DNA from: Prevotella melaninogenica
Lineage (GTDB): Bacteria; Bacteroidota; Bacteroidia; Bacteroidales; Bacteroidaceae
Length of the DNA stretch: 64,000 bases
NCBI RefSeq assembly: GCF_018127965.1
Contig: NZ_CP072350.1
Location: 1,240,001 to 1,304,000 of the forward strand
Direction: 5' to 3'
Shown: one piece after another, positions 1 through 64,000 of the stretch
Layout of the letters: each line of letters begins with the position of its first letter
How positions within the stretch are numbered: the stretch's first letter is position 1
Made by a program: the position numbers and the translations under genes
Notes under the pieces: model-generated
What the model was told of the DNA's origin: nothing
What the model saw: the letters and a program-made list of their open reading frames with translations, nothing else
Databases searched by the model: none

Positions 1-2
1 TG

Positions 3-3000
3 CATTTCACTGGGACACAGGGTGTAGGAAAGAGTACAGTACTAAGAGCACTACTGTTCTTCTACAATGCCGACAAGCATAAATTGGGTATTCAACAAGG
101 CCAGAAGTCGTTTGATGAGTTCTATTTCCGCCAATCTAACTCGCATATCCTCTATGAGGTAATGCGTGATAATGGAGCGTATACCATATTAGTCAACCGA
201 TACCAAGGACGTGCTTCTTGGCGCTTTATTGATGCACCATACCAAAGGGAGTGGCTCATTGACAATGATAAACAGGTATTAAGTGACTGGGTGAAGATAC
301 GTGAACGTATTGATAAGAATGTGAGTGTATCGGCAAGAATCGACTCAGGGGTGATGTTTAAGGATATCATCTTTGGTAATACACACGACCATAAGTTTAC
401 TCGCTATGCCTTAGTACAGAGTTCCCACTATCAGAACATACCCCGAAGTATTCAAAATGTATTCCTTAACACGAAGTTAGATGCTGACTTTGTGAAGAAT
501 ACTATCATCCAATCAATGGCTGACGAAGACCACCCTATTGATTTACAAACGTACAGAAGACTGGTAACAGACTTTGAAAGGGAATACGATGAAATAGACT
601 GTTGGTTTCGACAGACACGTGATGGGAACTATCCCGTCCGCCAGCAAGCACTGAAAATAGCTGAACAAGGCCGTAAGATTGTTGCGTTTGATCAGCAACT
701 ACTTGATGTATGGCACATGCTAAACTATGTTGTAGCAGATGATAAACAACAAATACCACTATTGGAAAGTAAACTTTTAGATGTAAGAAACAATATTGAG
801 AAAGAGAGTAAACGTCAGAAGGAACTTAAAGCAGACTATGACAAAGAAAAAGACTCACTCAATCAAGACCTTGGTGGGAAGAATAGTAAACTGAAAGAGA
901 TAGCAGAGAAACGGAAGTATTTTGATGCTATCAATATAAAAGAAAAGGTTGCTCTTAACGCTCGTGAGAAGTCATTAAAGTATGAGGCGGATGAGAAAAA
1001 AATGCTATTGGATGATTTACTCAAAACGAATGCTTCAATAGCAGAGAAGTATAATATCGCCAAAGCGAAACTTGAAAATGCTCATCAAGCATTTATCAAT
1101 AGGCAGAGAGAGACTTTATATACAAAGCAAACAGAACTACAACAAGAACGTAATCGCTATGAAGAAGAACGCTCTAAGAACAGAAACCTGGTTATGAATG
1201 CGTATCGTGCTTGGTCACTCGAATCCAAAGAACGTCTTCACAGTCTTACTGCTGAACAATATAGAGCTGACAGTAGAGTTAAAGAACTACGCCAATGGCA
1301 CCCTAAAGAGAATGATATCAAGCTGATAAAGGAGCAGCTGCTGCAATTAGATATCAATGAAAAGGCTAATAAGGCACAGCAGACAACTGTTAGGGTTCAA
1401 ATAGAAAAGCTGACTAACGAATTCGAAATGAAAGAGGCTGAATTAAAACAAGCCTCTTTGCAGGAACAAAAACGATTGGAAGATAATCGCGCGATATGCC
1501 GTAATGAGATTGCAAGAATCAACGACTTGCTGTCACATCTGGATGACTCGCTGTATCATTGGTTGTGTGAGAATGCTGAAGGGTGGGAAGATACGATTGG
1601 AAAAGTTGTAGATGAAGAACGAATACTCTACACCCAAGGACTTGAACCAACATTAGACTATAATACAAACAACTTATTTGGTGTAAGACTCAACTTAAAC
1701 AACATTGAGTCAACTCACCGTACTCCTGATGAGTATCGGACAGAGAAAAAGATATTAGAAGAGCGCCTTCAACTTCTGAATAGACAGTTATCACAACAGC
1801 CAATAACCCTTCAAGAGGAAATATCTAAACTCGGTAAGAGGTATGGTAACCTACTTAAACCATTACGTCAGGAGGCTACTCAGCTAAGAGTGGAGGCTGA
1901 TCAAATACCTACAAAGAGACAGGACCTGCAGAACCAACGACATAAATTAGAGATGGAAGAGCAGGAAATAATCTCAAGAGAACAAGAGTTACGTACACGT
2001 GCATTCAATGATGCCACTCTTAAAGTTGAAGCTGAGAAAGAAAGACAAGCTAAGAATGATGCTAAGAACGAAAAGGACTTGAAGGAACTTGATGCTACTT
2101 TCAATAGGTCTGTAAAGGCAATTAATAATGAACTACATGCATTTCAAGAGCAACAAAAGACTGAAGCTGAATTGCATAATCAGGAGTTTGAAAATCAAAA
2201 AGCTCAACTTGACAAGCAACAAAAAACTGAGCTTGAAGGCAAAGGAGTAGATATCAAACTATTGAACGAATATCGCAAAGCACTCGATGAGCTTAACAAG
2301 CTACTTCAACAGATAGAAAAAGACCGCAATGACGTAATCAAATACGAAGATGCGGTGGAGTCTCTATTCTCCAAAGAGGCTGATATTAGAAACAATATAA
2401 AGGAGATTGGGCAGCGACTTATTATGTTGCAACAACGTTACGAAGACAAGAGAATACGCATAGAGAAGAAGAGGCAGGGATTTGAAGACCAACAGAGAGC
2501 GATCCAAAAAGACCTCGCTCATAGACGAGATGGACTAAATCAATATCATCAAGTTATAGAAAATGAACACTTAGTATCCAACGATTATCTTGCTGATAAT
2601 AAGGTTAAGTCTACACATTTAGACTGTCTACAGCTAATAAGTCAGCTGAGAGGCACCATTAATCAGAAACGAGAAGCCATTGAGATACTAAAAGGAACAG
2701 TCGTGAACTTCAATCGTAACTTTAAGCCTCAGAATGCTTTTCACTTCAACACAATGCCTATCACAGACGCAGATTATATGCAGATTGCAGTTGACTTACA
2801 AGAGTTTATCGACAATAATAAGATAGAAGAATACCGAAGACGTACCAGTGAACATTACAAAGACATCTTAGGACGTATTTCAACTGAGGTCGGCACATTG
2901 ATGAAACGTAGATCAGATGTGGATGGAGTAATCCTTGACATCAATCGAGACTTTATTGAGAAGAACTTTGCTGGAGTCATTAAAAGTATAGAATTAAGAG

Positions 3001-3572
3001 CAAATGAGTCGTCAGACAAGCTTATGCAGTTGCTTATATCTATTCATAATTACTGCATAGAGAATGCGCTTTCTATAGGAGAACTTAACCTCTTCTCAAG
3101 TGATAATCGTGATGAAGTGAACCGAAAGGTTGTAGACTATCTTAAAAGCTTATCTCATCAGTTACAGAACGAGCCAAATCGTAACATCGTATCATTGGGC
3201 GATGCCTTCCGTTTACAGTTCCGCGTAAAGGAGAACGACAATGATACAAGCTGGGTAGAACGCATTAATAACGTTGGTTCAGACGGAACAGACATCTTAG
3301 TGAAGGCAATGGTTAACATCATGCTTATCAACGTATTCAAGAAGAAGGCAGCCCGTAAGAGTGGTGATTTCATCGTCCATTGTATGATGGATGAGATTGG
3401 TCGTCTACATCCAAACAACATTAAAGGCATCTTACAGTTTGCCAACTCACGTAATATCCAGCTAATAAACAGTTCACCGACATCCTATAATCCGTACGAT
3501 TATCGGTACACCTACTTACTAAGCAAGCATGGTGTAAAGACGAAAGTTGAGAAACTTTTAAAGAGAATATAA
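3..3572 (+). CDS. jetC: JetC/MukB-like SMC-family ATPase of a Wadjet-type system (5' end outside window)
   Basis: The reading frame is open to the left edge, so the gene starts upstream. The P-loop GTQGVGKST is read at 12-38, before the first possible in-window start (a TTG at 84). A long charged coiled coil fills most of the protein. The C-terminal head has a signature-like segment (NNVGSDGTDILVKAMVNIML) and a Walker B-like segment ending MMDEIGRLHPNN. This P-loop / coiled-coil / Walker B order is that of SMC, MukB and JetC ATPases, and it also fits the Bacteroidetes DUF3584-type family. In known Wadjet systems JetC works with kleisin JetA and JetB to extrude loops on small circular DNA, and JetD cleaves it. 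The JetD-like gene starts 12 nt downstream, which supports the assignment. jetA and jetB would lie upstream, out of view. The Wadjet subtype cannot be judged. Confidence 0.72.
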   Translation, partial: HFTGTQGVGKSTVLRALLFFYNADKHKLGIQQGQKSFDEFYFRQSNSHILYEVMRDNGAYTILVNRYQGRASWRFIDAPYQREWLIDNDKQVLSDWVKIRERIDKNVSVSARIDSGVMFKDIIFGNTHDHKFTRYALVQSSHYQNIPRSIQNVFLNTKLDADFVKNTIIQSMADEDHPIDLQTYRRLVTDFEREYDEIDCWFRQTRDGNYPVRQQALKIAEQGRKIVAFDQQLLDVWHMLNYVVADDKQQIPLLESKLLDVRNNIEKESKRQKELKADYDKEKDSLNQDLGGKNSKLKEIAEKRKYFDAINIKEKVALNAREKSLKYEADEKKMLLDDLLKTNASIAEKYNIAKAKLENAHQAFINRQRETLYTKQTELQQERNRYEEERSKNRNLVMNAYRAWSLESKERLHSLTAEQYRADSRVKELRQWHPKENDIKLIKEQLLQLDINEKANKAQQTTVRVQIEKLTNEFEMKEAELKQASLQEQKRLEDNRAICRNEIARINDLLSHLDDSLYHWLCENAEGWEDTIGKVVDEERILYTQGLEPTLDYNTNNLFGVRLNLNNIESTHRTPDEYRTEKKILEERLQLLNRQLSQQPITLQEEISKLGKRYGNLLKPLRQEATQLRVEADQIPTKRQDLQNQRHKLEMEEQEIISREQELRTRAFNDATLKVEAEKERQAKNDAKNEKDLKELDATFNRSVKAINNELHAFQEQQKTEAELHNQEFENQKAQLDKQQKTELEGKGVDIKLLNEYRKALDELNKLLQQIEKDRNDVIKYEDAVESLFSKEADIRNNIKEIGQRLIMLQQRYEDKRIRIEKKRQGFEDQQRAIQKDLAHRRDGLNQYHQVIENEHLVSNDYLADNKVKSTHLDCLQLISQLRGTINQKREAIEILKGTVVNFNRNFKPQNAFHFNTMPITDADYMQIAVDLQEFIDNNKIEEYRRRTSEHYKDILGRISTEVGTLMKRRSDVDGVILDINRDFIEKNFAGVIKSIELRANESSDKLMQLLISIHNYCIENALSIGELNLFSSDNRDEVNRKVVDYLKSLSHQLQNEPNRNIVSLGDAFRLQFRVKENDNDTSWVERINNVGSDGTDILVKAMVNIMLINVFKKKAARKSGDFIVHCMMDEIGRLHPNNIKGILQFANSRNIQLINSSPTSYNPYDYRYTYLLSKHGVKTKVEKLLKRI

Positions 3573-3584
3573 CATCGAAAGACT

Positions 3585-4430
3585 ATGGCAGTAAGTGCAT
3601 CTATACAAGCGTTAATAGCTGGTGAGACCGTTGCAGGCTCAAGGATAAGTAATAGACTACTGACAGAACTTATCCAGGAAGGTCTATTGCAAATCATTAT
3701 ACATGGGTCGAGAAAATCGTATCGTGCCAACAATATCGAAGCATTAAAAAGGTTTCTTATTGATAAGGATGAGAACTATCGGATATTAGATGTCGGTAAT
3801 TATGAGTCAAGGAGTTTAATGGCAAGCGAGACAGGAAACTCTAAACTCGTGACTATACGTTCGTGTCCTGGATTCCCAGTGAATACGTATGAGTCGATTG
3901 AATGTCGATTGAATAAAGAACCATTTACCATCAATCCACAAGAAGGATATTTCTTTTTTGTTTCTGATTGGAGAACATTTACGATTCCAAACAACGTGAT
4001 TATCATTGGAATTGAGAATATGGAGAATTTCAGAAAAGTACGTCAACAAAGACTATTCTTCGATGAGTACCTACATAAACATGGACTTTCACAAAAGGTA
4101 CTGTTCGTCTCACGCTATCCACAATCAACCGATCTTAGAGAATGGCTGGTATCTATCCCCAATCCATATATCCACTTTGGCGACTTTGATTTGGCTGGTA
4201 TTCATATATTCCTGTCTGAATTTCAGAAGCATTTAGGCATAGAACGCACATCTTTCTTAATCCCAGAAGATATCTCCTCACGGTTAAGATGTGGTTCAAC
4301 AAGACGTTATAACGAACAATATGCTCGTTATAAGGATATTAAATCAGACAGAATAGAGATTCAACAATTGATAGACCTCATTCATCATGAGCGTAAAGGC
4401 TATGATCAAGAGGGGTACATTTCCCAATAA
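3585..4430 (+). CDS. jetD: JetD-like Toprim nuclease of a Wadjet-type system
   Basis: 281 aa. A winged-helix-like N-terminal segment (about residues 18-58, SNRLLTELIQEGLLQ onward) precedes a Toprim-like C-terminal half. That half has an acidic motif IIIGIEN with Glu144, then HFGDFDLAG with the Asp200-x-Asp202 pair, and a final DQEGYI with Glu276. This Glu / DxD / C-terminal Glu layout is typical of JetD and DUF7281-type Toprim proteins, which cleave closed circular DNA after loop extrusion. It follows the SMC-like gene by 12 nt on the same strand, as in jetABCD operons. It ends 41 nt before the convergent mnmE. Assignment is by motif and context; the subtype is undetermined. Confidence 0.72.
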   Translation: MAVSASIQALIAGETVAGSRISNRLLTELIQEGLLQIIIHGSRKSYRANNIEALKRFLIDKDENYRILDVGNYESRSLMASETGNSKLVTIRSCPGFPVNTYESIECRLNKEPFTINPQEGYFFFVSDWRTFTIPNNVIIIGIENMENFRKVRQQRLFFDEYLHKHGLSQKVLFVSRYPQSTDLREWLVSIPNPYIHFGDFDLAGIHIFLSEFQKHLGIERTSFLIPEDISSRLRCGSTRRYNEQYARYKDIKSDRIEIQQLIDLIHHERKGYDQEGYISQ

Positions 4431-4471
4431 TAAGGACTTACGACACAAAGAGAGCAACCTATCCAAAGACC

Positions 4472-5898
4472 TTACTTACCGATACAGAAATGCTTAAATA
4501 TATTCCCAAGCACTTCATGTGGGGTAATCTGACCACCTGTTATATCAGCGAGTTGATGAAGACAGATGCGTAAATCTTCACTAACGAGGTCACCACTAAG
4601 TCCAAAGTCGAGGGCTTCTATGACACGTAAGATAGATTCGTCAGCATGCGTTAATGCCTCGTAATGACGCGCAGAAGTAATGATAACGCTATTCTCGCTT
4701 ATCTCAGGGATATCAGCAGCTTCATAAATAGCCTCCTCCAAAGCCTTAATATTTTGCTTTAACTTTGCTGATATATAGACCGTATGTAAGTCATTATCTA
4801 CTTGCTTAGACTCTACCGCTTTACTATCGATTTTATTGAAGATTGTTATCAAGTGTTTCCCCTGCGTCAGACGTTGCATTTCAGCACACTCTTCTGCTGT
4901 TGGTTGTTCATCAACAACCCACAAAACAATGGCAGCCTCATCCATCTTCTGATAGGCACGTTCAATCCCTAACTTCTCAATTTGGTCGTCTGTATGACGA
5001 ATACCAGCTGTGTCTATGAAACGGAAGGTAACACCTTTGATTTCCGTTGTATCTTCAATGACATCGCGTGTCGTACCATGAATATCTGACACGATAGCTT
5101 TCTCCTCATGAAGAAGGCAATTCAAAAGAGTGGACTTACCAACATTTGTCTTACCAACAATGGCTACAGGCACACCCTTCTTCAATGCTTTACCTGTCTC
5201 AAAAGAGTTTGTAAGTGTTCTTATCTTTTGATGTATTGTCTCAGCCAGTGCTTTCAGTTCTGTACGATTAGCAAACTCAAGTTCCTCATGATCAGAGAAA
5301 TCAAGTTCTAACTCTAACAAAGAAGTCATCTTTAAGAGCTGTTCGCGCAAGAGTGAAAGCTCCGAACTAAAATGGCCCTTCAATTGACTCAATGCCACTT
5401 GATGCGTTGCACGATTTGAAGCAGCGATAAGGTCGGCAACAGCTTCCGCCTGACTAAGATCCATCTTACCATTCAGATAAGCGCGCTGTGTATACTCTCC
5501 CGGCTGAGCCTGACGACAACCCGCATCAATGAGTGCCTTTACAACCTGATTAAGAATATAAGCAGAGCCATGACAAGATATCTCCGTACTGTTCTCACCC
5601 GTATAACTATGGGGAGCACGGAAGACACTAACCAGAACATCATCAATGGTATTTCCCTCCTTATCGAGGATTTCACCATAATGTAAGGTATTCCCTTTCG
5701 CATCTGATAAGTGTTTCCCACGGACACCATGAAACACTTTGTCCGTTATTTCTATAGCCTTCTCACCACTCACACGGATGACACCTATAGCTCCACCAGG
5801 CTGAGTAGCAAGAGAGCATATAGGTTCACCCCCCCTGACAGAATAGACAGAGGAGTGGATAAAACTGATTCTGATATCTTATCTTCTTGTTTGCTCAT
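4472..5898 (-). CDS. mnmE: tRNA modification GTPase MnmE, reading frame broken at a G7 tract near the start
   Basis: MnmE, with MnmG, makes the cmnm5/nm5 modification of wobble U34 in tRNA. The protein has the P-loop GKTNVGKST, DTAG, NKID and the C-terminal CIGK motif. The uninterrupted frame has only a GTG at 5773, but homology continues upstream in that frame as ICSLATQPGGAIGVIR, the conserved tetrahydrofolate-binding N-terminus. No start exists before a stop in that frame. An ATG at 5898, 13 nt after the upstream phosphorylase stop, opens a different frame. It would join the MnmE frame if the run of seven G (C on the plus strand, 5829-5835) had eight. As sequenced, translation from 5898 ends soon after the tract. 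The intact product would be about 475 aa. Either the tract is phase-variable, or one base is missing from the assembly. Confidence 0.9.
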
Positions 5899-5911
5899 AA
5901 AGAATAATCCC

Positions 5912-6787
5912 TTATATTCTCTCCAACACCTTCTCAATCAAGCCGTCGATAGTATTCTTATAGCTTGCATTTGCTTCTTTTGCAAGGCGGTTGGCAATAA
6001 CCATACAGGCTGTAACAGCCTTATGTCCCATAAGAGTTGCAAGACCAGCAAGAGCCGAAGACTCCATCTCGAAGTTGGTTATCTGCATACCATTATAAGA
6101 GAAGTTTTCTATCTTCTCATTCAATTTAGGGTCCTGCAATGGCAAACGAAGCTCACGTCCCTGTGGTCCGAAGAATCCTCCACAAGCAATCGTAACGCCA
6201 CGTACCATATCATCTGCAGCGATAGTGTCAAGCAACTCCTTGTCAGCACAAGCCACATAAGGATTACCCAACTGCGAATCCCATTCAACCTGCTTCTTAA
6301 ACTCCGCTTCAAACTCAAGATCAGAAGCCTGATTGCGACCTGCATAGAAGTTTAACAAACCATCAAAACCAATACTCTTGGCAGACGCAATGTAAGTACC
6401 AACAGGTGTGTAAGGCTGCAATCCTCCACAAGTACCGATTCGTACGAGTGTCAACTGGCGCAACTGCTCATTCTCTGTACGTGTCTTGAAATCTATGTTA
6501 GCAAGCGCATCCAATTCGTTTAAAACGATATCAATATTGTCACAGCCAATACCTGTACTCAAAACCGTAATTCTCTTTCCCTTAAAAGTACCTGTGATAG
6601 CACAGAACTCACGATTAGAAACCTCACATTCTTTATTTTCAAAGTGTGAAGCAACGAGTGCTACACGTCCAGGATCACCAACAAGTACAACCTTATCTGC
6701 AAGATTCTCTGGCTTCAAGTGCAAGTGGAAGATACTTCCATCCTCATTTATAATCAGTTCTGAAGGGGCAAAATATTTCTTCTCCAT
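5912..6787 (-). CDS. Nucleoside phosphorylase (uridine phosphorylase family)
   Basis: 291 aa. The protein shows the PNP/UDP-phosphorylase fold signature: VVLVGDPGRVALVASHF near residue 34, VLSTGIGCDN and RIGTCGG for phosphate and ribose binding, and NFEMESSAL with the purine/pyrimidine-site Glu-Met-Glu. Family members cleave nucleosides with phosphate to give a free base and ribose-1-phosphate. Residues fixing uridine against purine preference were not resolved, so no symbol is given. The stop lies 13 nt before the probable mnmE start, so the two are likely co-transcribed, with this gene first. Confidence 0.85.
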   Translation of the reverse strand: MEKKYFAPSELIINEDGSIFHLHLKPENLADKVVLVGDPGRVALVASHFENKECEVSNREFCAITGTFKGKRITVLSTGIGCDNIDIVLNELDALANIDFKTRTENEQLRQLTLVRIGTCGGLQPYTPVGTYIASAKSIGFDGLLNFYAGRNQASDLEFEAEFKKQVEWDSQLGNPYVACADKELLDTIAADDMVRGVTIACGGFFGPQGRELRLPLQDPKLNEKIENFSYNGMQITNFEMESSALAGLATLMGHKAVTACMVIANRLAKEANASYKNTIDGLIEKVLERI

Positions 6788-6969
6788 AGTCGAAAGATAA
6801 TTTGGTAATATTGTGATTGATCATGTTTAAAAAACAAAGGTAAGCATAAAAGAAGAGATAACCAAACGTTGTAAAGGAAAAAACACATCGGTAGGAAGCC
6901 CTACAAAAGAACTAATAACATAGTTTCCGTACCAAAAAGTGAGATATATAACATCGTTTTTAAGCATCA

Positions 6970-7026
6970 GCACCATTAGTGCCGAGCATCAGCACCATTA
7001 GTGCGGAGCATTAACACCATTGGTGC
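6970..7026. repeat. Triple 13-bp palindrome cluster 1 (22-bp period)
   Basis: Three imperfect palindromes, GCACCATTAGTGC (6970-6982), GCACCATTAGTGC (6992-7004) and ACACCATTGGTGC (7014-7026), are spaced at exactly 22 bp. They lie in the 445-bp divergent region between the phosphorylase and asparaginase genes. The rest of that region is AT-rich, with no gene seen apart from the promoter near 7202. Five similar clusters occur elsewhere in the window. Confidence 0.85.
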
Positions 7027-7201
7027 TTACCTACAAAACAAGGCTTAACAAGCCACAATATAACAAAAGAAAACGATAAGATAAAGAGCATTACCGTATG
7101 AAACAAGCTACTAACAACTAACATATAAGATATTTGCTTACCATACAGCATTATATAGAAAATTATCTTTTAAAATTACGATGGGAATTAAATGTTTTTC
7201 T

Positions 7202-7209
7202 TATCTTTG
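7202..7209 (+). promoter_or_regulatory. Bacteroidetes -7 box upstream of the asparaginase gene
   Basis: TATCTTTG matches the Bacteroidetes TAnnTTTG -7 element and sits 23 nt before the ATG at 7233. No clear TTG was found at the expected 19-21 nt upstream spacing, so only the -7 part is supported. Confidence 0.5.
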
Positions 7210-7232
7210 CAAAAATAACAAACTAATGCACG

Positions 7233-8273
7233 ATGAACAGAACCAACAAAGTATTACTTATTTATACAGGCGGCACCATTGGTATGGGACATAACCAACG
7301 GACAGGCGCATTGGAGCCATTAGACTTCAATCATCTTGTTGAGAACGTTCCTGAGTTTAAACTAATCCCTACGGAGGTTGACACCTATCAGTTCGACCCA
7401 CCTATCGACTCTTCTGACATGTCGCCAGTGCGATGGAAGCAGTTGGTGAAAGTTATTTCAGACCGATATGATGAGTATGATGGTTTTGTTGTCTTGCATG
7501 GTACAGATACGATGTCTTACACAGCTTCAGTCTTGTCATTTATGTTTGAGAACCTCACAAAACCAATCATCCTTACAGGTTCACAACTCCCAATAGGTCA
7601 GCTGCGTACGGATGGTAAGGAAAACCTCATGACAAGTCTTGAATTAGCATCTGCACATCACTTAGATGGCACGCCAATGGTACCAGAGGTTTGTATCTAC
7701 TTTAGCGGTCATCTCCTACGAGGCAACCGCTCAACTAAGCAGAACGCAGACGAATTCAATGCGTTTGACACCTTTAACTATCCTCATCTTTGTGAGGCTG
7801 GCGTCAACTTCAACTTTAATGAACACAATATCTTAAAGCCAGACTTTACAAAGCCAATGGTGCCACACTTCGAGTTGGATAACAATGTGATTATCTTTTC
7901 TCTCTTCCCTGGTATTGAGGAGCATTTGATTCATCACATGTTTGATGCGCCAGAGTTGAGAAGCATTGTCATGCGGTCATATGGAAGTGGAAACGCTCCA
8001 CAGCAGCCTTGGCTTATGAACATACTTCGTAAGGTTTCAGAACGTGACGTTATTGTGGTTAATATCAGTCAGTGTATCAGCGGACAAGTTGAGATGAATC
8101 GTTACGATACGGGCTATCAACTTAAGGATACTGGCGTTATTAGCGGTTATGATAGTACGGTTGAAGCTGCTGTAACAAAGTTGATGTATCTGCAAGCTAA
8201 GTACAACGACACAGAAACAATTCGCAAATATATGAACCAGTCGATTGCAGGTGAAATCACTATCTATAATTGA
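7233..8273 (+). CDS. ansA: Type I L-asparaginase
   Basis: 346 aa with no signal peptide, as expected for the cytoplasmic type I enzyme that hydrolyses asparagine to aspartate and ammonia. Both active-site signatures are present: YTGGTIGM near residue 11 with the nucleophile Thr, and HGTDTMSYTA near residue 89 with the second Thr-Asp pair. The length matches the 330-350 aa type I family. A -7 box lies 23 nt upstream, and a strong hairpin follows the stop, shared with the convergent nanA. It stands as a single-gene unit. Confidence 0.93.
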   Translation: MNRTNKVLLIYTGGTIGMGHNQRTGALEPLDFNHLVENVPEFKLIPTEVDTYQFDPPIDSSDMSPVRWKQLVKVISDRYDEYDGFVVLHGTDTMSYTASVLSFMFENLTKPIILTGSQLPIGQLRTDGKENLMTSLELASAHHLDGTPMVPEVCIYFSGHLLRGNRSTKQNADEFNAFDTFNYPHLCEAGVNFNFNEHNILKPDFTKPMVPHFELDNNVIIFSLFPGIEEHLIHHMFDAPELRSIVMRSYGSGNAPQQPWLMNILRKVSERDVIVVNISQCISGQVEMNRYDTGYQLKDTGVISGYDSTVEAAVTKLMYLQAKYNDTETIRKYMNQSIAGEITIYN

Positions 8274-8307
8274 TAGACTACTGCGAACAGCTTGATAAAA
8301 AACAAAA

Positions 8308-8380
8308 CAGCCCAATATTTCCCACTCTTCCTACAAATCAATAAGCAATGAAAGGAAGAATAAAAGGAAATATTGGGCTG
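8308..8380. terminator. Long hairpin between convergent ansA and nanA
   Basis: CAGCCCAATATTTCC (8308-8322) pairs perfectly with GGAAATATTGGGCTG (8366-8380), and an inner CTTCCT/AGGAAG extends the stem. It lies between two convergent stops, so it probably terminates both transcripts. Confidence 0.7.
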
Positions 8381-8391
8381 AATTATGTTTG

Positions 8392-9315
8392 TTAGAACTT
8401 ATTGCAACGCTCGAAGAAACCGATTTCTTCAAGTTCTTTCTTCATGCGTGCCTCTTCTTCATCCGTCATATTCTGGAATGGAACACGGTTAGGACCAAGG
8501 TCAAAACCCATCAACTTCATGATGCGCTTACCACCAACGATATTGCCACGGAAGTGACAAATGACGTTGATAACCTCTTGTGAGAAGTTTTGTTTCTCAC
8601 GTGCTGTTTCAATATCACCATTGTTCCATGCCTCGATGATACCTGTCAGCTCACGACCGTTATAGTTGGTTGTGCCGCCAATACCACCCTTTGCACCGCC
8701 TTGGGCCAAACTTGGGAGAATCGTTTCGTCCTGTCCATGCAGCATATCAAACTTACCATCCTTGTAAAGACGGCACTGGTTGTACTCATAAAGACTCTCA
8801 AAGGTGTACTTGATGCCTGCGAAGTTAGGGATACGACCATCGACAGCTTTCAAGAGTTCGAGCATAGATAAGAATGCACCATTGAATGCTGGGATGTGGT
8901 AGTAGTAGAAAGGAAGTGAGGGAGCTGCGGCTGCAATCGTCTCACAATACTTCACTAACTCCTCGATACGACCAATCTTTGGGAATGGAGGAGCCATAGC
9001 TCCGATACCCCATGCACCAATCTTCTCTGCATGTTCTGCCAAGCGTACGCTCTCGCGTAAGCAACAACTACCCACGTGTACAATAACCTTGAAGCCCTCT
9101 GGTGCAGCCTGCATCCAGCGTTCAGCCAACTGCATACGCTCCTCAGTTGTGAGCATATAGCCCTCACCAGATGAGCCATTGATAAACACTCCCTTCAAAC
9201 CGTTCTTCTGCAACATGGCTGCATAAGCCTCAATAGGCTCAAGATTGACATCGCCATTAGCATAGAATGGCGTGAACGGTGCGTCAATTAATCCAATAAT
9301 CTTTTCCATAAACAT
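8392..9315 (-). CDS. nanA: N-acetylneuraminate lyase
   Basis: 307 aa DapA-fold (beta/alpha)8 aldolase that splits sialic acid into N-acetylmannosamine and pyruvate. Family marks include GSSGEGYML near residue 48 for carboxylate binding, YYYHIP with the catalytic Tyr, and FAGIKYTFES with the Schiff-base Lys. Two in-frame ATGs lie close together (9315 and 9309); the second, giving MEKIIGLIDAPFTPF, aligns better with family starts. It is the last gene of a minus-strand set after an epimerase-like protein and an MFS transporter. That context fits host sialic acid use by an oral commensal. Confidence 0.93.
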   Translation of the reverse strand: MFMEKIIGLIDAPFTPFYANGDVNLEPIEAYAAMLQKNGLKGVFINGSSGEGYMLTTEERMQLAERWMQAAPEGFKVIVHVGSCCLRESVRLAEHAEKIGAWGIGAMAPPFPKIGRIEELVKYCETIAAAAPSLPFYYYHIPAFNGAFLSMLELLKAVDGRIPNFAGIKYTFESLYEYNQCRLYKDGKFDMLHGQDETILPSLAQGGAKGGIGGTTNYNGRELTGIIEAWNNGDIETAREKQNFSQEVINVICHFRGNIVGGKRIMKLMGFDLGPNRVPFQNMTDEEEARMKKELEEIGFFERCNKF

Positions 9316-9406
9316 TGTTGCCCTCCACCTTTAATCCTCTAAAAGGGGGTTATATGCGTGGGAAAGGCGATTATATATGATAAAATAAGCAATTATAAGT
9401 GATTCG

Positions 9407-10633
9407 CTACTCCATATTGTCGGTTGTTGGTTTCAAGCAAGAGAGCTGTAAAACCAAAGCTAATACAACAATACCTCCCAAGATAGCAAAGCCATTACCA
9501 AGGTTACCACCATCAGTCCACTTGCCTAATACCTGTGTAACAGCAGCACCAGCGAAGACTCCAGTCATGTTCATAATACCATAAGCAGTACTGCGATACT
9601 TTGAAGAAATGAACTGACAGAGGATTGGCATATTGTTGGCATCAAACATACCATAACCAATACCAAAGCATAAACCTGCTCCGACGACAGACACAAGACT
9701 ATGGCCGAAACCCAAGAGCATAAGTGCTGGAACGGTAAGACCAAGTCCAATGGCACTGGTATAAACACGTCCTCGCAAGTTACGCTGTACCCAACGGTCA
9801 GAAACTACACCTCCCATGATAACACCGATAAACGATGATACAGCGATAGTTATCGTTGACATTGGTCCTGCACTTGACATTGGAATATCCAAACTATTAG
9901 CAAACAGTGTTGGCAACCAGTTCTTTGTTGCCCAACCTGGGAGACTTGGCACGGCAAAATAGAAGAGTATTACCCAGAAAGCCCACGTCGAGAAGACAAT
10001 AGACAAGCCACGGAAAGGGTTCTTACTTAACTTAGTATCACCTTGTAAAACCGCTTTCTGTCCATGCTTAGGATTCTCCTTCAAGAACATAAGCAATACG
10101 AGTGAATAAACAATACCAATAATACCAAACCAATGAAAGGCTTCATGCCATGAGAACATCGCTGCCAACGTTGCACCAAAACCGCCAACAGCCTGGCCAA
10201 CATAAAGACCTGTCATGTGAATACCTATCGCTAATGAGCGTGATTTTCCCTCATGCCAATCGGCAATAAGCGACAAAGCTGCAGGAATATAAAGCGCTTC
10301 GCTAATGCCCATAAAGGCACGGAGCCAATAAAGTTGGTCGAAACTTTCAGCATAACCCATAAGATAAGTTACAGCAGACCACACAAAGATGCTTCCTACA
10401 ACAAGCCACTTGCGATTAACTCGGTCGGCAATAATACCTGCGAATGGACTTACAATACCGTAAATCCACAAGAAAACAGCCATCAATGCACCAAAAGCCT
10501 CTGCGTGATTTAGTTCTGCAATATCGACTTTCATAGCTTCCTGCATCGTCGACAACATCTGTCGATCCATATAATTCAGTAAGGCTACAAACCAAAGGAG
10601 GGCAACAAGTACCCAAGGATAGTATTTTTTCAT
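9407..10633 (-). CDS. MFS transporter, probable sialic acid uptake (NanT-like)
   Basis: 408 aa, 12 predicted membrane segments. The N-terminal half has the MFS motif A-like stretch GIIADRVNRKWL, and NYMDRQMLS near residue 21 is typical of the anion:cation symporter branch. It sits between a NanM-like epimerase and nanA on the same strand with short gaps (120 and 91 nt). The substrate is inferred from this context and from similar nan operons in Bacteroidetes; sequence alone shows only the MFS family. Confidence 0.83.
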   Translation of the reverse strand: MKKYYPWVLVALLWFVALLNYMDRQMLSTMQEAMKVDIAELNHAEAFGALMAVFLWIYGIVSPFAGIIADRVNRKWLVVGSIFVWSAVTYLMGYAESFDQLYWLRAFMGISEALYIPAALSLIADWHEGKSRSLAIGIHMTGLYVGQAVGGFGATLAAMFSWHEAFHWFGIIGIVYSLVLLMFLKENPKHGQKAVLQGDTKLSKNPFRGLSIVFSTWAFWVILFYFAVPSLPGWATKNWLPTLFANSLDIPMSSAGPMSTITIAVSSFIGVIMGGVVSDRWVQRNLRGRVYTSAIGLGLTVPALMLLGFGHSLVSVVGAGLCFGIGYGMFDANNMPILCQFISSKYRSTAYGIMNMTGVFAGAAVTQVLGKWTDGGNLGNGFAILGGIVVLALVLQLSCLKPTTDNME

Positions 10634-10753
10634 AAAAGATTACAGCCCTCCCCGCATATCAATCATCTTACATAAGTAAGCAATGAATATCATAGAGAAC
10701 AACGGGCGATTAATAAATTACTTAAATTAGAAGCTTAATTTCTCCAATAGATA

Positions 10754-11851
10754 TTAGCGTTTCGGGTACTTTACTATCTGATTACTACGCACTCTTGGCT
10801 TCAACTCGCCACCAATCACGTACAAACCATGATCTGTCTGTGCCAAGGCTGCACCAGCACGTGCCGTTTCTGAACTCTTATAAAGAACTTTCCAGCCATC
10901 TTTGTTATAGTATAAAGTGTATGGATTAAAGCGATACCACTCTATAAGATGACTCAAATAATCTGGTTGAGGATGATTGACAGCAGAGAGAAAAACATCT
11001 TTGTTTACGCCTCCCATTACTAAAAACTGGTCTTTAGTTAGGTTTATACCTGTACCACCTCCAACGAATAGAGGCTCTCCTTGGTCGTCTTTCGGACCTT
11101 CAACCAACTCCCATTCATCAGTCGTCTCATCATATACACAACCATCCATCGACAACTTTGCTTCCTCACCATTTGCTGCAGGAGCGAAACCACCGAAAAG
11201 ACAGAAACGATTATCACCCATACTCCCTGCCACTGGCTGCACACGTACCATACCGGGGAAAGACTTTATGTCCTTCCATCCTGCTGAGATATTATCTAAG
11301 TCAAGGCGTAAAACACGATTAGAAGCCTTACCATCCATTGCTCCTCCTGCTATATAGAGATGTTTACCGACCAAAGCACCAGCCATATTATCCACTGAGC
11401 AAGGCATAGAAGGGAGAGTCGAAACTTCAGCTTTACCATCAACAAGAGTTACACGATAAACTTTTCCATAGCTTCCGTCGTTATTCATTCCGCCTACAAC
11501 AATCATACTGTTGTCGCAAGTCACAGTAACACCATAAGCCAAAGGTTCAGGCAAGTGACCAACCAACTTCCAATTCAGTTGATCTCCATTGTCAGTTTTG
11601 GTAGCATAAATCCCACTGTAATAAACCTTCTTACTATCAGGAGCCAACGTATTTACTGGAAAGTTACAACCACCAGCCATAACAAGTTGGTCATCAATTC
11701 TACCTGCATAACAAGCAGAAACGCCATGTTCTATTCCCACTTCATCCGTAGGAAAACCACGCATCACCATTAAGCTATCGGCATCAGAGGCGTTTGCACC
11801 CAATCCCGTCAATAAAGTTATCGTTGTCATTATTAGGTTTTTAATTCTCAT
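10754..11851 (-). CDS. NanM-like Kelch protein (N-acetylneuraminate epimerase / cyclically permuted mutarotase)
   Basis: 365 aa with an N-terminal signal peptide (about residues 1-21, ending GANAS), so it is exported. Repeated Kelch blades are visible (VMAGGCNFP, IVVGGMNNDGSYGKVY, YIAGGAMDG, CLFGGFAP, FLVMGGVN, LYVIGGELKP). NanM-type proteins convert alpha to beta anomers of sialic acid in the periplasm. It is first in the minus-strand operon leading into the transporter and nanA. The Bacteroidetes version is permuted relative to E. coli NanM. Confidence 0.87.
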   Translation of the reverse strand: MRIKNLIMTTITLLTGLGANASDADSLMVMRGFPTDEVGIEHGVSACYAGRIDDQLVMAGGCNFPVNTLAPDSKKVYYSGIYATKTDNGDQLNWKLVGHLPEPLAYGVTVTCDNSMIVVGGMNNDGSYGKVYRVTLVDGKAEVSTLPSMPCSVDNMAGALVGKHLYIAGGAMDGKASNRVLRLDLDNISAGWKDIKSFPGMVRVQPVAGSMGDNRFCLFGGFAPAANGEEAKLSMDGCVYDETTDEWELVEGPKDDQGEPLFVGGGTGINLTKDQFLVMGGVNKDVFLSAVNHPQPDYLSHLIEWYRFNPYTLYYNKDGWKVLYKSSETARAGAALAQTDHGLYVIGGELKPRVRSNQIVKYPKR

Positions 11852-12050
11852 CGTTTTAGGTTAAAATATCGCTTGGGATACCCCCTTCTTACAATAATAC
11901 AACTATACAACAATATTTACGTACGTATAATGTAAGATTCCATGCCATAATCAATTTGCTTACTAACCACAAACAACCTACATTCTCCTACTATTTAAGG
12001 AAAAAGAATGAGATGACTGAGGCTATATGACATCATCATTAACAATTTCC

Positions 12051-12126
12051 TTTCATGAAAGAAAAGAATTATTATCATGAAAAGAAATATTTTTCTTCAC
12101 GACAATAAATATTTTTTTTCATGAAA
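12051..12126. repeat. 22-bp-period array centred on TTTCATGAAA palindromes
   Basis: Units start at 12051 (TTTCATGAAA), 12073 (TATCATGAAA), 12095 (CTTCACGACA, degenerate) and 12117 (TTTCATGAAA), an exact 22-bp period, with purine-rich AAGAA linkers. It lies in the 286-bp gap upstream of the sialic acid operon and just past the cupin stop. The sequence is unrelated to the GCAC/GTGC clusters but has the same spacing. Confidence 0.7.
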
Positions 12127-12137
12127 AGAATTCGCAC

Positions 12138-12470
12138 TTACCTCAAAGTTGGTACAATAGCAAGGTAAACGACATCGTGGTCCCTACAGTTTTCAAACCA
12201 ATGGAAGTGTCCTTCTGGACAATAATGTAACTGTCCTACCCTCGCAACTTCCGTTGTATCGTCATAATGAACAGTCAGTTCACCACTAATAACATACATA
12301 ACCTCAAAAGAACCCACATGCTGATGCTTTCCACTATTTGCACCAGGACGCAAGGTTGAGTACATGATACGTGCCTGATCATCTACGAAAGCACGCACAT
12401 CTAATTTTCCTTCTCCGCCTTTAAAGCCTTCAATATGCTCTTCGGTAATCTTGTCAAAATCAATAATCAT
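12138..12470 (-). CDS. Small cupin-domain protein
   Basis: 110 aa single cupin fold. The metal-binding motif 1 is seen as GKHQHVGSFEVMYVISGE (His-x-His plus Glu), and motif 2 as the segment around PEGHFHWFENC. Proteins of this type bind a metal and a small ligand or act as sensors; the substrate is unknown. A promoter with TTG-N19-TACCTTTG lies upstream on the same strand. It stands between the TonB receptor and the sialic acid operon, but nothing links it to either. Confidence 0.8.
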   Translation of the reverse strand: MIIDFDKITEEHIEGFKGGEGKLDVRAFVDDQARIMYSTLRPGANSGKHQHVGSFEVMYVISGELTVHYDDTTEVARVGQLHYCPEGHFHWFENCRDHDVVYLAIVPTLR

Positions 12471-12560
12471 AATGTATGGTTTTTAATTCTTATATGAAGA
12501 TAGTGCAAATGGATGCTATGAACAATTACTCACAGATTACCGAATGCAGTCTATCAAGCA

Positions 12561-12590
12561 CAAAGGTAACAAAAAAAGCAGAGACCCCAA
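12561..12590 (-). promoter_or_regulatory. Promoter for the cupin gene
   Basis: On the minus strand TACCTTTG (12561-12568) lies 19 nt from TTG (12588-12590), matching the Bacteroidetes consensus. It overlaps the terminator hairpin of the upstream TonB receptor gene. Confidence 0.55.
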
Positions 12591-12608
12591 CAAGAGTCTC
12601 TGCTTTTT
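12573..12608 (-). terminator. Rho-independent terminator of the TonB receptor gene
   Basis: GCAGAGAC (12578-12585) pairs with GTCTCTGC (12596-12603), extended by A/T pairs. On the minus strand the stem is followed by seven T. It starts 21 nt past the receptor stop. Confidence 0.85.
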
Positions 12609-12628
12609 ATATTGTTTTATCTTACATC

Positions 12629-15600
12629 TTAGAATGTGTAACGCAAGCCAAGCTGACCACGCCAACGGCTGTAGTAGTCATTATAGTTACGTGTTGCATA
12701 ACCACCAGTGAACTGGTAACGACCATTTCTCTGATAGTTAACTGGACTATAATAAACACCGAAACCATCACCATAGGTATGACCCCAGTTCTTATTCAGC
12801 ATGTTACCAGCATTAATGATATCGAAGCTCAACTCAAGAGAATTAATCTGACCACCCACCTTGAAGCTATACTTCTGTGCGAAGTGAACATCGAAGTGAT
12901 GTTCGAAAGCGAGGTTATCAGCATAACGCTTGTAGTATTCACCACGATGATTCTTCATGTAAGAGTCATTGCCAATCCAATGCTTCATCATTGCACGCTG
13001 CATATCAGCAGTCAACTTAGGTGCAGTGAAGTTATCACCAAAGACTGCTTTGGTAAGTGCATTAGCAGAGAAGTTAGTCTCTTCAAACTGCATCTTATCA
13101 ATCTGAGCATCTGTTGGGATAAAGAAGAGGTCGTTACCATTTGCGCCATCTTCGTTAACATCACCATAATAATAGATACTATATGGAGAGCCACTCTTAG
13201 CCTGATAGATAAGACCTACGGTAGTCTGCCACTGCTTCTGTGCACCATAGTTTATGTGATAGTAAGCAGAAGCCTGAATACGGTGAGGAATATTGTAAGC
13301 AGAATAGCCCAACTCTGGGTCGTTAGGGTTACGATAAGTATAATTATATCTCCAGTTACTCTCTGCAACAGATGAGCTACCATTATTAACACTCATAGCC
13401 TTTGTCCAAGTATAACTTGCCATCAAGTCAAGTCCAAAGTCGAAATGCTTCTCAGCCTTCAAGCTCAAGTTCATTGTATAACCCTTTGAAGTATTGCTGA
13501 GTTTATAAACATTTGTATAAGGACTTCCAGCAGTTACCTTAGAGAAAAGTGGACGATTGTCTTCTACTGGAGCACCTGCGCTACCATAGACTTCACCGAA
13601 GGTCTTACCTGTCTGCTCGTAAGCAAGATTCTCATAAAGGATATCATTCAATGTCTTTGAGTAGATAGCCTCAGCTGTCCAGTTGATTCCAAGAACATTG
13701 AAGTCAAAGCCGAGGTTAAAACGAAGGTTCTGTGCATACTTGAAGTTACGATCGTAAACATTGATAGTCTGACTTCCTAATGCCTTCAACTTATTAGCAT
13801 TTGCCTCCTGTCCATTAGGGTCAAGCAACAAATTCAAGCCTGTTGGAGAGTTAACATTGAATGATGAAACCTGGATACCAGTATTAGAATAGTTGTTGCT
13901 AATCCAAACGAAAGGTATACGACCAGTGAAAACACCAGCACCACCACGGAGAATAAATCTGCGATCTTTCTTGATATCCCAACGGAAACCTACACGTGGG
14001 CTGAAAAGAGGACTACTTGCCAAACGCTGATTAGTCTTAACATTCCATCCCTTTGTCTCTGCATACTGAGCAAATGGCTCATTTGCTGTAGGAGTATCCA
14101 TGATAATTGGAATATCCATACGCAAACCATAAGTCAATTGGAAGTTTGTGGTTGCATCCCACTTATCCTGTGCATAGAAACTCAACTGAGCCGCACCAAA
14201 TGAAGATTCCCAACGTGGGTTACCTGTTACGTCAACATTTGCATGACCATAACGATACAAGTTGATATATGACTTCTTTGGATCGATAGTTCCATTAACA
14301 TAATCATTGTAGTAGCTTACGAAAGAATCATAGTTCTTGAAGGTATAACTACCAAAGAGATCCTGAAGGAAGAGGTTGGTAAACTTATACAATTCGTTGT
14401 GAGTACCGAATGTAAAGGTGTGATTACCCTTATACCAAGTCAAGTTATCTTCCAATGTATAGATGTCCTGATCCAAGCGGTTAGCCATAGAAGAACGGTC
14501 AACACCTAAGTTTACTGCGCCACCACCAACGTTATTGATAGTAACATTAGGATATTCACCAGAGATAGCACGATTGTCTCTTACACGTACATAGCTTGCA
14601 CGAGCCTCATTAGCAACAGATGGAGAGATACGACTCTGCAACTCTGCAATGAATGAATTGGTAGTACTTTCAAATGGGAAAGCATAGCTACTACCATTAA
14701 CAGCTGTTCGTGAACCTGCATTATTCAACTGAACTGCATCAACAAGACTCCAACGAAGAGAGGCTTTATTGGTCTCATTGATATTCCAGTCGAGCTTCAA
14801 ACCTACCTTATTACTCTTTGTATAAATATCACTGTTAGAAAGTGCTGTTGGGAAGTTTACACCTTGACGATTAGCGATATCAGCAATCTTAACCAAGATA
14901 TCATTTGCCTTTGCTGCATCAACAGCTGACTGCTCAGAGCCTAAAGTATAAAGGTTTGGATAGGTTTTGTTGGTTTTTTCATAGTTTGCAAAGAAGAATA
15001 ACTTATCTTTGATAATCGGGCCACCCAAGGTTACACCGATATTATATTCTTGCTGCTTGTTGAACTTTGGAGCATAACCACCATCTGCGAGAGGATATTT
15101 TGATCCAACTAAGTTCTGATTGTTACCAAAGCCATAAACACTACCGTGGAAATTATTGGTACCACTCTTTGTAATAGCATTGATAGCACCACCTGTAAAA
15201 CCACCTTGACGAACGTCGAAAGGAGCAACATTCACCTGAATCTGCTCAATGGTCTCCATTGATACAGGCTGCGCACCAGCTCTACCACCATTCGTTCCGT
15301 CACCAGAAAGACCAAACACGTCGTTGTTGGCAGCACCGTCAATCATGAAAGAGTTATAACGGTTACTGGTACCTGCAAAAGACATTGCACCACTATTTGT
15401 TGTTGTCAGCTGTGGATTAAGTCGAGCTACATCGGCAATACCGTGCGTGATACTTGGCATATCAGCAATCTGCTTAGAGTTGATACTCTGTGCAGCACCT
15501 GTCTTGGTTGCGTTGACACCTGCACTACCCTTTACAACAACCTCTTGAAGTTCCTTGGTGTCATCTTGAAGAGAACAAGAGAGATCTTCCGTCTCACCCA

Positions 15601-15889
15601 GACGAAGTGTTACATTATCAAAAGTCTTTGTCTTCTGACCAATGTAAGCTACAGTCACCTTGTAAGGACCACCGACGCGCATACCCTGAATAGTGTAACG
15701 GCCATCGATGTTCGTCACAGCACGGTAAACAGTTCCTGAAGGTTGGTGGATTGCTGTAATGGTAGCACCAATAACATCTTCACCCTGAGATACAACCTTA
15801 CCGCTGATTCCAGAAGTTGTAACCTGTGCCATGACAGTAGTTGTCATTGCAAGCAACAACGTAATCAAGAAAAGTAATCTTTTCTGCAT
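12629..15889 (-). CDS. TonB-dependent outer-membrane receptor with N-terminal carboxypeptidase-regulatory-like domain (Oar type)
   Basis: 1,086 aa. The signal peptide is at 1-21 (cleavage after TTVMAQ). A beta-sandwich domain at about 27-108 (GISGKVVSQGEDVIGATITA) is followed by the plug (QEVVVKGSAGV, SFMIDGAANNDVFG, GGFTGGAINAITKSGTN). The barrel ends in an aromatic residue (GLRYTF), as for BamA-inserted proteins. There is no SusD partner next to it, which separates it from SusC glycan systems and resembles Oar-like receptors. The ligand is unknown; the sialic acid operon lies 0.8 kb away but is not clearly linked. Confidence 0.9.
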   Translation of the reverse strand: MQKRLLFLITLLLAMTTTVMAQVTTSGISGKVVSQGEDVIGATITAIHQPSGTVYRAVTNIDGRYTIQGMRVGGPYKVTVAYIGQKTKTFDNVTLRLGETEDLSCSLQDDTKELQEVVVKGSAGVNATKTGAAQSINSKQIADMPSITHGIADVARLNPQLTTTNSGAMSFAGTSNRYNSFMIDGAANNDVFGLSGDGTNGGRAGAQPVSMETIEQIQVNVAPFDVRQGGFTGGAINAITKSGTNNFHGSVYGFGNNQNLVGSKYPLADGGYAPKFNKQQEYNIGVTLGGPIIKDKLFFFANYEKTNKTYPNLYTLGSEQSAVDAAKANDILVKIADIANRQGVNFPTALSNSDIYTKSNKVGLKLDWNINETNKASLRWSLVDAVQLNNAGSRTAVNGSSYAFPFESTTNSFIAELQSRISPSVANEARASYVRVRDNRAISGEYPNVTINNVGGGAVNLGVDRSSMANRLDQDIYTLEDNLTWYKGNHTFTFGTHNELYKFTNLFLQDLFGSYTFKNYDSFVSYYNDYVNGTIDPKKSYINLYRYGHANVDVTGNPRWESSFGAAQLSFYAQDKWDATTNFQLTYGLRMDIPIIMDTPTANEPFAQYAETKGWNVKTNQRLASSPLFSPRVGFRWDIKKDRRFILRGGAGVFTGRIPFVWISNNYSNTGIQVSSFNVNSPTGLNLLLDPNGQEANANKLKALGSQTINVYDRNFKYAQNLRFNLGFDFNVLGINWTAEAIYSKTLNDILYENLAYEQTGKTFGEVYGSAGAPVEDNRPLFSKVTAGSPYTNVYKLSNTSKGYTMNLSLKAEKHFDFGLDLMASYTWTKAMSVNNGSSSVAESNWRYNYTYRNPNDPELGYSAYNIPHRIQASAYYHINYGAQKQWQTTVGLIYQAKSGSPYSIYYYGDVNEDGANGNDLFFIPTDAQIDKMQFEETNFSANALTKAVFGDNFTAPKLTADMQRAMMKHWIGNDSYMKNHRGEYYKRYADNLAFEHHFDVHFAQKYSFKVGGQINSLELSFDIINAGNMLNKNWGHTYGDGFGVYYSPVNYQRNGRYQFTGGYATRNYNDYYSRWRGQLGLRYTF

Positions 15890-16132
15890 AGTTTAGCTAA
15901 AAAATTTAATATAAATAATAACGTTATTTAAATGTATGCTGCAAAATTAAGCATTTTTTTTGATACAAACACGGGAGAACAATGAAAAAAAATAATTCTA
16001 TTGCACTCGATAAACTTTTTCTCATATAACTTGATAATTAGTGTTCTATTACCTATTATTTGTCTTGTTGCATTCCAACTAATGTCCATAAGAGACGATT
16101 CTATCCATTATTTGCTGTCGTATTGATGCTCC

Positions 16133-16189
16133 GCACATCATGTGCGGAGGCTTAGCACACATTGTGCGAAGGCTTAACACGGATGGTGC
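16133..16189. repeat. Triple 13-bp palindrome cluster 2 (22-bp period)
   Basis: GCACATCATGTGC (16133-16145), GCACACATTGTGC (16155-16167) and ACACGGATGGTGC (16177-16189) lie at exact 22-bp steps. The cluster is in the 381-bp gap between the TonB receptor start and the rsmE stop. The rest of the gap is AT-rich and shows no gene. Confidence 0.85.
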
Positions 16190-16270
16190 GGAATATGATA
16201 ATTTCAATTACACATATCTATTTTTAGAAGTCTTCACCATCTTTTCAAACTTTATACACACAAAAACAGC

Positions 16271-17005
16271 TTACACTCTACGTGCAAGCTGCGACATCAT
16301 AACGGCACTAAGTCCTGCGGTCTCTGTGCGTAAACGGCTGTTACCCAATGTAACACTCTCAAAACTATGCTCCAAAGCAAAACGTACTTCATCAATAGAG
16401 AAGTCGCCTTCTGGACCTACCAATACGGTAATATCCTCTGCAGAAGAAGGCTGTTCTTCCTGTGAAATAGCGGTAAAGAAGTCTGCGCGTGGAATCTCTG
16501 GATAACAATGACAGATAAACTTCCGCCCATTGTTGGAACAATTTTCTATGAAACGACGAAAAGGTATCATCGGATTTACAACAGGTTTCCAGCCCTTACG
16601 ACTTTGCTTTACTGCAGAAATGACAATCTTTTCTATACGGTCAACACGCAATGTCTTACGTTCAGAGAACTTACAATCTAAGAAGCTGATTTCGTCAAAA
16701 CCTACTTCAGTAGCCTTTTCCGTCATCCATTCTATACGCCCCATGTCTTTTGTTGGAGCAATAGCAAGATGAATCTTTCCATGCCAAACAGGTTCTTGTT
16801 TCAGCGTTTCTTTAATAGTATAAAGGCACTTCTTCGATGATACCAGAGCTACTTCCGCTTTGTAAAAGCAGCCTTCACCATCCATAAGGAACATTTCGTC
16901 ACCTTCCTTCAACCGAAGTACACGTATTGCATGAACTGCTTCCTCAGCAGGCAACTCCGTTTCTACGGCTGCATTAGGGACATAAAAATATCTTGCTTCT
17001 TTCAT
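16271..17005 (-). CDS. rsmE: 16S rRNA (uracil-1498-N3)-methyltransferase RsmE
   Basis: 244 aa, the usual family length. SPOUT-type methyltransferase that methylates U1498 of 16S rRNA. An N-terminal PUA-like part (HAIRVLRLKEGDEMFLMDGEG) is followed by the knotted SAM-binding C-terminus. The latter is seen in MTEKATEVGFDEI, SAVKQSRKG, LVGPEGDFSIDE and LGNSRLRTETAG, which are the diagnostic RsmE motifs. The next gene in the same direction is the nuclease-family gene upstream. Confidence 0.95.
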   Translation of the reverse strand: MKEARYFYVPNAAVETELPAEEAVHAIRVLRLKEGDEMFLMDGEGCFYKAEVALVSSKKCLYTIKETLKQEPVWHGKIHLAIAPTKDMGRIEWMTEKATEVGFDEISFLDCKFSERKTLRVDRIEKIVISAVKQSRKGWKPVVNPMIPFRRFIENCSNNGRKFICHCYPEIPRADFFTAISQEEQPSSAEDITVLVGPEGDFSIDEVRFALEHSFESVTLGNSRLRTETAGLSAVMMSQLARRV

Positions 17006-17083
17006 TCTCTGGTTTTATAACATCGTCTTATTTAAAAAGGATGTTCTATATAGCAATTTGGTATTCTTGATTAGCTTTCTTAA

Positions 17084-17632
17084 TCAAGGTTCCTTTGCCC
17101 TATTCTTCATTTCATCTCTAAGCATAGAAGCAAGTTCATAATTCTCATCTTCTATGGCTTTCTCCAAGGCATGATGTAACATCTCAAAGCTTAAAGCATT
17201 TAAAGGTAATGCCATCTTGTTCTGACTTACACTGCTATCAACACTCTGACGCTTGAAAAGATGCTCTTCCATAAAGATGTTCAACTTTGCCACATGTGCC
17301 AATAATATTGCATCAGAAGCACGTATAGGGGTAAGCGTTAAGTCATCTTTATTTACCAAAAGAGCCTTATATTGTCCATCAATAATAGAATTAAAGAGTA
17401 TCTCATAGTGCTCACTTGTCATCATTGGATTCACACTACAAAACACTTCTGGCAACAATCTTTCTGTAACAGACTTCTCGCCTGTTCGCAAGCCAAGTTC
17501 ATACTCCATATGCTTATCACACACAATAGCAATCTGCCTTGTGTGTGTAAGATCAGACAGGACGAGGAGTCCTAACTCCGGACCTCCTACTATCTGTGAT
17601 ACACCTTCATATATAAGTTGAACTTTACTCAT
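17084..17632 (-). CDS. Bifunctional nuclease family (DUF151) protein with C-terminal UvrB/UvrC motif
   Basis: 182 aa from the ATG at 17632 (MSKVQLIYEGVS). A longer frame to 17701 would overlap the permease stop and adds residues unlike the family. Residues 1-125 resemble the DUF151 fold (GLLVLSDLTHTRQIAIVCDK, IRASDAILLAH). The tail (MLHHALEKAIEDENYELASMLRDEMKNR) is a UVR helical motif like that linking UvrB and UvrC. Some DUF151 proteins have DNase/RNase activity; the role here is inferred only. The gene starts 28 nt after the upstream permease stop. Confidence 0.8.
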   Translation of the reverse strand: MSKVQLIYEGVSQIVGGPELGLLVLSDLTHTRQIAIVCDKHMEYELGLRTGEKSVTERLLPEVFCSVNPMMTSEHYEILFNSIIDGQYKALLVNKDDLTLTPIRASDAILLAHVAKLNIFMEEHLFKRQSVDSSVSQNKMALPLNALSFEMLHHALEKAIEDENYELASMLRDEMKNRAKEP

Positions 17633-17660
17633 TAATTCTATACGATTTATCAGTATGCAA

Positions 17661-18923
17661 TTATGCTTTCTTTGGTCGGAAGATAATAGCAAACAAGACA
17701 CCTACAACAAAGGCGTAGCCTGCGAAGATGAACCAACAAGACTGCCAATCACCTACTGTCAACGTGTCTGAACCCACTGTCTGTGGATGTGTATAGGCAT
17801 TTACAATAGCCTGAGCTGCCAATGTTCCTACTGTTGCACCAACACCATTGGTCATCAACATGAACAAACCTTGTGCAGAAGAACGAAGAGCTGGCTCCGT
17901 GCTATTGTCAACAAAGAGTGATCCAGAGATATTGAAGAAGTCGAAGGCTACACCATAGACAATCATTGAAAGTACGAACATCAAGATACCTGGGAAGCCT
18001 GGATTACCAACTCCAAACAAACCAAAGCGCAATACCCATGCAAACATAGCTATCAACATCACATTCTTAATACCATAATGACGCATAAAGAATGGAATCA
18101 GAAGGATACAACAAGTCTCGCTAACCTGTGAAAGACTAATCAAAATATTAGCATGCTGTACTCCGAAAGAGTTTACAAACTCTGGTTGAGCACCAAAACT
18201 AAAGAGGAATGGATTGGCAAAGCTATTGGTAATCTGAAGACTTACACCCAATAACATTGAGAAAATAAAGAAGATTGCCATCTTCTTCTCCTTGAATAAG
18301 GCAAAAGCACGTAAGCCAAAGGCATCCACAAAGCTCTTCTGTTCAGTGCCTTTACTAACTGCACACTTAGGTAATGTAAAGGTATAAAAGAAGAGAAGGA
18401 TACTTACCACACCAGAAGTAACAAACTGATTCTGATTGCTTTGGAAGCCTAAGAGGTCTACCAACCACATGGTAAGAATAAAACCGATTGTACCGAACAC
18501 GCGGATAGGTGGGAAAGCTTTTACCGTATCCATACCCACATCACTCAAAGCACTATAAGCAACAGAGTTTGAGAGAGCCAATGTTGGCATATAGAAGGCA
18601 ACAGAAAGCGAATAAAGAGTGAAGATGGTAGAGAAGTCTGCATGGTCACCAACGCTCAAGCCATAGCCTGCTGTGGCAAACATAAACAAGCCTGCAAGTA
18701 GATGACAGAAGCCTAATAAACGCTGAGCAGGTACCCAACGGTCAGCAACAATACCCATCAAAGCAGGCATAAAGATTGACACTACACCTTGCATTGAGTA
18801 GAAATAGCCAATCTCAGGACCAATACCAATATTACCAAGATAGCGACCCATAGAGGTCAAATAAGCTCCCCACACTGCGAACTCTAAGAAGTTCATCAAC
18901 GCTAAACGTACCTTCAAATTCAT
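17661..18923 (-). CDS. Nucleoside:H+ symporter family MFS permease (NupG/XapB-like)
   Basis: 420 aa, 12 membrane segments. The start MNLKVRLALMNFLEFAVWGAYLTSMGRYL and GIVADRWVPAQRLLG are typical of the nucleoside:H+ symporter family. It would import nucleosides across the inner membrane, which fits the phosphorylase elsewhere in the window, although the genes are 11 kb apart. A consensus promoter (TTTG-N20-TACTTTTG) lies just upstream. Confidence 0.87.
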   Translation of the reverse strand: MNLKVRLALMNFLEFAVWGAYLTSMGRYLGNIGIGPEIGYFYSMQGVVSIFMPALMGIVADRWVPAQRLLGFCHLLAGLFMFATAGYGLSVGDHADFSTIFTLYSLSVAFYMPTLALSNSVAYSALSDVGMDTVKAFPPIRVFGTIGFILTMWLVDLLGFQSNQNQFVTSGVVSILLFFYTFTLPKCAVSKGTEQKSFVDAFGLRAFALFKEKKMAIFFIFSMLLGVSLQITNSFANPFLFSFGAQPEFVNSFGVQHANILISLSQVSETCCILLIPFFMRHYGIKNVMLIAMFAWVLRFGLFGVGNPGFPGILMFVLSMIVYGVAFDFFNISGSLFVDNSTEPALRSSAQGLFMLMTNGVGATVGTLAAQAIVNAYTHPQTVGSDTLTVGDWQSCWFIFAGYAFVVGVLFAIIFRPKKA

Positions 18924-18948
18924 GCTATAAGCTATTATTTTATGAGCA

Positions 18949-18980
18949 CAAAAGTACTGATTTTATCAGAAACTGCCAAA
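18949..18980 (-). promoter_or_regulatory. Promoter of the nucleoside permease gene
   Basis: Minus strand TTTG (18977-18980), 20 nt, TACTTTTG (18949-18956). This is a full Bacteroidetes -33/-7 match about 26 nt before the start codon. Confidence 0.7.
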
Positions 18981-18997
18981 TATGCAATCGTTTTTTA

Positions 18998-19594
18998 CTA
19001 TCGAAAATCTTTTCCTGTCCAGTTAAGTACCTGCGACTTTAATAACTCTGTGACACGATTGACATCCTTCTTAGAAAGCAATGGATAGTTCCAACTTACT
19101 GACAATGAGTTGTTATCTGCAGACAATCGATATTCTTTTAGACAAGGAGATATCAATGTCTTCAAATCTGAAAAGTCTTCATCACTCATTGAGTCGGGTT
19201 TTACAATATTCGCTTTATACGCTACAACTGCTTCTTTAGGTTGCCATTGTAGGTTGAAAAGACTCAACTTACTTTCTGCAGCAGGTGCCATCCATGTCTG
19301 AACTAAAGCCAACGTGTTATTATCCAACAGCTTGATTTCCAACCGTGTTGCCTCGTTTGCCTTCAATAAAAGATAGTTGTTGGTCATGCGTTCAATCCGA
19401 ACAGAATCACCGAATGTACTCAAGACGACTGGTTCTGCCTTCATTTCAACATAGTCAGCCAGCTCAGTACGCTGGCTCTTGCTCAAATAAGGCAGTATAC
19501 TATCAGGCATTTCTATCCATACCTCACGCAAACTTTGGGCAGAAACACCCAACCAACAAGTGAAGAAACATATAATTATCAATATCTTTTTCAT
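18998..19594 (-). CDS. DUF3256 family secreted protein
   Basis: 198 aa from the ATG at 19594, which gives a clean signal peptide (MKKILIIICFFTCWLGVSAQ). The longer frame to 19708 adds an unlikely 38-residue N-terminus. The mature part matches the Bacteroidetes DUF3256 pattern (WIEMPDSILPYLSKSQRTELADYV, LTNNYLLL-like strand). Function unknown; probably periplasmic or outer-membrane associated. A TATCTTTG -7 box is on the same strand at 19655-19662. Confidence 0.8.
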   Translation of the reverse strand: MKKILIIICFFTCWLGVSAQSLREVWIEMPDSILPYLSKSQRTELADYVEMKAEPVVLSTFGDSVRIERMTNNYLLLKANEATRLEIKLLDNNTLALVQTWMAPAAESKLSLFNLQWQPKEAVVAYKANIVKPDSMSDEDFSDLKTLISPCLKEYRLSADNNSLSVSWNYPLLSKKDVNRVTELLKSQVLNWTGKDFR

Positions 19595-19700
19595 ATCGAA
19601 AAACTCCTTCTTTTCTGTTTTTAAAATGATTATATCATCTCTTGAAAATCCCTGCAAAGATACAAAAAAGAAAGAAGAAACGAATAAAAAGGCAAATCGT

Positions 19701-19731
19701 TTTGTCATCTCTACCTTTTCTTTTACCTTTG
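19701..19731 (+). promoter_or_regulatory. Promoter of the zinc-ribbon gene
   Basis: TTTG (19701-19704), 19 nt, TACCTTTG (19724-19731). Transcription would start near 19737, so the coding start at 19762 is right and an in-frame ATG at 19642 is not used. Confidence 0.7.
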
Positions 19732-19761
19732 CCGATAGAAATCAAAGCTAAAGAAAGAAAT

Positions 19762-20262
19762 ATGAAATGTCGTAATTGTAATAATGAGGTGAGTGAGAAG
19801 GATAAGAATTGTCCTTACTGCAATACTCCATTGAATAATCATGATACTGACAACGGACCAACCTTAGGGCGCGGTATGGTGGCTTTTATTATTCTTGGAA
19901 CAATTTTCCTTGTTGCCTTCGGATTCTATTATTACGGTCAACATAAGAACGATCCAGAGTATACACAGACTGCTATTGAACCAGATTCAAACTTAGCAGA
20001 CAACAATAAAGCTAAGTTCGACACAGTTGTTAAGGACACAACAGCCAACGATTCTACCCAGAAGCAGGAAGAAGAACAGGCTGAAAAGGTATTCAACAGT
20101 ATTCGTAGAAGTAATCGTTCAAGTCGCAAGAGCAGTAGTAATGAGGCTTCTTCAAGCAGTTCTGACAATCAGAATAGCACCTCCGAGCCTTCTTCTAATG
20201 AGCCACAACCTATTGCTCCAGCGGTTTCCAAACCACGTGTTGAATCTATTGAGACTGATTAA
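19762..20262 (+). CDS. Zinc-ribbon membrane protein
   Basis: 166 aa. The N-terminus has a four-cysteine zinc ribbon (CRNCNNEVSEKDKNCPYCNTPL). One membrane helix (AFIILGTIFLVAFGFYYYG) follows at about residues 37-58, and then a long low-complexity Ser/Asn-rich tail. The tail probably faces the periplasm, with the ribbon cytoplasmic. The start is fixed by the promoter at 19701-19731. Its stop overlaps the next gene's start (TAATG), so the two are translationally coupled. Function unknown. Confidence 0.75.
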   Translation: MKCRNCNNEVSEKDKNCPYCNTPLNNHDTDNGPTLGRGMVAFIILGTIFLVAFGFYYYGQHKNDPEYTQTAIEPDSNLADNNKAKFDTVVKDTTANDSTQKQEEEQAEKVFNSIRRSNRSSRKSSSNEASSSSSDNQNSTSEPSSNEPQPIAPAVSKPRVESIETD

Positions 20263-20585
20263 TGAAGATTATTCGGACGAAATATCTACCGCCCAAGAAT
20301 TATGATGCTATCAACATTCTTGGGCTTCTTTTTGTTCATCCTGGCGTTAAACTAACGAAGGAGATAATCAATCATGAGCGTATTCATACACGACAAATGT
20401 TAGAAATGCTCATCTTTCCCTTTTATTTATGGTATGTCATTGAATGGCTTATACGCCTACCAATGGCAGGTCGCGCCTACATGAACCTATCCTTTGAACG
20501 GGAAGCTTATGAGAATATGAACAACCTTAATTATCTATCACATCGACGTCCCTTTGCTTGGATGCGGTATTTAAAGGGGAAATAA
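20262..20585 (+). CDS. Small conserved protein with an HERIH motif
   Basis: 107 aa. It starts within the stop of the zinc-ribbon gene (TAATG), so it is coupled to it. A central segment INHERIHTRQMLEMLIFPFYLWYVIEWLIRL has an HExxH-like pattern (H-E-R-I-H) followed by hydrophobic helices, then FEREAYENM. The pattern recalls membrane metalloprotease cores (M56/M48-like), but the protein is too short to be a full peptidase. It is found as a conserved hypothetical in Bacteroidales; no function is claimed. Confidence 0.65.
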   Translation: MKIIRTKYLPPKNYDAINILGLLFVHPGVKLTKEIINHERIHTRQMLEMLIFPFYLWYVIEWLIRLPMAGRAYMNLSFEREAYENMNNLNYLSHRRPFAWMRYLKGK

Positions 20586-20616
20586 CAGATTATTGAGATA
20601 ATAACTTTATTGGACT

Positions 20617-20688
20617 TATAAGGCTAATTAGGCATATAAGGCTAATTAGGCATATAAGGCTAATTGGCCCAATTGGGCTAATAAGCCA
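20617..20688. repeat. 18-bp tandem repeats of the TAAGGCTAATTAGGCATA type
   Basis: CTAATTAG cores recur at 20624 and 20642, then CTAATTGG at 20660, an 18-bp period. A CCCAATTGGG palindrome and GGCTAATAAGCC follow. The run fills the gap between two convergent genes, so it may also act as a terminator. Confidence 0.7.
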
Positions 20689-20697
20689 AATAGCTTC

Positions 20698-21360
20698 CTA
20701 ATCAATCCCAACAACCTCTAACACATCCCCTTCAACCCTAAACTTCACATCCTTCCCAGCGAAAGGCATACCATAAACACGTGCTGCATCATGTTGATAT
20801 TGTGGGCGTGGGTCTTGCGAAAGAACCTCCTTTAGGGCAGCAAGTTCCTCTGCATCAAACAACTTAGAATACTCCTCTGCAATAATAACAGACAATAATT
20901 TCCACTCTTTCTTATCGGTAAAACCACCTCTTGCCTCTGGGTGACTATCGACGTAAGAGATATAAGGTTTTACATCATAAATAGGTGTACCGTCCATCAA
21001 ATCAGCCCCAACAACTTCAATAACTCCGTCCACTATTCGTTTAATACGAACAGAAGACAGCCCAAGACCATTTGGACGGAAGGGCGAACGTGTGGCAAAC
21101 ACGCCTAAACGTTCATTCCCACCCAACCGTGGAGGACGAACAGTCAGTTTGCCCTCATCAGTAGACTTATTCGCAGAAAAGCCCCAAATTAACCACAGAT
21201 AATCAAAGTCTTCCAGTCCACGCAATGCCTCCTCACGTTGGTATTGAGGCTCAAACACAATCTTACCCACTAAATTGTCAGCCAGTCCACTTTGCCGAGG
21301 AATACCGAACTTTGACGTCAAGGGAGAACGGAAAAAAGCAATAGGTCTAATCTCTTTCAT
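20698..21360 (-). CDS. trmO: tRNA (N6-threonylcarbamoyladenosine(37)-N6)-methyltransferase TrmO
   Basis: 220 aa. TrmO (TsaA/YaeB family) methylates t6A37 of tRNA-Thr. Hallmarks are IAFFRSPLTSKFGIPRQSGL, FDYLWLIWGFS, PRLGGNERLGVFATRSPFRPN and GTPIYDVKPYISYVDS, all in family order. A TATCTTTG -7 box on the same strand (21365-21372) lies only 4 nt before the ATG, so the mRNA may be leaderless. Confidence 0.93.
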   Translation of the reverse strand: MKEIRPIAFFRSPLTSKFGIPRQSGLADNLVGKIVFEPQYQREEALRGLEDFDYLWLIWGFSANKSTDEGKLTVRPPRLGGNERLGVFATRSPFRPNGLGLSSVRIKRIVDGVIEVVGADLMDGTPIYDVKPYISYVDSHPEARGGFTDKKEWKLLSVIIAEEYSKLFDAEELAALKEVLSQDPRPQYQHDAARVYGMPFAGKDVKFRVEGDVLEVVGID

Positions 21361-21445
21361 ACTGACAAAGATAATATTTTATGCTGAATTGGTACAAGAT
21401 AAATGATTTTTATTTATCTTTGCAAGCAAATAATACTATTAAACA

Positions 21446-23439
21446 ATGGAAAATAACCAGAATCAAAACATTGACCTTCCTGAGAATGCCTTTAGGGAGT
21501 TGAAAGATGGCGAAGAGTATAAGCCAGTCATGTCACCACAAGAGACGTATCGTGAAGTAAGCCCATGGTCTATCACTTGGGGTATTCTCATGGCAGTTCT
21601 CTTCTCTGCTGCCGCAGCCTATCTTGGTTTGAAGGTAGGACAGGTATTTGAAGCTGCCATCCCAATTGCCATTATTGCTATTGGAGTATCATCTGCCACA
21701 AAGCGTAAAAGCGCATTAGGCGAGAATGTCATTATCCAGAGTATCGGAGCCTGTTCAGGTGCTGTTGTTGCGGGAGGTATCTTCGTTATGCCAGCTATCT
21801 ACATGCTTGAGTTGGAAGCCGACTTCTTCAATATCTTCATTGCAGCTGCTTTAGGTGGTGTCTTGGGTATTCTCTTTTGATTCCTTTCCGTAAATACTTC
21901 GTTAAAGATCAGCATGGTAAATATCCTTTCCCTGAAGCAACGGCTACCACACAGGTACTCGTGAGTGGCGAGAAAGGTGGAAGTCAGGCAAAACCGCTTC
22001 TCCTCGCTGGTCTTGTAGGTGGACTCTATGATTTCACAGTTGCCACTTTCGGATGGTGGAATGAGAATGTAACGAGTCGTATGATTGGCTTTGGCGAGAC
22101 GATAGCAGACAAAGCTAAACTCGTTTTCAAGGTTAATACGGGCGCAGCCGTCCTCGGTCTTGGTTATATCATCGGTCTGAAATACGCCTTCATCATCTGT
22201 GTTGGTTCGCTGACAGTATGGTGGCTTATCGTACCAGGTATGGCACTCATCTTCCCAGACACCGTACTGAACCAGTGGGACCCATCAATCACTACAGCCG
22301 TAGGACAGATGGCACCAGAGGTTATCTTTAAGTCATATGCTCGTTCAATTGGTATCGGTGGCATTGCTATGTCAGGTATCATCGGTATCATCAAGTCGTG
22401 GGGTATCATCAAGAGTGCGGTTGGTTTGGCTGCACGTGAGATGAAAGGTAAAGGCAGTGGACAGGAAGAAATCCTCCGTACACAGCGTGATATATCCTTT
22501 AAAATTATTGCTTTCGGAAGTATTGCCACCCTCATCATCACCTTCCTATTCTTCTATTTTGGTGTGATGGACTTCAACCTGCTGCATGCAGTTGTGGGTA
22601 TTCTTCTCGTTGCAATCATAGCCTTCCTCTTCACTACTGTTGCTGCTAATGCCATTGCGATTGTAGGAAGCAACCCAGTATCAGGTATGACATTGATGAC
22701 CCTCATCCTTGCGTCTGTCGTCATGGTAGCAGTTGGACTGAAGGGTAACGCTGGTATGTTGGCAGCTCTATTGATGGGTGGCGTTGTTTGTACAGCCCTT
22801 TCTATGGCAGGTTCATTCATCACCGACTTGAAGATTGGCTATTGGCTCGGCACAACTCCTAAGAAGCAGGAAACATGGAAGTTCCTTGGCACGATTATCT
22901 CTGCTGCAACTGTAGCGGGTGTGATGATTGTTTTGGATAAGACTTATGGCTTCAACTCTGGCAAGTTGGCTGCACCACAGGCAAACGCAATGGCAGCTGT
23001 TATCAAGCCATTGATGAGTGGACAAGGTGCACCTTGGGTTCTCTATGGCATTGGTGCAGTTATCGCACTCATTCTCGACCGTTGCAAGGTTCCTGCTTTA
23101 GCTTTCGCTTTGGGTATGTTCATTCCTTTAGAGTTGAATATTCCTCTCTTGGTGGGTGGTGCCGTAAACTGGTATGTAACCACTCGTTCTAAAGATGAAG
23201 CAGTCAACAAGGCACGTGGCGATAAGGGAACACTCTTGGCCTCAGGCTTCATTGCTGGTGGTGCGCTAATGGGTGTCGTTTCTGCCCTACTGAAGTTTGG
23301 TGGTATCGAGTTCGATTACTCATCGTGGTGGGAGAATCATCTCTCTGAACTTCTCTCACTTGTGGCTTACGCTGCTTTGATTCTCTACTTCATTCTTGCA
23401 ACCAAGCTTAACAAAAAGGAGTTAGCAGACCAAAACTAA
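21446..23439 (+). CDS. OPT-family oligopeptide transporter, split by a 1-nt frameshift at 21875-21880
   Basis: Two frames, 144 aa (21446-21880) and a second from 21877 to 23439, together make one OPT transporter of about 664 aa, the usual length. The first ends GGVLGILF-stop. The second continues without loss as LIPFRKYFVKDQHGKYPFPEATATTQVL, the classic OPT segment. Adding one T to the run CTCTTTTGA restores a single frame, or a -1 slip at TTT would do so. More than ten membrane segments are present. The family imports small peptides or metal-chelate complexes by proton symport. A TATCTTTG box lies 24 nt upstream. Whether the break is real is open. Confidence 0.85.
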
Positions 23440-23467
23440 AATTGGTTCTTCATCCATAACACATACG

Positions 23468-23514
23468 AAAAGAGCCGTATCAATTCACGCTAACAGTGTT
23501 TGATATGGCTCTTT
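23468..23514 (+). terminator. Terminator after the OPT gene
   Basis: AAAGAGCCGTATCAA (from 23469) pairs with TTGATATGGCTCTTT (23499-23514), with a G-U pair and a T-rich tail, 29 nt past the stop. Confidence 0.75.
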
Positions 23515-23630
23515 CTATTGTCATAAACCTACGTTACAAGGAGTCTACTACATTAGAAGATGGGGTTAATCAAACTATCACTTTCAACCGAATTGTAATA
23601 AAAAAGTCACCACTTAAAAATCAATAGATG

Positions 23631-23790
23631 CTTAATTGGGTTCGAAAAGACGCCCAATTGGCTTGCTAAAGATGCCCTTTAGCAACGTTACTAACGCCCT
23701 TTTGAGGTCCAATTAAGCACCTTTTATTATTCAGTTTCATAACAACTTGATTTCAAGTTAGTTACAAACGTAACAAAAAAGGGCGTTTTT
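23631..23790 (-). repeat. Structured dispersed repeat, copy 1
   Basis: Read on the minus strand it contains AAAAGGTGCTTAAT, then CAAAAGGGCGTTAGTAA, then AAAGGGCATCTTTAGCAAGCC. The same three blocks occur in order on the plus strand at 44160-44215. Part folds: AACGCCCTTTT (23694-23704) pairs with AAAAGGGCGTT (23776-23786). It lies in the 478-bp gap between OPT and the LuxR regulator. The rest of the gap holds a GCATGAGT/ACTCATGC hairpin (23817-23848) and no gene. Confidence 0.7.
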
Positions 23791-23917
23791 TAGGTAAAAT
23801 TAGGGCAAATAGACAAGCATGAGTGTAAATATATTTCGCGACTCATGCGCATAAATTTCTGTCCTTTCAAATCAAGAAAAGGAGGGTAAAGATAATTAAG
23901 GTTTAACAAGATATACT

Positions 23918-24562
23918 TTAAATATAATATTCAGCAGCATCTACTAATCCCGAACGCATCGCATAACGGATAGCTTCATGAACATTATTCACACCCAACT
24001 TACGAAAGATATTCTTTCTATGTGTGTTGACCGTGTGGAAAGAAGAAAAACGTTTCTCAGCAATCTCACGTGTCGTAGCACCTAAAGCAATCTCCTTAAG
24101 AATCTCTGTCTCTGTCTTTGTCAACGCAACAGTCTCGTTATCAACTGACACTGTAGGGGCTAAAATCATGTTAGTAGCGTGCTGACAAAGAAAACGTTGG
24201 CCCTGCAACACATAGTCAAGACATTGTTCTATTTCAGCCATCTTAGCATCCTTCATAAGCACACTAATCCGATTGCTTGCATTAACAAGGCTGCGAATGA
24301 AGTCGACACTCAACTCCTCACTCCACAATATAAGATGTGCAAGCGGGAAACGTTGTCCGATATTCAGAAGATCAGACTCACTGGAAATATCAAACAAGGT
24401 ATAATCTAATATCACAACCGCTTCGGGACAATCGTTTAAAAGGAGAATCAACTCAGACTTATTCCTTGCCACTTGGCAAGATATATTATCCCTTTTAGAA
24501 AGCACATAAGCCATTCCTGCCTGCGTGATATCTTGATTATCTGCGATGATAATATTCTTCAT
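23918..24562 (-). CDS. LuxR/NarL-family response regulator
   Basis: 214 aa. The N-terminal receiver has an acidic pocket (IIIADNQD) and the phospho-acceptor Asp53 in VVILDYTLF. The C-terminal LuxR helix-turn-helix is LTKTETEILKEIALGATTREIAEKR... HTVNTHRKNIFRKLGV. No histidine kinase lies next to it, so it is an orphan in this view. It is divergent from the PafA-type phosphatase gene (111 nt), which it might control; this is inference. Confidence 0.9.
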   Translation of the reverse strand: MKNIIIADNQDITQAGMAYVLSKRDNISCQVARNKSELILLLNDCPEAVVILDYTLFDISSESDLLNIGQRFPLAHLILWSEELSVDFIRSLVNASNRISVLMKDAKMAEIEQCLDYVLQGQRFLCQHATNMILAPTVSVDNETVALTKTETEILKEIALGATTREIAEKRFSSFHTVNTHRKNIFRKLGVNNVHEAIRYAMRSGLVDAAEYYI

Positions 24563-24639
24563 GTTTCTTGTTTGTATTTAATATCATTCCGACAAGTGCA
24601 AAAGTAGACAAAAAAGTCGAGAAATTAAAAAAATATTGT

Positions 24640-24647
24640 AAGTTTGC
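24640..24647 (+). promoter_or_regulatory. -7 box before the pafA-like gene
   Basis: TAAGTTTG matches TAnnTTTG, 26 nt before the ATG at 24674. No convincing -33 element was found. Confidence 0.45.
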
Positions 24648-24673
24648 AAGATAATTTAAACACATGACCTAAA

Positions 24674-26143
24674 ATGAAAAAACTGCTTTTTCTTGTAGCT
24701 GGATTGCTGATTGCAGCAGCAGCGAATGCGCAGATACAACGACCAAAGTTGGTGGTTGGTCTTGTTGTCGACCAAATGCGTTGGGATTATCTTTACTATT
24801 ACAACAATGAATATGGTAATGATGGTTTGAAAAGATTACTCAACCAAGGCTTCTCTTTTGAGAATACACATATCAACTATGCACCAACAGTGACTGCGAT
24901 TGGACATAGTTCTGTTTATACTGGTTCTATTCCTGCCTTCACAGGTATTGCTGGTAACTCTTTCTATCAAGATGATAAGAGTGTTTATTGCTGCGAGGAT
25001 AATACGGTGAAGAGTGTTGGCTCCGATAGCAAAGAAGGTCAGATGAGCCCTCGTCGTATGCTTACATCTACCATTGGTGATGAACTTCAAGTTGCAACAG
25101 ACTTCCGTTCAAAGGTGATTGGTGTAGCATTGAAAGACCGCGCATCAATCCTTCCTGCTGGCCATGCAGCCGATGCCGCTTATTGGTGGGACACTTCAGC
25201 AGGTCGCTTCGTATCTTCTACCTTCTATATGGATAAGCTTCCACAGTGGGTTGAGGACTTTAATGCAAAGAATCACACAGACCCTAACTTTGACATCAAG
25301 GGTTCTCCACAGGGTGTTACCATGACTTTCAAGATGGCTGAGGCAGCTTTGAAGAATGAAAAACTTGGTAAGGGAAAAGAAACCGACATGCTCACCGTGA
25401 GTATCTCATCTACAGATATCATCGGACATAGATTCTCTACACGTGGAAAAGAGAATCACGAGGTTTACATGCAGTTAGATAAAGACTTGGCATGGTTCCT
25501 TAAGGTGCTTGATAAAGAGGTGGGTGAAGGCAACTACCTGCTCTTCCTTACTGCCGACCATGGTGCTGCTCACAACTATAACTATATGCGTGAGCATCGC
25601 ATTCCAGCAGGTGGATGGGACTATAAGCAGACTGTTAAAGACCTCAATACCCATCTGCAAGGAAAGTTTGGCATTAGTCCTGTAATGGGTGAAGACAACT
25701 ATCAATTCTACTTTAATGACTCAACAATCGCTGCAGCTGGTAAGAAAAAGCAGGAGATTATCGATGAGTCTGTAGAGTGGTTGAAGCAAGACCCACAGTT
25801 CCTCTATGTCTTTGACGAGGAGAAAGTCAGCGAAACAACAATGCCAGAATGGATAAAGGAGCGTATGCAGAATGGTTACTTCCGTGGTCGTTCAGGTGAG
25901 ATTGGTGTTGTCACACGTCCACAGTTCTTTGGTGGCAAGGACAGACCTGACTTCCGTGGAACACAACATGGACAGCCATTCCCATACGACACACACATTC
26001 CTTTCCTACTCTTTGGATGGAACGTGAAGCATGGTGCAAGCAATATTGAGACACATATTGTAGACATTGCACCAACCGTATGTGCCATGTTACATATCCA
26101 GATGCCAAATGGTTGTGTAGGTAAGGCAAGAAATCAATTCTAA
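24674..26143 (+). CDS. pafA: PafA-type alkaline phosphatase (phosphate-irrepressible type)
   Basis: 489 aa with a signal peptide (ending AAAANAQ), so periplasmic or surface. Alkaline phosphatase superfamily marks: VVDQMRWDYL (metal Asp), YAPTVTAIGHSSVYTG with the Thr nucleophile expected of PafA enzymes, LTADHGAAHNYNYMREH, and a late DTHIPFLLFG with metal ligands. It is shorter than the Elizabethkingia enzyme (about 546 aa). It releases phosphate from many phosphomonoesters. Other phosphate-scavenging genes occur at 60.1-63.7 kb. Confidence 0.85.
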   Translation: MKKLLFLVAGLLIAAAANAQIQRPKLVVGLVVDQMRWDYLYYYNNEYGNDGLKRLLNQGFSFENTHINYAPTVTAIGHSSVYTGSIPAFTGIAGNSFYQDDKSVYCCEDNTVKSVGSDSKEGQMSPRRMLTSTIGDELQVATDFRSKVIGVALKDRASILPAGHAADAAYWWDTSAGRFVSSTFYMDKLPQWVEDFNAKNHTDPNFDIKGSPQGVTMTFKMAEAALKNEKLGKGKETDMLTVSISSTDIIGHRFSTRGKENHEVYMQLDKDLAWFLKVLDKEVGEGNYLLFLTADHGAAHNYNYMREHRIPAGGWDYKQTVKDLNTHLQGKFGISPVMGEDNYQFYFNDSTIAAAGKKKQEIIDESVEWLKQDPQFLYVFDEEKVSETTMPEWIKERMQNGYFRGRSGEIGVVTRPQFFGGKDRPDFRGTQHGQPFPYDTHIPFLLFGWNVKHGASNIETHIVDIAPTVCAMLHIQMPNGCVGKARNQF

Positions 26144-26224
26144 ATTTAAACGATATTCTCCACTGACATCTCTGGCATTGTCTATCATCGGGAACGCCAG
26201 AGATGTACACGTGGACATTATGTT

Positions 26225-26839
26225 ATGCACATTGCAATTGCAGGAAATATAGGTAGCGGTAAGACAACACTCACAACAATGCTTGCCAAACGCTATGGTT
26301 GGAAGCCAAGATTTGAGTCTGTTGACTATAATCCCTACTTAGAAGATTATTATAAGGACATTAAGCGTTGGTCGTTCCCTATGGAAGTGTTCTTCCTAAA
26401 GGAGCGTTTTAAGGACTTGCTTGAGATAAGTCAGAGTGATGAGTCAGTAGTACAAGACCGCTCTATCTATGAAGGTGTCTACGTGTTTACGGAGAACAAC
26501 TATGCCATGGGTAATCTTGATGACCGTGACTATGAAACCTATATGGAGTTGTTCGAGGATATGACGGATGCTGTCAGCTTCCCAGATCTGATGATTTATC
26601 TTCGTGCTTCTGTTAGCCACCTTGTTTCTAACATTGAGAAACGTGGACGAGAGTATGAACAGAAGATGCCTTTGGACTATCTTGAGAACCTCAATAAACG
26701 CTATGAAGAGTTTATCAAAGAGAAGTATAAGGGACGTGTTCTGACGATAGATGTCGACAACCTCGATTATCAACATCGCCCAAAAGACTTTGGTTTTATT
26801 ACTGATAAGATAGACAGAGAACTCTTTGGCTTATTCTAA
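26225..26839 (+). CDS. Deoxynucleoside kinase, first of a tandem pair
   Basis: 204 aa. P-loop GNIGSGKTT at residues 7-15, catalytic VQDRSIYE (DRS motif) and lid RGREYEQ place it in the dCK/dGK/TK2-like family, which phosphorylates deoxynucleosides for dNTP salvage. A second, diverged copy lies 167 nt downstream on the same strand. As in some Firmicutes pairs, the two may handle different purines; base preference cannot be read from sequence here. Confidence 0.88.
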   Translation: MHIAIAGNIGSGKTTLTTMLAKRYGWKPRFESVDYNPYLEDYYKDIKRWSFPMEVFFLKERFKDLLEISQSDESVVQDRSIYEGVYVFTENNYAMGNLDDRDYETYMELFEDMTDAVSFPDLMIYLRASVSHLVSNIEKRGREYEQKMPLDYLENLNKRYEEFIKEKYKGRVLTIDVDNLDYQHRPKDFGFITDKIDRELFGLF

Positions 26840-27006
26840 ATATAGATAATAGAATCCCTACCCCTTCTTAAAAAGCAGGCTCTCAAAGTACTGAAAGAGA
26901 ATTAACAAAGACAAAACAACAAGGAATTATAAGCTCACAACGCCAATATCAACCACTCCTACTTTTGGAGATTGTCGTGAGGTGGGCAATTAGATACACA
27001 TATATT

Positions 27007-27627
27007 ATGCATATAGCAATCGCAGGAAATATTGGAGCAGGTAAAACAACACTCACCAAAATGCTCGCGAAACGTTACGGATGGACAGCTCATTTTGAGC
27101 CAGTCGACAACAATCCGTACTTGGAAGACTATTATAATGACATGACTCGTTGGTCGTTCAATCTGCAGATTTACTTCCTCAACAAGCGTTTTCGTGATGT
27201 TGTAGAGATCTCACAATCAAAGGATACGATTATCCAAGACCGTACTATCTTCGAGGATGCGCGTATCTTTGCACCGAATCTCTATGATATGGGATTGATG
27301 TCAGAGCGTGATTTCAACAACTACACCGACCTCTTCGACTTGATGCTCTCACTGGTAAAACTGCCAGACTTAATGATTTACATCCGTTGTTCTATCCCAC
27401 GCCTTATCGATCACATACAACAACGTGGCCGAGACTACGAACAAACGATGCGTATTGACTATCTCCGTGGTCTCAACGAGCGTTATGAGGAATGGATTAA
27501 GACCTACAAAGGACATCTGATGATTGTCGATGGTGACACAACTGACTTCCAAGACAACCCACAAGACTTCAAACGTGTCACAGATATGATTGATGACCGA
27601 CTCTTTGGCTTATTCCCAATGGAATAA
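27007..27627 (+). CDS. Deoxynucleoside kinase, second of a tandem pair
   Basis: 206 aa from the ATG at 27007 (MHIAIAGNIGAGKTTL), which matches the paralogue's start. A frame opening at 26965 adds 14 unlikely residues. It shares P-loop, IQDRTIFEDARIF and RGRDYEQTM with the upstream copy but differs across the substrate region. The two probably arose by duplication and may form a heterodimer or divide substrates; this is inference. Confidence 0.87.
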   Translation: MHIAIAGNIGAGKTTLTKMLAKRYGWTAHFEPVDNNPYLEDYYNDMTRWSFNLQIYFLNKRFRDVVEISQSKDTIIQDRTIFEDARIFAPNLYDMGLMSERDFNNYTDLFDLMLSLVKLPDLMIYIRCSIPRLIDHIQQRGRDYEQTMRIDYLRGLNERYEEWIKTYKGHLMIVDGDTTDFQDNPQDFKRVTDMIDDRLFGLFPME

Positions 27628-27740
27628 GAGGAATAGTCTTTCTTTGGCACAATGTTTGTTCTGTAATTAGTACAAAAATATTAATCAAGCCCCGCTTAGA
27701 AGTTAAGTCTTATTTAAGGGGCAACATACAATATATTGAT

Positions 27741-28673
27741 ATGGAAAAAGTAAAAACCCTTATAATTGGTAGCGGTCCTGCAGGTTACACTGCTGCGATT
27801 TATGCTGGACGTGCTAATCTTCAGCCAGTACTCTATTCTGGTCTGCAGCCAGGTGGTCAGTTGACCACCACAACCATTGTAGAAAACTTCCCAGGTTTCC
27901 ACGAAGGAATCGATGCTAACCAACTCATGTCAGAGATGCGTGAGCAGGCTAAGCTCTATGGTGCTGACCTTCGCGATGGTTCTATCGTAAAGGCAGACCT
28001 CAGCAGTCGTCCATTCCACCTCGAAGATGAGCGTGGCAATCAGATTGAAGCTGAGACAGTAATCATCGCAACAGGTGCAAGTGCGAAGTACTTGGGCTTA
28101 CCAGATGAGGAGAAATACCGTGGTAAGGGTGTGAGTGCATGTGCTACTTGCGACGGTTTCTTCTATCGTAAGCGCACCGTAGCCGTTGTTGGTGGTGGTG
28201 ACACTGCTTGCGAAGAGGCTATGTATCTCTCTGGTTTGGCAAAGAAGGTCTATATGATTGTGCGCAAGCCTCAGTTGCGTGCAGCAGAGATTATGCGTAA
28301 GCGTGTGACAGAGAAGGAGAATATTGAGATTCTTTACAATACCAATACACTCGGTCTCTTTGGTGAAGACGGTGTAGAGGGTGCACATTTGGTACGCTTT
28401 AAGGGTGAGGAGAACGAGGAAAAATTCGATATCAACATCGATGGTTTCTTCTTAGCTATTGGTCATACTCCTAACACCGACCTCTTCAAAGGTCAGTTAG
28501 AGATGGACGATCACGGCTTTATCATCACTAAACCAAAGTCTACAGCAACCAATATCGAGGGTGTTTATGCTGCGGGTGACGTGGCAGACCCAACCTATCG
28601 TCAGGGTGTCGTAGCAGCTGGTACAGGTGCAATGGCAGCTATTGAGGTTGACCGTTTCTTGCAGAAGCAGTAA
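27741..28673 (+). CDS. trxB: Thioredoxin reductase
   Basis: 310 aa. FAD-binding IIGSGPAGYTAAIYAGRA, redox-active CATC at about residues 134-137, NADPH-binding VVGGGDTACEEA, and the C-terminal FAD motif GVYAAGDVAD. It uses NADPH to reduce thioredoxin. A methionine sulfoxide reductase gene follows 109 nt later, beyond a terminator, so the two are a functional rather than an operon pair. Confidence 0.95.
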   Translation: MEKVKTLIIGSGPAGYTAAIYAGRANLQPVLYSGLQPGGQLTTTTIVENFPGFHEGIDANQLMSEMREQAKLYGADLRDGSIVKADLSSRPFHLEDERGNQIEAETVIIATGASAKYLGLPDEEKYRGKGVSACATCDGFFYRKRTVAVVGGGDTACEEAMYLSGLAKKVYMIVRKPQLRAAEIMRKRVTEKENIEILYNTNTLGLFGEDGVEGAHLVRFKGEENEEKFDINIDGFFLAIGHTPNTDLFKGQLEMDDHGFIITKPKSTATNIEGVYAAGDVADPTYRQGVVAAGTGAMAAIEVDRFLQKQ

Positions 28674-28690
28674 ACAAAACAAATATAAAG

Positions 28691-28734
28691 AAGGGTGTTT
28701 CAGAATCCAGCAAATTGGATTTTGACGCACCCTT
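28691..28734 (+). terminator. Terminator after trxB
   Basis: AAGGGTG (28691-28697) pairs with CACCCTT (28728-28734), with an inner AATCC/GGATT stem, starting 18 nt after the stop. A short T-rich tail follows. Confidence 0.65.
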
Positions 28735-28782
28735 TATTATCTCTTGCTTTTTTATTAATCACATTTATAAACACTACAAACT

Positions 28783-29886
28783 ATGCGTAACATTTTATCC
28801 ATATTATGCACACTGATTCTTCCGACCATTGTTGAAGCTGCCTCTTGTGGCTTACTGATGGCAGGAACAGCATCTTGCACAAACAAAACCAAGACAGCTA
28901 TGACACAAACTGATTCTATCATCGCTCCTAAGACGAAATTCACACGTCCTAACGATGCTACCTTACGAAAGATGCTTACCCCCGAACAGTATGCTGTAAC
29001 ACAGCAGGCTGCCACTGAACGACCTTTCACCAACGAGTATGACCATGAGTTCAGAGAGGGTATCTATGTAGACATCACAACTGGCGAACCACTGTTCTCT
29101 TCTACTGATAAGTTCGATTCTGGCTGCGGTTGGCCAGCTTTTTCAAAGCCAATCGACAAGAAGGTCATTACAAATCATACCGACACCTCACATGGCATGG
29201 TGCGTACGGAAGTGAGAAGTAAGACTGGCAAGGCGCACCTTGGGCACGTCTTTGATGACGGACCAGCAGCGACTGGGGGCAAAAGATATTGTATCAACAG
29301 TGCTTCGTTACGTTTCATCCCACTTGAAGAGATGAAAGCAAAAGGCTACGAAGCCTATATAAAATTAGTTAGACCAATGAAAGAAATATACGTGGCAGGT
29401 GGTTGTTTCTGGGGAACAGAGCATTACCTCAAGCAGATAGAAGGCGTTACGGCTACCGAAGTGGGCTATGCCAACGGTATTATCAAGAACCCAACATATG
29501 AAGAGGTTTGCACTGATAAGACGCAGTTTGCCGAGGCTGTGCACATCACTTACGACCCTAAAGCTATCAGTTTGGAGTTCTTATTAGGCTTATACTTTAA
29601 GTCTATTGACCCAACAAGCATAAACAAGCAGGGAAATGACCGTGGAAGTCAGTATCGTACAGGCGTTTATTACACCGACCCAGCCGACCTCCCAACGATC
29701 AAAAAGGTGTTTGAAGAGGAACAAAAGCAGATTCACGGAAAGATTGCCGTTGAGGTGAAACCGCTCAAGAACTTCTACACAGCAGAAGAATATCATCAAG
29801 ATTATCTTGACAAACACCCAACAGGCTATTGCCATCTGCCTGCAGCGCTCTTTGAGTATGCCCGCAAGGCTAAGATGAAAAAGTAA
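28783..29886 (+). CDS. msrAB: Exported MsrB-MsrA fusion methionine sulfoxide reductase
   Basis: 367 aa. An N-terminal hydrophobic stretch (1-26) suggests export. Residues about 52-190 are MsrB ([17 protein letters not shown], catalytic Cys in [11 protein letters not shown]). Residues about 200-362 are MsrA ([11 protein letters not shown] with the nucleophile Cys, [26 protein letters not shown]). MsrB comes before MsrA, reversed from the PilB-type order. Together they repair both S- and R-methionine sulfoxide. Confidence 0.92.
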
Positions 29887-29887
29887 G

Positions 29888-29932
29888 AAAAAGCTCTGGC
29901 AGGACTATTAAGTTCTCTGCCAGAGCTTTTTT
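29888..29932 (+). terminator. Strong rho-independent terminator after msrAB
   Basis: AAAAAGCTCTGGCAG (29888-29902) pairs with CTGCCAGAGCTTTTTT (29917-29932), with T-run. Confidence 0.9.
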
Positions 29933-30020
29933 ATTTATAGCTGCTCGATGAACTTAAAAGGACTATTCTACCATGCACTATCTATCGTCCAACAACAAGT
30001 TGGCTATCTCTTAACGACAT

Positions 30021-30078
30021 CTTGCAATGGTGTTAAGACTCAGCACCACTCGTGCTAAGCCTCCGCACCATCCGTGCG
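30021..30078. repeat. Triple 13-bp palindrome cluster 3
   Basis: CTTGCAATGGTGT (30021-30033, the weaker unit, as in the third unit of other clusters read in reverse), GCACCACTCGTGC (30043-30055) and GCACCATCCGTGC (30066-30078). Steps are 22 and 23 bp. It lies between the convergent msrAB and DUF1460 genes; the rest of that 300-bp gap shows no gene. Confidence 0.8.
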
Positions 30079-30194
30079 GGACGTCTACACGAGTATAAAA
30101 GGGACCAAAACAAACGCTTTACCACCATCATTCATCATCTTAGGAACAAATGAAAATCAGATAGAAGGGACTGTTTCTTAAGTTGTACGCATTA

Positions 30195-31181
30195 TTATTG
30201 AATACGCACAACACGTATTCCGAGATTAGCTGGACGAGCCATCATATAATTATAGAGCGTCTCTACAGGGTCAACAACCTTATTGCCGTTCTTCCTAAGA
30301 TTAGAAGCATTCATGAGATGAAGTCCATCCTTGTGCCATACAGCAAAGCCAAGATGTGTTGTATCCAACTCTCGCTTATTAGTAACAATCGCAAGGATGT
30401 CACCATCTTGCACTATCTCTCGAAGTAGTTTGCTATTGTTAAGCAGGCTCTTAGGGATATAGCGTAGCTTTGTTCCGTTGGTAGCGTCCTCCAACTTCTT
30501 AAGTTCAGCCACGCGCTCAGGATTATTCTTCAACATATCATATAGTCTTGCGTTCTGACTCATATAGTTGATTTTCAACGTCTGAACAGCTGTGAAAGGA
30601 GGATTAGGCGTGTCTATCTCTCTGACAAAACCCATTCGCTCATTATCTTCCAACCACCAATGGAAATAGTGCAGACGGTTTACATAACTCATCTTACCGC
30701 CACGATAGCGAACTTGTTCTAACTGCCGTACATAGTCAGAGAAACGTGTTTCGCCCTTCTTAACACAAAGTGTAAGAGCCGTAACAGCCTCAACATAGGT
30801 CGTACAGTCTAATCCATGAAGATTAACAACGAGTTTCTCATCCTCATTGATATCTAAGGTATGGGCAACGTAAGGCACCCCGATAAACTTTCGTGCAATC
30901 TTAATAATAAGCTGATCATTGGTAAGTTGCTGTCTTTGTGGTACAAACTCTTGCAACAACTGACAAACCAAAGCACTATCAGCCTTTGTATATGTGTCTA
31001 TATAGGTGGGTAGTGTGTCATTCTGTTCGGCTACAGATGCCTCAGGAACAGCACTTGCCATCTGCTCTGATGTCACAACTGTATCAGCAACTTGCTGTGT
31101 CTTTGCCTTCTGTTCAGGCTTTGCACCACAAGCAGAGAAAGCAAAGAGAGCAGAGAATATAAGTGAATATTTTAGTGTCAT
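30195..31181 (-). CDS. DUF1460 lipoprotein (predicted NlpC/P60-like amidase)
   Basis: 328 aa from the ATG at 31181, which yields a lipoprotein signal (FALFAFSACGAK-like, SALFAFSAC). DUF1460 features: FIGVPYVAHTLD, HGLDCTTYVEAV with the predicted catalytic Cys, THLGFAVW with His, and LMNASNL. Related proteins cleave peptidoglycan-derived or other amides; the substrate here is unknown. The neighbouring gene in the same direction is a DUF4421 outer-membrane protein. Confidence 0.85.
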   Translation of the reverse strand: MTLKYSLIFSALFAFSACGAKPEQKAKTQQVADTVVTSEQMASAVPEASVAEQNDTLPTYIDTYTKADSALVCQLLQEFVPQRQQLTNDQLIIKIARKFIGVPYVAHTLDINEDEKLVVNLHGLDCTTYVEAVTALTLCVKKGETRFSDYVRQLEQVRYRGGKMSYVNRLHYFHWWLEDNERMGFVREIDTPNPPFTAVQTLKINYMSQNARLYDMLKNNPERVAELKKLEDATNGTKLRYIPKSLLNNSKLLREIVQDGDILAIVTNKRELDTTHLGFAVWHKDGLHLMNASNLRKNGNKVVDPVETLYNYMMARPANLGIRVVRIQ

Positions 31182-31246
31182 ATTAATAAGTTCTAATTCA
31201 AAAAACAACATATCGTTAGACTACTAATGCTCTAACAATGTCTATT

Positions 31247-32452
31247 CTATTTTTCCTTCTTTCTTCCAAAGTTAAAACCTGCATAGAGATTAATACTTCC
31301 AAAGAAGTTATTGGTAGAGAAATTACTGCGACGATAATTATAAGCATGAAGGATAGTACTCATACCAACATACCATTTGCTATTGTTCCACACCACGCCA
31401 AAGCGTCCAATACCATCAACGTTAATATTACTAAACTTAAAATCGTTGATAGAAAAGGTACGCTGAGTAACGTCTCCCTTACTACGTTTATAAGCTAAAG
31501 CCAACGAAAGTGAACCTGCCAAGACCCAGTTACGAGCAAAAACCCAGTTATAGGCATAGCCACCACTGATAGAAATATCAGTGTACTTAATCTCACTAAA
31601 CATCAATGTACTGTCTATCGGATTGGCAGGAACCAGACTACCAAGACGATTTGAGATGACTCTATTAAGTTCTCCCCAATTGACATCAAGGCTATGCTGC
31701 GTATAGCCAATACCCAACAGCGGACTACCTGCTGAACGACGTTGTATCGTACTTTGGCTGAAAGCTGCTGGATAAGAGAATCGTCGATGATTGAAGATAT
31801 AATAAAGATTGAAACCCTTAATGGTTGAGGTCAATCCACCAAAGTCAGTGCCACGTATCGCATCCGTATTAATATCCTTCCCAAGATACAACTGCCTGAT
31901 TTTATAATCATTACCTGTCTTACGATAATAAATATCAAGTCCGAGCATCGAACTATATAAACTTAAATCATATTCTTGTCGAGGATTGTTGTTCTTGTTC
32001 CAAAAATCTAAGTGCTTTATATCGAGTGTGTAACCCAAGAATATCCAACGCCAACCGAAATAAGGTCCTATACGTACCGTAGCTTCAGGTGCAAAGGTGA
32101 TGCTTTGTTCTTTCGAACTACTCAAACGATACACCTCATAGGTGTTTGTATTCTGCAACATGAAAGCAAAGTTATACTTTTGAGGCTCAATATAAGAAGT
32201 GTCTATCTCATTGAAATGTTGGAAAAAGCCGCCGCCTTTGCCCGACTTCTGCTTAAACATGCATGAAGGTTCACCTCTGCGCATCCATCGCACAGAGTCT
32301 GTTGTCTGCTTGCTTGGAAGGATATCGCCACTATCTTTCCTAACTACTAAGCTATCAGATAGAGTCGTTGTAGGAAACGCATAAACCTTTGTTCCTCCTA
32401 AAACCAATAGGAGGAAACACAATACAAAGTAGTCGTTGAAAGTTAGCTTCAT
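31247..32452 (-). CDS. DUF4421 outer-membrane beta-barrel protein
   Basis: 401 aa with a signal peptide (ending GTKVYAF). Many alternating beta segments with aromatic ends (IGPYFGWRWIFLGYTLDIKH, GFNLYYIFNHRRFSYPAAFSQS, NLYAGFNFG) indicate an outer-membrane barrel. DUF4421 proteins are common in Bacteroidales, with unknown role. It lies upstream of the DUF1460 gene, 65 nt apart, so possibly one operon. Confidence 0.78.
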   Translation of the reverse strand: MKLTFNDYFVLCFLLLVLGGTKVYAFPTTTLSDSLVVRKDSGDILPSKQTTDSVRWMRRGEPSCMFKQKSGKGGGFFQHFNEIDTSYIEPQKYNFAFMLQNTNTYEVYRLSSSKEQSITFAPEATVRIGPYFGWRWIFLGYTLDIKHLDFWNKNNNPRQEYDLSLYSSMLGLDIYYRKTGNDYKIRQLYLGKDINTDAIRGTDFGGLTSTIKGFNLYYIFNHRRFSYPAAFSQSTIQRRSAGSPLLGIGYTQHSLDVNWGELNRVISNRLGSLVPANPIDSTLMFSEIKYTDISISGGYAYNWVFARNWVLAGSLSLALAYKRSKGDVTQRTFSINDFKFSNINVDGIGRFGVVWNNSKWYVGMSTILHAYNYRRSNFSTNNFFGSINLYAGFNFGRKKEK

Positions 32453-32493
32453 CTGAATAATTAAACAAAAACAAATGCCCTCAAGGGCTTTTC

Positions 32494-33477
32494 CTAAATC
32501 TTTCCGAGGATGCGATCCATCACCCAGTTGGTTGGAGTGGCACTAATACTCGTACAATCACACGCTCCATAACCCTGCATATCCTCAATAACAGACTTAA
32601 TAATAGGGAGTTGAACGTATGGAGGATTAGCGACCTCAATATCTCTTTCACCCTCACTGGTACAGAGGTGGATAGGTGCATAAGTATAAACAGAGAAGGA
32701 TAATCTGCCTTTTGAGCCATAAATCTCTATACGATCCTCACGTGCACTCTCATGAGCAGCAAAGCACCAAGCACCACTACCAGTCAAACCATTCTCAAAA
32801 CGGAAGACAGCATTTACCGTATCTTCGAGGTTGTAGAGCCCCGCACGATTAGCTGTGTAGCCATGCGCCTTGATAATAACACCAAATAAGTTCTGTAGCA
32901 GGTCGAGCTGATGAGGAGCAAGGTCATAGAAATAACCGCCACCAGAGATATGCGATTGTAGACGCCACGGCAGTTGCACGTTCTTTTCGTAGTCCAAATC
33001 GCGTGGAGGAACGGCAAAACGCACTTGCACGGTAAGTATCTTACCTAATTCACCACTATCAACAATCTCTTTTACTTTCTTGAAGTAAGGAAGATAACGA
33101 CGATAATAAGCAACAAAACATGGCACTCCCGTCTGCTCTGACACACGATTGATACGTACGCAATCCTCGTAAGAAGCCGCCAAAGGTTTCTCTATATAAC
33201 AAGGCTTTCCAGCACGCATTGCCATAATAGCAAAGGTTGCATGGGCAGAAGGAGGTGTAGCGATATAAATTGCGTTTACGTCTGAATCATCTACCAAAGC
33301 CTGTGCATCGGTATACCATTTCCGTATACCTTGACGTTCAGCATACGAACGCGCCTTTAACTCGCTACGGCTAAATACAGCGACGACATGTGAACCCATC
33401 ACTTCATTGAACGCAGGTCCAGACTTCTTTTCTGTCACCTCACCGCAACCAATAAATCCCCAGTTGATTTGTTTCAT
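32494..33477 (-). CDS. Gfo/Idh/MocA family oxidoreductase
   Basis: 327 aa. N-terminal Rossmann fold with WGFIGCGEVTEKKSGPAF, then IATPPSAHATFAIMAMRAGKPCYIEKPLA, the EKP motif near residue 95. The C-terminal domain has GGGYFYDLAPHQLDLLQNLFG. NAD(P)-dependent dehydrogenases of sugars or related compounds; the substrate is not evident. Its promoter may be in the duplicated 66-bp units upstream. Confidence 0.85.
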   Translation of the reverse strand: MKQINWGFIGCGEVTEKKSGPAFNEVMGSHVVAVFSRSELKARSYAERQGIRKWYTDAQALVDDSDVNAIYIATPPSAHATFAIMAMRAGKPCYIEKPLAASYEDCVRINRVSEQTGVPCFVAYYRRYLPYFKKVKEIVDSGELGKILTVQVRFAVPPRDLDYEKNVQLPWRLQSHISGGGYFYDLAPHQLDLLQNLFGVIIKAHGYTANRAGLYNLEDTVNAVFRFENGLTGSGAWCFAAHESAREDRIEIYGSKGRLSFSVYTYAPIHLCTSEGERDIEVANPPYVQLPIIKSVIEDMQGYGACDCTSISATPTNWVMDRILGKI

Positions 33478-33507
33478 TTACACATCAGTTATCTACAAAC
33501 GCATCGA

Positions 33508-33632
33508 CAAGAGCAAAAAAAGCTTGTTCCTACTTTGCCGAGTGCGGCTTATTTTCTGCAAAAATAACGCAAACGAGAGCAAAGGAAGCTTGCTTCTACT
33601 TTGCCGAGTGCAGCTTATTTTCTGCAAAAATA
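33508..33632. repeat. 66-bp tandem duplication, 2 copies
   Basis: Copies at 33508-33566 and 33574-33632 share GAGCAAA, ACTTTGCCGAGTGC and GCTTATTTTCTGCAAAAATA at an exact 66-bp offset. Each ends with CAAAAATA, which on the minus strand is TATTTTTG, a perfect -7 box facing the oxidoreductase gene. The latter has no other clear promoter. Confidence 0.75.
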
Positions 33633-33676
33633 CGAAAAAACTATCAACTGACCATTCATAGCTATTAACTTTTTAG

Positions 33677-33684
33677 TAACTTTG
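33677..33684 (+). promoter_or_regulatory. -7 box of engB
   Basis: TAACTTTG matches TAnnTTTG, 36 nt before the ATG at 33721. This excludes an in-frame TTG at 33682 as the start. Confidence 0.5.
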
Positions 33685-33720
33685 CAGGAAAAGCTGATTA
33701 TATCACATACTCTTCAAAAT

Positions 33721-34317
33721 ATGATTATCAAGAATTCAGAATTCACTATATCTTCACCTTCATTGTCAAAGTGTCCAGAAGATACAAAGGCAGAATATGC
33801 TTTTATTGGACGATCAAACGTAGGAAAGTCAAGCCTTATCAATATGCTTTGTAACCATAAAGGCTTGGCAAAAACCTCATCAAAACCAGGCAAGACGCTA
33901 CTTATCAATCACTTTATTATCAACAACGAGTGGTACTTAGTTGACCTTCCTGGCTATGGATATGCCAAAAGTTCAAAGACTGTAAGAAATAAGTTGGAGC
34001 AGATGATAGCCCAATATATCCTCCAACGTAAACAACTTGTAAACGTATTTGTATTGATTGATATCCGTCATGAGCAGCAGAAGATAGACCGTGAGTTTGT
34101 TGATTGGTTAGGTGAAAGCAATGTTCCTTTCTCTATTATCTTTACGAAAGCAGACAAGCTATCACCTGCCAAGGCAAAGTCAAACGCCCTTCTTTGGATG
34201 AAAAAGCTACAGGATAGATGGGAAGAACTTCCTCCTTACTTCATTACGTCTGCTGAAAACAAGACTGGAAGAGAAGAAGTATTAGACTATATTGACGAAA
34301 TCAATAAGACTTTATAA
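33721..34317 (+). CDS. engB: Ribosome biogenesis GTPase EngB/YihA
   Basis: 198 aa from the ATG at 33721 ([19 protein letters not shown]), the usual EngB start. G1 [10 protein letters not shown]2 TSSKPGKT, G3 DLPGYGYA, G4 TKADKL and G5 SAEN are all present. It assists assembly of the large ribosomal subunit. The next gene, an ABC-F ATPase, begins 9 nt later, so they are co-transcribed. Confidence 0.93.
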
Positions 34318-34326
34318 TAGTACTTT

Positions 34327-36117
34327 ATGGCGCAGATACCCTATCTTGATGTCCAAAATCTAACAAAGAGCTTCGGTGCACAGGTCCTCTTTAAGGATAT
34401 CTCTTTCTCTATTGCAGAAGGACAGCACGTTGGACTGGTAGCACAAAACGGTACGGGAAAGTCTACTCTACTCTCTATCCTAACTGGAAAAGAGGGTTAT
34501 GACAGTGGTTCTATCATCTATCGCAATGACTTGCGAGTGGGAATGTTAGAGCAAAGTCCGCATTTTGACCCAGAAGAAAGCGTCTTGGATGCTTGTTTCA
34601 ACCATGAAGGAAATCCTGAAAGACTCCTAAAGGCGAAGCAAATCCTCACCATGTTGAAGCTCTATGACTTAGAACAACCAATGGGACAACTAAGTGGTGG
34701 ACAGCAGAAACGCGTTGCTTTGGCAAATGTTCTTATATTGGAACCAGACTTCCTTATACTCGACGAGCCTACGAACCATCTTGACTTAGAGATGATTGAA
34801 TGGTTAGAAGGCTATCTTTCTCGTGGAAATAAGACCATCTTTATGGTGACACACGACCGTTATTTCCTTGATAACGTGTGTAATACTATCTTAGAATTAG
34901 ACAACAACACGATATACACCTATCGTGGCAATTACTCTTATTACTTAGAGAAACGTCAAGAGAGAATCGACAATACCCGCGCTGAGATTGCACGTGCAAA
35001 CAACCTCTATCGTACAGAGTTAGAGTGGATGCGCCGAATGCCACAGGCTCGTGGACACAAAGCCCGCTACCGTGAGGAAGCTTTCTATGAATTAGAAGCA
35101 AAGGCTAAGCAGCGAATTGAAGAACGACAGGTGCGCTTAAAGTCATCAAGTGTGTATATCGGAAGTAAAATCTTTGAGTGTCAATATGTCTCAAAGAGGT
35201 TTGATGACAAGATAATACTGAACGACTTCTACTATAACTTCTCACGATTTGAGAAGATGGGTATCGTTGGTAACAATGGTACTGGCAAGTCTACCTTTGT
35301 AAAGATGCTACTTGGAGAGGTTGCACCTGATAGCGGTAAGTTTGATATTGGTGAGACAGTGCGCTTTGGTTATTTCTCACAAGAAGGCTTAAAGTTCCGT
35401 GATGACCAGAAGGTTATTGACATTATCACGGACATAGCAGACTATATCGACCTTGGAGGAGGTAAGCATATGACAGCTTCACAGTTCCTCAACTACTTCC
35501 TCTTCTCACCAGAACAACAGCACAACTATGTGTATAAGCTCTCTGGTGGCGAGAAACGCAAACTCTATCTCTGCACAGTCCTAATGAAGAATCCGAACTT
35601 CTTAGTACTCGATGAGCCTACCAACGACTTGGATATTCAGACCTTACAGATTCTTGAGGAGTATCTTCAAGACTTCCCAGGCTGTGTCATCGTCGTATCA
35701 CACGACCGATACTTTATGGATAAGGTTGTTGATCATCTCTTAGTATTCAAGGGTGAAGGAGAGATTCAAGACTTCCCTGGTAACTACACGCAGTTCCGTG
35801 ACTTCCAAAAGATGAAATCTAAGGAAGAAGAACAGCAGAAACCAACAAAGAATAGTAGCCCAACAGCAAACGAACCTAAGAAAGATTATCGCAACAACAC
35901 AAAGCGTAAGATGTCTTTCAAGGAGAAGCGGGAATACGAACAGCTTTCAGATAAGATTGCACAATTAGAAGAAGAGAAACAAAAACTTGAAGAAGAACTC
36001 TGCTCTGGTAATCTCTCTGTAGACGAACTTACAGAAAAGAGCAAGCGTCTACCTATATTAAAGGATGAGCTGGACGAGTTAGAATTTCGCTGGTTAGAGT
36101 TGGCTGAACTTGCTTAA
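34327..36117 (+). CDS. ABC-F family ATPase (Uup-like)
   Basis: 596 aa with two ABC domains and no membrane segment. Domain 1 has AQNGTGKST, LSGGQQKRVAL and LILDEPTNHLD; domain 2 has GNNGTGKST, LSGGEKRKLYL and LVLDEPTNDLD. A basic linker and C-terminal coiled coil (KFEEKREYEQLSDKIAQLEEEKQK-like) resemble Uup. ABC-F proteins act on ribosomes or DNA junctions. It follows engB by 9 nt. Confidence 0.9.
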   Translation: MAQIPYLDVQNLTKSFGAQVLFKDISFSIAEGQHVGLVAQNGTGKSTLLSILTGKEGYDSGSIIYRNDLRVGMLEQSPHFDPEESVLDACFNHEGNPERLLKAKQILTMLKLYDLEQPMGQLSGGQQKRVALANVLILEPDFLILDEPTNHLDLEMIEWLEGYLSRGNKTIFMVTHDRYFLDNVCNTILELDNNTIYTYRGNYSYYLEKRQERIDNTRAEIARANNLYRTELEWMRRMPQARGHKARYREEAFYELEAKAKQRIEERQVRLKSSSVYIGSKIFECQYVSKRFDDKIILNDFYYNFSRFEKMGIVGNNGTGKSTFVKMLLGEVAPDSGKFDIGETVRFGYFSQEGLKFRDDQKVIDIITDIADYIDLGGGKHMTASQFLNYFLFSPEQQHNYVYKLSGGEKRKLYLCTVLMKNPNFLVLDEPTNDLDIQTLQILEEYLQDFPGCVIVVSHDRYFMDKVVDHLLVFKGEGEIQDFPGNYTQFRDFQKMKSKEEEQQKPTKNSSPTANEPKKDYRNNTKRKMSFKEKREYEQLSDKIAQLEEEKQKLEEELCSGNLSVDELTEKSKRLPILKDELDELEFRWLELAELA

Positions 36118-36305
36118 CACCCTCAACCCTACTCTACCCAATGGGTTTCTCTTTATGAAGAGGTGAATAATTCACTCCACAATGTACATGGAAGAGTCTT
36201 CACTTCTCAAGAGACAATTCTTCATATCGGAAGTCCCGACAACAAAAAAGGTGTTCCCCTAATTTCTTTTAGGGTAATTCCATGAAGTGAATGAACAATT
36301 CCTAT

Positions 36306-36313
36306 TACCTTTG
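36306..36313 (+). promoter_or_regulatory. -7 box of the DKNYY gene
   Basis: TACCTTTG, 33 nt before the ATG at 36347. The -33 element is not clear. Confidence 0.4.
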
Positions 36314-36346
36314 CGGTATAACAATTAAGATAATAACTAATAAAAG

Positions 36347-36943
36347 ATGATTATGGAAAAGAAGAACTTTTATCGCCAGCTTCGCCTTAGTTGCGTAGTC
36401 CTTATGACAGTCTTTGCACTCAGTGCTTCAGCACAGTCTTCACGTCAAGTACGTCCTTACTCTTTCAATAAGAATGGTGTATTCTATGGTCGTCAACCAG
36501 TTATGGGAATAGACATACGCACCTTCGTTGATCTTGGGTATGGTTATGCAAAAGACAGATATAATGTTTATTTTGAAGGACAGATTCTTCCATTCGTTGA
36601 CCCAATGACCTTCCGTCTAAAGATACCAGGAAGTGTTTATCAAGGTGGCTATCCTGGCGATTATTCTGGCAACTATCCAGTTAACCCTCGTGATGAGTAC
36701 GACCCTTATTATAATGAAGGTTACATCGTTACTTCTAACGCAGTTCTCTATAATGGACGAAAGATTAGCAGTAGCGCAAGTAGTTTCAAGGATTTAGGTT
36801 GGGGATATGGTAAAGACGCATTCGAAGTCTATTATATGGGTAACAAGGTAAGTGGCGCCAGCAGTTCCAGCTTCAAAGTACTCAAAGATGGATATGCAGA
36901 AGATGCATTTGACACCTATTATCGTGGAAAAGTAGTAAGATAA
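36347..36943 (+). CDS. Secreted DKNYY-repeat protein
   Basis: 198 aa with a signal peptide (about 1-30, ending SASAQ). Repeats of the form GYGYAKDRYNVYFEGQ, GWGYGKDAFEVYYMG and GYAEDAFDTYYRG match DKNYY-family repeats, which build small beta structures of unknown role. A second ATG at 36353 is also possible. Its stop is 10 nt before the carbonic anhydrase start. Confidence 0.8.
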   Translation: MIMEKKNFYRQLRLSCVVLMTVFALSASAQSSRQVRPYSFNKNGVFYGRQPVMGIDIRTFVDLGYGYAKDRYNVYFEGQILPFVDPMTFRLKIPGSVYQGGYPGDYSGNYPVNPRDEYDPYYNEGYIVTSNAVLYNGRKISSSASSFKDLGWGYGKDAFEVYYMGNKVSGASSSSFKVLKDGYAEDAFDTYYRGKVVR

Positions 36944-36953
36944 TTATTCAATT

Positions 36954-37492
36954 ATGATAGATCAGATACTTTCTTATAACAAAAGGTTTGTGGCTGAAAA
37001 AGGCTACGAACCTTTTATTACATCTGGGCAACCAGATATGAAGTTAGCTATTGTCAGTTGCATGGACACCCGTCTGACGAAGTTGCTACCCAATGCACTC
37101 GGCTTAAGAAACGGAGATGCAAAGATTATCAAAGTCGCTGGTGGAACCATTCTTACTCCCTACGACTCTGTGATGCGCTCCCTTCTTGTGGCTATCTATG
37201 AGTTGGGTTGTCAAGAGATTATGATTATCCATCACTCTAATTGTGGTGCTTGCAACATGAATGCAGACCATTTCCTACATTTGATGCGTGAGCGTGGAAT
37301 CACGGATGAGGCTATCAAAGAGGCTGAACAGCAGGTTAATCTTAACGAATATTTGGACGGCTTTCATGATACAGAGGCAAGCGTGCGCCGTACAGTGAGG
37401 ACTGTTCAGCAACACCCACTCGTACCAAAGACATTGTTGTACGTGGTTTTATCATTGACTCACGTACAGGCGAACTAACACCCGTCGACTAA
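36954..37492 (+). CDS. Beta-class carbonic anhydrase, frameshifted near its 3' end
   Basis: About 178 aa if intact. Zinc-site motifs SCMDTR and HHSNCGAC are present, as in beta carbonic anhydrases that interconvert CO2 and bicarbonate. The uninterrupted frame ends at 37478 after PKTLLYVVLSLTHVQAN. The neighbouring frame instead reads the expected tail IVVRGFIIDSRTGELTPVD to a stop at 37492. One missing base at about 37425-37432 (PK[D]IVV) explains the shift. It follows the DKNYY gene by 10 nt. Confidence 0.85.
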
Positions 37493-37509
37493 CAAAGCAT
37501 CAAAATAGC

Positions 37510-37550
37510 TGAGACCCTTGTTGATAATCGCATATCACACAAGGGTCTCA
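37510..37550. terminator. Perfect 12-bp terminator hairpin shared by both strands
   Basis: TGAGACCCTTGT (37510-37521) pairs with ACAAGGGTCTCA (37539-37550). It follows the carbonic anhydrase stop and also ends the predicted minus-strand RNA at 37510-37653. Confidence 0.75.
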
Positions 37551-37653
37551 TCAATTACATACTTGACATTTAGATGTCACTGAGAATTCTCCCAGCTGCT
37601 TGTAGATTAAGATAACGTTTATATAGTTAGTTTTAATGTCATCTCCGACATTC
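37510..37653 (-). ncRNA. Candidate small RNA
   Basis: A perfect Bacteroidetes promoter faces left and a strong hairpin lies about 140 nt downstream. No ORF with a plausible start was noted in the interval. It contains further small palindromes (CTGGGAGAATTCTCAG, TGACATCTAAATGTCA). No known RNA family was recognised. Confidence 0.4.
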
Positions 37654-37658
37654 CGATA

Positions 37659-37690
37659 CAAAGATATATATTTCTGTTAGAACAACCAAA
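37659..37690 (-). promoter_or_regulatory. Promoter of the candidate small RNA
   Basis: Minus strand TTTG (37687-37690), exactly 20 nt, TATCTTTG (37659-37666). No coding gene starts downstream on this strand. The remaining gap 37691-38260 is AT-rich with only palindrome cluster 4. Confidence 0.6.
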
Positions 37691-38021
37691 AATTATCCTA
37701 TTTTTGTTATATTTTAGTAAAAATATCACATCAGAGCCTCTTTAATTCTTAACTTTCTACATAAAATACAATAATTATTCATTCTATGTATAAATAAACT
37801 CTTTTCGTCATTTAAGTATCCTATTTAATTACATCTTACACTGAAATATTCTGCTATTATACACGAGATATGTAATATTCATCATTCGCTATTATTTAAG
37901 AAGAAAATATAGTCTGATAAAACATACACATATTTGTTACCCATTAGCCACTTACGAACCTTCTTAATAATAACCACAACGCCTCTCTTTGCTTACTTTT
38001 AAGCTACGTGATAGTAGTCCG

Positions 38022-38078
38022 CACATGTCGTGCTGATGCTCCGCACATATGGTGCTAATGGTAAACACCAATGGTGCG
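38022..38078. repeat. Triple 13-bp palindrome cluster 4 (22-bp period)
   Basis: GCACATGTCGTGC (38022-38034), GCACATATGGTGC (38044-38056) and ACACCAATGGTGC (38066-38078) at exact 22-bp steps, between convergent genes. Confidence 0.85.
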
Positions 38079-38259
38079 AAGTACTAAATATCATGCAATC
38101 TATTGTCGATGTGGAACAAACTTATTGTTAGAAGCAAGCATGGGTAACCATCCACACATTTAAGTAAAGAACCAGAAAAAAAACTGGGACACACAAAATA
38201 ATGTACATCCCAGCATTAGAAACCATTTTAGTATACTATAATTTTCACCTATATATATT

Positions 38260-39507
38260 CTACTTCGAACCTAAGGAGAAATTAACAGGTAACGTATACC
38301 TTGTAGCAACCTTCTTATTACCATTTCTACCAGGATTCCACGCTGGCATCTTTGACACTACACGAAGGGCTTCCTTATCAAGAGAAGGACTAACAGAACG
38401 TACAATCTCTGGCTGAACAACCTCACCCTTAGCCGTTATGATAAACCGTACCATAACACGTCCTTGCTCTTTTCTACTTACTGCATCTTTCGGATAACGA
38501 AGATTCTCTGATAGCCATTGATATAAATTACCTTTAAATGTAGGCATGACTTCCGCAACTGTATATACTCGTTCAGACTCTTTCGTTGGCTTCTTTTGAA
38601 GTTCAACACTTGCCGTAAGCTTTGTTACATTACGTGCAATGGTTTCGATATTACTTACAGCCAATAGCATTGCTACCAATGGAATATAAAGCGCATACTT
38701 TGCTTTAAGGATTCCTTTTGTTTCTTTTTTGTTCATCATCTTGATTCGTTTTTTAATAGGTAAAACATTAAAATTATTTGATATTGTAGCTACATTCTTC
38801 CTATATGTTAGCCCAAGCAGATGGTACTGATACTCTTTTTTATCCTTACCATTAGCAAGTACGCTGTTATCAGCAAGATATTCAAGATTTAATCGCACTT
38901 CACGTTTGAGCAACCAAACGAAAGGATTAAACCAAAAGATAATACAAAATAGTTCTGAAAAGATTATGTCTATTGAGTGGAGTTGCTGGCAATGTGTCAA
39001 TTCATGCATCATTATCTCCTCTATTTCATCGCTCTTATGTCGCTCTGGGTTGATGAATATCCAATCAAAGAAGGAGAAAGGACCTTCGTCATCGGTCAAC
39101 AGATACACCTCTGTATCACATATATAAGAAGTTTGACTATTGTTCTTTAGCAATATAATAGAAGCCAACTGCCACAAAAAACGTAGTAGTAAGACACAGG
39201 CAACAACACTATAGACAATCAACACTATCAACTCCCATAGTAGGACTCCACCACCCTCCGAGGAAATAGACACAGCTGGTAAAACGACTGTTGCATATTC
39301 ATTGGCAATGGATGTCATCCCTTCGCTGTTGCTTAGCCATGCTGAAAAATCCATTACTGGTACCAATATGGCAACAAGATATATTCCAATAAGCGTTGCC
39401 CTACGCCATGAAAAGAAGGTATCTCCTGTGAACATCAACTTATAAAAGCTGAAAAGTAAGATAAGGGCTATATTCAACTTCAATAAATACATTATCATAA
39501 TCGTCAA
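38260..39507 (-). CDS. M56-family (BlaR1/MecR1-like) antirepressor with C-terminal TonB domain
   Basis: 415 aa. N-terminal membrane helices, then the M56 zinc peptidase motif MMHELTHCQQLHSID (HExxH) near residue 187, another membrane helix near residue 280 (YALYIPLVAMLLAVS), and a TonB C-terminal domain (YPKDAVSRKEQGRVMVRFIITAKGEVVQPEIVRS). This fusion is common in Bacteroidetes, where it pairs with a BlaI-like repressor. It lies 49 nt after that repressor gene. The signal sensed is unknown. An in-frame ATG at 39492 is an alternative start. Confidence 0.88.
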   Translation of the reverse strand: MTIMIMYLLKLNIALILLFSFYKLMFTGDTFFSWRRATLIGIYLVAILVPVMDFSAWLSNSEGMTSIANEYATVVLPAVSISSEGGGVLLWELIVLIVYSVVACVLLLRFLWQLASIILLKNNSQTSYICDTEVYLLTDDEGPFSFFDWIFINPERHKSDEIEEIMMHELTHCQQLHSIDIIFSELFCIIFWFNPFVWLLKREVRLNLEYLADNSVLANGKDKKEYQYHLLGLTYRKNVATISNNFNVLPIKKRIKMMNKKETKGILKAKYALYIPLVAMLLAVSNIETIARNVTKLTASVELQKKPTKESERVYTVAEVMPTFKGNLYQWLSENLRYPKDAVSRKEQGRVMVRFIITAKGEVVQPEIVRSVSPSLDKEALRVVSKMPAWNPGRNGNKKVATRYTLPVNFSLGSK

Positions 39508-39556
39508 AACGTTAAGTTATTGTTATTGGAGAAAAGAAAAAACACGTATTTATCGG

Positions 39557-39922
39557 CTACTCCTCTTTCCCCTTTTCAATCTCATTTATAATATCTTTCA
39601 GTTCTTCTGGCGAGATGTTATCCTCCTTTGCAAAAAAGGAAACCATTTCACGGAAGGAACTCTTAAAGTACTTATCAACAAAGCCTTTCATGAAGTCTGA
39701 CTTATACTTCGTCTGTTCTATCTTCGGAACAAAGTGATAAGTCAGTCCATGCTGCTCGGCGATTACATAGCCCTTGCGCTTCAGATTGTTCATGATTGAA
39801 GCCACTGTAGTATAAGGAGGTTTAGGATCTTCCAACTTTTGCAGTACATCTTTGATAGTGCAAGTTTTTAAACTCCATACCTGCAACATTATTTCTTCTT
39901 CTTGTTTAGTTAGTTTCTCCAT
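39557..39922 (-). CDS. BlaI/MecI/CopY-family repressor
   Basis: 121 aa winged-helix repressor (KQEEEIMLQVWSLKTCTIKDVLQKLEDPKPPYTTVASIMNNLKRKGYV) with a C-terminal dimerisation half. These repressors are inactivated by cleavage after the partner M56 peptidase is triggered. Its promoter region carries an inverted repeat suitable as an autoregulatory operator. Confidence 0.92.
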   Translation of the reverse strand: MEKLTKQEEEIMLQVWSLKTCTIKDVLQKLEDPKPPYTTVASIMNNLKRKGYVIAEQHGLTYHFVPKIEQTKYKSDFMKGFVDKYFKSSFREMVSFFAKEDNISPEELKDIINEIEKGKEE

Positions 39923-39949
39923 AAATTATATATCTAAAAGTTCACGCTA

Positions 39950-39980
39950 CAAAGCTACGAATAATTCGTAATAAAGTCAA
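39950..39980 (-). promoter_or_regulatory. Repressor promoter with overlapping operator
   Basis: Minus strand TTG (39978-39980), 20 nt, TAGCTTTG (39950-39957). The inverted repeat TACGAATAATTCGTA (39956-39970) lies between the two elements and overlaps the -7 box. That is the expected place for an autorepressor site. A similar TACGAAATATTAGTA occurs at 40039-40053. Confidence 0.6.
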
Positions 39981-40175
39981 GCATTATATAGTAAAATAAA
40001 GTTAATTAGATAATATTTCACATTATATTTCAATGTAATACGAAATATTAGTAAGAACACATGATAAGTAAAATGTCAGCTTTTACATTAGGTTTACCCT
40101 GTAAATAACAAAGTTGTTCCTTTGGAATTATCAGCCTCTATTAATAAGAAAGTTATCGTTTTTATTCAACATCTC

Positions 40176-40206
40176 TTGTCTTTATGCTTGTAAAAGTGTA
40201 CATTTG
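40176..40206 (+). promoter_or_regulatory. Promoter of the lipoprotein gene
   Basis: TTG (40176-40178), exactly 20 nt, TACATTTG (40199-40206), 27 nt before the ATG at 40233. Confidence 0.7.
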
Positions 40207-40232
40207 TACTTACATATTAAGCGTAAAACAAA

Positions 40233-40664
40233 ATGATTAGAAAACTCTATACCTTCCTTGCCGTGGCTGCCTTTACGTTGAGTGGCTGTAATAAAGGTTC
40301 ACAAGATAAACCGAAAGCAGACAGTCATGACATTAAAACTATCCCGACAGAGATAACTGACAATGGCGATCAGGCTGTTAAGAATGCAAACAAAAGGGAT
40401 GCTGGCTTTATCAGTAACAGAGCAAACGAGGTTACACTCACGATTCCTTGTTTGGGAGTTGTCAACATGGACAACCTTGACCTACTGCCCCCTCCTAACG
40501 AGATAAGCAAGAAGGATTCTACCATCATTAAACAACTAAATAATGGAGAGGTCTTCTTATTACAACCAGGGACTAAAGGTATCATGCTAACGGACGCAGG
40601 ATCAAAGCTATTAGTTCGCTTCCAAATGGGCGAATTATGGGTTTGGAAGTCGGCTACAAAATAA
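40233..40664 (+). CDS. Hypothetical lipoprotein
   Basis: 143 aa with a lipoprotein signal (FTLSGCNKG, lipobox Cys near 19). The mature part ends with a conserved-looking strand set (EVFLLQPGTKGIMLTDAGSKLLVRFQMGELWVWK). No family was recognised. It is divergent from the BlaI/M56 pair. Whether it belongs to that regulon is untested, but the second TACGAA palindrome lies between them. Confidence 0.7.
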   Translation: MIRKLYTFLAVAAFTLSGCNKGSQDKPKADSHDIKTIPTEITDNGDQAVKNANKRDAGFISNRANEVTLTIPCLGVVNMDNLDLLPPPNEISKKDSTIIKQLNNGEVFLLQPGTKGIMLTDAGSKLLVRFQMGELWVWKSATK

Positions 40665-40782
40665 GTACGACCGTTCTATCGGTCTTCGATAGAAATCCTT
40701 TACTACTTCCTGTCATTAACTAAGCCTAACTATCAGGCGGAATCTTAACCTAAAATATACAAATAAATAACCTTATCAAAAG

Positions 40783-43014
40783 ATGAAAAGAAGTCTTTTT
40801 CTTGTTTTCTTATTGCTGACATTTACTGCTCACCTACATGCTATCACGGTAAACAACCCTGTTGATTACGTAAGTACTTTAGTGGGTTCAGCCTCAAAAC
40901 CAGAGCTTTCAACGGGTAACACTTATCCCACTATTGCCCTACCATGGGGCATGAACTTCTGGACTCCACAGACTGGAAAGATGGGAGATGGCTGGACTTA
41001 CACCTACGGAGCCGATAAGATTCGTGGAATTAAGCAGACACACCAACCAAGTCCATGGATTAACGACTACGGACAGTTCTCTGTCATGCCCGTCATGGGT
41101 AAGAAAGTCTTTGACGAAGAAGGACGTGCCAGCTGGTTCTCACACAAAGCTGAGACTGCTACTCCTTATTATTATAAGGTTTATTTAGCTGACTATGACG
41201 TTACAGCAGAGGTGAGTCCTACCAGTCGTGCAGCAGCAATGCGCATCACCTATCCACAAACAGAAGAAGCTTATTTCGTTGTAGATGCCTTTGACAAAGG
41301 TTCTTCCGTAACGATTATGCCTGACAAACGTACTATCATAGGATATACAACCAAGAATAGCGGAGGTGTACCAGCAAACTTCAAGAACTATTTTGTGCTG
41401 CGTTTCGACCACGATTTCTCTTTCGTTGGCAGTATTGAAGATGGGAAGCTATCAGTGGGCAAGACCTCTGCAACCAGCAATCATGCCATGGCTGTTGTCG
41501 GATTCCACACCAAACGAGGCGAACAAGTTAATATACAGGTAGCCTCATCATTTATTAGTGACGAACAAGCACAGCGCAATCTCAAGGAAGTGGAGGGCAA
41601 GACATTCGACGAGGTGAAGTCAGAAGGTAGAAAGGAATGGAACAATATCTTAGGACGTATTGAGGTGGAAGACGACAATATCGACCATCTTCGCACTTTC
41701 TATAGTTGCCTCTATCGCTCCGTACTTTTCCCACGTTCGTTCTATGAGTTTGACGAACAGGGTAATCCTATCCATTATAGTCCTTATAATGGGAAAGTAC
41801 TATCGGGTTATCTCTTTACAGACACAGGTTTCTGGGACACCTTCCGTTCGCTCTTTCCATTGCTCAACCTCGTCTATCCGTCAATGAATGAGAAGATGCA
41901 AGCAGGCTTAGTCAGTGCCTATAAGGAGAGTGGATTCCTTCCAGAGTGGGCAAGTCCGGGGCATCGTGATTGTATGGTGGGCAATAACTCGGCTTCAGTC
42001 GTTGCTGATGCTTATATCAAGGGATTGCGTGGCTACGATATAGAAACGCTTTGGAAGGCTGTTGTGCATGGTGCAAATGCAGTGCATCCAACCGTCAGCT
42101 CTACTGGACGCAAAGGCTTTGACTATTATAATCGCTTAGGTTACGTACCTTATAACGTGGGAATCAACGAGAGTGTTGCCCGCACATTAGAGTATGCCTA
42201 CGATGATTGGTGTATCTATCAGTTAGGGTTAAAACTCGGAAAGAGTGCTAAAGAGCTCAAACCTTTCAAACTCCGAGCAATGAACTATCAAAACGTTTTC
42301 GACAAGGAAACGGGTCTTATGCGTGGACGTAACGAAGATGGCAGTTTCCAGTCGCCATTTAATCCTTTCGAGTGGGGCAATGCCTTCACTGAAGGAAATA
42401 GCTGGCATTACACGTGGAGCGTATTCCATGACCCTGCAGGATTGGCAAAGTTGATGGGAGGATACGACAAGTTTAATGCAATGTTAGACAGTGTCTTCCA
42501 ACTCCCACCTACCTTTGACCACAGCTATTATGGCTTTACAATCCACGAAATACGTGAGATGCAAATCATGAACATGGGTAATTACGCACATGGAAACCAA
42601 CCTATCCAGCACATGATATACCTCTATGACTACAGCGGACAGCCTTGGAAGGCGCAGTACTGGGTGCGTGAAGTGATGAACCGACTCTATACTGCACATC
42701 CTGATGGCTATTGTGGCGACGAAGACAATGGTCAGACGTCAGCTTGGTATGTCTTCTCTGCTCTCGGCTTCTACCCAGTTTGCCCTGGTAGTACACAATA
42801 TATGATTGGTACTCCCTACTTCCGTAAAGTCAAGATACAGTTGGAGAATGGCAGGACTATCACAATTCAAGCTGAAAAGAACAACAAAGACAATCGCTTC
42901 ATTCAGCATATTACAATGAATGGACAGCCTTATCCACATCAGTATCTTGAGCATGAACAGCTAACATCAGGTCCTATAATCGACTTCACAATGGGCGATA
43001 AACCTGCGAAATAA
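40783..43014 (+). CDS. GH92 family alpha-mannosidase
   Basis: 743 aa with a signal peptide (MKRSLFLVFLLLTFTAHLHA). GH92 features: VGSASKPELSTGNTYPTIALPWGMNFWTPQTG near residue 35, IKQTHQPSPWINDYG, the core TDTGFWDTFRSLFPLL, HRDCMVGNNSASVVADAYIKG, and GDEDNGQTSAWYVFSALGFYPVCPG. Members are calcium-dependent exo-alpha-mannosidases trimming host N-glycans. With the sialidase-product genes at 8-12 kb it suggests host glycan foraging. Confidence 0.93.
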   Translation: MKRSLFLVFLLLTFTAHLHAITVNNPVDYVSTLVGSASKPELSTGNTYPTIALPWGMNFWTPQTGKMGDGWTYTYGADKIRGIKQTHQPSPWINDYGQFSVMPVMGKKVFDEEGRASWFSHKAETATPYYYKVYLADYDVTAEVSPTSRAAAMRITYPQTEEAYFVVDAFDKGSSVTIMPDKRTIIGYTTKNSGGVPANFKNYFVLRFDHDFSFVGSIEDGKLSVGKTSATSNHAMAVVGFHTKRGEQVNIQVASSFISDEQAQRNLKEVEGKTFDEVKSEGRKEWNNILGRIEVEDDNIDHLRTFYSCLYRSVLFPRSFYEFDEQGNPIHYSPYNGKVLSGYLFTDTGFWDTFRSLFPLLNLVYPSMNEKMQAGLVSAYKESGFLPEWASPGHRDCMVGNNSASVVADAYIKGLRGYDIETLWKAVVHGANAVHPTVSSTGRKGFDYYNRLGYVPYNVGINESVARTLEYAYDDWCIYQLGLKLGKSAKELKPFKLRAMNYQNVFDKETGLMRGRNEDGSFQSPFNPFEWGNAFTEGNSWHYTWSVFHDPAGLAKLMGGYDKFNAMLDSVFQLPPTFDHSYYGFTIHEIREMQIMNMGNYAHGNQPIQHMIYLYDYSGQPWKAQYWVREVMNRLYTAHPDGYCGDEDNGQTSAWYVFSALGFYPVCPGSTQYMIGTPYFRKVKIQLENGRTITIQAEKNNKDNRFIQHITMNGQPYPHQYLEHEQLTSGPIIDFTMGDKPAK

Positions 43015-43039
43015 GAAGCTATCACATCCCTTTTGCACT

Positions 43040-43082
43040 CAATTAACAGATTTTATTTCTATTTGAACAAATCTGTTAATTA
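43040..43082. terminator. Inverted repeat after the GH92 gene
   Basis: AATTAACAGATTT pairs with AAATCTGTTAATT (13-bp arms). No clear T-run follows, so its terminator role is only likely. Confidence 0.5.
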
Positions 43083-43199
43083 AGAGGCAGTCTGTTAATG
43101 AATTCTATAAAATCATTTAAAACAGTATAAACAATTCCCTGCTATTATAATTTCTTTACGTATATTTGCAACATATTAATCCAAAATGAATATATAACA

Positions 43200-43817
43200 A
43201 TGAAGAAAAACTTATTTTCTAACCACGCTTTATGCGCTGGTTTAGCATTAGGTGGACTGTTTACATTTTCCAGTTCATACGCTGCAAACAATGAAGTAAA
43301 GGATAATAACAACGTAGTAGCTGCTGCACCTACAACCAACTCTAAGATTGTGGGTACTTGGGAGCTTACAAATAAGGGTAGCTATGCCATTGTGCGCAAT
43401 CCAAGAACACATAAGGAATATAAGATAGGTTTCACGATTGACAGATACGATGACTATAAGTTCCTCCCTGTTGACTTCGCTACAGGTGAGCCTGTTAATC
43501 TTCGTACGCTTGTTGGTCACGATGATAACTACCTCGATGATGAGTTACACCGTTTCGATTTCTACCATGATGGAACCATGAGCGTTATAGAAAGAGAAGA
43601 CAACGGTAGATGGAAACGTGATGACGATATCGGTGTTTATGGTTTCCGCCGTGATGGTTTCTTTATGAAGATAGACGGTAAGATGCGCAAGAACCTCCAA
43701 ATTAGATTCTTGAACAACAATGAGTTTGAGCTAACTCAGACCAAATTCAATGACAGCGACTTGAGAAGAGTAGTCGTTAAGAAGGTTATGAGATATGTTC
43801 GTGTTACAAGAAAGTAA
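43200..43817 (+). CDS. Secreted lipocalin-like protein
   Basis: 205 aa with a signal peptide (cleavage near SSSYAA). After a short linker, KIVGTWELTNKGSYAIV resembles the GxW start of Bacteroidetes lipocalin-like domains. Strands rich in charged residues follow (DELHRFDFYHDGTMSVIEREDNGRWKRDDD). Function unknown. A TATATTTG -7 box is at 43161-43168 and a strong terminator follows. Confidence 0.7.
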   Translation: MKKNLFSNHALCAGLALGGLFTFSSSYAANNEVKDNNNVVAAAPTTNSKIVGTWELTNKGSYAIVRNPRTHKEYKIGFTIDRYDDYKFLPVDFATGEPVNLRTLVGHDDNYLDDELHRFDFYHDGTMSVIEREDNGRWKRDDDIGVYGFRRDGFFMKIDGKMRKNLQIRFLNNNEFELTQTKFNDSDLRRVVVKKVMRYVRVTRK

Positions 43818-43846
43818 GACATAACAAACCCAAACTTATAATATTT

Positions 43847-43906
43847 ACCCCAATTAACAGTAGCTTGAACTTATATAAAGCTCTGTTAATTGGGGTTTCT
43901 TTTTTG
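43847..43906 (+). terminator. Strong terminator after the lipocalin-like gene
   Basis: ACCCCAATTAACAG (43847-43860) pairs perfectly with CTGTTAATTGGGGT (43883-43896), followed by TTCTTTTTT. Confidence 0.9.
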
Positions 43907-44540
43907 TTCTTCAAGATAAGGAGTGATAAAGTAGACCCCTATTACATAATAAATCGTGCGCAGAAATAAAGCGGACGGAGTTCAAAGTAATACCCGAAAA
44001 TACCTCTGCAGGGTACATTTTTAGTCTAAAAGGTAAAGAAATATATTGACAAAAAGATTAAAGAAAAGGTAGGAAAATGGATTAAAAGTGACTTATTTCT
44101 TCACCTTTGCAAGTTACTTGCTATCAAGTAGTTGAAAATTAAGATTTCAAAAGGTGCTTAATAAGGCTTCAAAAGGGCGTTAGTAAGGGTCTTAAAGGGC
44201 ATCTTTTGCAAGCCAAAGGGTGTTAATTACAAGCTATTTTGTGGTCTTTACAAAATCAGTTTGTGAAAAATTAGGACAAAAAGGAGCACTTGGAAACTTG
44301 AAATGATAAGGTTTTTCCTTTTGCAGTTAGAATCTTAAGAGAAATCACACAGAGAGAAGAGAATAGCTGAGAATTGTCAAAACAAAGCAAAAGAAGTTAC
44401 CGAAGCGACACCGATGCATGAAACAACGAAGGTTGTTTGCGAGTTTTATGCACAAAGTATGTATTCCTATAAGGTATTAAGAATCTGTACGTATCATCTC
44501 TGTCTCTCTTTAAGCCATCACCACATCCGTGCTTTTGCGT
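43907..44540. other. Gene-free stretch left of the IS
   Basis: No ORF, RNA gene or convincing promoter was seen apart from dispersed repeat copy 2 (about 44150-44230). The bases between 44290 and 44540 show no recognisable feature and could be remnant DNA. Confidence 0.6.
44150..44230 (+). repeat. Structured dispersed repeat, copy 2
   Basis: Contains AAAAGGTGCTTAAT, CAAAAGGGCGTTAGTAA and AAAGGGCATCTTTTGCAAGCC in the same order as copy 1 at 23.6 kb (opposite strand). The repeated core is about 70 bp. Confidence 0.7.
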
Positions 44541-46484
44541 TTAGCCCAAGTTTAACACCCACCTTCGCCTAATTGTTGCTGTCACCATACTTTCCTCGTT
44601 TTTCTTATGGGCTCTGTGTCCTACAAATTTTATTCTTTTGAATGGTGAGTGTTTTAAGTCCAACTTATCGTATATTTGTTTTGCTTGCTTCGAAGGACTA
44701 CTACATTGGCGCATCTCGATGGTTTCACCTAATGGATTCTTCCCTTTTGTGGTGACGAGCTTTTGGATGCTCATACGTCGTACTATCTCGGTCCAGTAAC
44801 AGGATTCTCCTTCTCGTTTTAATTGACAACGGATGGTGTTTACCACCCAGTAGGCTAATAAACCGAAGAAAAGGTGTGCATCGCTTCGCTCATCTTTCTG
44901 ATGATAGATAGGACGGAGGTTGAGATCATTCTTTAGTTGTCTGTTCGTACATTCTATCTCACGAATAAGATTGTAGTATTCCCATGTCACACGCTCAGAA
45001 AGTGTCCTGACATTGCTGCGGAGGAAATAGACTCCGTGACCAGATTCCATTTCCGAGAGGTCTTTTATCTCCCAGTCTACACGCAGCATCTCCTTGGGTT
45101 TCTTCTCGTTTTTTATGTAGCTAATCCGGTAGAACTTCACTATAGAATGGTACTTCTGTATGGCACGTCCTGTACGTTCAACAACCTTTTCATAGGTTTT
45201 TGTTCCACCTTTCTTGGAGATTCCTTCGTTTATCCTCTGCAGTTCCATCTCAAAACGCTCTCTCCAAACCCTGTTCATGGACGACTCTGTCATAGCTTTC
45301 GAAGGAGATGTTATTTCGAGATAATAATCCTCATCATCCTCTGTCTTAACCTCTTTCAGCGTTATCTTCTGCCGACGGGCATCCATTACCGTAACGCTCT
45401 TGTTATCATCACTGAGCGTATAGTCTTTCATTTTCGTACGGGATACGCAGAGATAATTGTAACCCTTTCTCTTTATTAGCTCCAAGTTCTCTTCCGTGGC
45501 AACACCTGCATCCATGACAACGAGCGTATCCTTTGTTCGTGATGGATTCCTCTTTGCTAACGTATCAATCATATTGGGTAGAGACTTGGGATCTGCTGTA
45601 TTACCCTCCAAGATAGAAGAATAACGTATAAAACCTTCTTTATTGATACATAATGCAAGTACAAGTAGCTTACAGTCAGAGCGTTTTTCTTTTGAACGAC
45701 CGAACTTGGCTTTATCACTATTACGCTTACTACCCTCGAAATAGAAGTTGGTTAAGTCGAAGAGCATCAACTTGTTGTCTATATTCAAGAGATCGTCAGT
45801 AACGCTGCACAAATGACGCTCTAACTGTTCCTTTAGTTCATATAACTTGTCAGTGATTTTATACAGAGAATTGATCCCTGGTGTCCAGCCAGGAGCTCCA
45901 CTATAAAGTTCAGCGGCAGCCGAGTTATCGCGCAAATAATAATAAGATGAACATTCAGAGACAGCATATACCGTACGGACAATCAATGCTGACAAAGCCG
46001 TGTGTATCGCATTCTCCGTCCACCCATTTTTGCGCAGAAAACCCTCTAACTGCAGCTTGTCTATTGTCTGCTTGCAGAGCCACTCTGCGCCAACATTCCT
46101 TGCGTCAGTATAGTTTGCCGTCTCAAGGTCAATATAGTTCTCATATTTTCTCAGCGACTTCTGCTCTTCCTTATTAAACCGATCGATTCCACCTTCTTTC
46201 TCCATACGGCTCCACCATTCGTCAGCCTTTGCCTGTTCAATAGGAGTAAGTCCGTCAAGATGTTTTTTAAAAAGCGAGGGTGTACTTCTGGTTTTGAAGC
46301 GTTCGGTAAGAGCGTATGCAATTTTTCGAACCTGTACAGCAGTAAGTGAAAGTTCGAACCCGATGTTCAACAGAATTAGCGAATGTACATGACCCTGCAC
46401 ATCACGATATGACTCCTTGATGCGATAATAAGGAGCTATGTCGCCTGTGGCAGGGTTGAATCGTGTCTGTACATTTGCGTGCAT
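44541..46484 (-). CDS. IS1634-family DDE transposase
   Basis: 647 aa. DDE elements of the IS4-like fold are seen: LMLFDLTNFYFEG (first Asp), VVMDAGVATEENLELIKRKGYNYL (second Asp), and the YREK-like YYNLIREIECTNRQLKNDL holding the Glu. The frame is unbroken. The stop codon TAA (44541-44543) lies just outside the left inverted repeat: codons VLNLG read through the end sequence itself. The stop may therefore be supplied by the flanking DNA. Confidence 0.88.
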   Translation of the reverse strand: MHANVQTRFNPATGDIAPYYRIKESYRDVQGHVHSLILLNIGFELSLTAVQVRKIAYALTERFKTRSTPSLFKKHLDGLTPIEQAKADEWWSRMEKEGGIDRFNKEEQKSLRKYENYIDLETANYTDARNVGAEWLCKQTIDKLQLEGFLRKNGWTENAIHTALSALIVRTVYAVSECSSYYYLRDNSAAAELYSGAPGWTPGINSLYKITDKLYELKEQLERHLCSVTDDLLNIDNKLMLFDLTNFYFEGSKRNSDKAKFGRSKEKRSDCKLLVLALCINKEGFIRYSSILEGNTADPKSLPNMIDTLAKRNPSRTKDTLVVMDAGVATEENLELIKRKGYNYLCVSRTKMKDYTLSDDNKSVTVMDARRQKITLKEVKTEDDEDYYLEITSPSKAMTESSMNRVWRERFEMELQRINEGISKKGGTKTYEKVVERTGRAIQKYHSIVKFYRISYIKNEKKPKEMLRVDWEIKDLSEMESGHGVYFLRSNVRTLSERVTWEYYNLIREIECTNRQLKNDLNLRPIYHQKDERSDAHLFFGLLAYWVVNTIRCQLKREGESCYWTEIVRRMSIQKLVTTKGKNPLGETIEMRQCSSPSKQAKQIYDKLDLKHSPFKRIKFVGHRAHKKNEESMVTATIRRRWVLNLG

Positions 46485-46647
46485 GAGTGCAAAGTAACAA
46501 AATATTTTTGATATGGCTGTGTCCTACAAATCGGATTTTACTCCTCGCAACAATACCCTATACTTGATTATCAATCATTTATCAAATTGATACTACACAA
46601 AACATCCCGAAAATTTATGAAAAATAATTTTGCCTGTTAAACTTGGG
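44545..46647. mobile_element. IS1634-like insertion sequence, about 2.1 kb
   Basis: Thirteen-bp inverted ends CCCAAGTTTAACA (44545-44557) and TGTTAAACTTGGG (46635-46647) enclose one full-length transposase gene on the minus strand. No clear target duplication was found at the ends. The element is intact enough to be active. Confidence 0.78.
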
Positions 46648-46768
46648 GTAGCTTCTTCCGCTCTATTTCTCCGTGTGACTTATTACGTAATAGCTTTACT
46701 TTATCACTCCAACTTATGGGAGAACCAAAAATATAGCTCAAAAAGGCATGAAATACAGTTTTTTTGTG

Positions 46769-46776
46769 TAAGTTTG
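46769..46776 (+). promoter_or_regulatory. -7 box of the PepSY gene
   Basis: TAAGTTTG, 49 nt before the ATG at 46826. No clear -33 element. Confidence 0.4.
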
Positions 46777-46825
46777 TACAGCATTTTAAACTGAGTTAAA
46801 AACAACATAACACAAACAACAAAAT

Positions 46826-48244
46826 ATGAAACGTAAGACATGGCGTAAAAACCATAAGTGGATTGGTATCATCATAACATTCTTCTTAGTAATGTTCTGC
46901 CTTTCGGGTATTGTTCTCAATCATCGTCAACTCTTTTCTGATATTAATGTAAGCCGTGGAATATTGCCTGGTCAGTATGAATTCAACCAATGGAACAACG
47001 GATTACTACGTGGAACATTACGCTACAAAGATAATAAAAACAAAGATAAGGTGTTCATATATGGCGCAGCGGGTGTCATTCAAACCGATACAACTGCTTC
47101 TCATTTCACCGAATACAACCAAGGTCTACCTACTGGTGCAGACTATCGACAGATGCGAGGAATGGCTAAGACCCCACAAAATGACCTCTTTGCGGTTAGC
47201 GTCATGGACTTATATAAATTAGGAAAGAACGCATCTTGGCAAAAAGTAGACTTACCTAAGCAAGAGGATGACGAACTATTGACAGACATCACCACCCATG
47301 GTGATACGCTCATCGTTCTTTCTCGCTCTCACCTCTACTATGCTACTGCCCCTTATAAGAAGTTTACTTGTCTCACACTACAAGCTGGTGAGGGGAATGA
47401 GGGGAAGGTATCATTGTTCCGTCAAATATGGTTATTGCATAGTGGTGCACTGTTTGGAACCGTAGGAAAACTCATTGTAGACGGAATTGGAATCGTCTTA
47501 ATTATCCTTTGTGTGACAGGTATATGGTATTGGATTCGTCGCAAAACAGTATCAATGGTCGTTTGGCATACAAAGATTGGGCATTACACATTCGCCTTGA
47601 CGCTATTTATCGCAATAACAGGATGGGCATTACGTCCTCCACTGATGATTCTCCTTGCCACGAACAGTACGAAACCATTGCCTGGCACGACTTTAGACAA
47701 TGATAATACTTGGAATGATAAACTAAGAATGATTCGATATGATGAGCAAGCTCACGACTGGCTCATCTCGACTTCGGAAGGTTTCTACTCTCTTAAGAAT
47801 CTCTCTTCCAAGCCAACACCTATCACCACAGCACCCCCAGTGAGTGTAATGGGGCAAAACGTTTGGCAATATGCAAACAACAAATCATGGATAGTAGGCT
47901 CCTTCGATGGTCTGTTCTACTGGGATCGTAAGAATAACGTCGTACTTTACTACAATGATGCTATGGTCTCTACTCCCGGTATACCGGGTACTGCACCAGA
48001 CGAACAGACAATCTCCGGCTATAGTTCTGACTTCACAAACAAGGAATGTATAGCCACCTATTTCCAAGGTTCATCCTTCGCAAAACAGCCAGAAGAACTG
48101 AAAGATAAGCCCATGTCGCTTTGGAGTCTTGCTTTAGAGGTGCACACAGGTAGAATCTATGCCGGTGCATTAGGCTCCTTCCTCTTCATTTTCGTCATCG
48201 GCATCCTCATCATCTTCACCCTCGTGTCAGGTAAAAAGGCGTAG
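46826..48244 (+). CDS. PepSY-domain membrane protein (PiuB-like)
   Basis: 472 aa. N-terminal helix WIGIIITFFLVMFCLSGIVLNHR, a central pair (LIVDGIGIVLIILCVTGIWYWIRRK, then FALTLFIAITGWALRPPL) and a C-terminal helix (FLFIFVIGILIIFTLV) match the PepSY-associated membrane family. A large periplasmic region lies between. Many members are induced by iron limitation and sit near siderophore receptors; here no such neighbour exists, so the role is uncertain. Confidence 0.82.
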   Translation: MKRKTWRKNHKWIGIIITFFLVMFCLSGIVLNHRQLFSDINVSRGILPGQYEFNQWNNGLLRGTLRYKDNKNKDKVFIYGAAGVIQTDTTASHFTEYNQGLPTGADYRQMRGMAKTPQNDLFAVSVMDLYKLGKNASWQKVDLPKQEDDELLTDITTHGDTLIVLSRSHLYYATAPYKKFTCLTLQAGEGNEGKVSLFRQIWLLHSGALFGTVGKLIVDGIGIVLIILCVTGIWYWIRRKTVSMVVWHTKIGHYTFALTLFIAITGWALRPPLMILLATNSTKPLPGTTLDNDNTWNDKLRMIRYDEQAHDWLISTSEGFYSLKNLSSKPTPITTAPPVSVMGQNVWQYANNKSWIVGSFDGLFYWDRKNNVVLYYNDAMVSTPGIPGTAPDEQTISGYSSDFTNKECIATYFQGSSFAKQPEELKDKPMSLWSLALEVHTGRIYAGALGSFLFIFVIGILIIFTLVSGKKA

Positions 48245-48284
48245 GGGTTATTGCTAAAAAAATTGATTGCATTGCGATTAAACC

Positions 48285-48370
48285 CAAATCGGTCATTAGA
48301 AGCTAAACATATTTTGGTCTAATGACCGATTTGTGTATAAATTAATTGCGATGCAATTAATTTATACACA
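48285..48370. repeat. Two perfect back-to-back hairpins
   Basis: CAAATCGGTCATTAGA (48285-48300) pairs with TCTAATGACCGATTTG (48318-48333). Immediately after, TGTGTATAAATTAATTGC (48332-48349) pairs with GCAATTAATTTATACACA (48353-48370). Stems are 16 and 18 bp without mismatch. It lies between the PepSY stop and the cas9 promoter and may insulate the CRISPR locus or be a small mobile repeat. Confidence 0.8.
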
Positions 48371-48461
48371 AGATTGAATTCGATAATAAACTAACATAGA
48401 ATCCTCTTCAACTAAAAGATGGATTCATCTGCTTGCGCATACTAAAATAAAGACAATTCAC

Positions 48462-48492
48462 TTGCTCCTTAAGAAAATAAATATTAACTTTG
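48462..48492 (+). promoter_or_regulatory. Promoter of cas9
   Basis: TTG (48462-48464), exactly 20 nt, TAACTTTG (48485-48492). Transcription would begin near 48498, giving a leader of about 134 nt that contains the complete complement of the tracrRNA. Confidence 0.65.
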
Positions 48493-48506
48493 CCACTATA
48501 AAACAC

Positions 48507-48582
48507 AAAAAAAGAGCGAGTTGCCCCGCTCTGTTTGTTTTCACAACGGAATAATCCTTATTGTGACTTGCTTAAAAATCTG
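48507..48582 (-). ncRNA. tracrRNA
   Basis: On the minus strand the anti-repeat CAGATTTTTAAGCAAGTCAC plus AAT (48582-48560) pairs with the first 23 nt of the crRNA repeat, with three G-U pairs and no mismatch. Next come the AAGGATTATTCC nexus-like stem with GTTGTG, and an AGAGCG/CGCTCT hairpin with T7 (48532-48507) as terminator. This is the usual Bacteroidetes type II-C tracrRNA layout, about 76 nt. It lies wholly inside the cas9 leader on the opposite strand. Confidence 0.85.
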
Positions 48583-48585
48583 CTG

Positions 48586-48617
48586 CAAATATAGAAAGAA
48601 TATAACTAACAACCAAA
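48586..48617 (-). promoter_or_regulatory. Promoter of tracrRNA
   Basis: Minus strand TTTG (48614-48617), exactly 20 nt, TATATTTG (48586-48593). The predicted start coincides with the first base of the anti-repeat (about 48582), so no 5' trimming is needed. It sits 15 nt before the cas9 ATG and fires away from it. Confidence 0.75.
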
Positions 48618-48631
48618 TAAAACAAGAAAAA

Positions 48632-51600
48632 ATGAAAACAATTCTTGGATTAGACTTGGGAACCAATAGTATTGGTTGGGCTAAAGTCTGCGTTGACGAC
48701 AACGGAAACTACACACGTGAGATTAAACTTGGCAGCCGTATCATCCCTATGAGCCAAGACACACTCAGTAACTTTGACAAGGGAGTAACCGAATCTCCTA
48801 CAGCTGTACGAACTGGATTCCGAGGTATTAGAAGAATCAGAGAGCGTGCATTGCAAAGACGCGAACGCTTACACAGAGTCCTACACGTGATGGGATTCTT
48901 GCCTCTACACTACGAGAATGCCATAGGATGGAATCGAGAGGAAGCTACAACGTATGGCAAGTTCCTTGATAATGGGGAACCTAAGTTAGCATGGGAGAAA
49001 CAAGAGGACGGTTCTATGCGTTTCCTCTTTATGGATTCTTTCTATGAAATGATGGCTGATTTTGCAAAATATCAACCGGGAATGGTTGCTGATGGAAGAA
49101 AGATTCCACTGGACTGGACACTGTATTACTTACGTAAGAAAGCTCTTACACAAGCTATCAGAAAAGAAGAATTGGCTTGGTTACTACTCAATTTTAATCA
49201 GAAACGTGGATACTATCAGTTACGTGGAGAGGAAGAAGAAGAGGATCCTACTAAACGTGAGGAATATTATGAACTAAAAGTTGTAAGTGTTGAGGCTGCC
49301 GAAGAAGGAAAAGGAGGTAACACGTGGTATAATGTTACATTAGAGAACGGCTGGATATATCGTCGACAGAGCAAGATTGAACTAAATGACTGGGTCGGGA
49401 AAGTAAGACCATTTATTGTTACAACAGAATACGAAATAGATGGAGTTACCATTAAAAAGGATAAAAATGGAGAAGTGAAACGTTCTTTCCGAGCGCCAAG
49501 TGAAAACGATTGGGGGCTGCGTAAGAAACGAACTGAAAGTCTCTTAGAGGAATCTGGTAAGACTGTTGGAGCATTTATCTACAATCATATACTTTCAGAA
49601 CCCGCTGATAAAATCAGAGGTAATTTTATCCGTACCATTGAACGAAAGTTCTATAAGAAAGAACTGGAAGCTATTCTACGTGAACAATCAAAACATCATA
49701 AAGAATTAAAAGACATCGATACGCTTATAGCCTGTATAAAAGAGTTATATCCTAACAACAAGCCGCATCAAGATAGTTTGATGAAGAAAGACATGTCGTA
49801 TCTTTTGATTACAGACTTGATATTCTACCAAAGACCTCTAAAAAGCAAGAAATCTCTAATTGCAGACTGCCCATACGAGTATTATAAGTATGTGATAAAA
49901 GAGACGGGGGAAATCAAGCGACAAGGAATCAAATGTATTGCGAAGTCAAACCCTTATTATCAGGAGTTCCGCTTATGGCAATTCATCATCAACCTCAGAC
50001 TCTTTGATAGAAATAATGATAAAGAAGTCACTTCTGAGTATTTGTCTTCTATGGAAGATTACACCAGACTGTTTACATATCTCAACGACAGAAAAGACAT
50101 TAATCAAGAAATTCTATTGAAAGATTTCTTCAAACAAAAGAAAGTAAAGAGGGGTATGGAAAAGGAATTTCCTATCCGCTGGAACTATATTGAAGACAAA
50201 GAGAAGAAATATCCATGCGGCGAGACACGTCACGAGCTACTTGTAGCATTAGGTAAAGCTGGTATAGATCATAGTTGGTTAGGTGATAAAGAGCGATTCT
50301 ACCGACTTTGGCATCTACTCTATTCCGTTGAATCCAAAGAAGAAGCAGAAGGAGCCTTAAGAAAACTTGTTGATAATGATGACTTTGTAAATGCTTTCTT
50401 AAAGATAAAGCCATTTAAAAAGGAATATGGTGCTTATTCTGAGAAAGCTATAAAGAAACTATTGGCTGTGATGCGTATGGGGAATCTGTGGAATGAGGTT
50501 GACATTTGCGAACAGACGAGAAATAGAATTCAAAGCATCATAAATGGGGATATTGACGAGAAAATTAAAGAACGAATGAATCGTACTTTCAGTCAATTAT
50601 CCGACTTCCAAGGACTTCCAGAGTGGTTAGCGTGCTATGTTGTATATGGACGACACTCAGAAGCTACAGATATACAACGATGGACAAAGCCAGAAAACTT
50701 GATGGCATATATTAATGGCTTCAAGCAGCATTCACTCCGTAATCCTATTGTTGAGCAGTGTATCCTTGAAACTCTCAGAACAGTTCACGATATTTGGAAG
50801 GAAGCAGGACACATTGATGAGATTCATATAGAGTTAGGAAGGAGTATGAAGAGTACTGCCGACCAGCGTGCACGTATGTCTAAAAGTATTATGCAGAATG
50901 AGAATACCAACCTGCGCATCAAGAGTCTCTTAATGGAACTGAAGAACGCAAAAGAGTTTGAGAATGTACGCCCATACTCACCTATGCAGCAGGAAATTCT
51001 AAGAATATACGAGGAGGGGGCCTTGCAAGAATTAACTAAAGAGGATGCCCAATATAATGAGATTTCTAAGATTTCGCAAATGGCACAACCTTCTGCAAAC
51101 GAATTACTTAAATACAGACTTTGGTTAGAACAGAAGTATTGTTCACCCTATACTGGTAAACCTATTTCTCTGTCAAAACTATTCACATCTGCTTATCAAA
51201 TAGAACATATTATCCCACAGAGCAGATATTTTGATGATTCATTCACAAATAAGGTCATCTGTGAAGCTGAAGTAAATCAGCTTAAGAGTAATATGTTAGG
51301 TTACGAATTCATTAAGAAACATGGTGGCGAAATTGTGCACTGTACAATGGTTGGTGATGTGAAGATACTTGATGCAAAGGAATATTATAACTTCGTAACA
51401 GAGCATTATACCAACAACAGACGTAAGAAGGAAAAGCTCTTATTGGATGATATACCACAAGAATTCCTTAATCGTCAAATGAATGACAGTAGATATATCA
51501 GTAAGAAAGTGATGGCAATCCTTTCTAATATTGTACGTGAAGAAGATGAACAAGAAGCAAAATCTAAGTTTGTTATCGCATGTTCAGGAGGCATAACGGA

Positions 51601-53074
51601 CCGACTGAAACAGGATTGGGGACTAAATGATATATGGAACAGCATCGTTTATCCTCGTTTTGAACGCCTAAACAAACTCACCAATACAGAGAACTTTGGA
51701 CGTTGGGAGAACAAAGAAGGGAAACAAGTATTCCAGACATCTGTACCTTTGGAACTACAAAGAGGTTTTAGCAAGAAGCGTATAGACCACCGCCATCATG
51801 CTATGGATGCACTCGTCATAGCCTGTGCATCAAATAACATTATCAACTACCTCAATAATGAATCTGCCAAGAGTCAAGAGAAGAGAGAAGACTTGAGAAA
51901 GAAACTTTGTGATAAGAATCGTATTATTCGAAAACCTTGGGAGACCTTCACGCAAGATGCACATACAGCTCTTGAGAATGTCGTAGTAAGCTTTAAGAAT
52001 TATGTGCGTGTCATCAACAAGGCAACAAACTATTACGAGAAGTATGATAAAAATGGCAAGAAAGGAATAGCGGAGCAGAAAGGACAAGACATGTGGGCTA
52101 TAAGAAAGCCTATGCATAAAGAGACTGTTTTTGGTCAAGTGAATCTACGTCGTAAAGTTACTGTTAAACTAAAGGATGCACTTGAGAAAATTCCTGCTAT
52201 CTGCAACAAGGAACTGCGCGACTACATCAATAATTTAGTAGCGAAACAATTCAATAAGAAACAAATACTTGCACATTTCAAAAGCATCAACTATCGCCTA
52301 AATATGAAATATGTAGACAAGGTTTACGTATGGCAATACAGTGATGAAAAAGAACCTATGGTCGCTACACGTAAGTCTGTCGACACATCATTTGATGATA
52401 AGCGCATTGCTACCATTACTGATACTGGTATCCAAAAGATTCTTCGCAACTACCTCGAAACAAAAGACAATGATCCAAACATTGCCTTTACCCCAGAGGG
52501 CATAGCAGAGATGAATAAGCATATCACTGAATATAACAATGGTAAGCAACACCAACCTATTCTGAAGGTTAGAGTCTCAGAACCTAAGGGAGCTAAATAC
52601 CAAGTAGGTGAAACAGGCAACAAAACGTCAAAGTTTGTTGAAGCACAAAAAGGGACAAACCTTTACTTTGCAATCTACGAAGATAAAGAAGGTAATCGTT
52701 CATACAGTACTATCCCATTAAATGAAGTTATAGAACGATTGAAACAAGGATTGTCTCCAGCAGAAGATTTGAATAAACGAGGAGAAAAGTTAAAATTCTA
52801 TCTTTCTCCAAATGACTTGGTGTATGTTCCTACTGAAGAAGAAAAGCTATCCAGTGAGTGCAAACTCAACAAAGAACAGATTTATAAGATGGTTAGTGCG
52901 ACAAGTAATCAGTGCTTCTTCACCCCACACAGAACAGCTAATAGTATCGTCAACAAAGTAGAATATTCTCCACTTAATAAAATGGAGAAAACTATTTTGG
53001 GTGAAATGATTAAATCAGTCTGCTGGAAACTTGAAGTCGACCGATTAGGGAACATACATAAGATTATAAAGTAA
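48632..53074 (+). CDS. cas9: Type II-C Cas9 nuclease
   Basis: 1,480 aa from the ATG at 48632. An in-frame TTG at 48521 lies inside the tracrRNA and is not the start. RuvC-I LGLDLGTNSIGWAKV carries Asp8; an arginine-rich bridge helix follows (GFRGIRRIRERALQRRERLHRVL); RuvC-II DEIHIELGRSMKS has Glu734. HNH is IEHIIPQSRYFDDSFTNKV with His859, and RuvC-III DHRHHAMDALVIA has His1056/Asp1059. All catalytic residues are kept. It is longer than compact II-C enzymes such as the Neisseria protein (about 1,080 aa). cas1 follows 11 nt later. Confidence 0.96.
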   Translation: MKTILGLDLGTNSIGWAKVCVDDNGNYTREIKLGSRIIPMSQDTLSNFDKGVTESPTAVRTGFRGIRRIRERALQRRERLHRVLHVMGFLPLHYENAIGWNREEATTYGKFLDNGEPKLAWEKQEDGSMRFLFMDSFYEMMADFAKYQPGMVADGRKIPLDWTLYYLRKKALTQAIRKEELAWLLLNFNQKRGYYQLRGEEEEEDPTKREEYYELKVVSVEAAEEGKGGNTWYNVTLENGWIYRRQSKIELNDWVGKVRPFIVTTEYEIDGVTIKKDKNGEVKRSFRAPSENDWGLRKKRTESLLEESGKTVGAFIYNHILSEPADKIRGNFIRTIERKFYKKELEAILREQSKHHKELKDIDTLIACIKELYPNNKPHQDSLMKKDMSYLLITDLIFYQRPLKSKKSLIADCPYEYYKYVIKETGEIKRQGIKCIAKSNPYYQEFRLWQFIINLRLFDRNNDKEVTSEYLSSMEDYTRLFTYLNDRKDINQEILLKDFFKQKKVKRGMEKEFPIRWNYIEDKEKKYPCGETRHELLVALGKAGIDHSWLGDKERFYRLWHLLYSVESKEEAEGALRKLVDNDDFVNAFLKIKPFKKEYGAYSEKAIKKLLAVMRMGNLWNEVDICEQTRNRIQSIINGDIDEKIKERMNRTFSQLSDFQGLPEWLACYVVYGRHSEATDIQRWTKPENLMAYINGFKQHSLRNPIVEQCILETLRTVHDIWKEAGHIDEIHIELGRSMKSTADQRARMSKSIMQNENTNLRIKSLLMELKNAKEFENVRPYSPMQQEILRIYEEGALQELTKEDAQYNEISKISQMAQPSANELLKYRLWLEQKYCSPYTGKPISLSKLFTSAYQIEHIIPQSRYFDDSFTNKVICEAEVNQLKSNMLGYEFIKKHGGEIVHCTMVGDVKILDAKEYYNFVTEHYTNNRRKKEKLLLDDIPQEFLNRQMNDSRYISKKVMAILSNIVREEDEQEAKSKFVIACSGGITDRLKQDWGLNDIWNSIVYPRFERLNKLTNTENFGRWENKEGKQVFQTSVPLELQRGFSKKRIDHRHHAMDALVIACASNNIINYLNNESAKSQEKREDLRKKLCDKNRIIRKPWETFTQDAHTALENVVVSFKNYVRVINKATNYYEKYDKNGKKGIAEQKGQDMWAIRKPMHKETVFGQVNLRRKVTVKLKDALEKIPAICNKELRDYINNLVAKQFNKKQILAHFKSINYRLNMKYVDKVYVWQYSDEKEPMVATRKSVDTSFDDKRIATITDTGIQKILRNYLETKDNDPNIAFTPEGIAEMNKHITEYNNGKQHQPILKVRVSEPKGAKYQVGETGNKTSKFVEAQKGTNLYFAIYEDKEGNRSYSTIPLNEVIERLKQGLSPAEDLNKRGEKLKFYLSPNDLVYVPTEEEKLSSECKLNKEQIYKMVSATSNQCFFTPHRTANSIVNKVEYSPLNKMEKTILGEMIKSVCWKLEVDRLGNIHKIIK

Positions 53075-53085
53075 AAGTATTGCCT

Positions 53086-54367
<1,282 letters not shown>

Positions 54368-54453
54368 ACTTTATACCCTAACAATTAAAAACAAGCCTTC
54401 AATATCCTCTCAACCAACTTAAAACTTATCCTTCTCAGCATAGTCATTAAAGT

Positions 54454-54483
54454 AAAAAATCCCATTCGTTTAGAATGGGATTT
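54454..54483 (-). terminator. Terminator between cas2 and the array
   Basis: AAATCCCATTC pairs with GAATGGGATTT over 11 bp with loop GTTTA. On the minus strand it is followed by six T, so it suits crRNA transcripts coming from the array rather than cas mRNA. Confidence 0.8.
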
Positions 54484-54557
54484 CACTTTGTTGTATCAAA
54501 TTATTTTCGAATAACAAACTTATATCTTGTTGTTAGCCAATAAATTAAACAACATCA

Positions 54558-55432
54558 GTTGTTTTAGATACCACAAAGGTACAGATTTTCAAGCAAATCA
54601 CAACTTATCTGAAAAATCTAAAATATTAACAACAGTTGTTTTAGATACCACAAAGGTACAGATTTTCAAGCAAATCACAACTTATACTATAGTAACTATC
54701 AAGACCTTCGTGTTGTTTTAGATACCACAAAGGTACAGATTTTCAAGCAAATCACAACCAGTAAAGGTTACCTACACTGCAACATTAAGTTGTTTTAGAT
54801 ACCACAAAGGTACAGATTTTCAAGCAAATCACAACCAAGCGAGGTGACAAATATTTTGATATAACGTTGTTTTAGATACCACAAAGGTACAGATTTTCAA
54901 GCAAATCACAACTGAACCACGTTATTTGTCAAACAAAGAAAGTTGTTTTAGATACCACAAAGGTACAGATTTTCAAGCAAATCACAACGAAGTACCCTCA
55001 CTTATCGTACTTTAATCGGTTGTTTTAGATACCACAAAGGTACAGATTTTCAAGCAAATCACAACGAAGTACCCTCACTTATCGTACTTTAATCGGTTGT
55101 TTTAGATACCACAAAGGTACAGATTTTCAAGCAAATCACAACATGCTGTTAGAGTTCCACCCCTGCACGTGTGTTGTTTTAGATACCACAAAGGTACAGA
55201 TTTTCAAGCAAATCACAACTCAGATGCGTTATCGTCCTTATCCTAAGGAGTTGTTTTAGATACCACAAAGGTACAGATTTTCAAGCAAATCACAACCAGA
55301 TGCGGATTTGGATTATCATGAGTTTAGTTGTTTTAGATACCACAAAGGTACAGATTTTCAAGCAAATCACAACAGGACTTGGTTATTCTCTTGACCCTCT
55401 GAGTTGTTTTAGATACCACAAAGGTACAGATT
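54558..55432 (-). CRISPR. Type II-C CRISPR array: 11 full 47-bp repeats, 1 truncated repeat, 11 spacers
   Basis: Full repeats start at 54558, 54635, 54712, 54789, 54866, 54942, 55019, 55096, 55173, 55250 and 55327. A last repeat at 55403-55432 keeps only 30 bp. Spacers are 30 nt (two of 29). Spacers 6 (54989-55018) and 7 (55066-55095) are identical. By tracrRNA pairing the crRNA strand is minus, where the repeat begins GTTGTGATTTGCTTG. On that strand each repeat holds TTG (positions 2-4), 19 nt, TACCTTTG (24-31), a full promoter. All full repeats are identical. Confidence 0.98.
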
Positions 55433-55587
55433 GTTTACACACATAACGCAGAAACATGCTGATAAGGGGATAAGAGAAAATAGTATTATATATACCACAA
55501 ACATGGTATTTCTCAAGTAATTAGGGCGTAAAAGGCATGATAAATAGGTCTTTTGAAGCATTATTTGAAATAAATACAAAATAATTC
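55433..55587. other. Array-distal flank
   Basis: AT-rich, no gene. A TACCACAAA string near 55494 echoes the repeat core and may be a decayed repeat. Confidence 0.4.
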
Positions 55588-55618
55588 TTTGTGGTTTGAA
55601 GATTAATATATATCTTTG
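55588..55618 (+). promoter_or_regulatory. Promoter of the DUF417 gene
   Basis: TTTG (55588-55591), 19 nt, TATCTTTG (55611-55618). The predicted leader is about 130 nt. Confidence 0.7.
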
Positions 55619-55751
55619 CCGACAAATCCAAATAATAGGGATAAAATAGATTAAAGAAATAGGATAAAACTAAACTTAATCTATAAATTGCGGGATAATT
55701 CCACAAGCACAAAGTATAAATTCAAGACATAAAGTCAATAAAAAACAGATT

Positions 55752-56339
55752 ATGAATAAAGTAAAATTATTATTAGATTTCGTTCTTAATACCGCAGCAT
55801 CGCTGAAGGGTACAGGTATTCATTTGATACGTATAGCTATCTTTATCATCTTCGTATGGATTGGTGGTTTGAAGTTTTGGAACTATGAGGCAGAGGGTAT
55901 TGTACCTTTCGTTGCTAACAGTCCGTTTATGAGCTTCTTCTATACAAAGAAAGCACCTGAATATAAGGACTACAAACTCAAAGAGGGTGAGTTTGATAAG
56001 GTTAAGCATGAGTGGCATGAGGCAAACAACACTTATACATTCTCACACGGCTTGGGTATTGCAATCATGTCATTTGGCATCTTGACACTATTGGGTATTT
56101 GGTTCCCAAAGGTTGGTTTTGTAGGCTCTGGACTGGTCATTATCATGACATTCGGAACGCTATCCTTCCTTGTCACGACACCTGAAGTTTGGGTTCCAGA
56201 CTTAGGTAGTGGTGAACATGGATTCCCGCTACTGACGGGTGCAGGTCGACTTGTCATCAAGGACGTATGTATTCTGGCAGGTGCCGTTGTTGTATTAGCA
56301 GACTGTGCACAGCGAATCTTGAAAAACAATAAGAGATAA
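55752..56339 (+). CDS. DUF417 (YkgB-like) membrane protein
   Basis: 195 aa with four predicted membrane helices (LIRIAIFIIFVWIGGLKFWNYEAEGIVPFVANSPFMSFFY, LGIAIMSFGILTLLGIW, VGSGLVIIMTFGTLSFLVTTPEVW, IKDVCILAGAVVVLAD). The GGLKF..YEA..I.PFV.NSPF pattern is that of YkgB/DUF417. Function unknown; E. coli relatives are linked to oxidative stress by hypochlorite (RcrB-related). Confidence 0.88.
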   Translation: MNKVKLLLDFVLNTAASLKGTGIHLIRIAIFIIFVWIGGLKFWNYEAEGIVPFVANSPFMSFFYTKKAPEYKDYKLKEGEFDKVKHEWHEANNTYTFSHGLGIAIMSFGILTLLGIWFPKVGFVGSGLVIIMTFGTLSFLVTTPEVWVPDLGSGEHGFPLLTGAGRLVIKDVCILAGAVVVLADCAQRILKNNKR

Positions 56340-56491
56340 ACGATTATAAAAAAGGGGATGTTACAGTACATTCCCTTTTCTTTTATATAAATACAAAGAA
56401 GGACACAGCCTTTAATCATCTGAAAAATACACATTTATGATAGTGCTTTAATCCAAATCAATCGTTGATATTGAAAGGCTATTCAGCCTCA

Positions 56492-56548
56492 ACACCATTG
56501 GTGTTGACCCTTAGCACATTATGTGCGGACCGTCAACACGACATGTGC
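56492..56548. repeat. Triple 13-bp palindrome cluster 5 (22-bp period)
   Basis: ACACCATTGGTGT (56492-56504), GCACATTATGTGC (56514-56526) and ACACGACATGTGC (56536-56548) at exact 22-bp steps. It lies in the 447-bp gap between the DUF417 and sensor genes; nothing else is seen there apart from a -7 box at 56761. Confidence 0.85.
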
Positions 56549-56760
56549 GGAGCATCAATACGTTGGTTGGAGATGGTAAGAAAAGGAGGCATTATGCTCA
56601 TTATAAGACACGAAAAGGCGTTAATAAAAGGCTCTTCCGAAAGCTTGAGTGATTATTAAGCAAGCAAACGCTATGATAAAACACACCGAGAAACACATCG
56701 GAAGCATAACTTTTCCACAAAGTAAATAAGATATCCTGTTACAATCTCAGAGTATTTCGT

Positions 56761-56768
56761 TATCTTTG
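56761..56768 (+). promoter_or_regulatory. -7 box of the sensor gene
   Basis: TATCTTTG, 18 nt before the ATG at 56787. Confidence 0.5.
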
Positions 56769-56786
56769 CAGACAAAGTAGAATCTA

Positions 56787-59700
56787 ATGACTACAAGATA
56801 TAACATAGGGATAAAGAAGCATTTTCTTAGTAGCTGCCTTTGCTTGATACTACTATTTATCATCACAAGCTGCAAGGAAACAACTACTTCACGGTCGTTA
56901 TCTGAGCGGGAATTTCACTATGATGACCGTTTGTCAACACTGTCTATAGATAAAAAAGGATACTGGATAGGCGGTGAGACGGGTGTTATATGGCATGTTG
57001 ACGGACAAGACAGAAAGCGTTTTTACACTGGACTTGACCGCATCTATGACATTGAACGCGACCCCAACCAGTCTGATCAGATATGGATAGCATCACGTAA
57101 TGCCGGTTTGCAGCTATGGAACATAGCTGCCGACACGCTTATCCATAAGGCTACCTTTGAGATTCCAAGTAAAGGCAGCCGATACTCTCCATATAATATT
57201 GATATAGCAGATGGAACGCTCTTTGTTGCCACCTCTCAAGGACTTTTCTCTATGCCGCTTAATCAACAGCAGCAAGGACTAAAGCCCCTTTACCCTATTC
57301 ATAAAGAAAAGACAGGTCAGTATTATGAACCTTTCTTAGTAAATAATCTCTGTCATGTTGGAAATAAGTGGCTTTTTGCAGCAACACAAGCTGGTGTTAT
57401 AAATATTAACCTCCAAACAAAGAAGACAGAACTGCGTCATAAAGAAGAGAATATACGTAGTGTTGCTATTTATGATGGCAAACTTTATATCCTATCTGAT
57501 AATCAGCTGACTATTGAAGGCTTCAATGGAGCTGATAGTAAGACCTTCTCGCTTCCTCAATCGGTTCTATCCTTTTATAAAGCAAGTTCAACTTACTATT
57601 TTATTACTTCGTCCAGCATTCTTTTATCAGACAATTTAAAGCGTTTTGTTACTATTCCATTACGTAACAATATTCCAGACAATCCGCATCAGATATCCAT
57701 TGCAGATGATGGCAATGGCTTTTCTGTGCTATTGACAAAGAATGCTGTATGGCGTATTCCACACCATCTCGGCTTCTTTAACGTAAATCCTCCAGTCGTT
57801 ACGGCATGTCTTTCCGACAAATCCCTTATCTATGTTAATAACCAACATGAGCTCTTCTGCCAGAAAGCAGGTGAACAGATAGCAAAGAAGGTATACGACT
57901 TTGAAAATGATGAGTTGCCAAAGGAGATGTATGCCAATGGTGAGGACATTTATTACTATAATGCTAATAATCAGCTATTCAAACTGAATCTTGGTAATCA
58001 TTACCTGATTAATCAGCTCTTTAAGCGTCCACAACTGTTGGCGCAAACCAAGACACGTATTACATCTATGGCATTTCTGCCAAAAAAAAGTAAGATACTC
58101 CTTGGTGTGCAAGACTATCTATTATCCATCGATGCCCAAAACGGTAGGACAGATACGATAAAGGCAATGAATAACAGATATATAACAGCTTTTCATCAAG
58201 TAAAAAACGGTGAAGGTATATATATTGCCACACTCAATCATGGTGTGTTCTTTGGAAAGCATGAACAGATAAAACAAGTTTCAGGAACACAAGATAAAGT
58301 ATTTATCAGTGGTCTACTAACATACGGTGAACAGAATCCTCATCTTCTATTGCTCACCAATCATTATCTACAGATTCAAGGTTCTGACTCTATTCAGACG
58401 GATGGAAGCTGTAGAATGTTCTGTATCAATGACAGTGTTGTCTATACGATACCAGAGACAGGCATCCATAAATATATCATTACAAAGGGACGACTGATTG
58501 ATTGTGGTAGTTACTTTGCAGACATCCACTTCAATGCTCAGGCAGGTGTTATCCTTGACAATACCCTATATATAGGCTCCGACCTCGGCGTTTTGCAGTT
58601 AATTCCAGGGAAGGAAGAGGTAGCTAAATGGATTACCTTTGATAATAAAGTACCGAGTTTACAACTTATCGGTATCATTCTCTTTACATTCATCTGCATC
58701 CTTGGTATTATCTTCATTAGTTATCGTAGGCATCAGATATTGACTTATCGCCAACTTCAGATGAGTAAAGACGACCTGCACCAACGGCTGGAAGCTTTAG
58801 AATCCTTAAAAGACAAGCTGACAGAGGCAGAACGCAATACGCTCGATAGTATTAATAATGAGATTGATAGCATTAATATCAGTTCACAAAGTCTGCGTAA
58901 TAACAATGAGCAGTTTGCGGGACTATCAACACAAATAGCCCGACTAAACCGTGACACAGCTCTTCAGATGGTGAAATATCTGAATGAGCAAATAGCTCGA
59001 ATCCAGCAATTTGAGGTCTACGAGCGTGACTCTATGGTGCATGAATCAGAAGAAGCACGCAATACAGACAATATTGAGGTTATCATTGAGCAATGCCGAA
59101 GGAATGAAGTATGGCTCAATCATATCCAAGAACTTAAAGAACGACTCAATAAATTCCATCGCTCTACTCAAGACACACTCGTGCTAAAAGGACTGAATGA
59201 TGGCATGAAAGAGTGTCTTCACCATATTCTTAATGAATCAAAACAACATCCTGTGGCAGAAGTTTATTCTGATTTCATTGCCGTTAAGCATCAATACGAG
59301 AACATCTTTACACAAAATGGCTTGAAGATTATTCGTAACTATATATCTGATAGTATCAAACAACTAAAAGAGTTAGAAGGTTATGAGATAATGACAAAGG
59401 CGTTATCTGACGAATTACAGTCAATAGAAAACGACATTGATAATCGCGACCGCATAGTACTTCTTCGCTTGTTACAGAGGATTGATAATCGCATCAACCA
59501 AATTAAACATTTGAAGACACTACAAAAACTGATGCAAGATTATACCGCTGTACACGAAAATGTTGTGCAAGAGAATGAGGAACGACGCATGAAGAAGTTT
59601 AACTCAAAACTCTTTGCTGACATCGACTCTGCTACACGCGACATCACTGACCAAATAGCTGAGGTATCAGACGAGTTCTTCAGGAGTTTTGCCATGACTG

Positions 59701-59957
59701 ATAAAGAAGTCTGCAAAGAGATATTCCACTTTACTGCAGCCAACAGTCAGCAGGTACGAGTCTTGATTTTGCTCCTTGCAATGCCACGAGTAAAGCGCAC
59801 ACTCCTACCAGGAATGTTAGGTATCTATGGAAACTTGAATCCAGTTGTCAGTCGTCTTTATCATAGCAAGATTGGAGATAACAATGCCATTCTCACAGCC
59901 TATTGCAAAGAGAATCCATCCAGTATCGTCTATTATATTTTAAAATTATCAGAATAA
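56787..59957 (+). CDS. Propeller sensor with transmembrane helix and cytoplasmic coiled coil, no kinase domain
   Basis: 1,056 aa. An N-terminal lipoprotein-like signal (LLFIITSCKE) is followed by a beta-propeller-like region to about 620. The blade signatures (GYWIGGETGVIWHVDG, QIWIASRNAGLQLWN, LYIGSDLGVLQLIPG) resemble two-component regulator propellers. One membrane helix lies at about 625-647 (LIGIILFTFICILGIIFIS). Then come a long coiled coil and a C-terminal domain (AMTDKEVCKEIFHFTAANSQQVRVLILLLA). No histidine-kinase H-box, ATPase or receiver is present. The ending is of no family I recognise. It resembles hybrid two-component sensors whose output has been replaced. Confidence 0.75.
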   Translation: MTTRYNIGIKKHFLSSCLCLILLFIITSCKETTTSRSLSEREFHYDDRLSTLSIDKKGYWIGGETGVIWHVDGQDRKRFYTGLDRIYDIERDPNQSDQIWIASRNAGLQLWNIAADTLIHKATFEIPSKGSRYSPYNIDIADGTLFVATSQGLFSMPLNQQQQGLKPLYPIHKEKTGQYYEPFLVNNLCHVGNKWLFAATQAGVININLQTKKTELRHKEENIRSVAIYDGKLYILSDNQLTIEGFNGADSKTFSLPQSVLSFYKASSTYYFITSSSILLSDNLKRFVTIPLRNNIPDNPHQISIADDGNGFSVLLTKNAVWRIPHHLGFFNVNPPVVTACLSDKSLIYVNNQHELFCQKAGEQIAKKVYDFENDELPKEMYANGEDIYYYNANNQLFKLNLGNHYLINQLFKRPQLLAQTKTRITSMAFLPKKSKILLGVQDYLLSIDAQNGRTDTIKAMNNRYITAFHQVKNGEGIYIATLNHGVFFGKHEQIKQVSGTQDKVFISGLLTYGEQNPHLLLLTNHYLQIQGSDSIQTDGSCRMFCINDSVVYTIPETGIHKYIITKGRLIDCGSYFADIHFNAQAGVILDNTLYIGSDLGVLQLIPGKEEVAKWITFDNKVPSLQLIGIILFTFICILGIIFISYRRHQILTYRQLQMSKDDLHQRLEALESLKDKLTEAERNTLDSINNEIDSINISSQSLRNNNEQFAGLSTQIARLNRDTALQMVKYLNEQIARIQQFEVYERDSMVHESEEARNTDNIEVIIEQCRRNEVWLNHIQELKERLNKFHRSTQDTLVLKGLNDGMKECLHHILNESKQHPVAEVYSDFIAVKHQYENIFTQNGLKIIRNYISDSIKQLKELEGYEIMTKALSDELQSIENDIDNRDRIVLLRLLQRIDNRINQIKHLKTLQKLMQDYTAVHENVVQENEERRMKKFNSKLFADIDSATRDITDQIAEVSDEFFRSFAMTDKEVCKEIFHFTAANSQQVRVLILLLAMPRVKRTLLPGMLGIYGNLNPVVSRLYHSKIGDNNAILTAYCKENPSSIVYYILKLSE

Positions 59958-60052
59958 GAGTAACAACTGATAATCAATATATTAACAATAGTTGCATTCG
60001 TTTATTTTATCTAAAAAGCGAGATGCAACTTTTTTGTTTATAACATTTCTTC

Positions 60053-60060
60053 TACCTTTG
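60053..60060 (+). promoter_or_regulatory. -7 box of the acid phosphatase gene
   Basis: TACCTTTG with TTTG 16 nt upstream, shorter than the usual 19-21. The ATG is 61 nt downstream. Confidence 0.4.
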
Positions 60061-60121
60061 TAGCAACATATTACTATTGTATTTTAATTAAACCATTTTA
60101 TAAATTTAAAACTCTACCAAA

Positions 60122-60913
60122 ATGACAAAGAAGACCTTAGTTGTTGGTTTGCTGGCAATGTTCTCAGTAACCACTTTCGCACAGACAGCGGCAAAGAAGA
60201 TTAAAGACGTACGTACACAACCAGACCTCTATTATCTTCAGGATGGGCAGCAAGCAAGTTCACTTGAACTTCTTCCAGCACCTCCACAGCCAGGTAGTAT
60301 TCAGTTCCTTTATGACCAATCACAGTACCAATGGGGTAAGATGCAGCGCAATACTCCTCGTGGTGATCAGGCAGCAGCTGATGCACGTGTAGGTGGTGAC
60401 GGTGTTCCAAACGCTTTCTCAGAGGCTTTCGGTATTAAAATCAGCAAGGAGACAACTCCAGAGATTTATAAACTTGTTTTGAATATGCGTGAAGATGCAG
60501 GTGACTTGGCTACACGTAGCGCTAAGGATCACTACATGCGTGTTCGTCCATTTGCTTTCTATAACGAGATGACATGTAACCCAGAGCAGCAGCAAGAGCT
60601 GTCTACTAATGGTTCTTATCCATCAGGTCACACAGCAATCGGCTGGGCTACCGCTCTTGTTCTGTCAGAGATTAACGTTGACCGTCAGAATGAAATCCTT
60701 GAGCGTGGCTATCAAATGGGGCAGAGCCGTGTAATCTGTGGTTACCACTGGCAGAGCGATGTAGATGCTGCTCGTGTCATCAGTGCAGCCGTTGTAGCAC
60801 GTCTCCATGCAGAACCAGCTTTCCAGGAGCAGTTGGCAAAGGCAAAGAAAGAGTTTGCTAAGCTGAAGAAAGAAGGCAAAATTGCTAAGAGTACATTTAA
60901 GACTGCAAACTAA
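60122..60913 (+). CDS. Class A (PAP2-type) acid phosphatase
   Basis: 263 aa with a signal peptide (ending TTFAQ). The PAP2 tripartite motif is complete: KDHYMRVRP (about residue 139), SYPSGHTA with the catalytic His, and [17 protein letters not shown]. It resembles PhoN-type non-specific acid phosphatases that act in the periplasm. A porin and a second phosphatase follow on the same strand, giving a probable phosphate-acquisition set. Confidence 0.92.
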
Positions 60914-61065
60914 GTCTTACGAAATATAAGGTGTCATAGGGGTTAAGCCAGTAGGTTTACATTAACTTTTTAGTTGATGGCTTAACTCCTCTTTGATTCT
61001 TTCTTATAGCTCTCACTCTTAGTTAAAAACCTAATTTATAGAAGATTGATAATAAAAATACCTTT

Positions 61066-62226
61066 ATGAAAAGAATTATCCTTATTGCTACCTGTGCATT
61101 GATGACTTGTGCAAGTACCTTTGCTCAGGAAGAAGCAGAACCAAAGTTGGTAATAAAACCAACTGGTCGTATCCTTATGGATGCTGGTGTTATGCACTCA
61201 ACAGATGAGACACTTGATAACCAGCTTAATGCTGGTGTTGCTATTCCAGACGTACGTATGGGCGTAAGTGCCACATATGGTAAGTGGAAAGCAAAGGTTG
61301 ACGTTGGTTATGCACGTCAAAGTCTTTCACTTAAAGACATTAGTCTCGATTATAATTTCAACAAAGAGAACTTGATTCGTATGGGTTACTTCGTACACCA
61401 GTTTGGTTTACAGAGTGGTACATCATCAAGTTTCAAGATTTCAATGGAAGAGCCATTGGCTAACCAAGCATTCTTCAATAGCCGTCTGATTGGTGCAATG
61501 TATGTTCATGCTGGCGAGAAGTTCCATGCTACAGCATCAGTATTTGCTGAGAATGACGCGATGAAGATGACAACCGACAAGCTCGGCAACGAGGCATGGG
61601 GTGCGATGACACGATTGGTATGGCGCCCACTGACTGAGCGTGGTAAGATTTTCCACATTGGTATCAGTGGCGCATATGAGTCTCCACGTTACAACAAGAC
61701 AGCTGCTCTCAGCCATAAGTCATACACCTTGAGAGCTCCTTTCCCAACACGTATAGCAAATGTTGCAGCACAGGAGGCAACAATCTCAGACGCTAAAGCA
61801 CTGTGGAAGTTCTCTCCAGAAATGAACTTTGCTATTGGTAACTTCGGTTTCGAGGCACAGTACTTCTACGTAGGTATCAAGCGCGACAACGCTATGCCAA
61901 ACTATAACGCATGGGGTGCATATAGTAATGTACGCTACCTCCTCAATGGTCAGGGCTATACTTATACCAAGGCTGATGCAGGTATTGCTACTCCAGACCC
62001 AGGTTCTTTGGAGCTTGTTGCAGCTTACAACTACTCTACCTTGACTGATAAGGATGCTAATATCTTTGGTGGTAAGGTAAATGATTGGTCATTGACCTTC
62101 AACTATTACCTTAACAAGTATATGATTTGGCGTGTTCGTGGTTCTATCACTCGCGCAACAGATAACGCTGCATTCAACAATAACACATTCTCTATCTTAG
62201 AGACTCGTCTACAGATTAAATTCTAA
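61066..62226 (+). CDS. Phosphate-selective porin O/P family outer-membrane protein
   Basis: 386 aa with a signal peptide (ending STFAQE). OprO/OprP-like barrel: KPTGRILMDAGVMHST near the start, KAKVDVGYARQSLSLKDISLDYNF, RMGYFVHQFGLQSGTSSSFKISMEEPL, and a C-terminal strand ending in Phe (RLQIKF). The family forms anion-selective channels. Placement between two exported phosphatases supports phosphate uptake. Confidence 0.85.
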   Translation: MKRIILIATCALMTCASTFAQEEAEPKLVIKPTGRILMDAGVMHSTDETLDNQLNAGVAIPDVRMGVSATYGKWKAKVDVGYARQSLSLKDISLDYNFNKENLIRMGYFVHQFGLQSGTSSSFKISMEEPLANQAFFNSRLIGAMYVHAGEKFHATASVFAENDAMKMTTDKLGNEAWGAMTRLVWRPLTERGKIFHIGISGAYESPRYNKTAALSHKSYTLRAPFPTRIANVAAQEATISDAKALWKFSPEMNFAIGNFGFEAQYFYVGIKRDNAMPNYNAWGAYSNVRYLLNGQGYTYTKADAGIATPDPGSLELVAAYNYSTLTDKDANIFGGKVNDWSLTFNYYLNKYMIWRVRGSITRATDNAAFNNNTFSILETRLQIKF

Positions 62227-62237
62227 ACTAATTCAGA

Positions 62238-62377
62238 ATTCATAATCCATAATTCATAATTATGATTACTTCAGATGCTTATGATAAGGGTATTATCATT
62301 AACTATAGATAAATCACCTATCTTTATAGCAAACAATGGTAATCATAATTGTGAATTATAAATTATGAATTAATCAA
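62238..62377. repeat. MITE-like inverted repeat element, about 140 bp
   Basis: A left arm containing CATAATTCATAATTATGATTAC is matched by the right arm (GTAATCATAATTGTGAATTATAAATTATGAATT) in inverse orientation, about 31 of 34 bases. Some 70 bp lie between the arms. No ORF is inside. It separates the porin and phosphatase genes. Confidence 0.6.
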
Positions 62378-62389
62378 ACTCTTACTACA

Positions 62390-63679
62390 ATGAGAAAACT
62401 TAATTCACTCTTACTCCTTTTAATACTGACAATCATTTGTCCAGCATTAGCACAGGCACAGCTTCAGCGTTCTGAGGCGTTCAAAGGAAAATACAAACTA
62501 AAGGAAGTAGTCATTCTCTCTCGTCATAACATCCGCTCACCACTATCAACCAATGGTTCTGCACTGAGCAAGATGACTCCACACGAGTGGACAAATTGGT
62601 CATCTGCTGCCAGCGAACTGACACTCAGAGGTGGTGTACTTGAAACCGAGATGGGACAGTTCTTCCGCAAATGGACTATCGAAACGGGATTGTTTAAGGA
62701 CAATTATGTTCCAACAATTGACGAAGTAAATGTCTATGCCAACTCTATGCAGCGCTGTATCGCTACTGCACAATATTTCTCTGGTGGCTTCATGCCAGTG
62801 GCTAACCTACGTGTGAACCACCGCTATGTACCATCTAAGATGGACCCAATCTTCTTCCCTCGTCTCACAAAGAGCACTGAGGCTTTCCGCACTGAGGCTA
62901 TGAAGCAAATCAATGCTATGGGTGGTAAGGAAGGACTCGTTGGTATCAACAAAGGTCTGAAGGAGAGCTACGACCTCATTGCTAAGGTCTTAGACATGAA
63001 GCAAAGTGAGTATTATAAGAAAGGAGAAATAAAAGACTTCGTTAATAACGATACACAGATTACGCTTGAACTCAACCAAGAACCAGGAATGAAGGGTTCG
63101 CTGAAGAATGCTAACTCAGCTTCTGACGCCTTTATCCTCCAGTATTATGAGGAGCCAGATGGTATGAAAGCTGCCTTTGGTCATAAACTCACAACTGAGG
63201 ATTGGACAAAGATTGCTAAGGTTAAAGACGTGTATGGCGACGTACTTTTCACTGCTCCTATCGTTGCTGTTAACGTGGCTCACCCACTTTTGCAGTATAT
63301 GTACGACGAACTGAATGACAAAGATCGTAAGTTTACCTTCCTTTGTGGTCACGACTCAAACATCGCAAGTGTTGACGCTGCCCTTGGCGTTGAGGAGTAT
63401 TCACTTCCTAACTCTATCGAGAAGAAAACTCCTATCGGTTCTAAACTTGTTTTAGAGAAGTGGGTCGACGCTGCAGGTAAAACTTATATAGCCGTAAACC
63501 TTGTTTATCAGAGTACAGACCAGCTTAAGCAGATGTCCCTACTCGACCTGCAGCATGCTCCACAGGTATTCTCTTTAAGACTGAAGGGTCTCAATCAGAA
63601 TACTGACAGTCTTTATACTTTCGAAGATGTCAATGCACGTTTCCTTCAGGCAATTCGTGCATATGATGATATTAAGTAA
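62390..63679 (+). CDS. Histidine acid phosphatase (histidine-type phosphatase)
   Basis: 429 aa with a signal peptide (ending ALAQAQ). Active-site motif ILSRHNIRSPL (RHxxRxP, catalytic His) near residue 45 and the HD proton-donor motif CGHDSNIAS near residue 325. The branch resembles AppA, glucose-1-phosphatase and MINPP. The substrate (phytate, sugar phosphate) is not resolved. It is the last of the phosphate set. Confidence 0.9.
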   Translation: MRKLNSLLLLLILTIICPALAQAQLQRSEAFKGKYKLKEVVILSRHNIRSPLSTNGSALSKMTPHEWTNWSSAASELTLRGGVLETEMGQFFRKWTIETGLFKDNYVPTIDEVNVYANSMQRCIATAQYFSGGFMPVANLRVNHRYVPSKMDPIFFPRLTKSTEAFRTEAMKQINAMGGKEGLVGINKGLKESYDLIAKVLDMKQSEYYKKGEIKDFVNNDTQITLELNQEPGMKGSLKNANSASDAFILQYYEEPDGMKAAFGHKLTTEDWTKIAKVKDVYGDVLFTAPIVAVNVAHPLLQYMYDELNDKDRKFTFLCGHDSNIASVDAALGVEEYSLPNSIEKKTPIGSKLVLEKWVDAAGKTYIAVNLVYQSTDQLKQMSLLDLQHAPQVFSLRLKGLNQNTDSLYTFEDVNARFLQAIRAYDDIK

Positions 63680-64000
63680 GTGGACGAGTGGACAAGTAGA
63701 CGAGTTGCTTGTGAGAAAGATAGGAAAAAGGAAATGAGAATTTAACAAGCAACTTTTCTACTCTTAAACTCGTCTATCAATCAGCTTATATCCCATCTTC
63801 TACTACGCTATAGTTGCTCCGCACACTTTGTGCCATTGCTTAGCACCACTCGTGCGAAGCGTTAGCACCATATGTGCGGAGTAGTGCTTTGAGTAAGTAG
63901 ACGAGTTAACAAGTCTACAAGTGGACGAGTTGCTTGTTATTCTATACGCAAATCGCTGTTCTTTTGTTACTGTGTCTTTCATGCAAGTTGACGAGTTAAC
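63680..64000. repeat. Composite repeat-rich tail with palindrome cluster 6
   Basis: Imperfect copies of AAGTRGACGAGTTGCTTGT occur at about 63693 and 63930, with shorter GACGAGTTAAC copies and an inverted form near 63747-63776. Between them lies the triple palindrome: GCACACTTTGTGC (63821-63833), GCACCACTCGTGC (63843-63855) and GCACCATATGTGC (63865-63877), at exact 22-bp steps. No gene is seen to the window edge. Confidence 0.75.

Follow-up and report, generated by a model that had tools for sequence, protein, structure and literature searches.

The window, i.e., the whole stretch of 64,000 nucleotides analyzed here, contains a type II-C CRISPR-Cas9 locus, with cas9, cas1 and cas2 and without csn2 or cas4 (Table 1). 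The host genome is of the Prevotella type, and the closest named relative of the window's Cas9, at 90% identity, is that of Prevotella jejuni. The three cas genes, each with an NCBIfam match, are the + strand open reading frames of at least 80 aa from cas9 up to the array. The assignment of cas2 follows from a match to TIGR01573 (E 1.4e-19) that begins at residue 23 of the 53996-54364 translation. Between the upstream gene (46826-48244) and the predicted cas9 promoter lies a 23-nt inverted repeat, at 48278-48340, which is perhaps a bidirectional terminator. Further upstream of the locus, a 647-aa open reading frame on the minus strand (44541-46484) looks like an insertion-sequence transposase, a label given by eye.

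Table 1. Features of the locus in window coordinates. Promoters, leader and RNA boundaries are predictions.
Feature	Position	Strand	Remarks
P_cas9, predicted cas9 promoter	48462..48492	+	TTG-N20-TAACTTTG; start expected near 48497
Predicted cas9 5' leader	48497..48631	+	~135 nt; start inferred from the motif; contains the complement of the whole tracrRNA
tracrRNA	48581-48507	-	~75 nt; identified by repeat pairing, fold and single genomic core
tracrRNA intrinsic terminator	48507..48532	-	hairpin followed by seven T; mirror hairpin in the cas9 leader
Conserved tracrRNA core	48542..48565	-	end of the anti-repeat plus nexus hairpin
Anti-repeat of tracrRNA	48560..48581	-	+ strand reads as a repeat-like sequence within the cas9 leader
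P_tracr, predicted tracrRNA promoter	48617-48586	-	TTTG-N20-TATATTTG
cas9	48632..53074	+	1480 aa; TIGR01865, E 4.1e-119
cas1	53080..54018	+	TIGR03639, E 6.5e-92
ORF containing cas2	53939..54367	+	true cas2 start internal to the ORF
CRISPR array	54558..55432	-	11 full 47-nt repeats and one truncated repeat

The anti-repeat of the predicted tracrRNA pairs with the array repeat over 22 contiguous bases and is followed by the nexus and the terminator hairpin. Its 24-nt core is present in a single copy in the 3.2-Mb genome when up to two mismatches are allowed, and the antisense overlap described below therefore concerns the sole tracrRNA gene found. A second tracrRNA gene, which would make the overlap harmless, was rejected on the same count. 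No tracrRNA was recognized by Rfam, whose two weak matches, at 48266-48352, are to a microRNA family and fall far below the cut-off.

The promoter motif of the primary sigma factor in Bacteroidota consists of TAnnTTTG at -7 and TTTG or TTG near -33 (consensus taken from the accessible part of PMC7366714). Both P_cas9 and P_tracr conform to it: each has a complete TTG at -33, TAnnTTTG at -7 and 20 bases between them, and the two are opposed in orientation. The initial annotation had described two near-perfect promoters, one for cas9 and one for the tracrRNA, facing each other, and both are present where it placed them, as full matches to the consensus. It had put the starts at 48498 for cas9 and 48582 for the tracrRNA, in close agreement with the 48497 and 48581 that the motif predicts, and had given the tracrRNA 76 nt compared with our ~75 nt. 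Outside the CRISPR array the motif TTG-N17-22-TAnnTTTG occurs at 16 sites in the window, both strands counted, and two of these are P_cas9 and P_tracr. The other 14 sites correspond to ~0.02 expected per strand per 171 bases, which means that one on each strand would arise by chance ~4 times in 10,000. This estimate is conservative because some of the 14 sites may themselves be genuine promoters.

The -33 element of P_tracr ends 14 nt upstream of the cas9 ATG, and the tracrRNA terminator sits ~10 bp inside the predicted transcribed region of cas9. The further claim that the cas9 leader carries the complete antisense of the tracrRNA holds for the predicted leader in the window, and the corresponding layout extends over a Cas9 clade (see below). 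Facing promoters with full antisense overlap are thus confirmed at the sequence level, and the layout is well supported. Over the relatives, an A stands five bases past the -7 G (G+5), the predicted start, in 38 of 48 distinct tracrRNA promoter sequences, and in the window pairing in the duplex begins with this A. The cas9 promoters have an A at G+5 in 28 of 47 sequences, a proportion that is not distinctive given the A-rich stretch in which it lies.

To compare relatives we scanned 399 genomes of the family, 71 of which had a Cas9 match; another scan contributed 11 named loci. Once duplicates and loci lacking the cas9 N-terminus had been removed, 68 loci remained for a first classification: 61 have an antisense tracrRNA upstream of cas9, found with the tracrRNA core pattern as the search tool, 3 have a tracrRNA on the cas9 strand, and 4 have none within 450 nt. 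The three with the tracrRNA on the cas9 strand (L057, L062 and L063) represent a third layout and belong to one Cas9 clade. In the four others (L056, L078, L089 and L095) no tracrRNA core was found up to 450 nt upstream of cas9, and it may be elsewhere. Seven more loci with an antisense tracrRNA joined later, for a total of 68 antisense loci with the window included; all expectations from dinucleotide shuffles and all Fisher tests cover the first 61. Loci L001 and L013-L041 repeat counted genomes or named records and were counted once, with L025 added later. L012 (no cas9 N-terminus) and L099 and L100 (duplicates of counted genomes) were also excluded.

The initial annotation had proposed an alignment of both promoters over related loci, and the main new result is that two discrete layouts emerge from it. 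The distance from the best-scoring tracrRNA -7 site to the cas9 ATG is bimodal: it is 46-58 nt in 24 loci (the short class) and 72-168 nt in 44 loci (the long class), and no locus of the 68 has a distance of 59 to 71 nt. At L045, L059 and L096 the best -7 site is oddly near the core, and shifting it would leave these loci in the long class. A TAnnTTTG box for the tracrRNA is found at 60 of the 68 loci, and at 55 of the first 61, compared with 3.0 expected from dinucleotide shuffles.

The two classes differ in where a TAnnTTTG box in the cas9 direction is found. Short-class loci have it beyond the tracrRNA (16/24) and never between the tracrRNA and the ATG (0/24); long-class loci rarely have it beyond the tracrRNA (3/44) and mostly have it between the tracrRNA and the ATG (35/44). 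For the first 61 loci, the shuffles predict a near-zone box at 0.2 of 23 short-class and 2.9 of 38 long-class loci; the corresponding values for the far zone are 1.6 of 23 and 2.9 of 38. Fisher tests of box position by class on the same loci give p = 1.3e-11 and 1.3e-7, values that are uncorrected for kinship. Facing predicted promoters are one of two discrete layouts, the short-class one, and it is this arrangement that the initial annotation had described. Prevotella jejuni DSM 26989, at locus L002, is another species with the facing layout. In the long class the predicted promoters stand back to back, and the transcripts expected from them do not overlap. We also considered a cas9 promoter hidden in the + strand repeat-like sequence and rejected it, since the stretch from P_tracr to the ATG is free of cas9-direction TAnnTTTG boxes throughout the short class.

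Among the 16 distal boxes of the short class, 12 have a TTG at 18-21 nt, and 10 sit 54-58 nt upstream of the tracrRNA core. These 10 include L068 and L076, which are not near relatives of the window. A distal TAnnTTTG was absent from the searched zone at L003, L004, L007, L043, L066, L069, L077 and the later L025, and the first seven of these have no TTG-N18-21-TAnnTTTG within 900 nt. The short-class loci L066 and L069 are also without a -7 box in their repeats, and the cas9 frame of L066 is split. A wider sample of the phylum provided 11 loci with the cas9 N-terminus, several of them with poor tracrRNA boxes. Five of the 11 have at most 40 nt between the best tracrRNA -7 candidate and the ATG, and are without a cas9-direction box in the near and the far zone alike; six have the relaxed cas9-direction motif TAnnTTT[G/A] between the tracrRNA and the ATG.

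The short class is largely a single lineage. Specifically, in a rapid maximum-likelihood phylogeny for 66 Cas9 proteins (one method, with SH-aLRT support and without bootstrap), which leaves out L004 and L068 because of early stops as well as the seven later-added loci, 19 of the 21 short-class Cas9s fall in one clade of 20 with an SH-aLRT support of 100. The twentieth member is L078, the locus without a tracrRNA found upstream of cas9. The two short-class Cas9s outside the clade are those of L043 and L066, and both loci are without a distal box. Within the clade, identity to the window's Cas9 drops to 51-52% (L088 and L069), and the facing layout is therefore old. Long branches were flagged in the tree for L060 and L088.

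The same kind of promoter is predicted in the array. TTG-N19-TACCTTTG occurs on the minus strand in 11 of 11 full repeats, at 54558-55403, just past the part that pairs with the tracrRNA and reading into the spacer, and is likely to be a crRNA promoter. Repeat consensuses of the relatives contain GTTG-N17-22-TAnnTTTG in 45 of 50 cases, 43 of these with 19 bases between the elements. The count was made before any selection for the box and omits N-masked arrays and L063, for which the repeat call is another sequence. In 28 of 38 distinct repeats an A stands five bases past the -7 G, as a start site would predict. On this evidence cas9, the tracrRNA and the crRNAs may have one common promoter type, as is partly known from Flavobacterium.

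An oppositely directed tracrRNA upstream of cas9 is already known (PMC5608340). The accessible part of that report describes II-C loci of Prevotella intermedia that resemble the window, with 47-nt repeats and a tracrRNA candidate upstream of cas9 and opposite to the cas operon. The same part reports no strong promoter for either tracrRNA candidate in either direction, whereas the window has the predicted P_tracr; facing promoters and antisense overlap, both predicted in the window, are undescribed there. Promoters embedded in II-C repeats are described in the available sections of work on Flavobacterium columnare and F. psychrophilum, with Neisseria as cited there (PMC8092290, PMC10309648). 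As here, where the case is motif-based, those sections give a crRNA transcript per repeat, a TTG at -33 in the repeat and TAnnTTTG before cas9. They name the TTG alone in the repeats, whereas we also find the -7 box, in the 45 of 50 consensuses above. They state that the mechanism of tracrRNA transcription was not revealed (PMC10309648), whereas the tracrRNA here has a predicted promoter of its own. For Riemerella anatipestifer, the available text reports no potential promoters in the repeats (PMC5006608). Our literature searches, which covered open-licence papers, turned up no account of II-C systems in which the cas9 and tracrRNA promoters face each other. To our knowledge, the promoter predictor used in the R. 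anatipestifer and P. intermedia studies was not made for Bacteroidota.

What could the facing layout do? The best explanation, to which we would give about even chances, is that the facing promoters lead to mutual transcriptional interference, combined with formation and cleavage of an RNA duplex. P_cas9, which would drive cas9-cas1-cas2, and P_tracr flank the tracrRNA gene, and the geometry of an interference pair, i.e., facing promoters with overlapping predicted transcripts, can be read from the sequence. A polymerase starting at P_cas9 would have to traverse the entire tracrRNA gene and P_tracr before reaching cas9, while a polymerase from P_tracr would head toward P_cas9 and halt ~10 bp before reaching the cas9 start. 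A polymerase on P_tracr would also cover the end of the cas9 leader. From this geometry we infer that each polymerase would obstruct the other: one template, at one moment, would give either cas9 mRNA or tracrRNA. Polymerase collision, one of the mechanisms named by the initial annotation, is consistent with this arrangement. Any tracrRNA free of Cas9 could then anneal along its entire length to the cas9 leader, giving a duplex that RNase III would cut. The outcome would be a bounded, anticorrelated supply of the two components, for which selection may have kept the layout. That the Cas9:tracrRNA ratio is set in this way, as the initial annotation suggested, is a reasonable guess.

Cis-antisense pairs with facing, overlapping promoters are a known geometry. 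Unlike in such pairs in general, one partner here is the guide RNA cofactor of the other partner's protein. The proposal resembles the tracr-L system of the Streptococcus pyogenes II-A locus, as described in the accessible part of PMC11417352, in that the tracrRNA locus would feed back on cas expression. In that system the feedback runs through a long tracrRNA that directs Cas9 to the cas promoter, whereas here facing transcription and antisense pairing are proposed. It also resembles the noncanonical crRNAs of the Campylobacter jejuni II-C system, in which, according to the sections available, the anti-repeat pairs with cellular mRNA (PMC8224270). That pairing is imperfect and involves mRNAs encoded elsewhere, whereas the cas9 mRNA here is predicted to contain an exact complement of the whole tracrRNA.

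Other readings of the layout have to be weighed against interference. The overlap may be passive, P_tracr having come to adjoin the cas9 start and the cas9 promoter having been displaced upstream, without the overlap having a regulatory role of its own; we regard this as possible, though it is not what we would bet on. The 46-58 nt that the short class leaves between the -7 box and the ATG are occupied to about a third to a half by P_tracr itself, so that no second promoter fits there, and the layout may be locked in by lack of room without being regulatory. The long class, moreover, functions without overlap, and pairing leaves the predicted exposure of the start codon unaffected. However, the layout has been kept over a clade in which Cas9 identity to the window goes down to 51%, and the distal box is narrowly placed relative to the core, also at the two loci that are not near relatives. 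A role for the antisense RNA itself, in which pairing of the tracrRNA with the leader would set cas9 output through RNase III or translation and free tracrRNA would signal missing Cas9, appears rather unlikely. The complementarity is perfect over the whole tracrRNA, and the computed duplex of tracrRNA and cas9 leader, with kinetics ignored, reaches -141 kcal/mol compared with -29 kcal/mol for tracrRNA and repeat and -25 kcal/mol for the tracrRNA alone. The initial annotation had listed RNA pairing as a means of control, but as a control of translation it finds little in the computations: the predicted start-codon exposure barely moves on pairing, from a mean of 0.60 to 0.64 with a rise in 10 of 16 loci. 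Pairing that leads to cleavage by RNase III may still play a part. In the window it stays at 0.56-0.58 across all three states, and a leader cut at 48583 is predicted to leave the start region as open as before.

Attenuation, also raised by the initial annotation, would stop cas9 transcription early at the mirror image of the tracrRNA terminator unless the hairpin is opened. The cas9 leader does form the hairpin, followed in the window by TGTTTGTTTT, but this T-rich stretch is interrupted by a G even there and is confined to the window's near relatives. It is absent in the distant short-class loci L068, L072-L076 and L088, which read TAAATG, TAGATG, TGGATG or TAATAG after the hairpin. We consider attenuation, for which the signal is not conserved, very improbable. 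The distal box might also not be the cas9 promoter at all, with cas9 being transcribed from a non-canonical promoter downstream of the tracrRNA or by read-through from the upstream gene. Several short-class loci are indeed without a distal box. Still, 16 distal boxes compare with 1.6 expected in 23 loci, most of them have a TTG at a suitable position (the 12 of 16 above), and in the window the 23-nt inverted repeat separates the upstream gene from the box. This too we hold to be very improbable. Because start-codon exposure is essentially unaltered and the mirror T run is unconserved, our order of preference is interference plus duplex formation, then a passive layout, then antisense control.

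The control of Cas9 and tracrRNA supply in II-C systems is hardly known in Bacteroidota. If the picture drawn here is correct, one promoter type would drive cas9, the tracrRNA and every crRNA, and the order of the cas9 and tracrRNA promoters would divide the family into facing and back-to-back layouts. The two would amount to a natural experiment: related species that share these RNAs and the protein could be compared, some having the antisense overlap and some not. For cloning, some caution is advisable, as a construct with the sequence naturally found upstream of one of these cas9 genes also brings in a predicted tracrRNA promoter, antisense and no more than 50 nt from the start codon.

We take the crRNAs to be read from the minus strand of the array, the orientation in which the repeat pairs with the anti-repeat. 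Phage matches are weakly consistent with this: the fifth base on the 3' side is an A in 8 of 9 matches, from five spacers of three arrays, and the same small set suggests an NNNNA-like PAM in the 3' protospacer flank. The five spacers, from the arrays of the window, L002 and L006, match human-associated Microviridae records, one window spacer matching inside a major capsid gene. No phage in the collection matched a spacer of L093. A more speculative reading, and an unlikely one, is that the cas9 leader acts as a built-in decoy repeat: being the exact complement, each mRNA would capture one tracrRNA, serving as a sponge or being loaded into Cas9 like a noncanonical crRNA, and one-to-one pairing would couple Cas9 protein, tracrRNA and cas9 mRNA in a homeostatic circuit across the clade. 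Self-targeting would be avoided because the repeat-like sequence of the leader has a T, not an A, at the inferred fifth PAM position.

The truncated repeat at 55403-55432, which closes the array on its crRNA-upstream side, retains the -7 box along with the end predicted to be transcribed, and is without both the tracrRNA-pairing part and the -33 TTG. At 54942-55095, two adjacent repeat-spacer units are identical, i.e., one spacer is duplicated.
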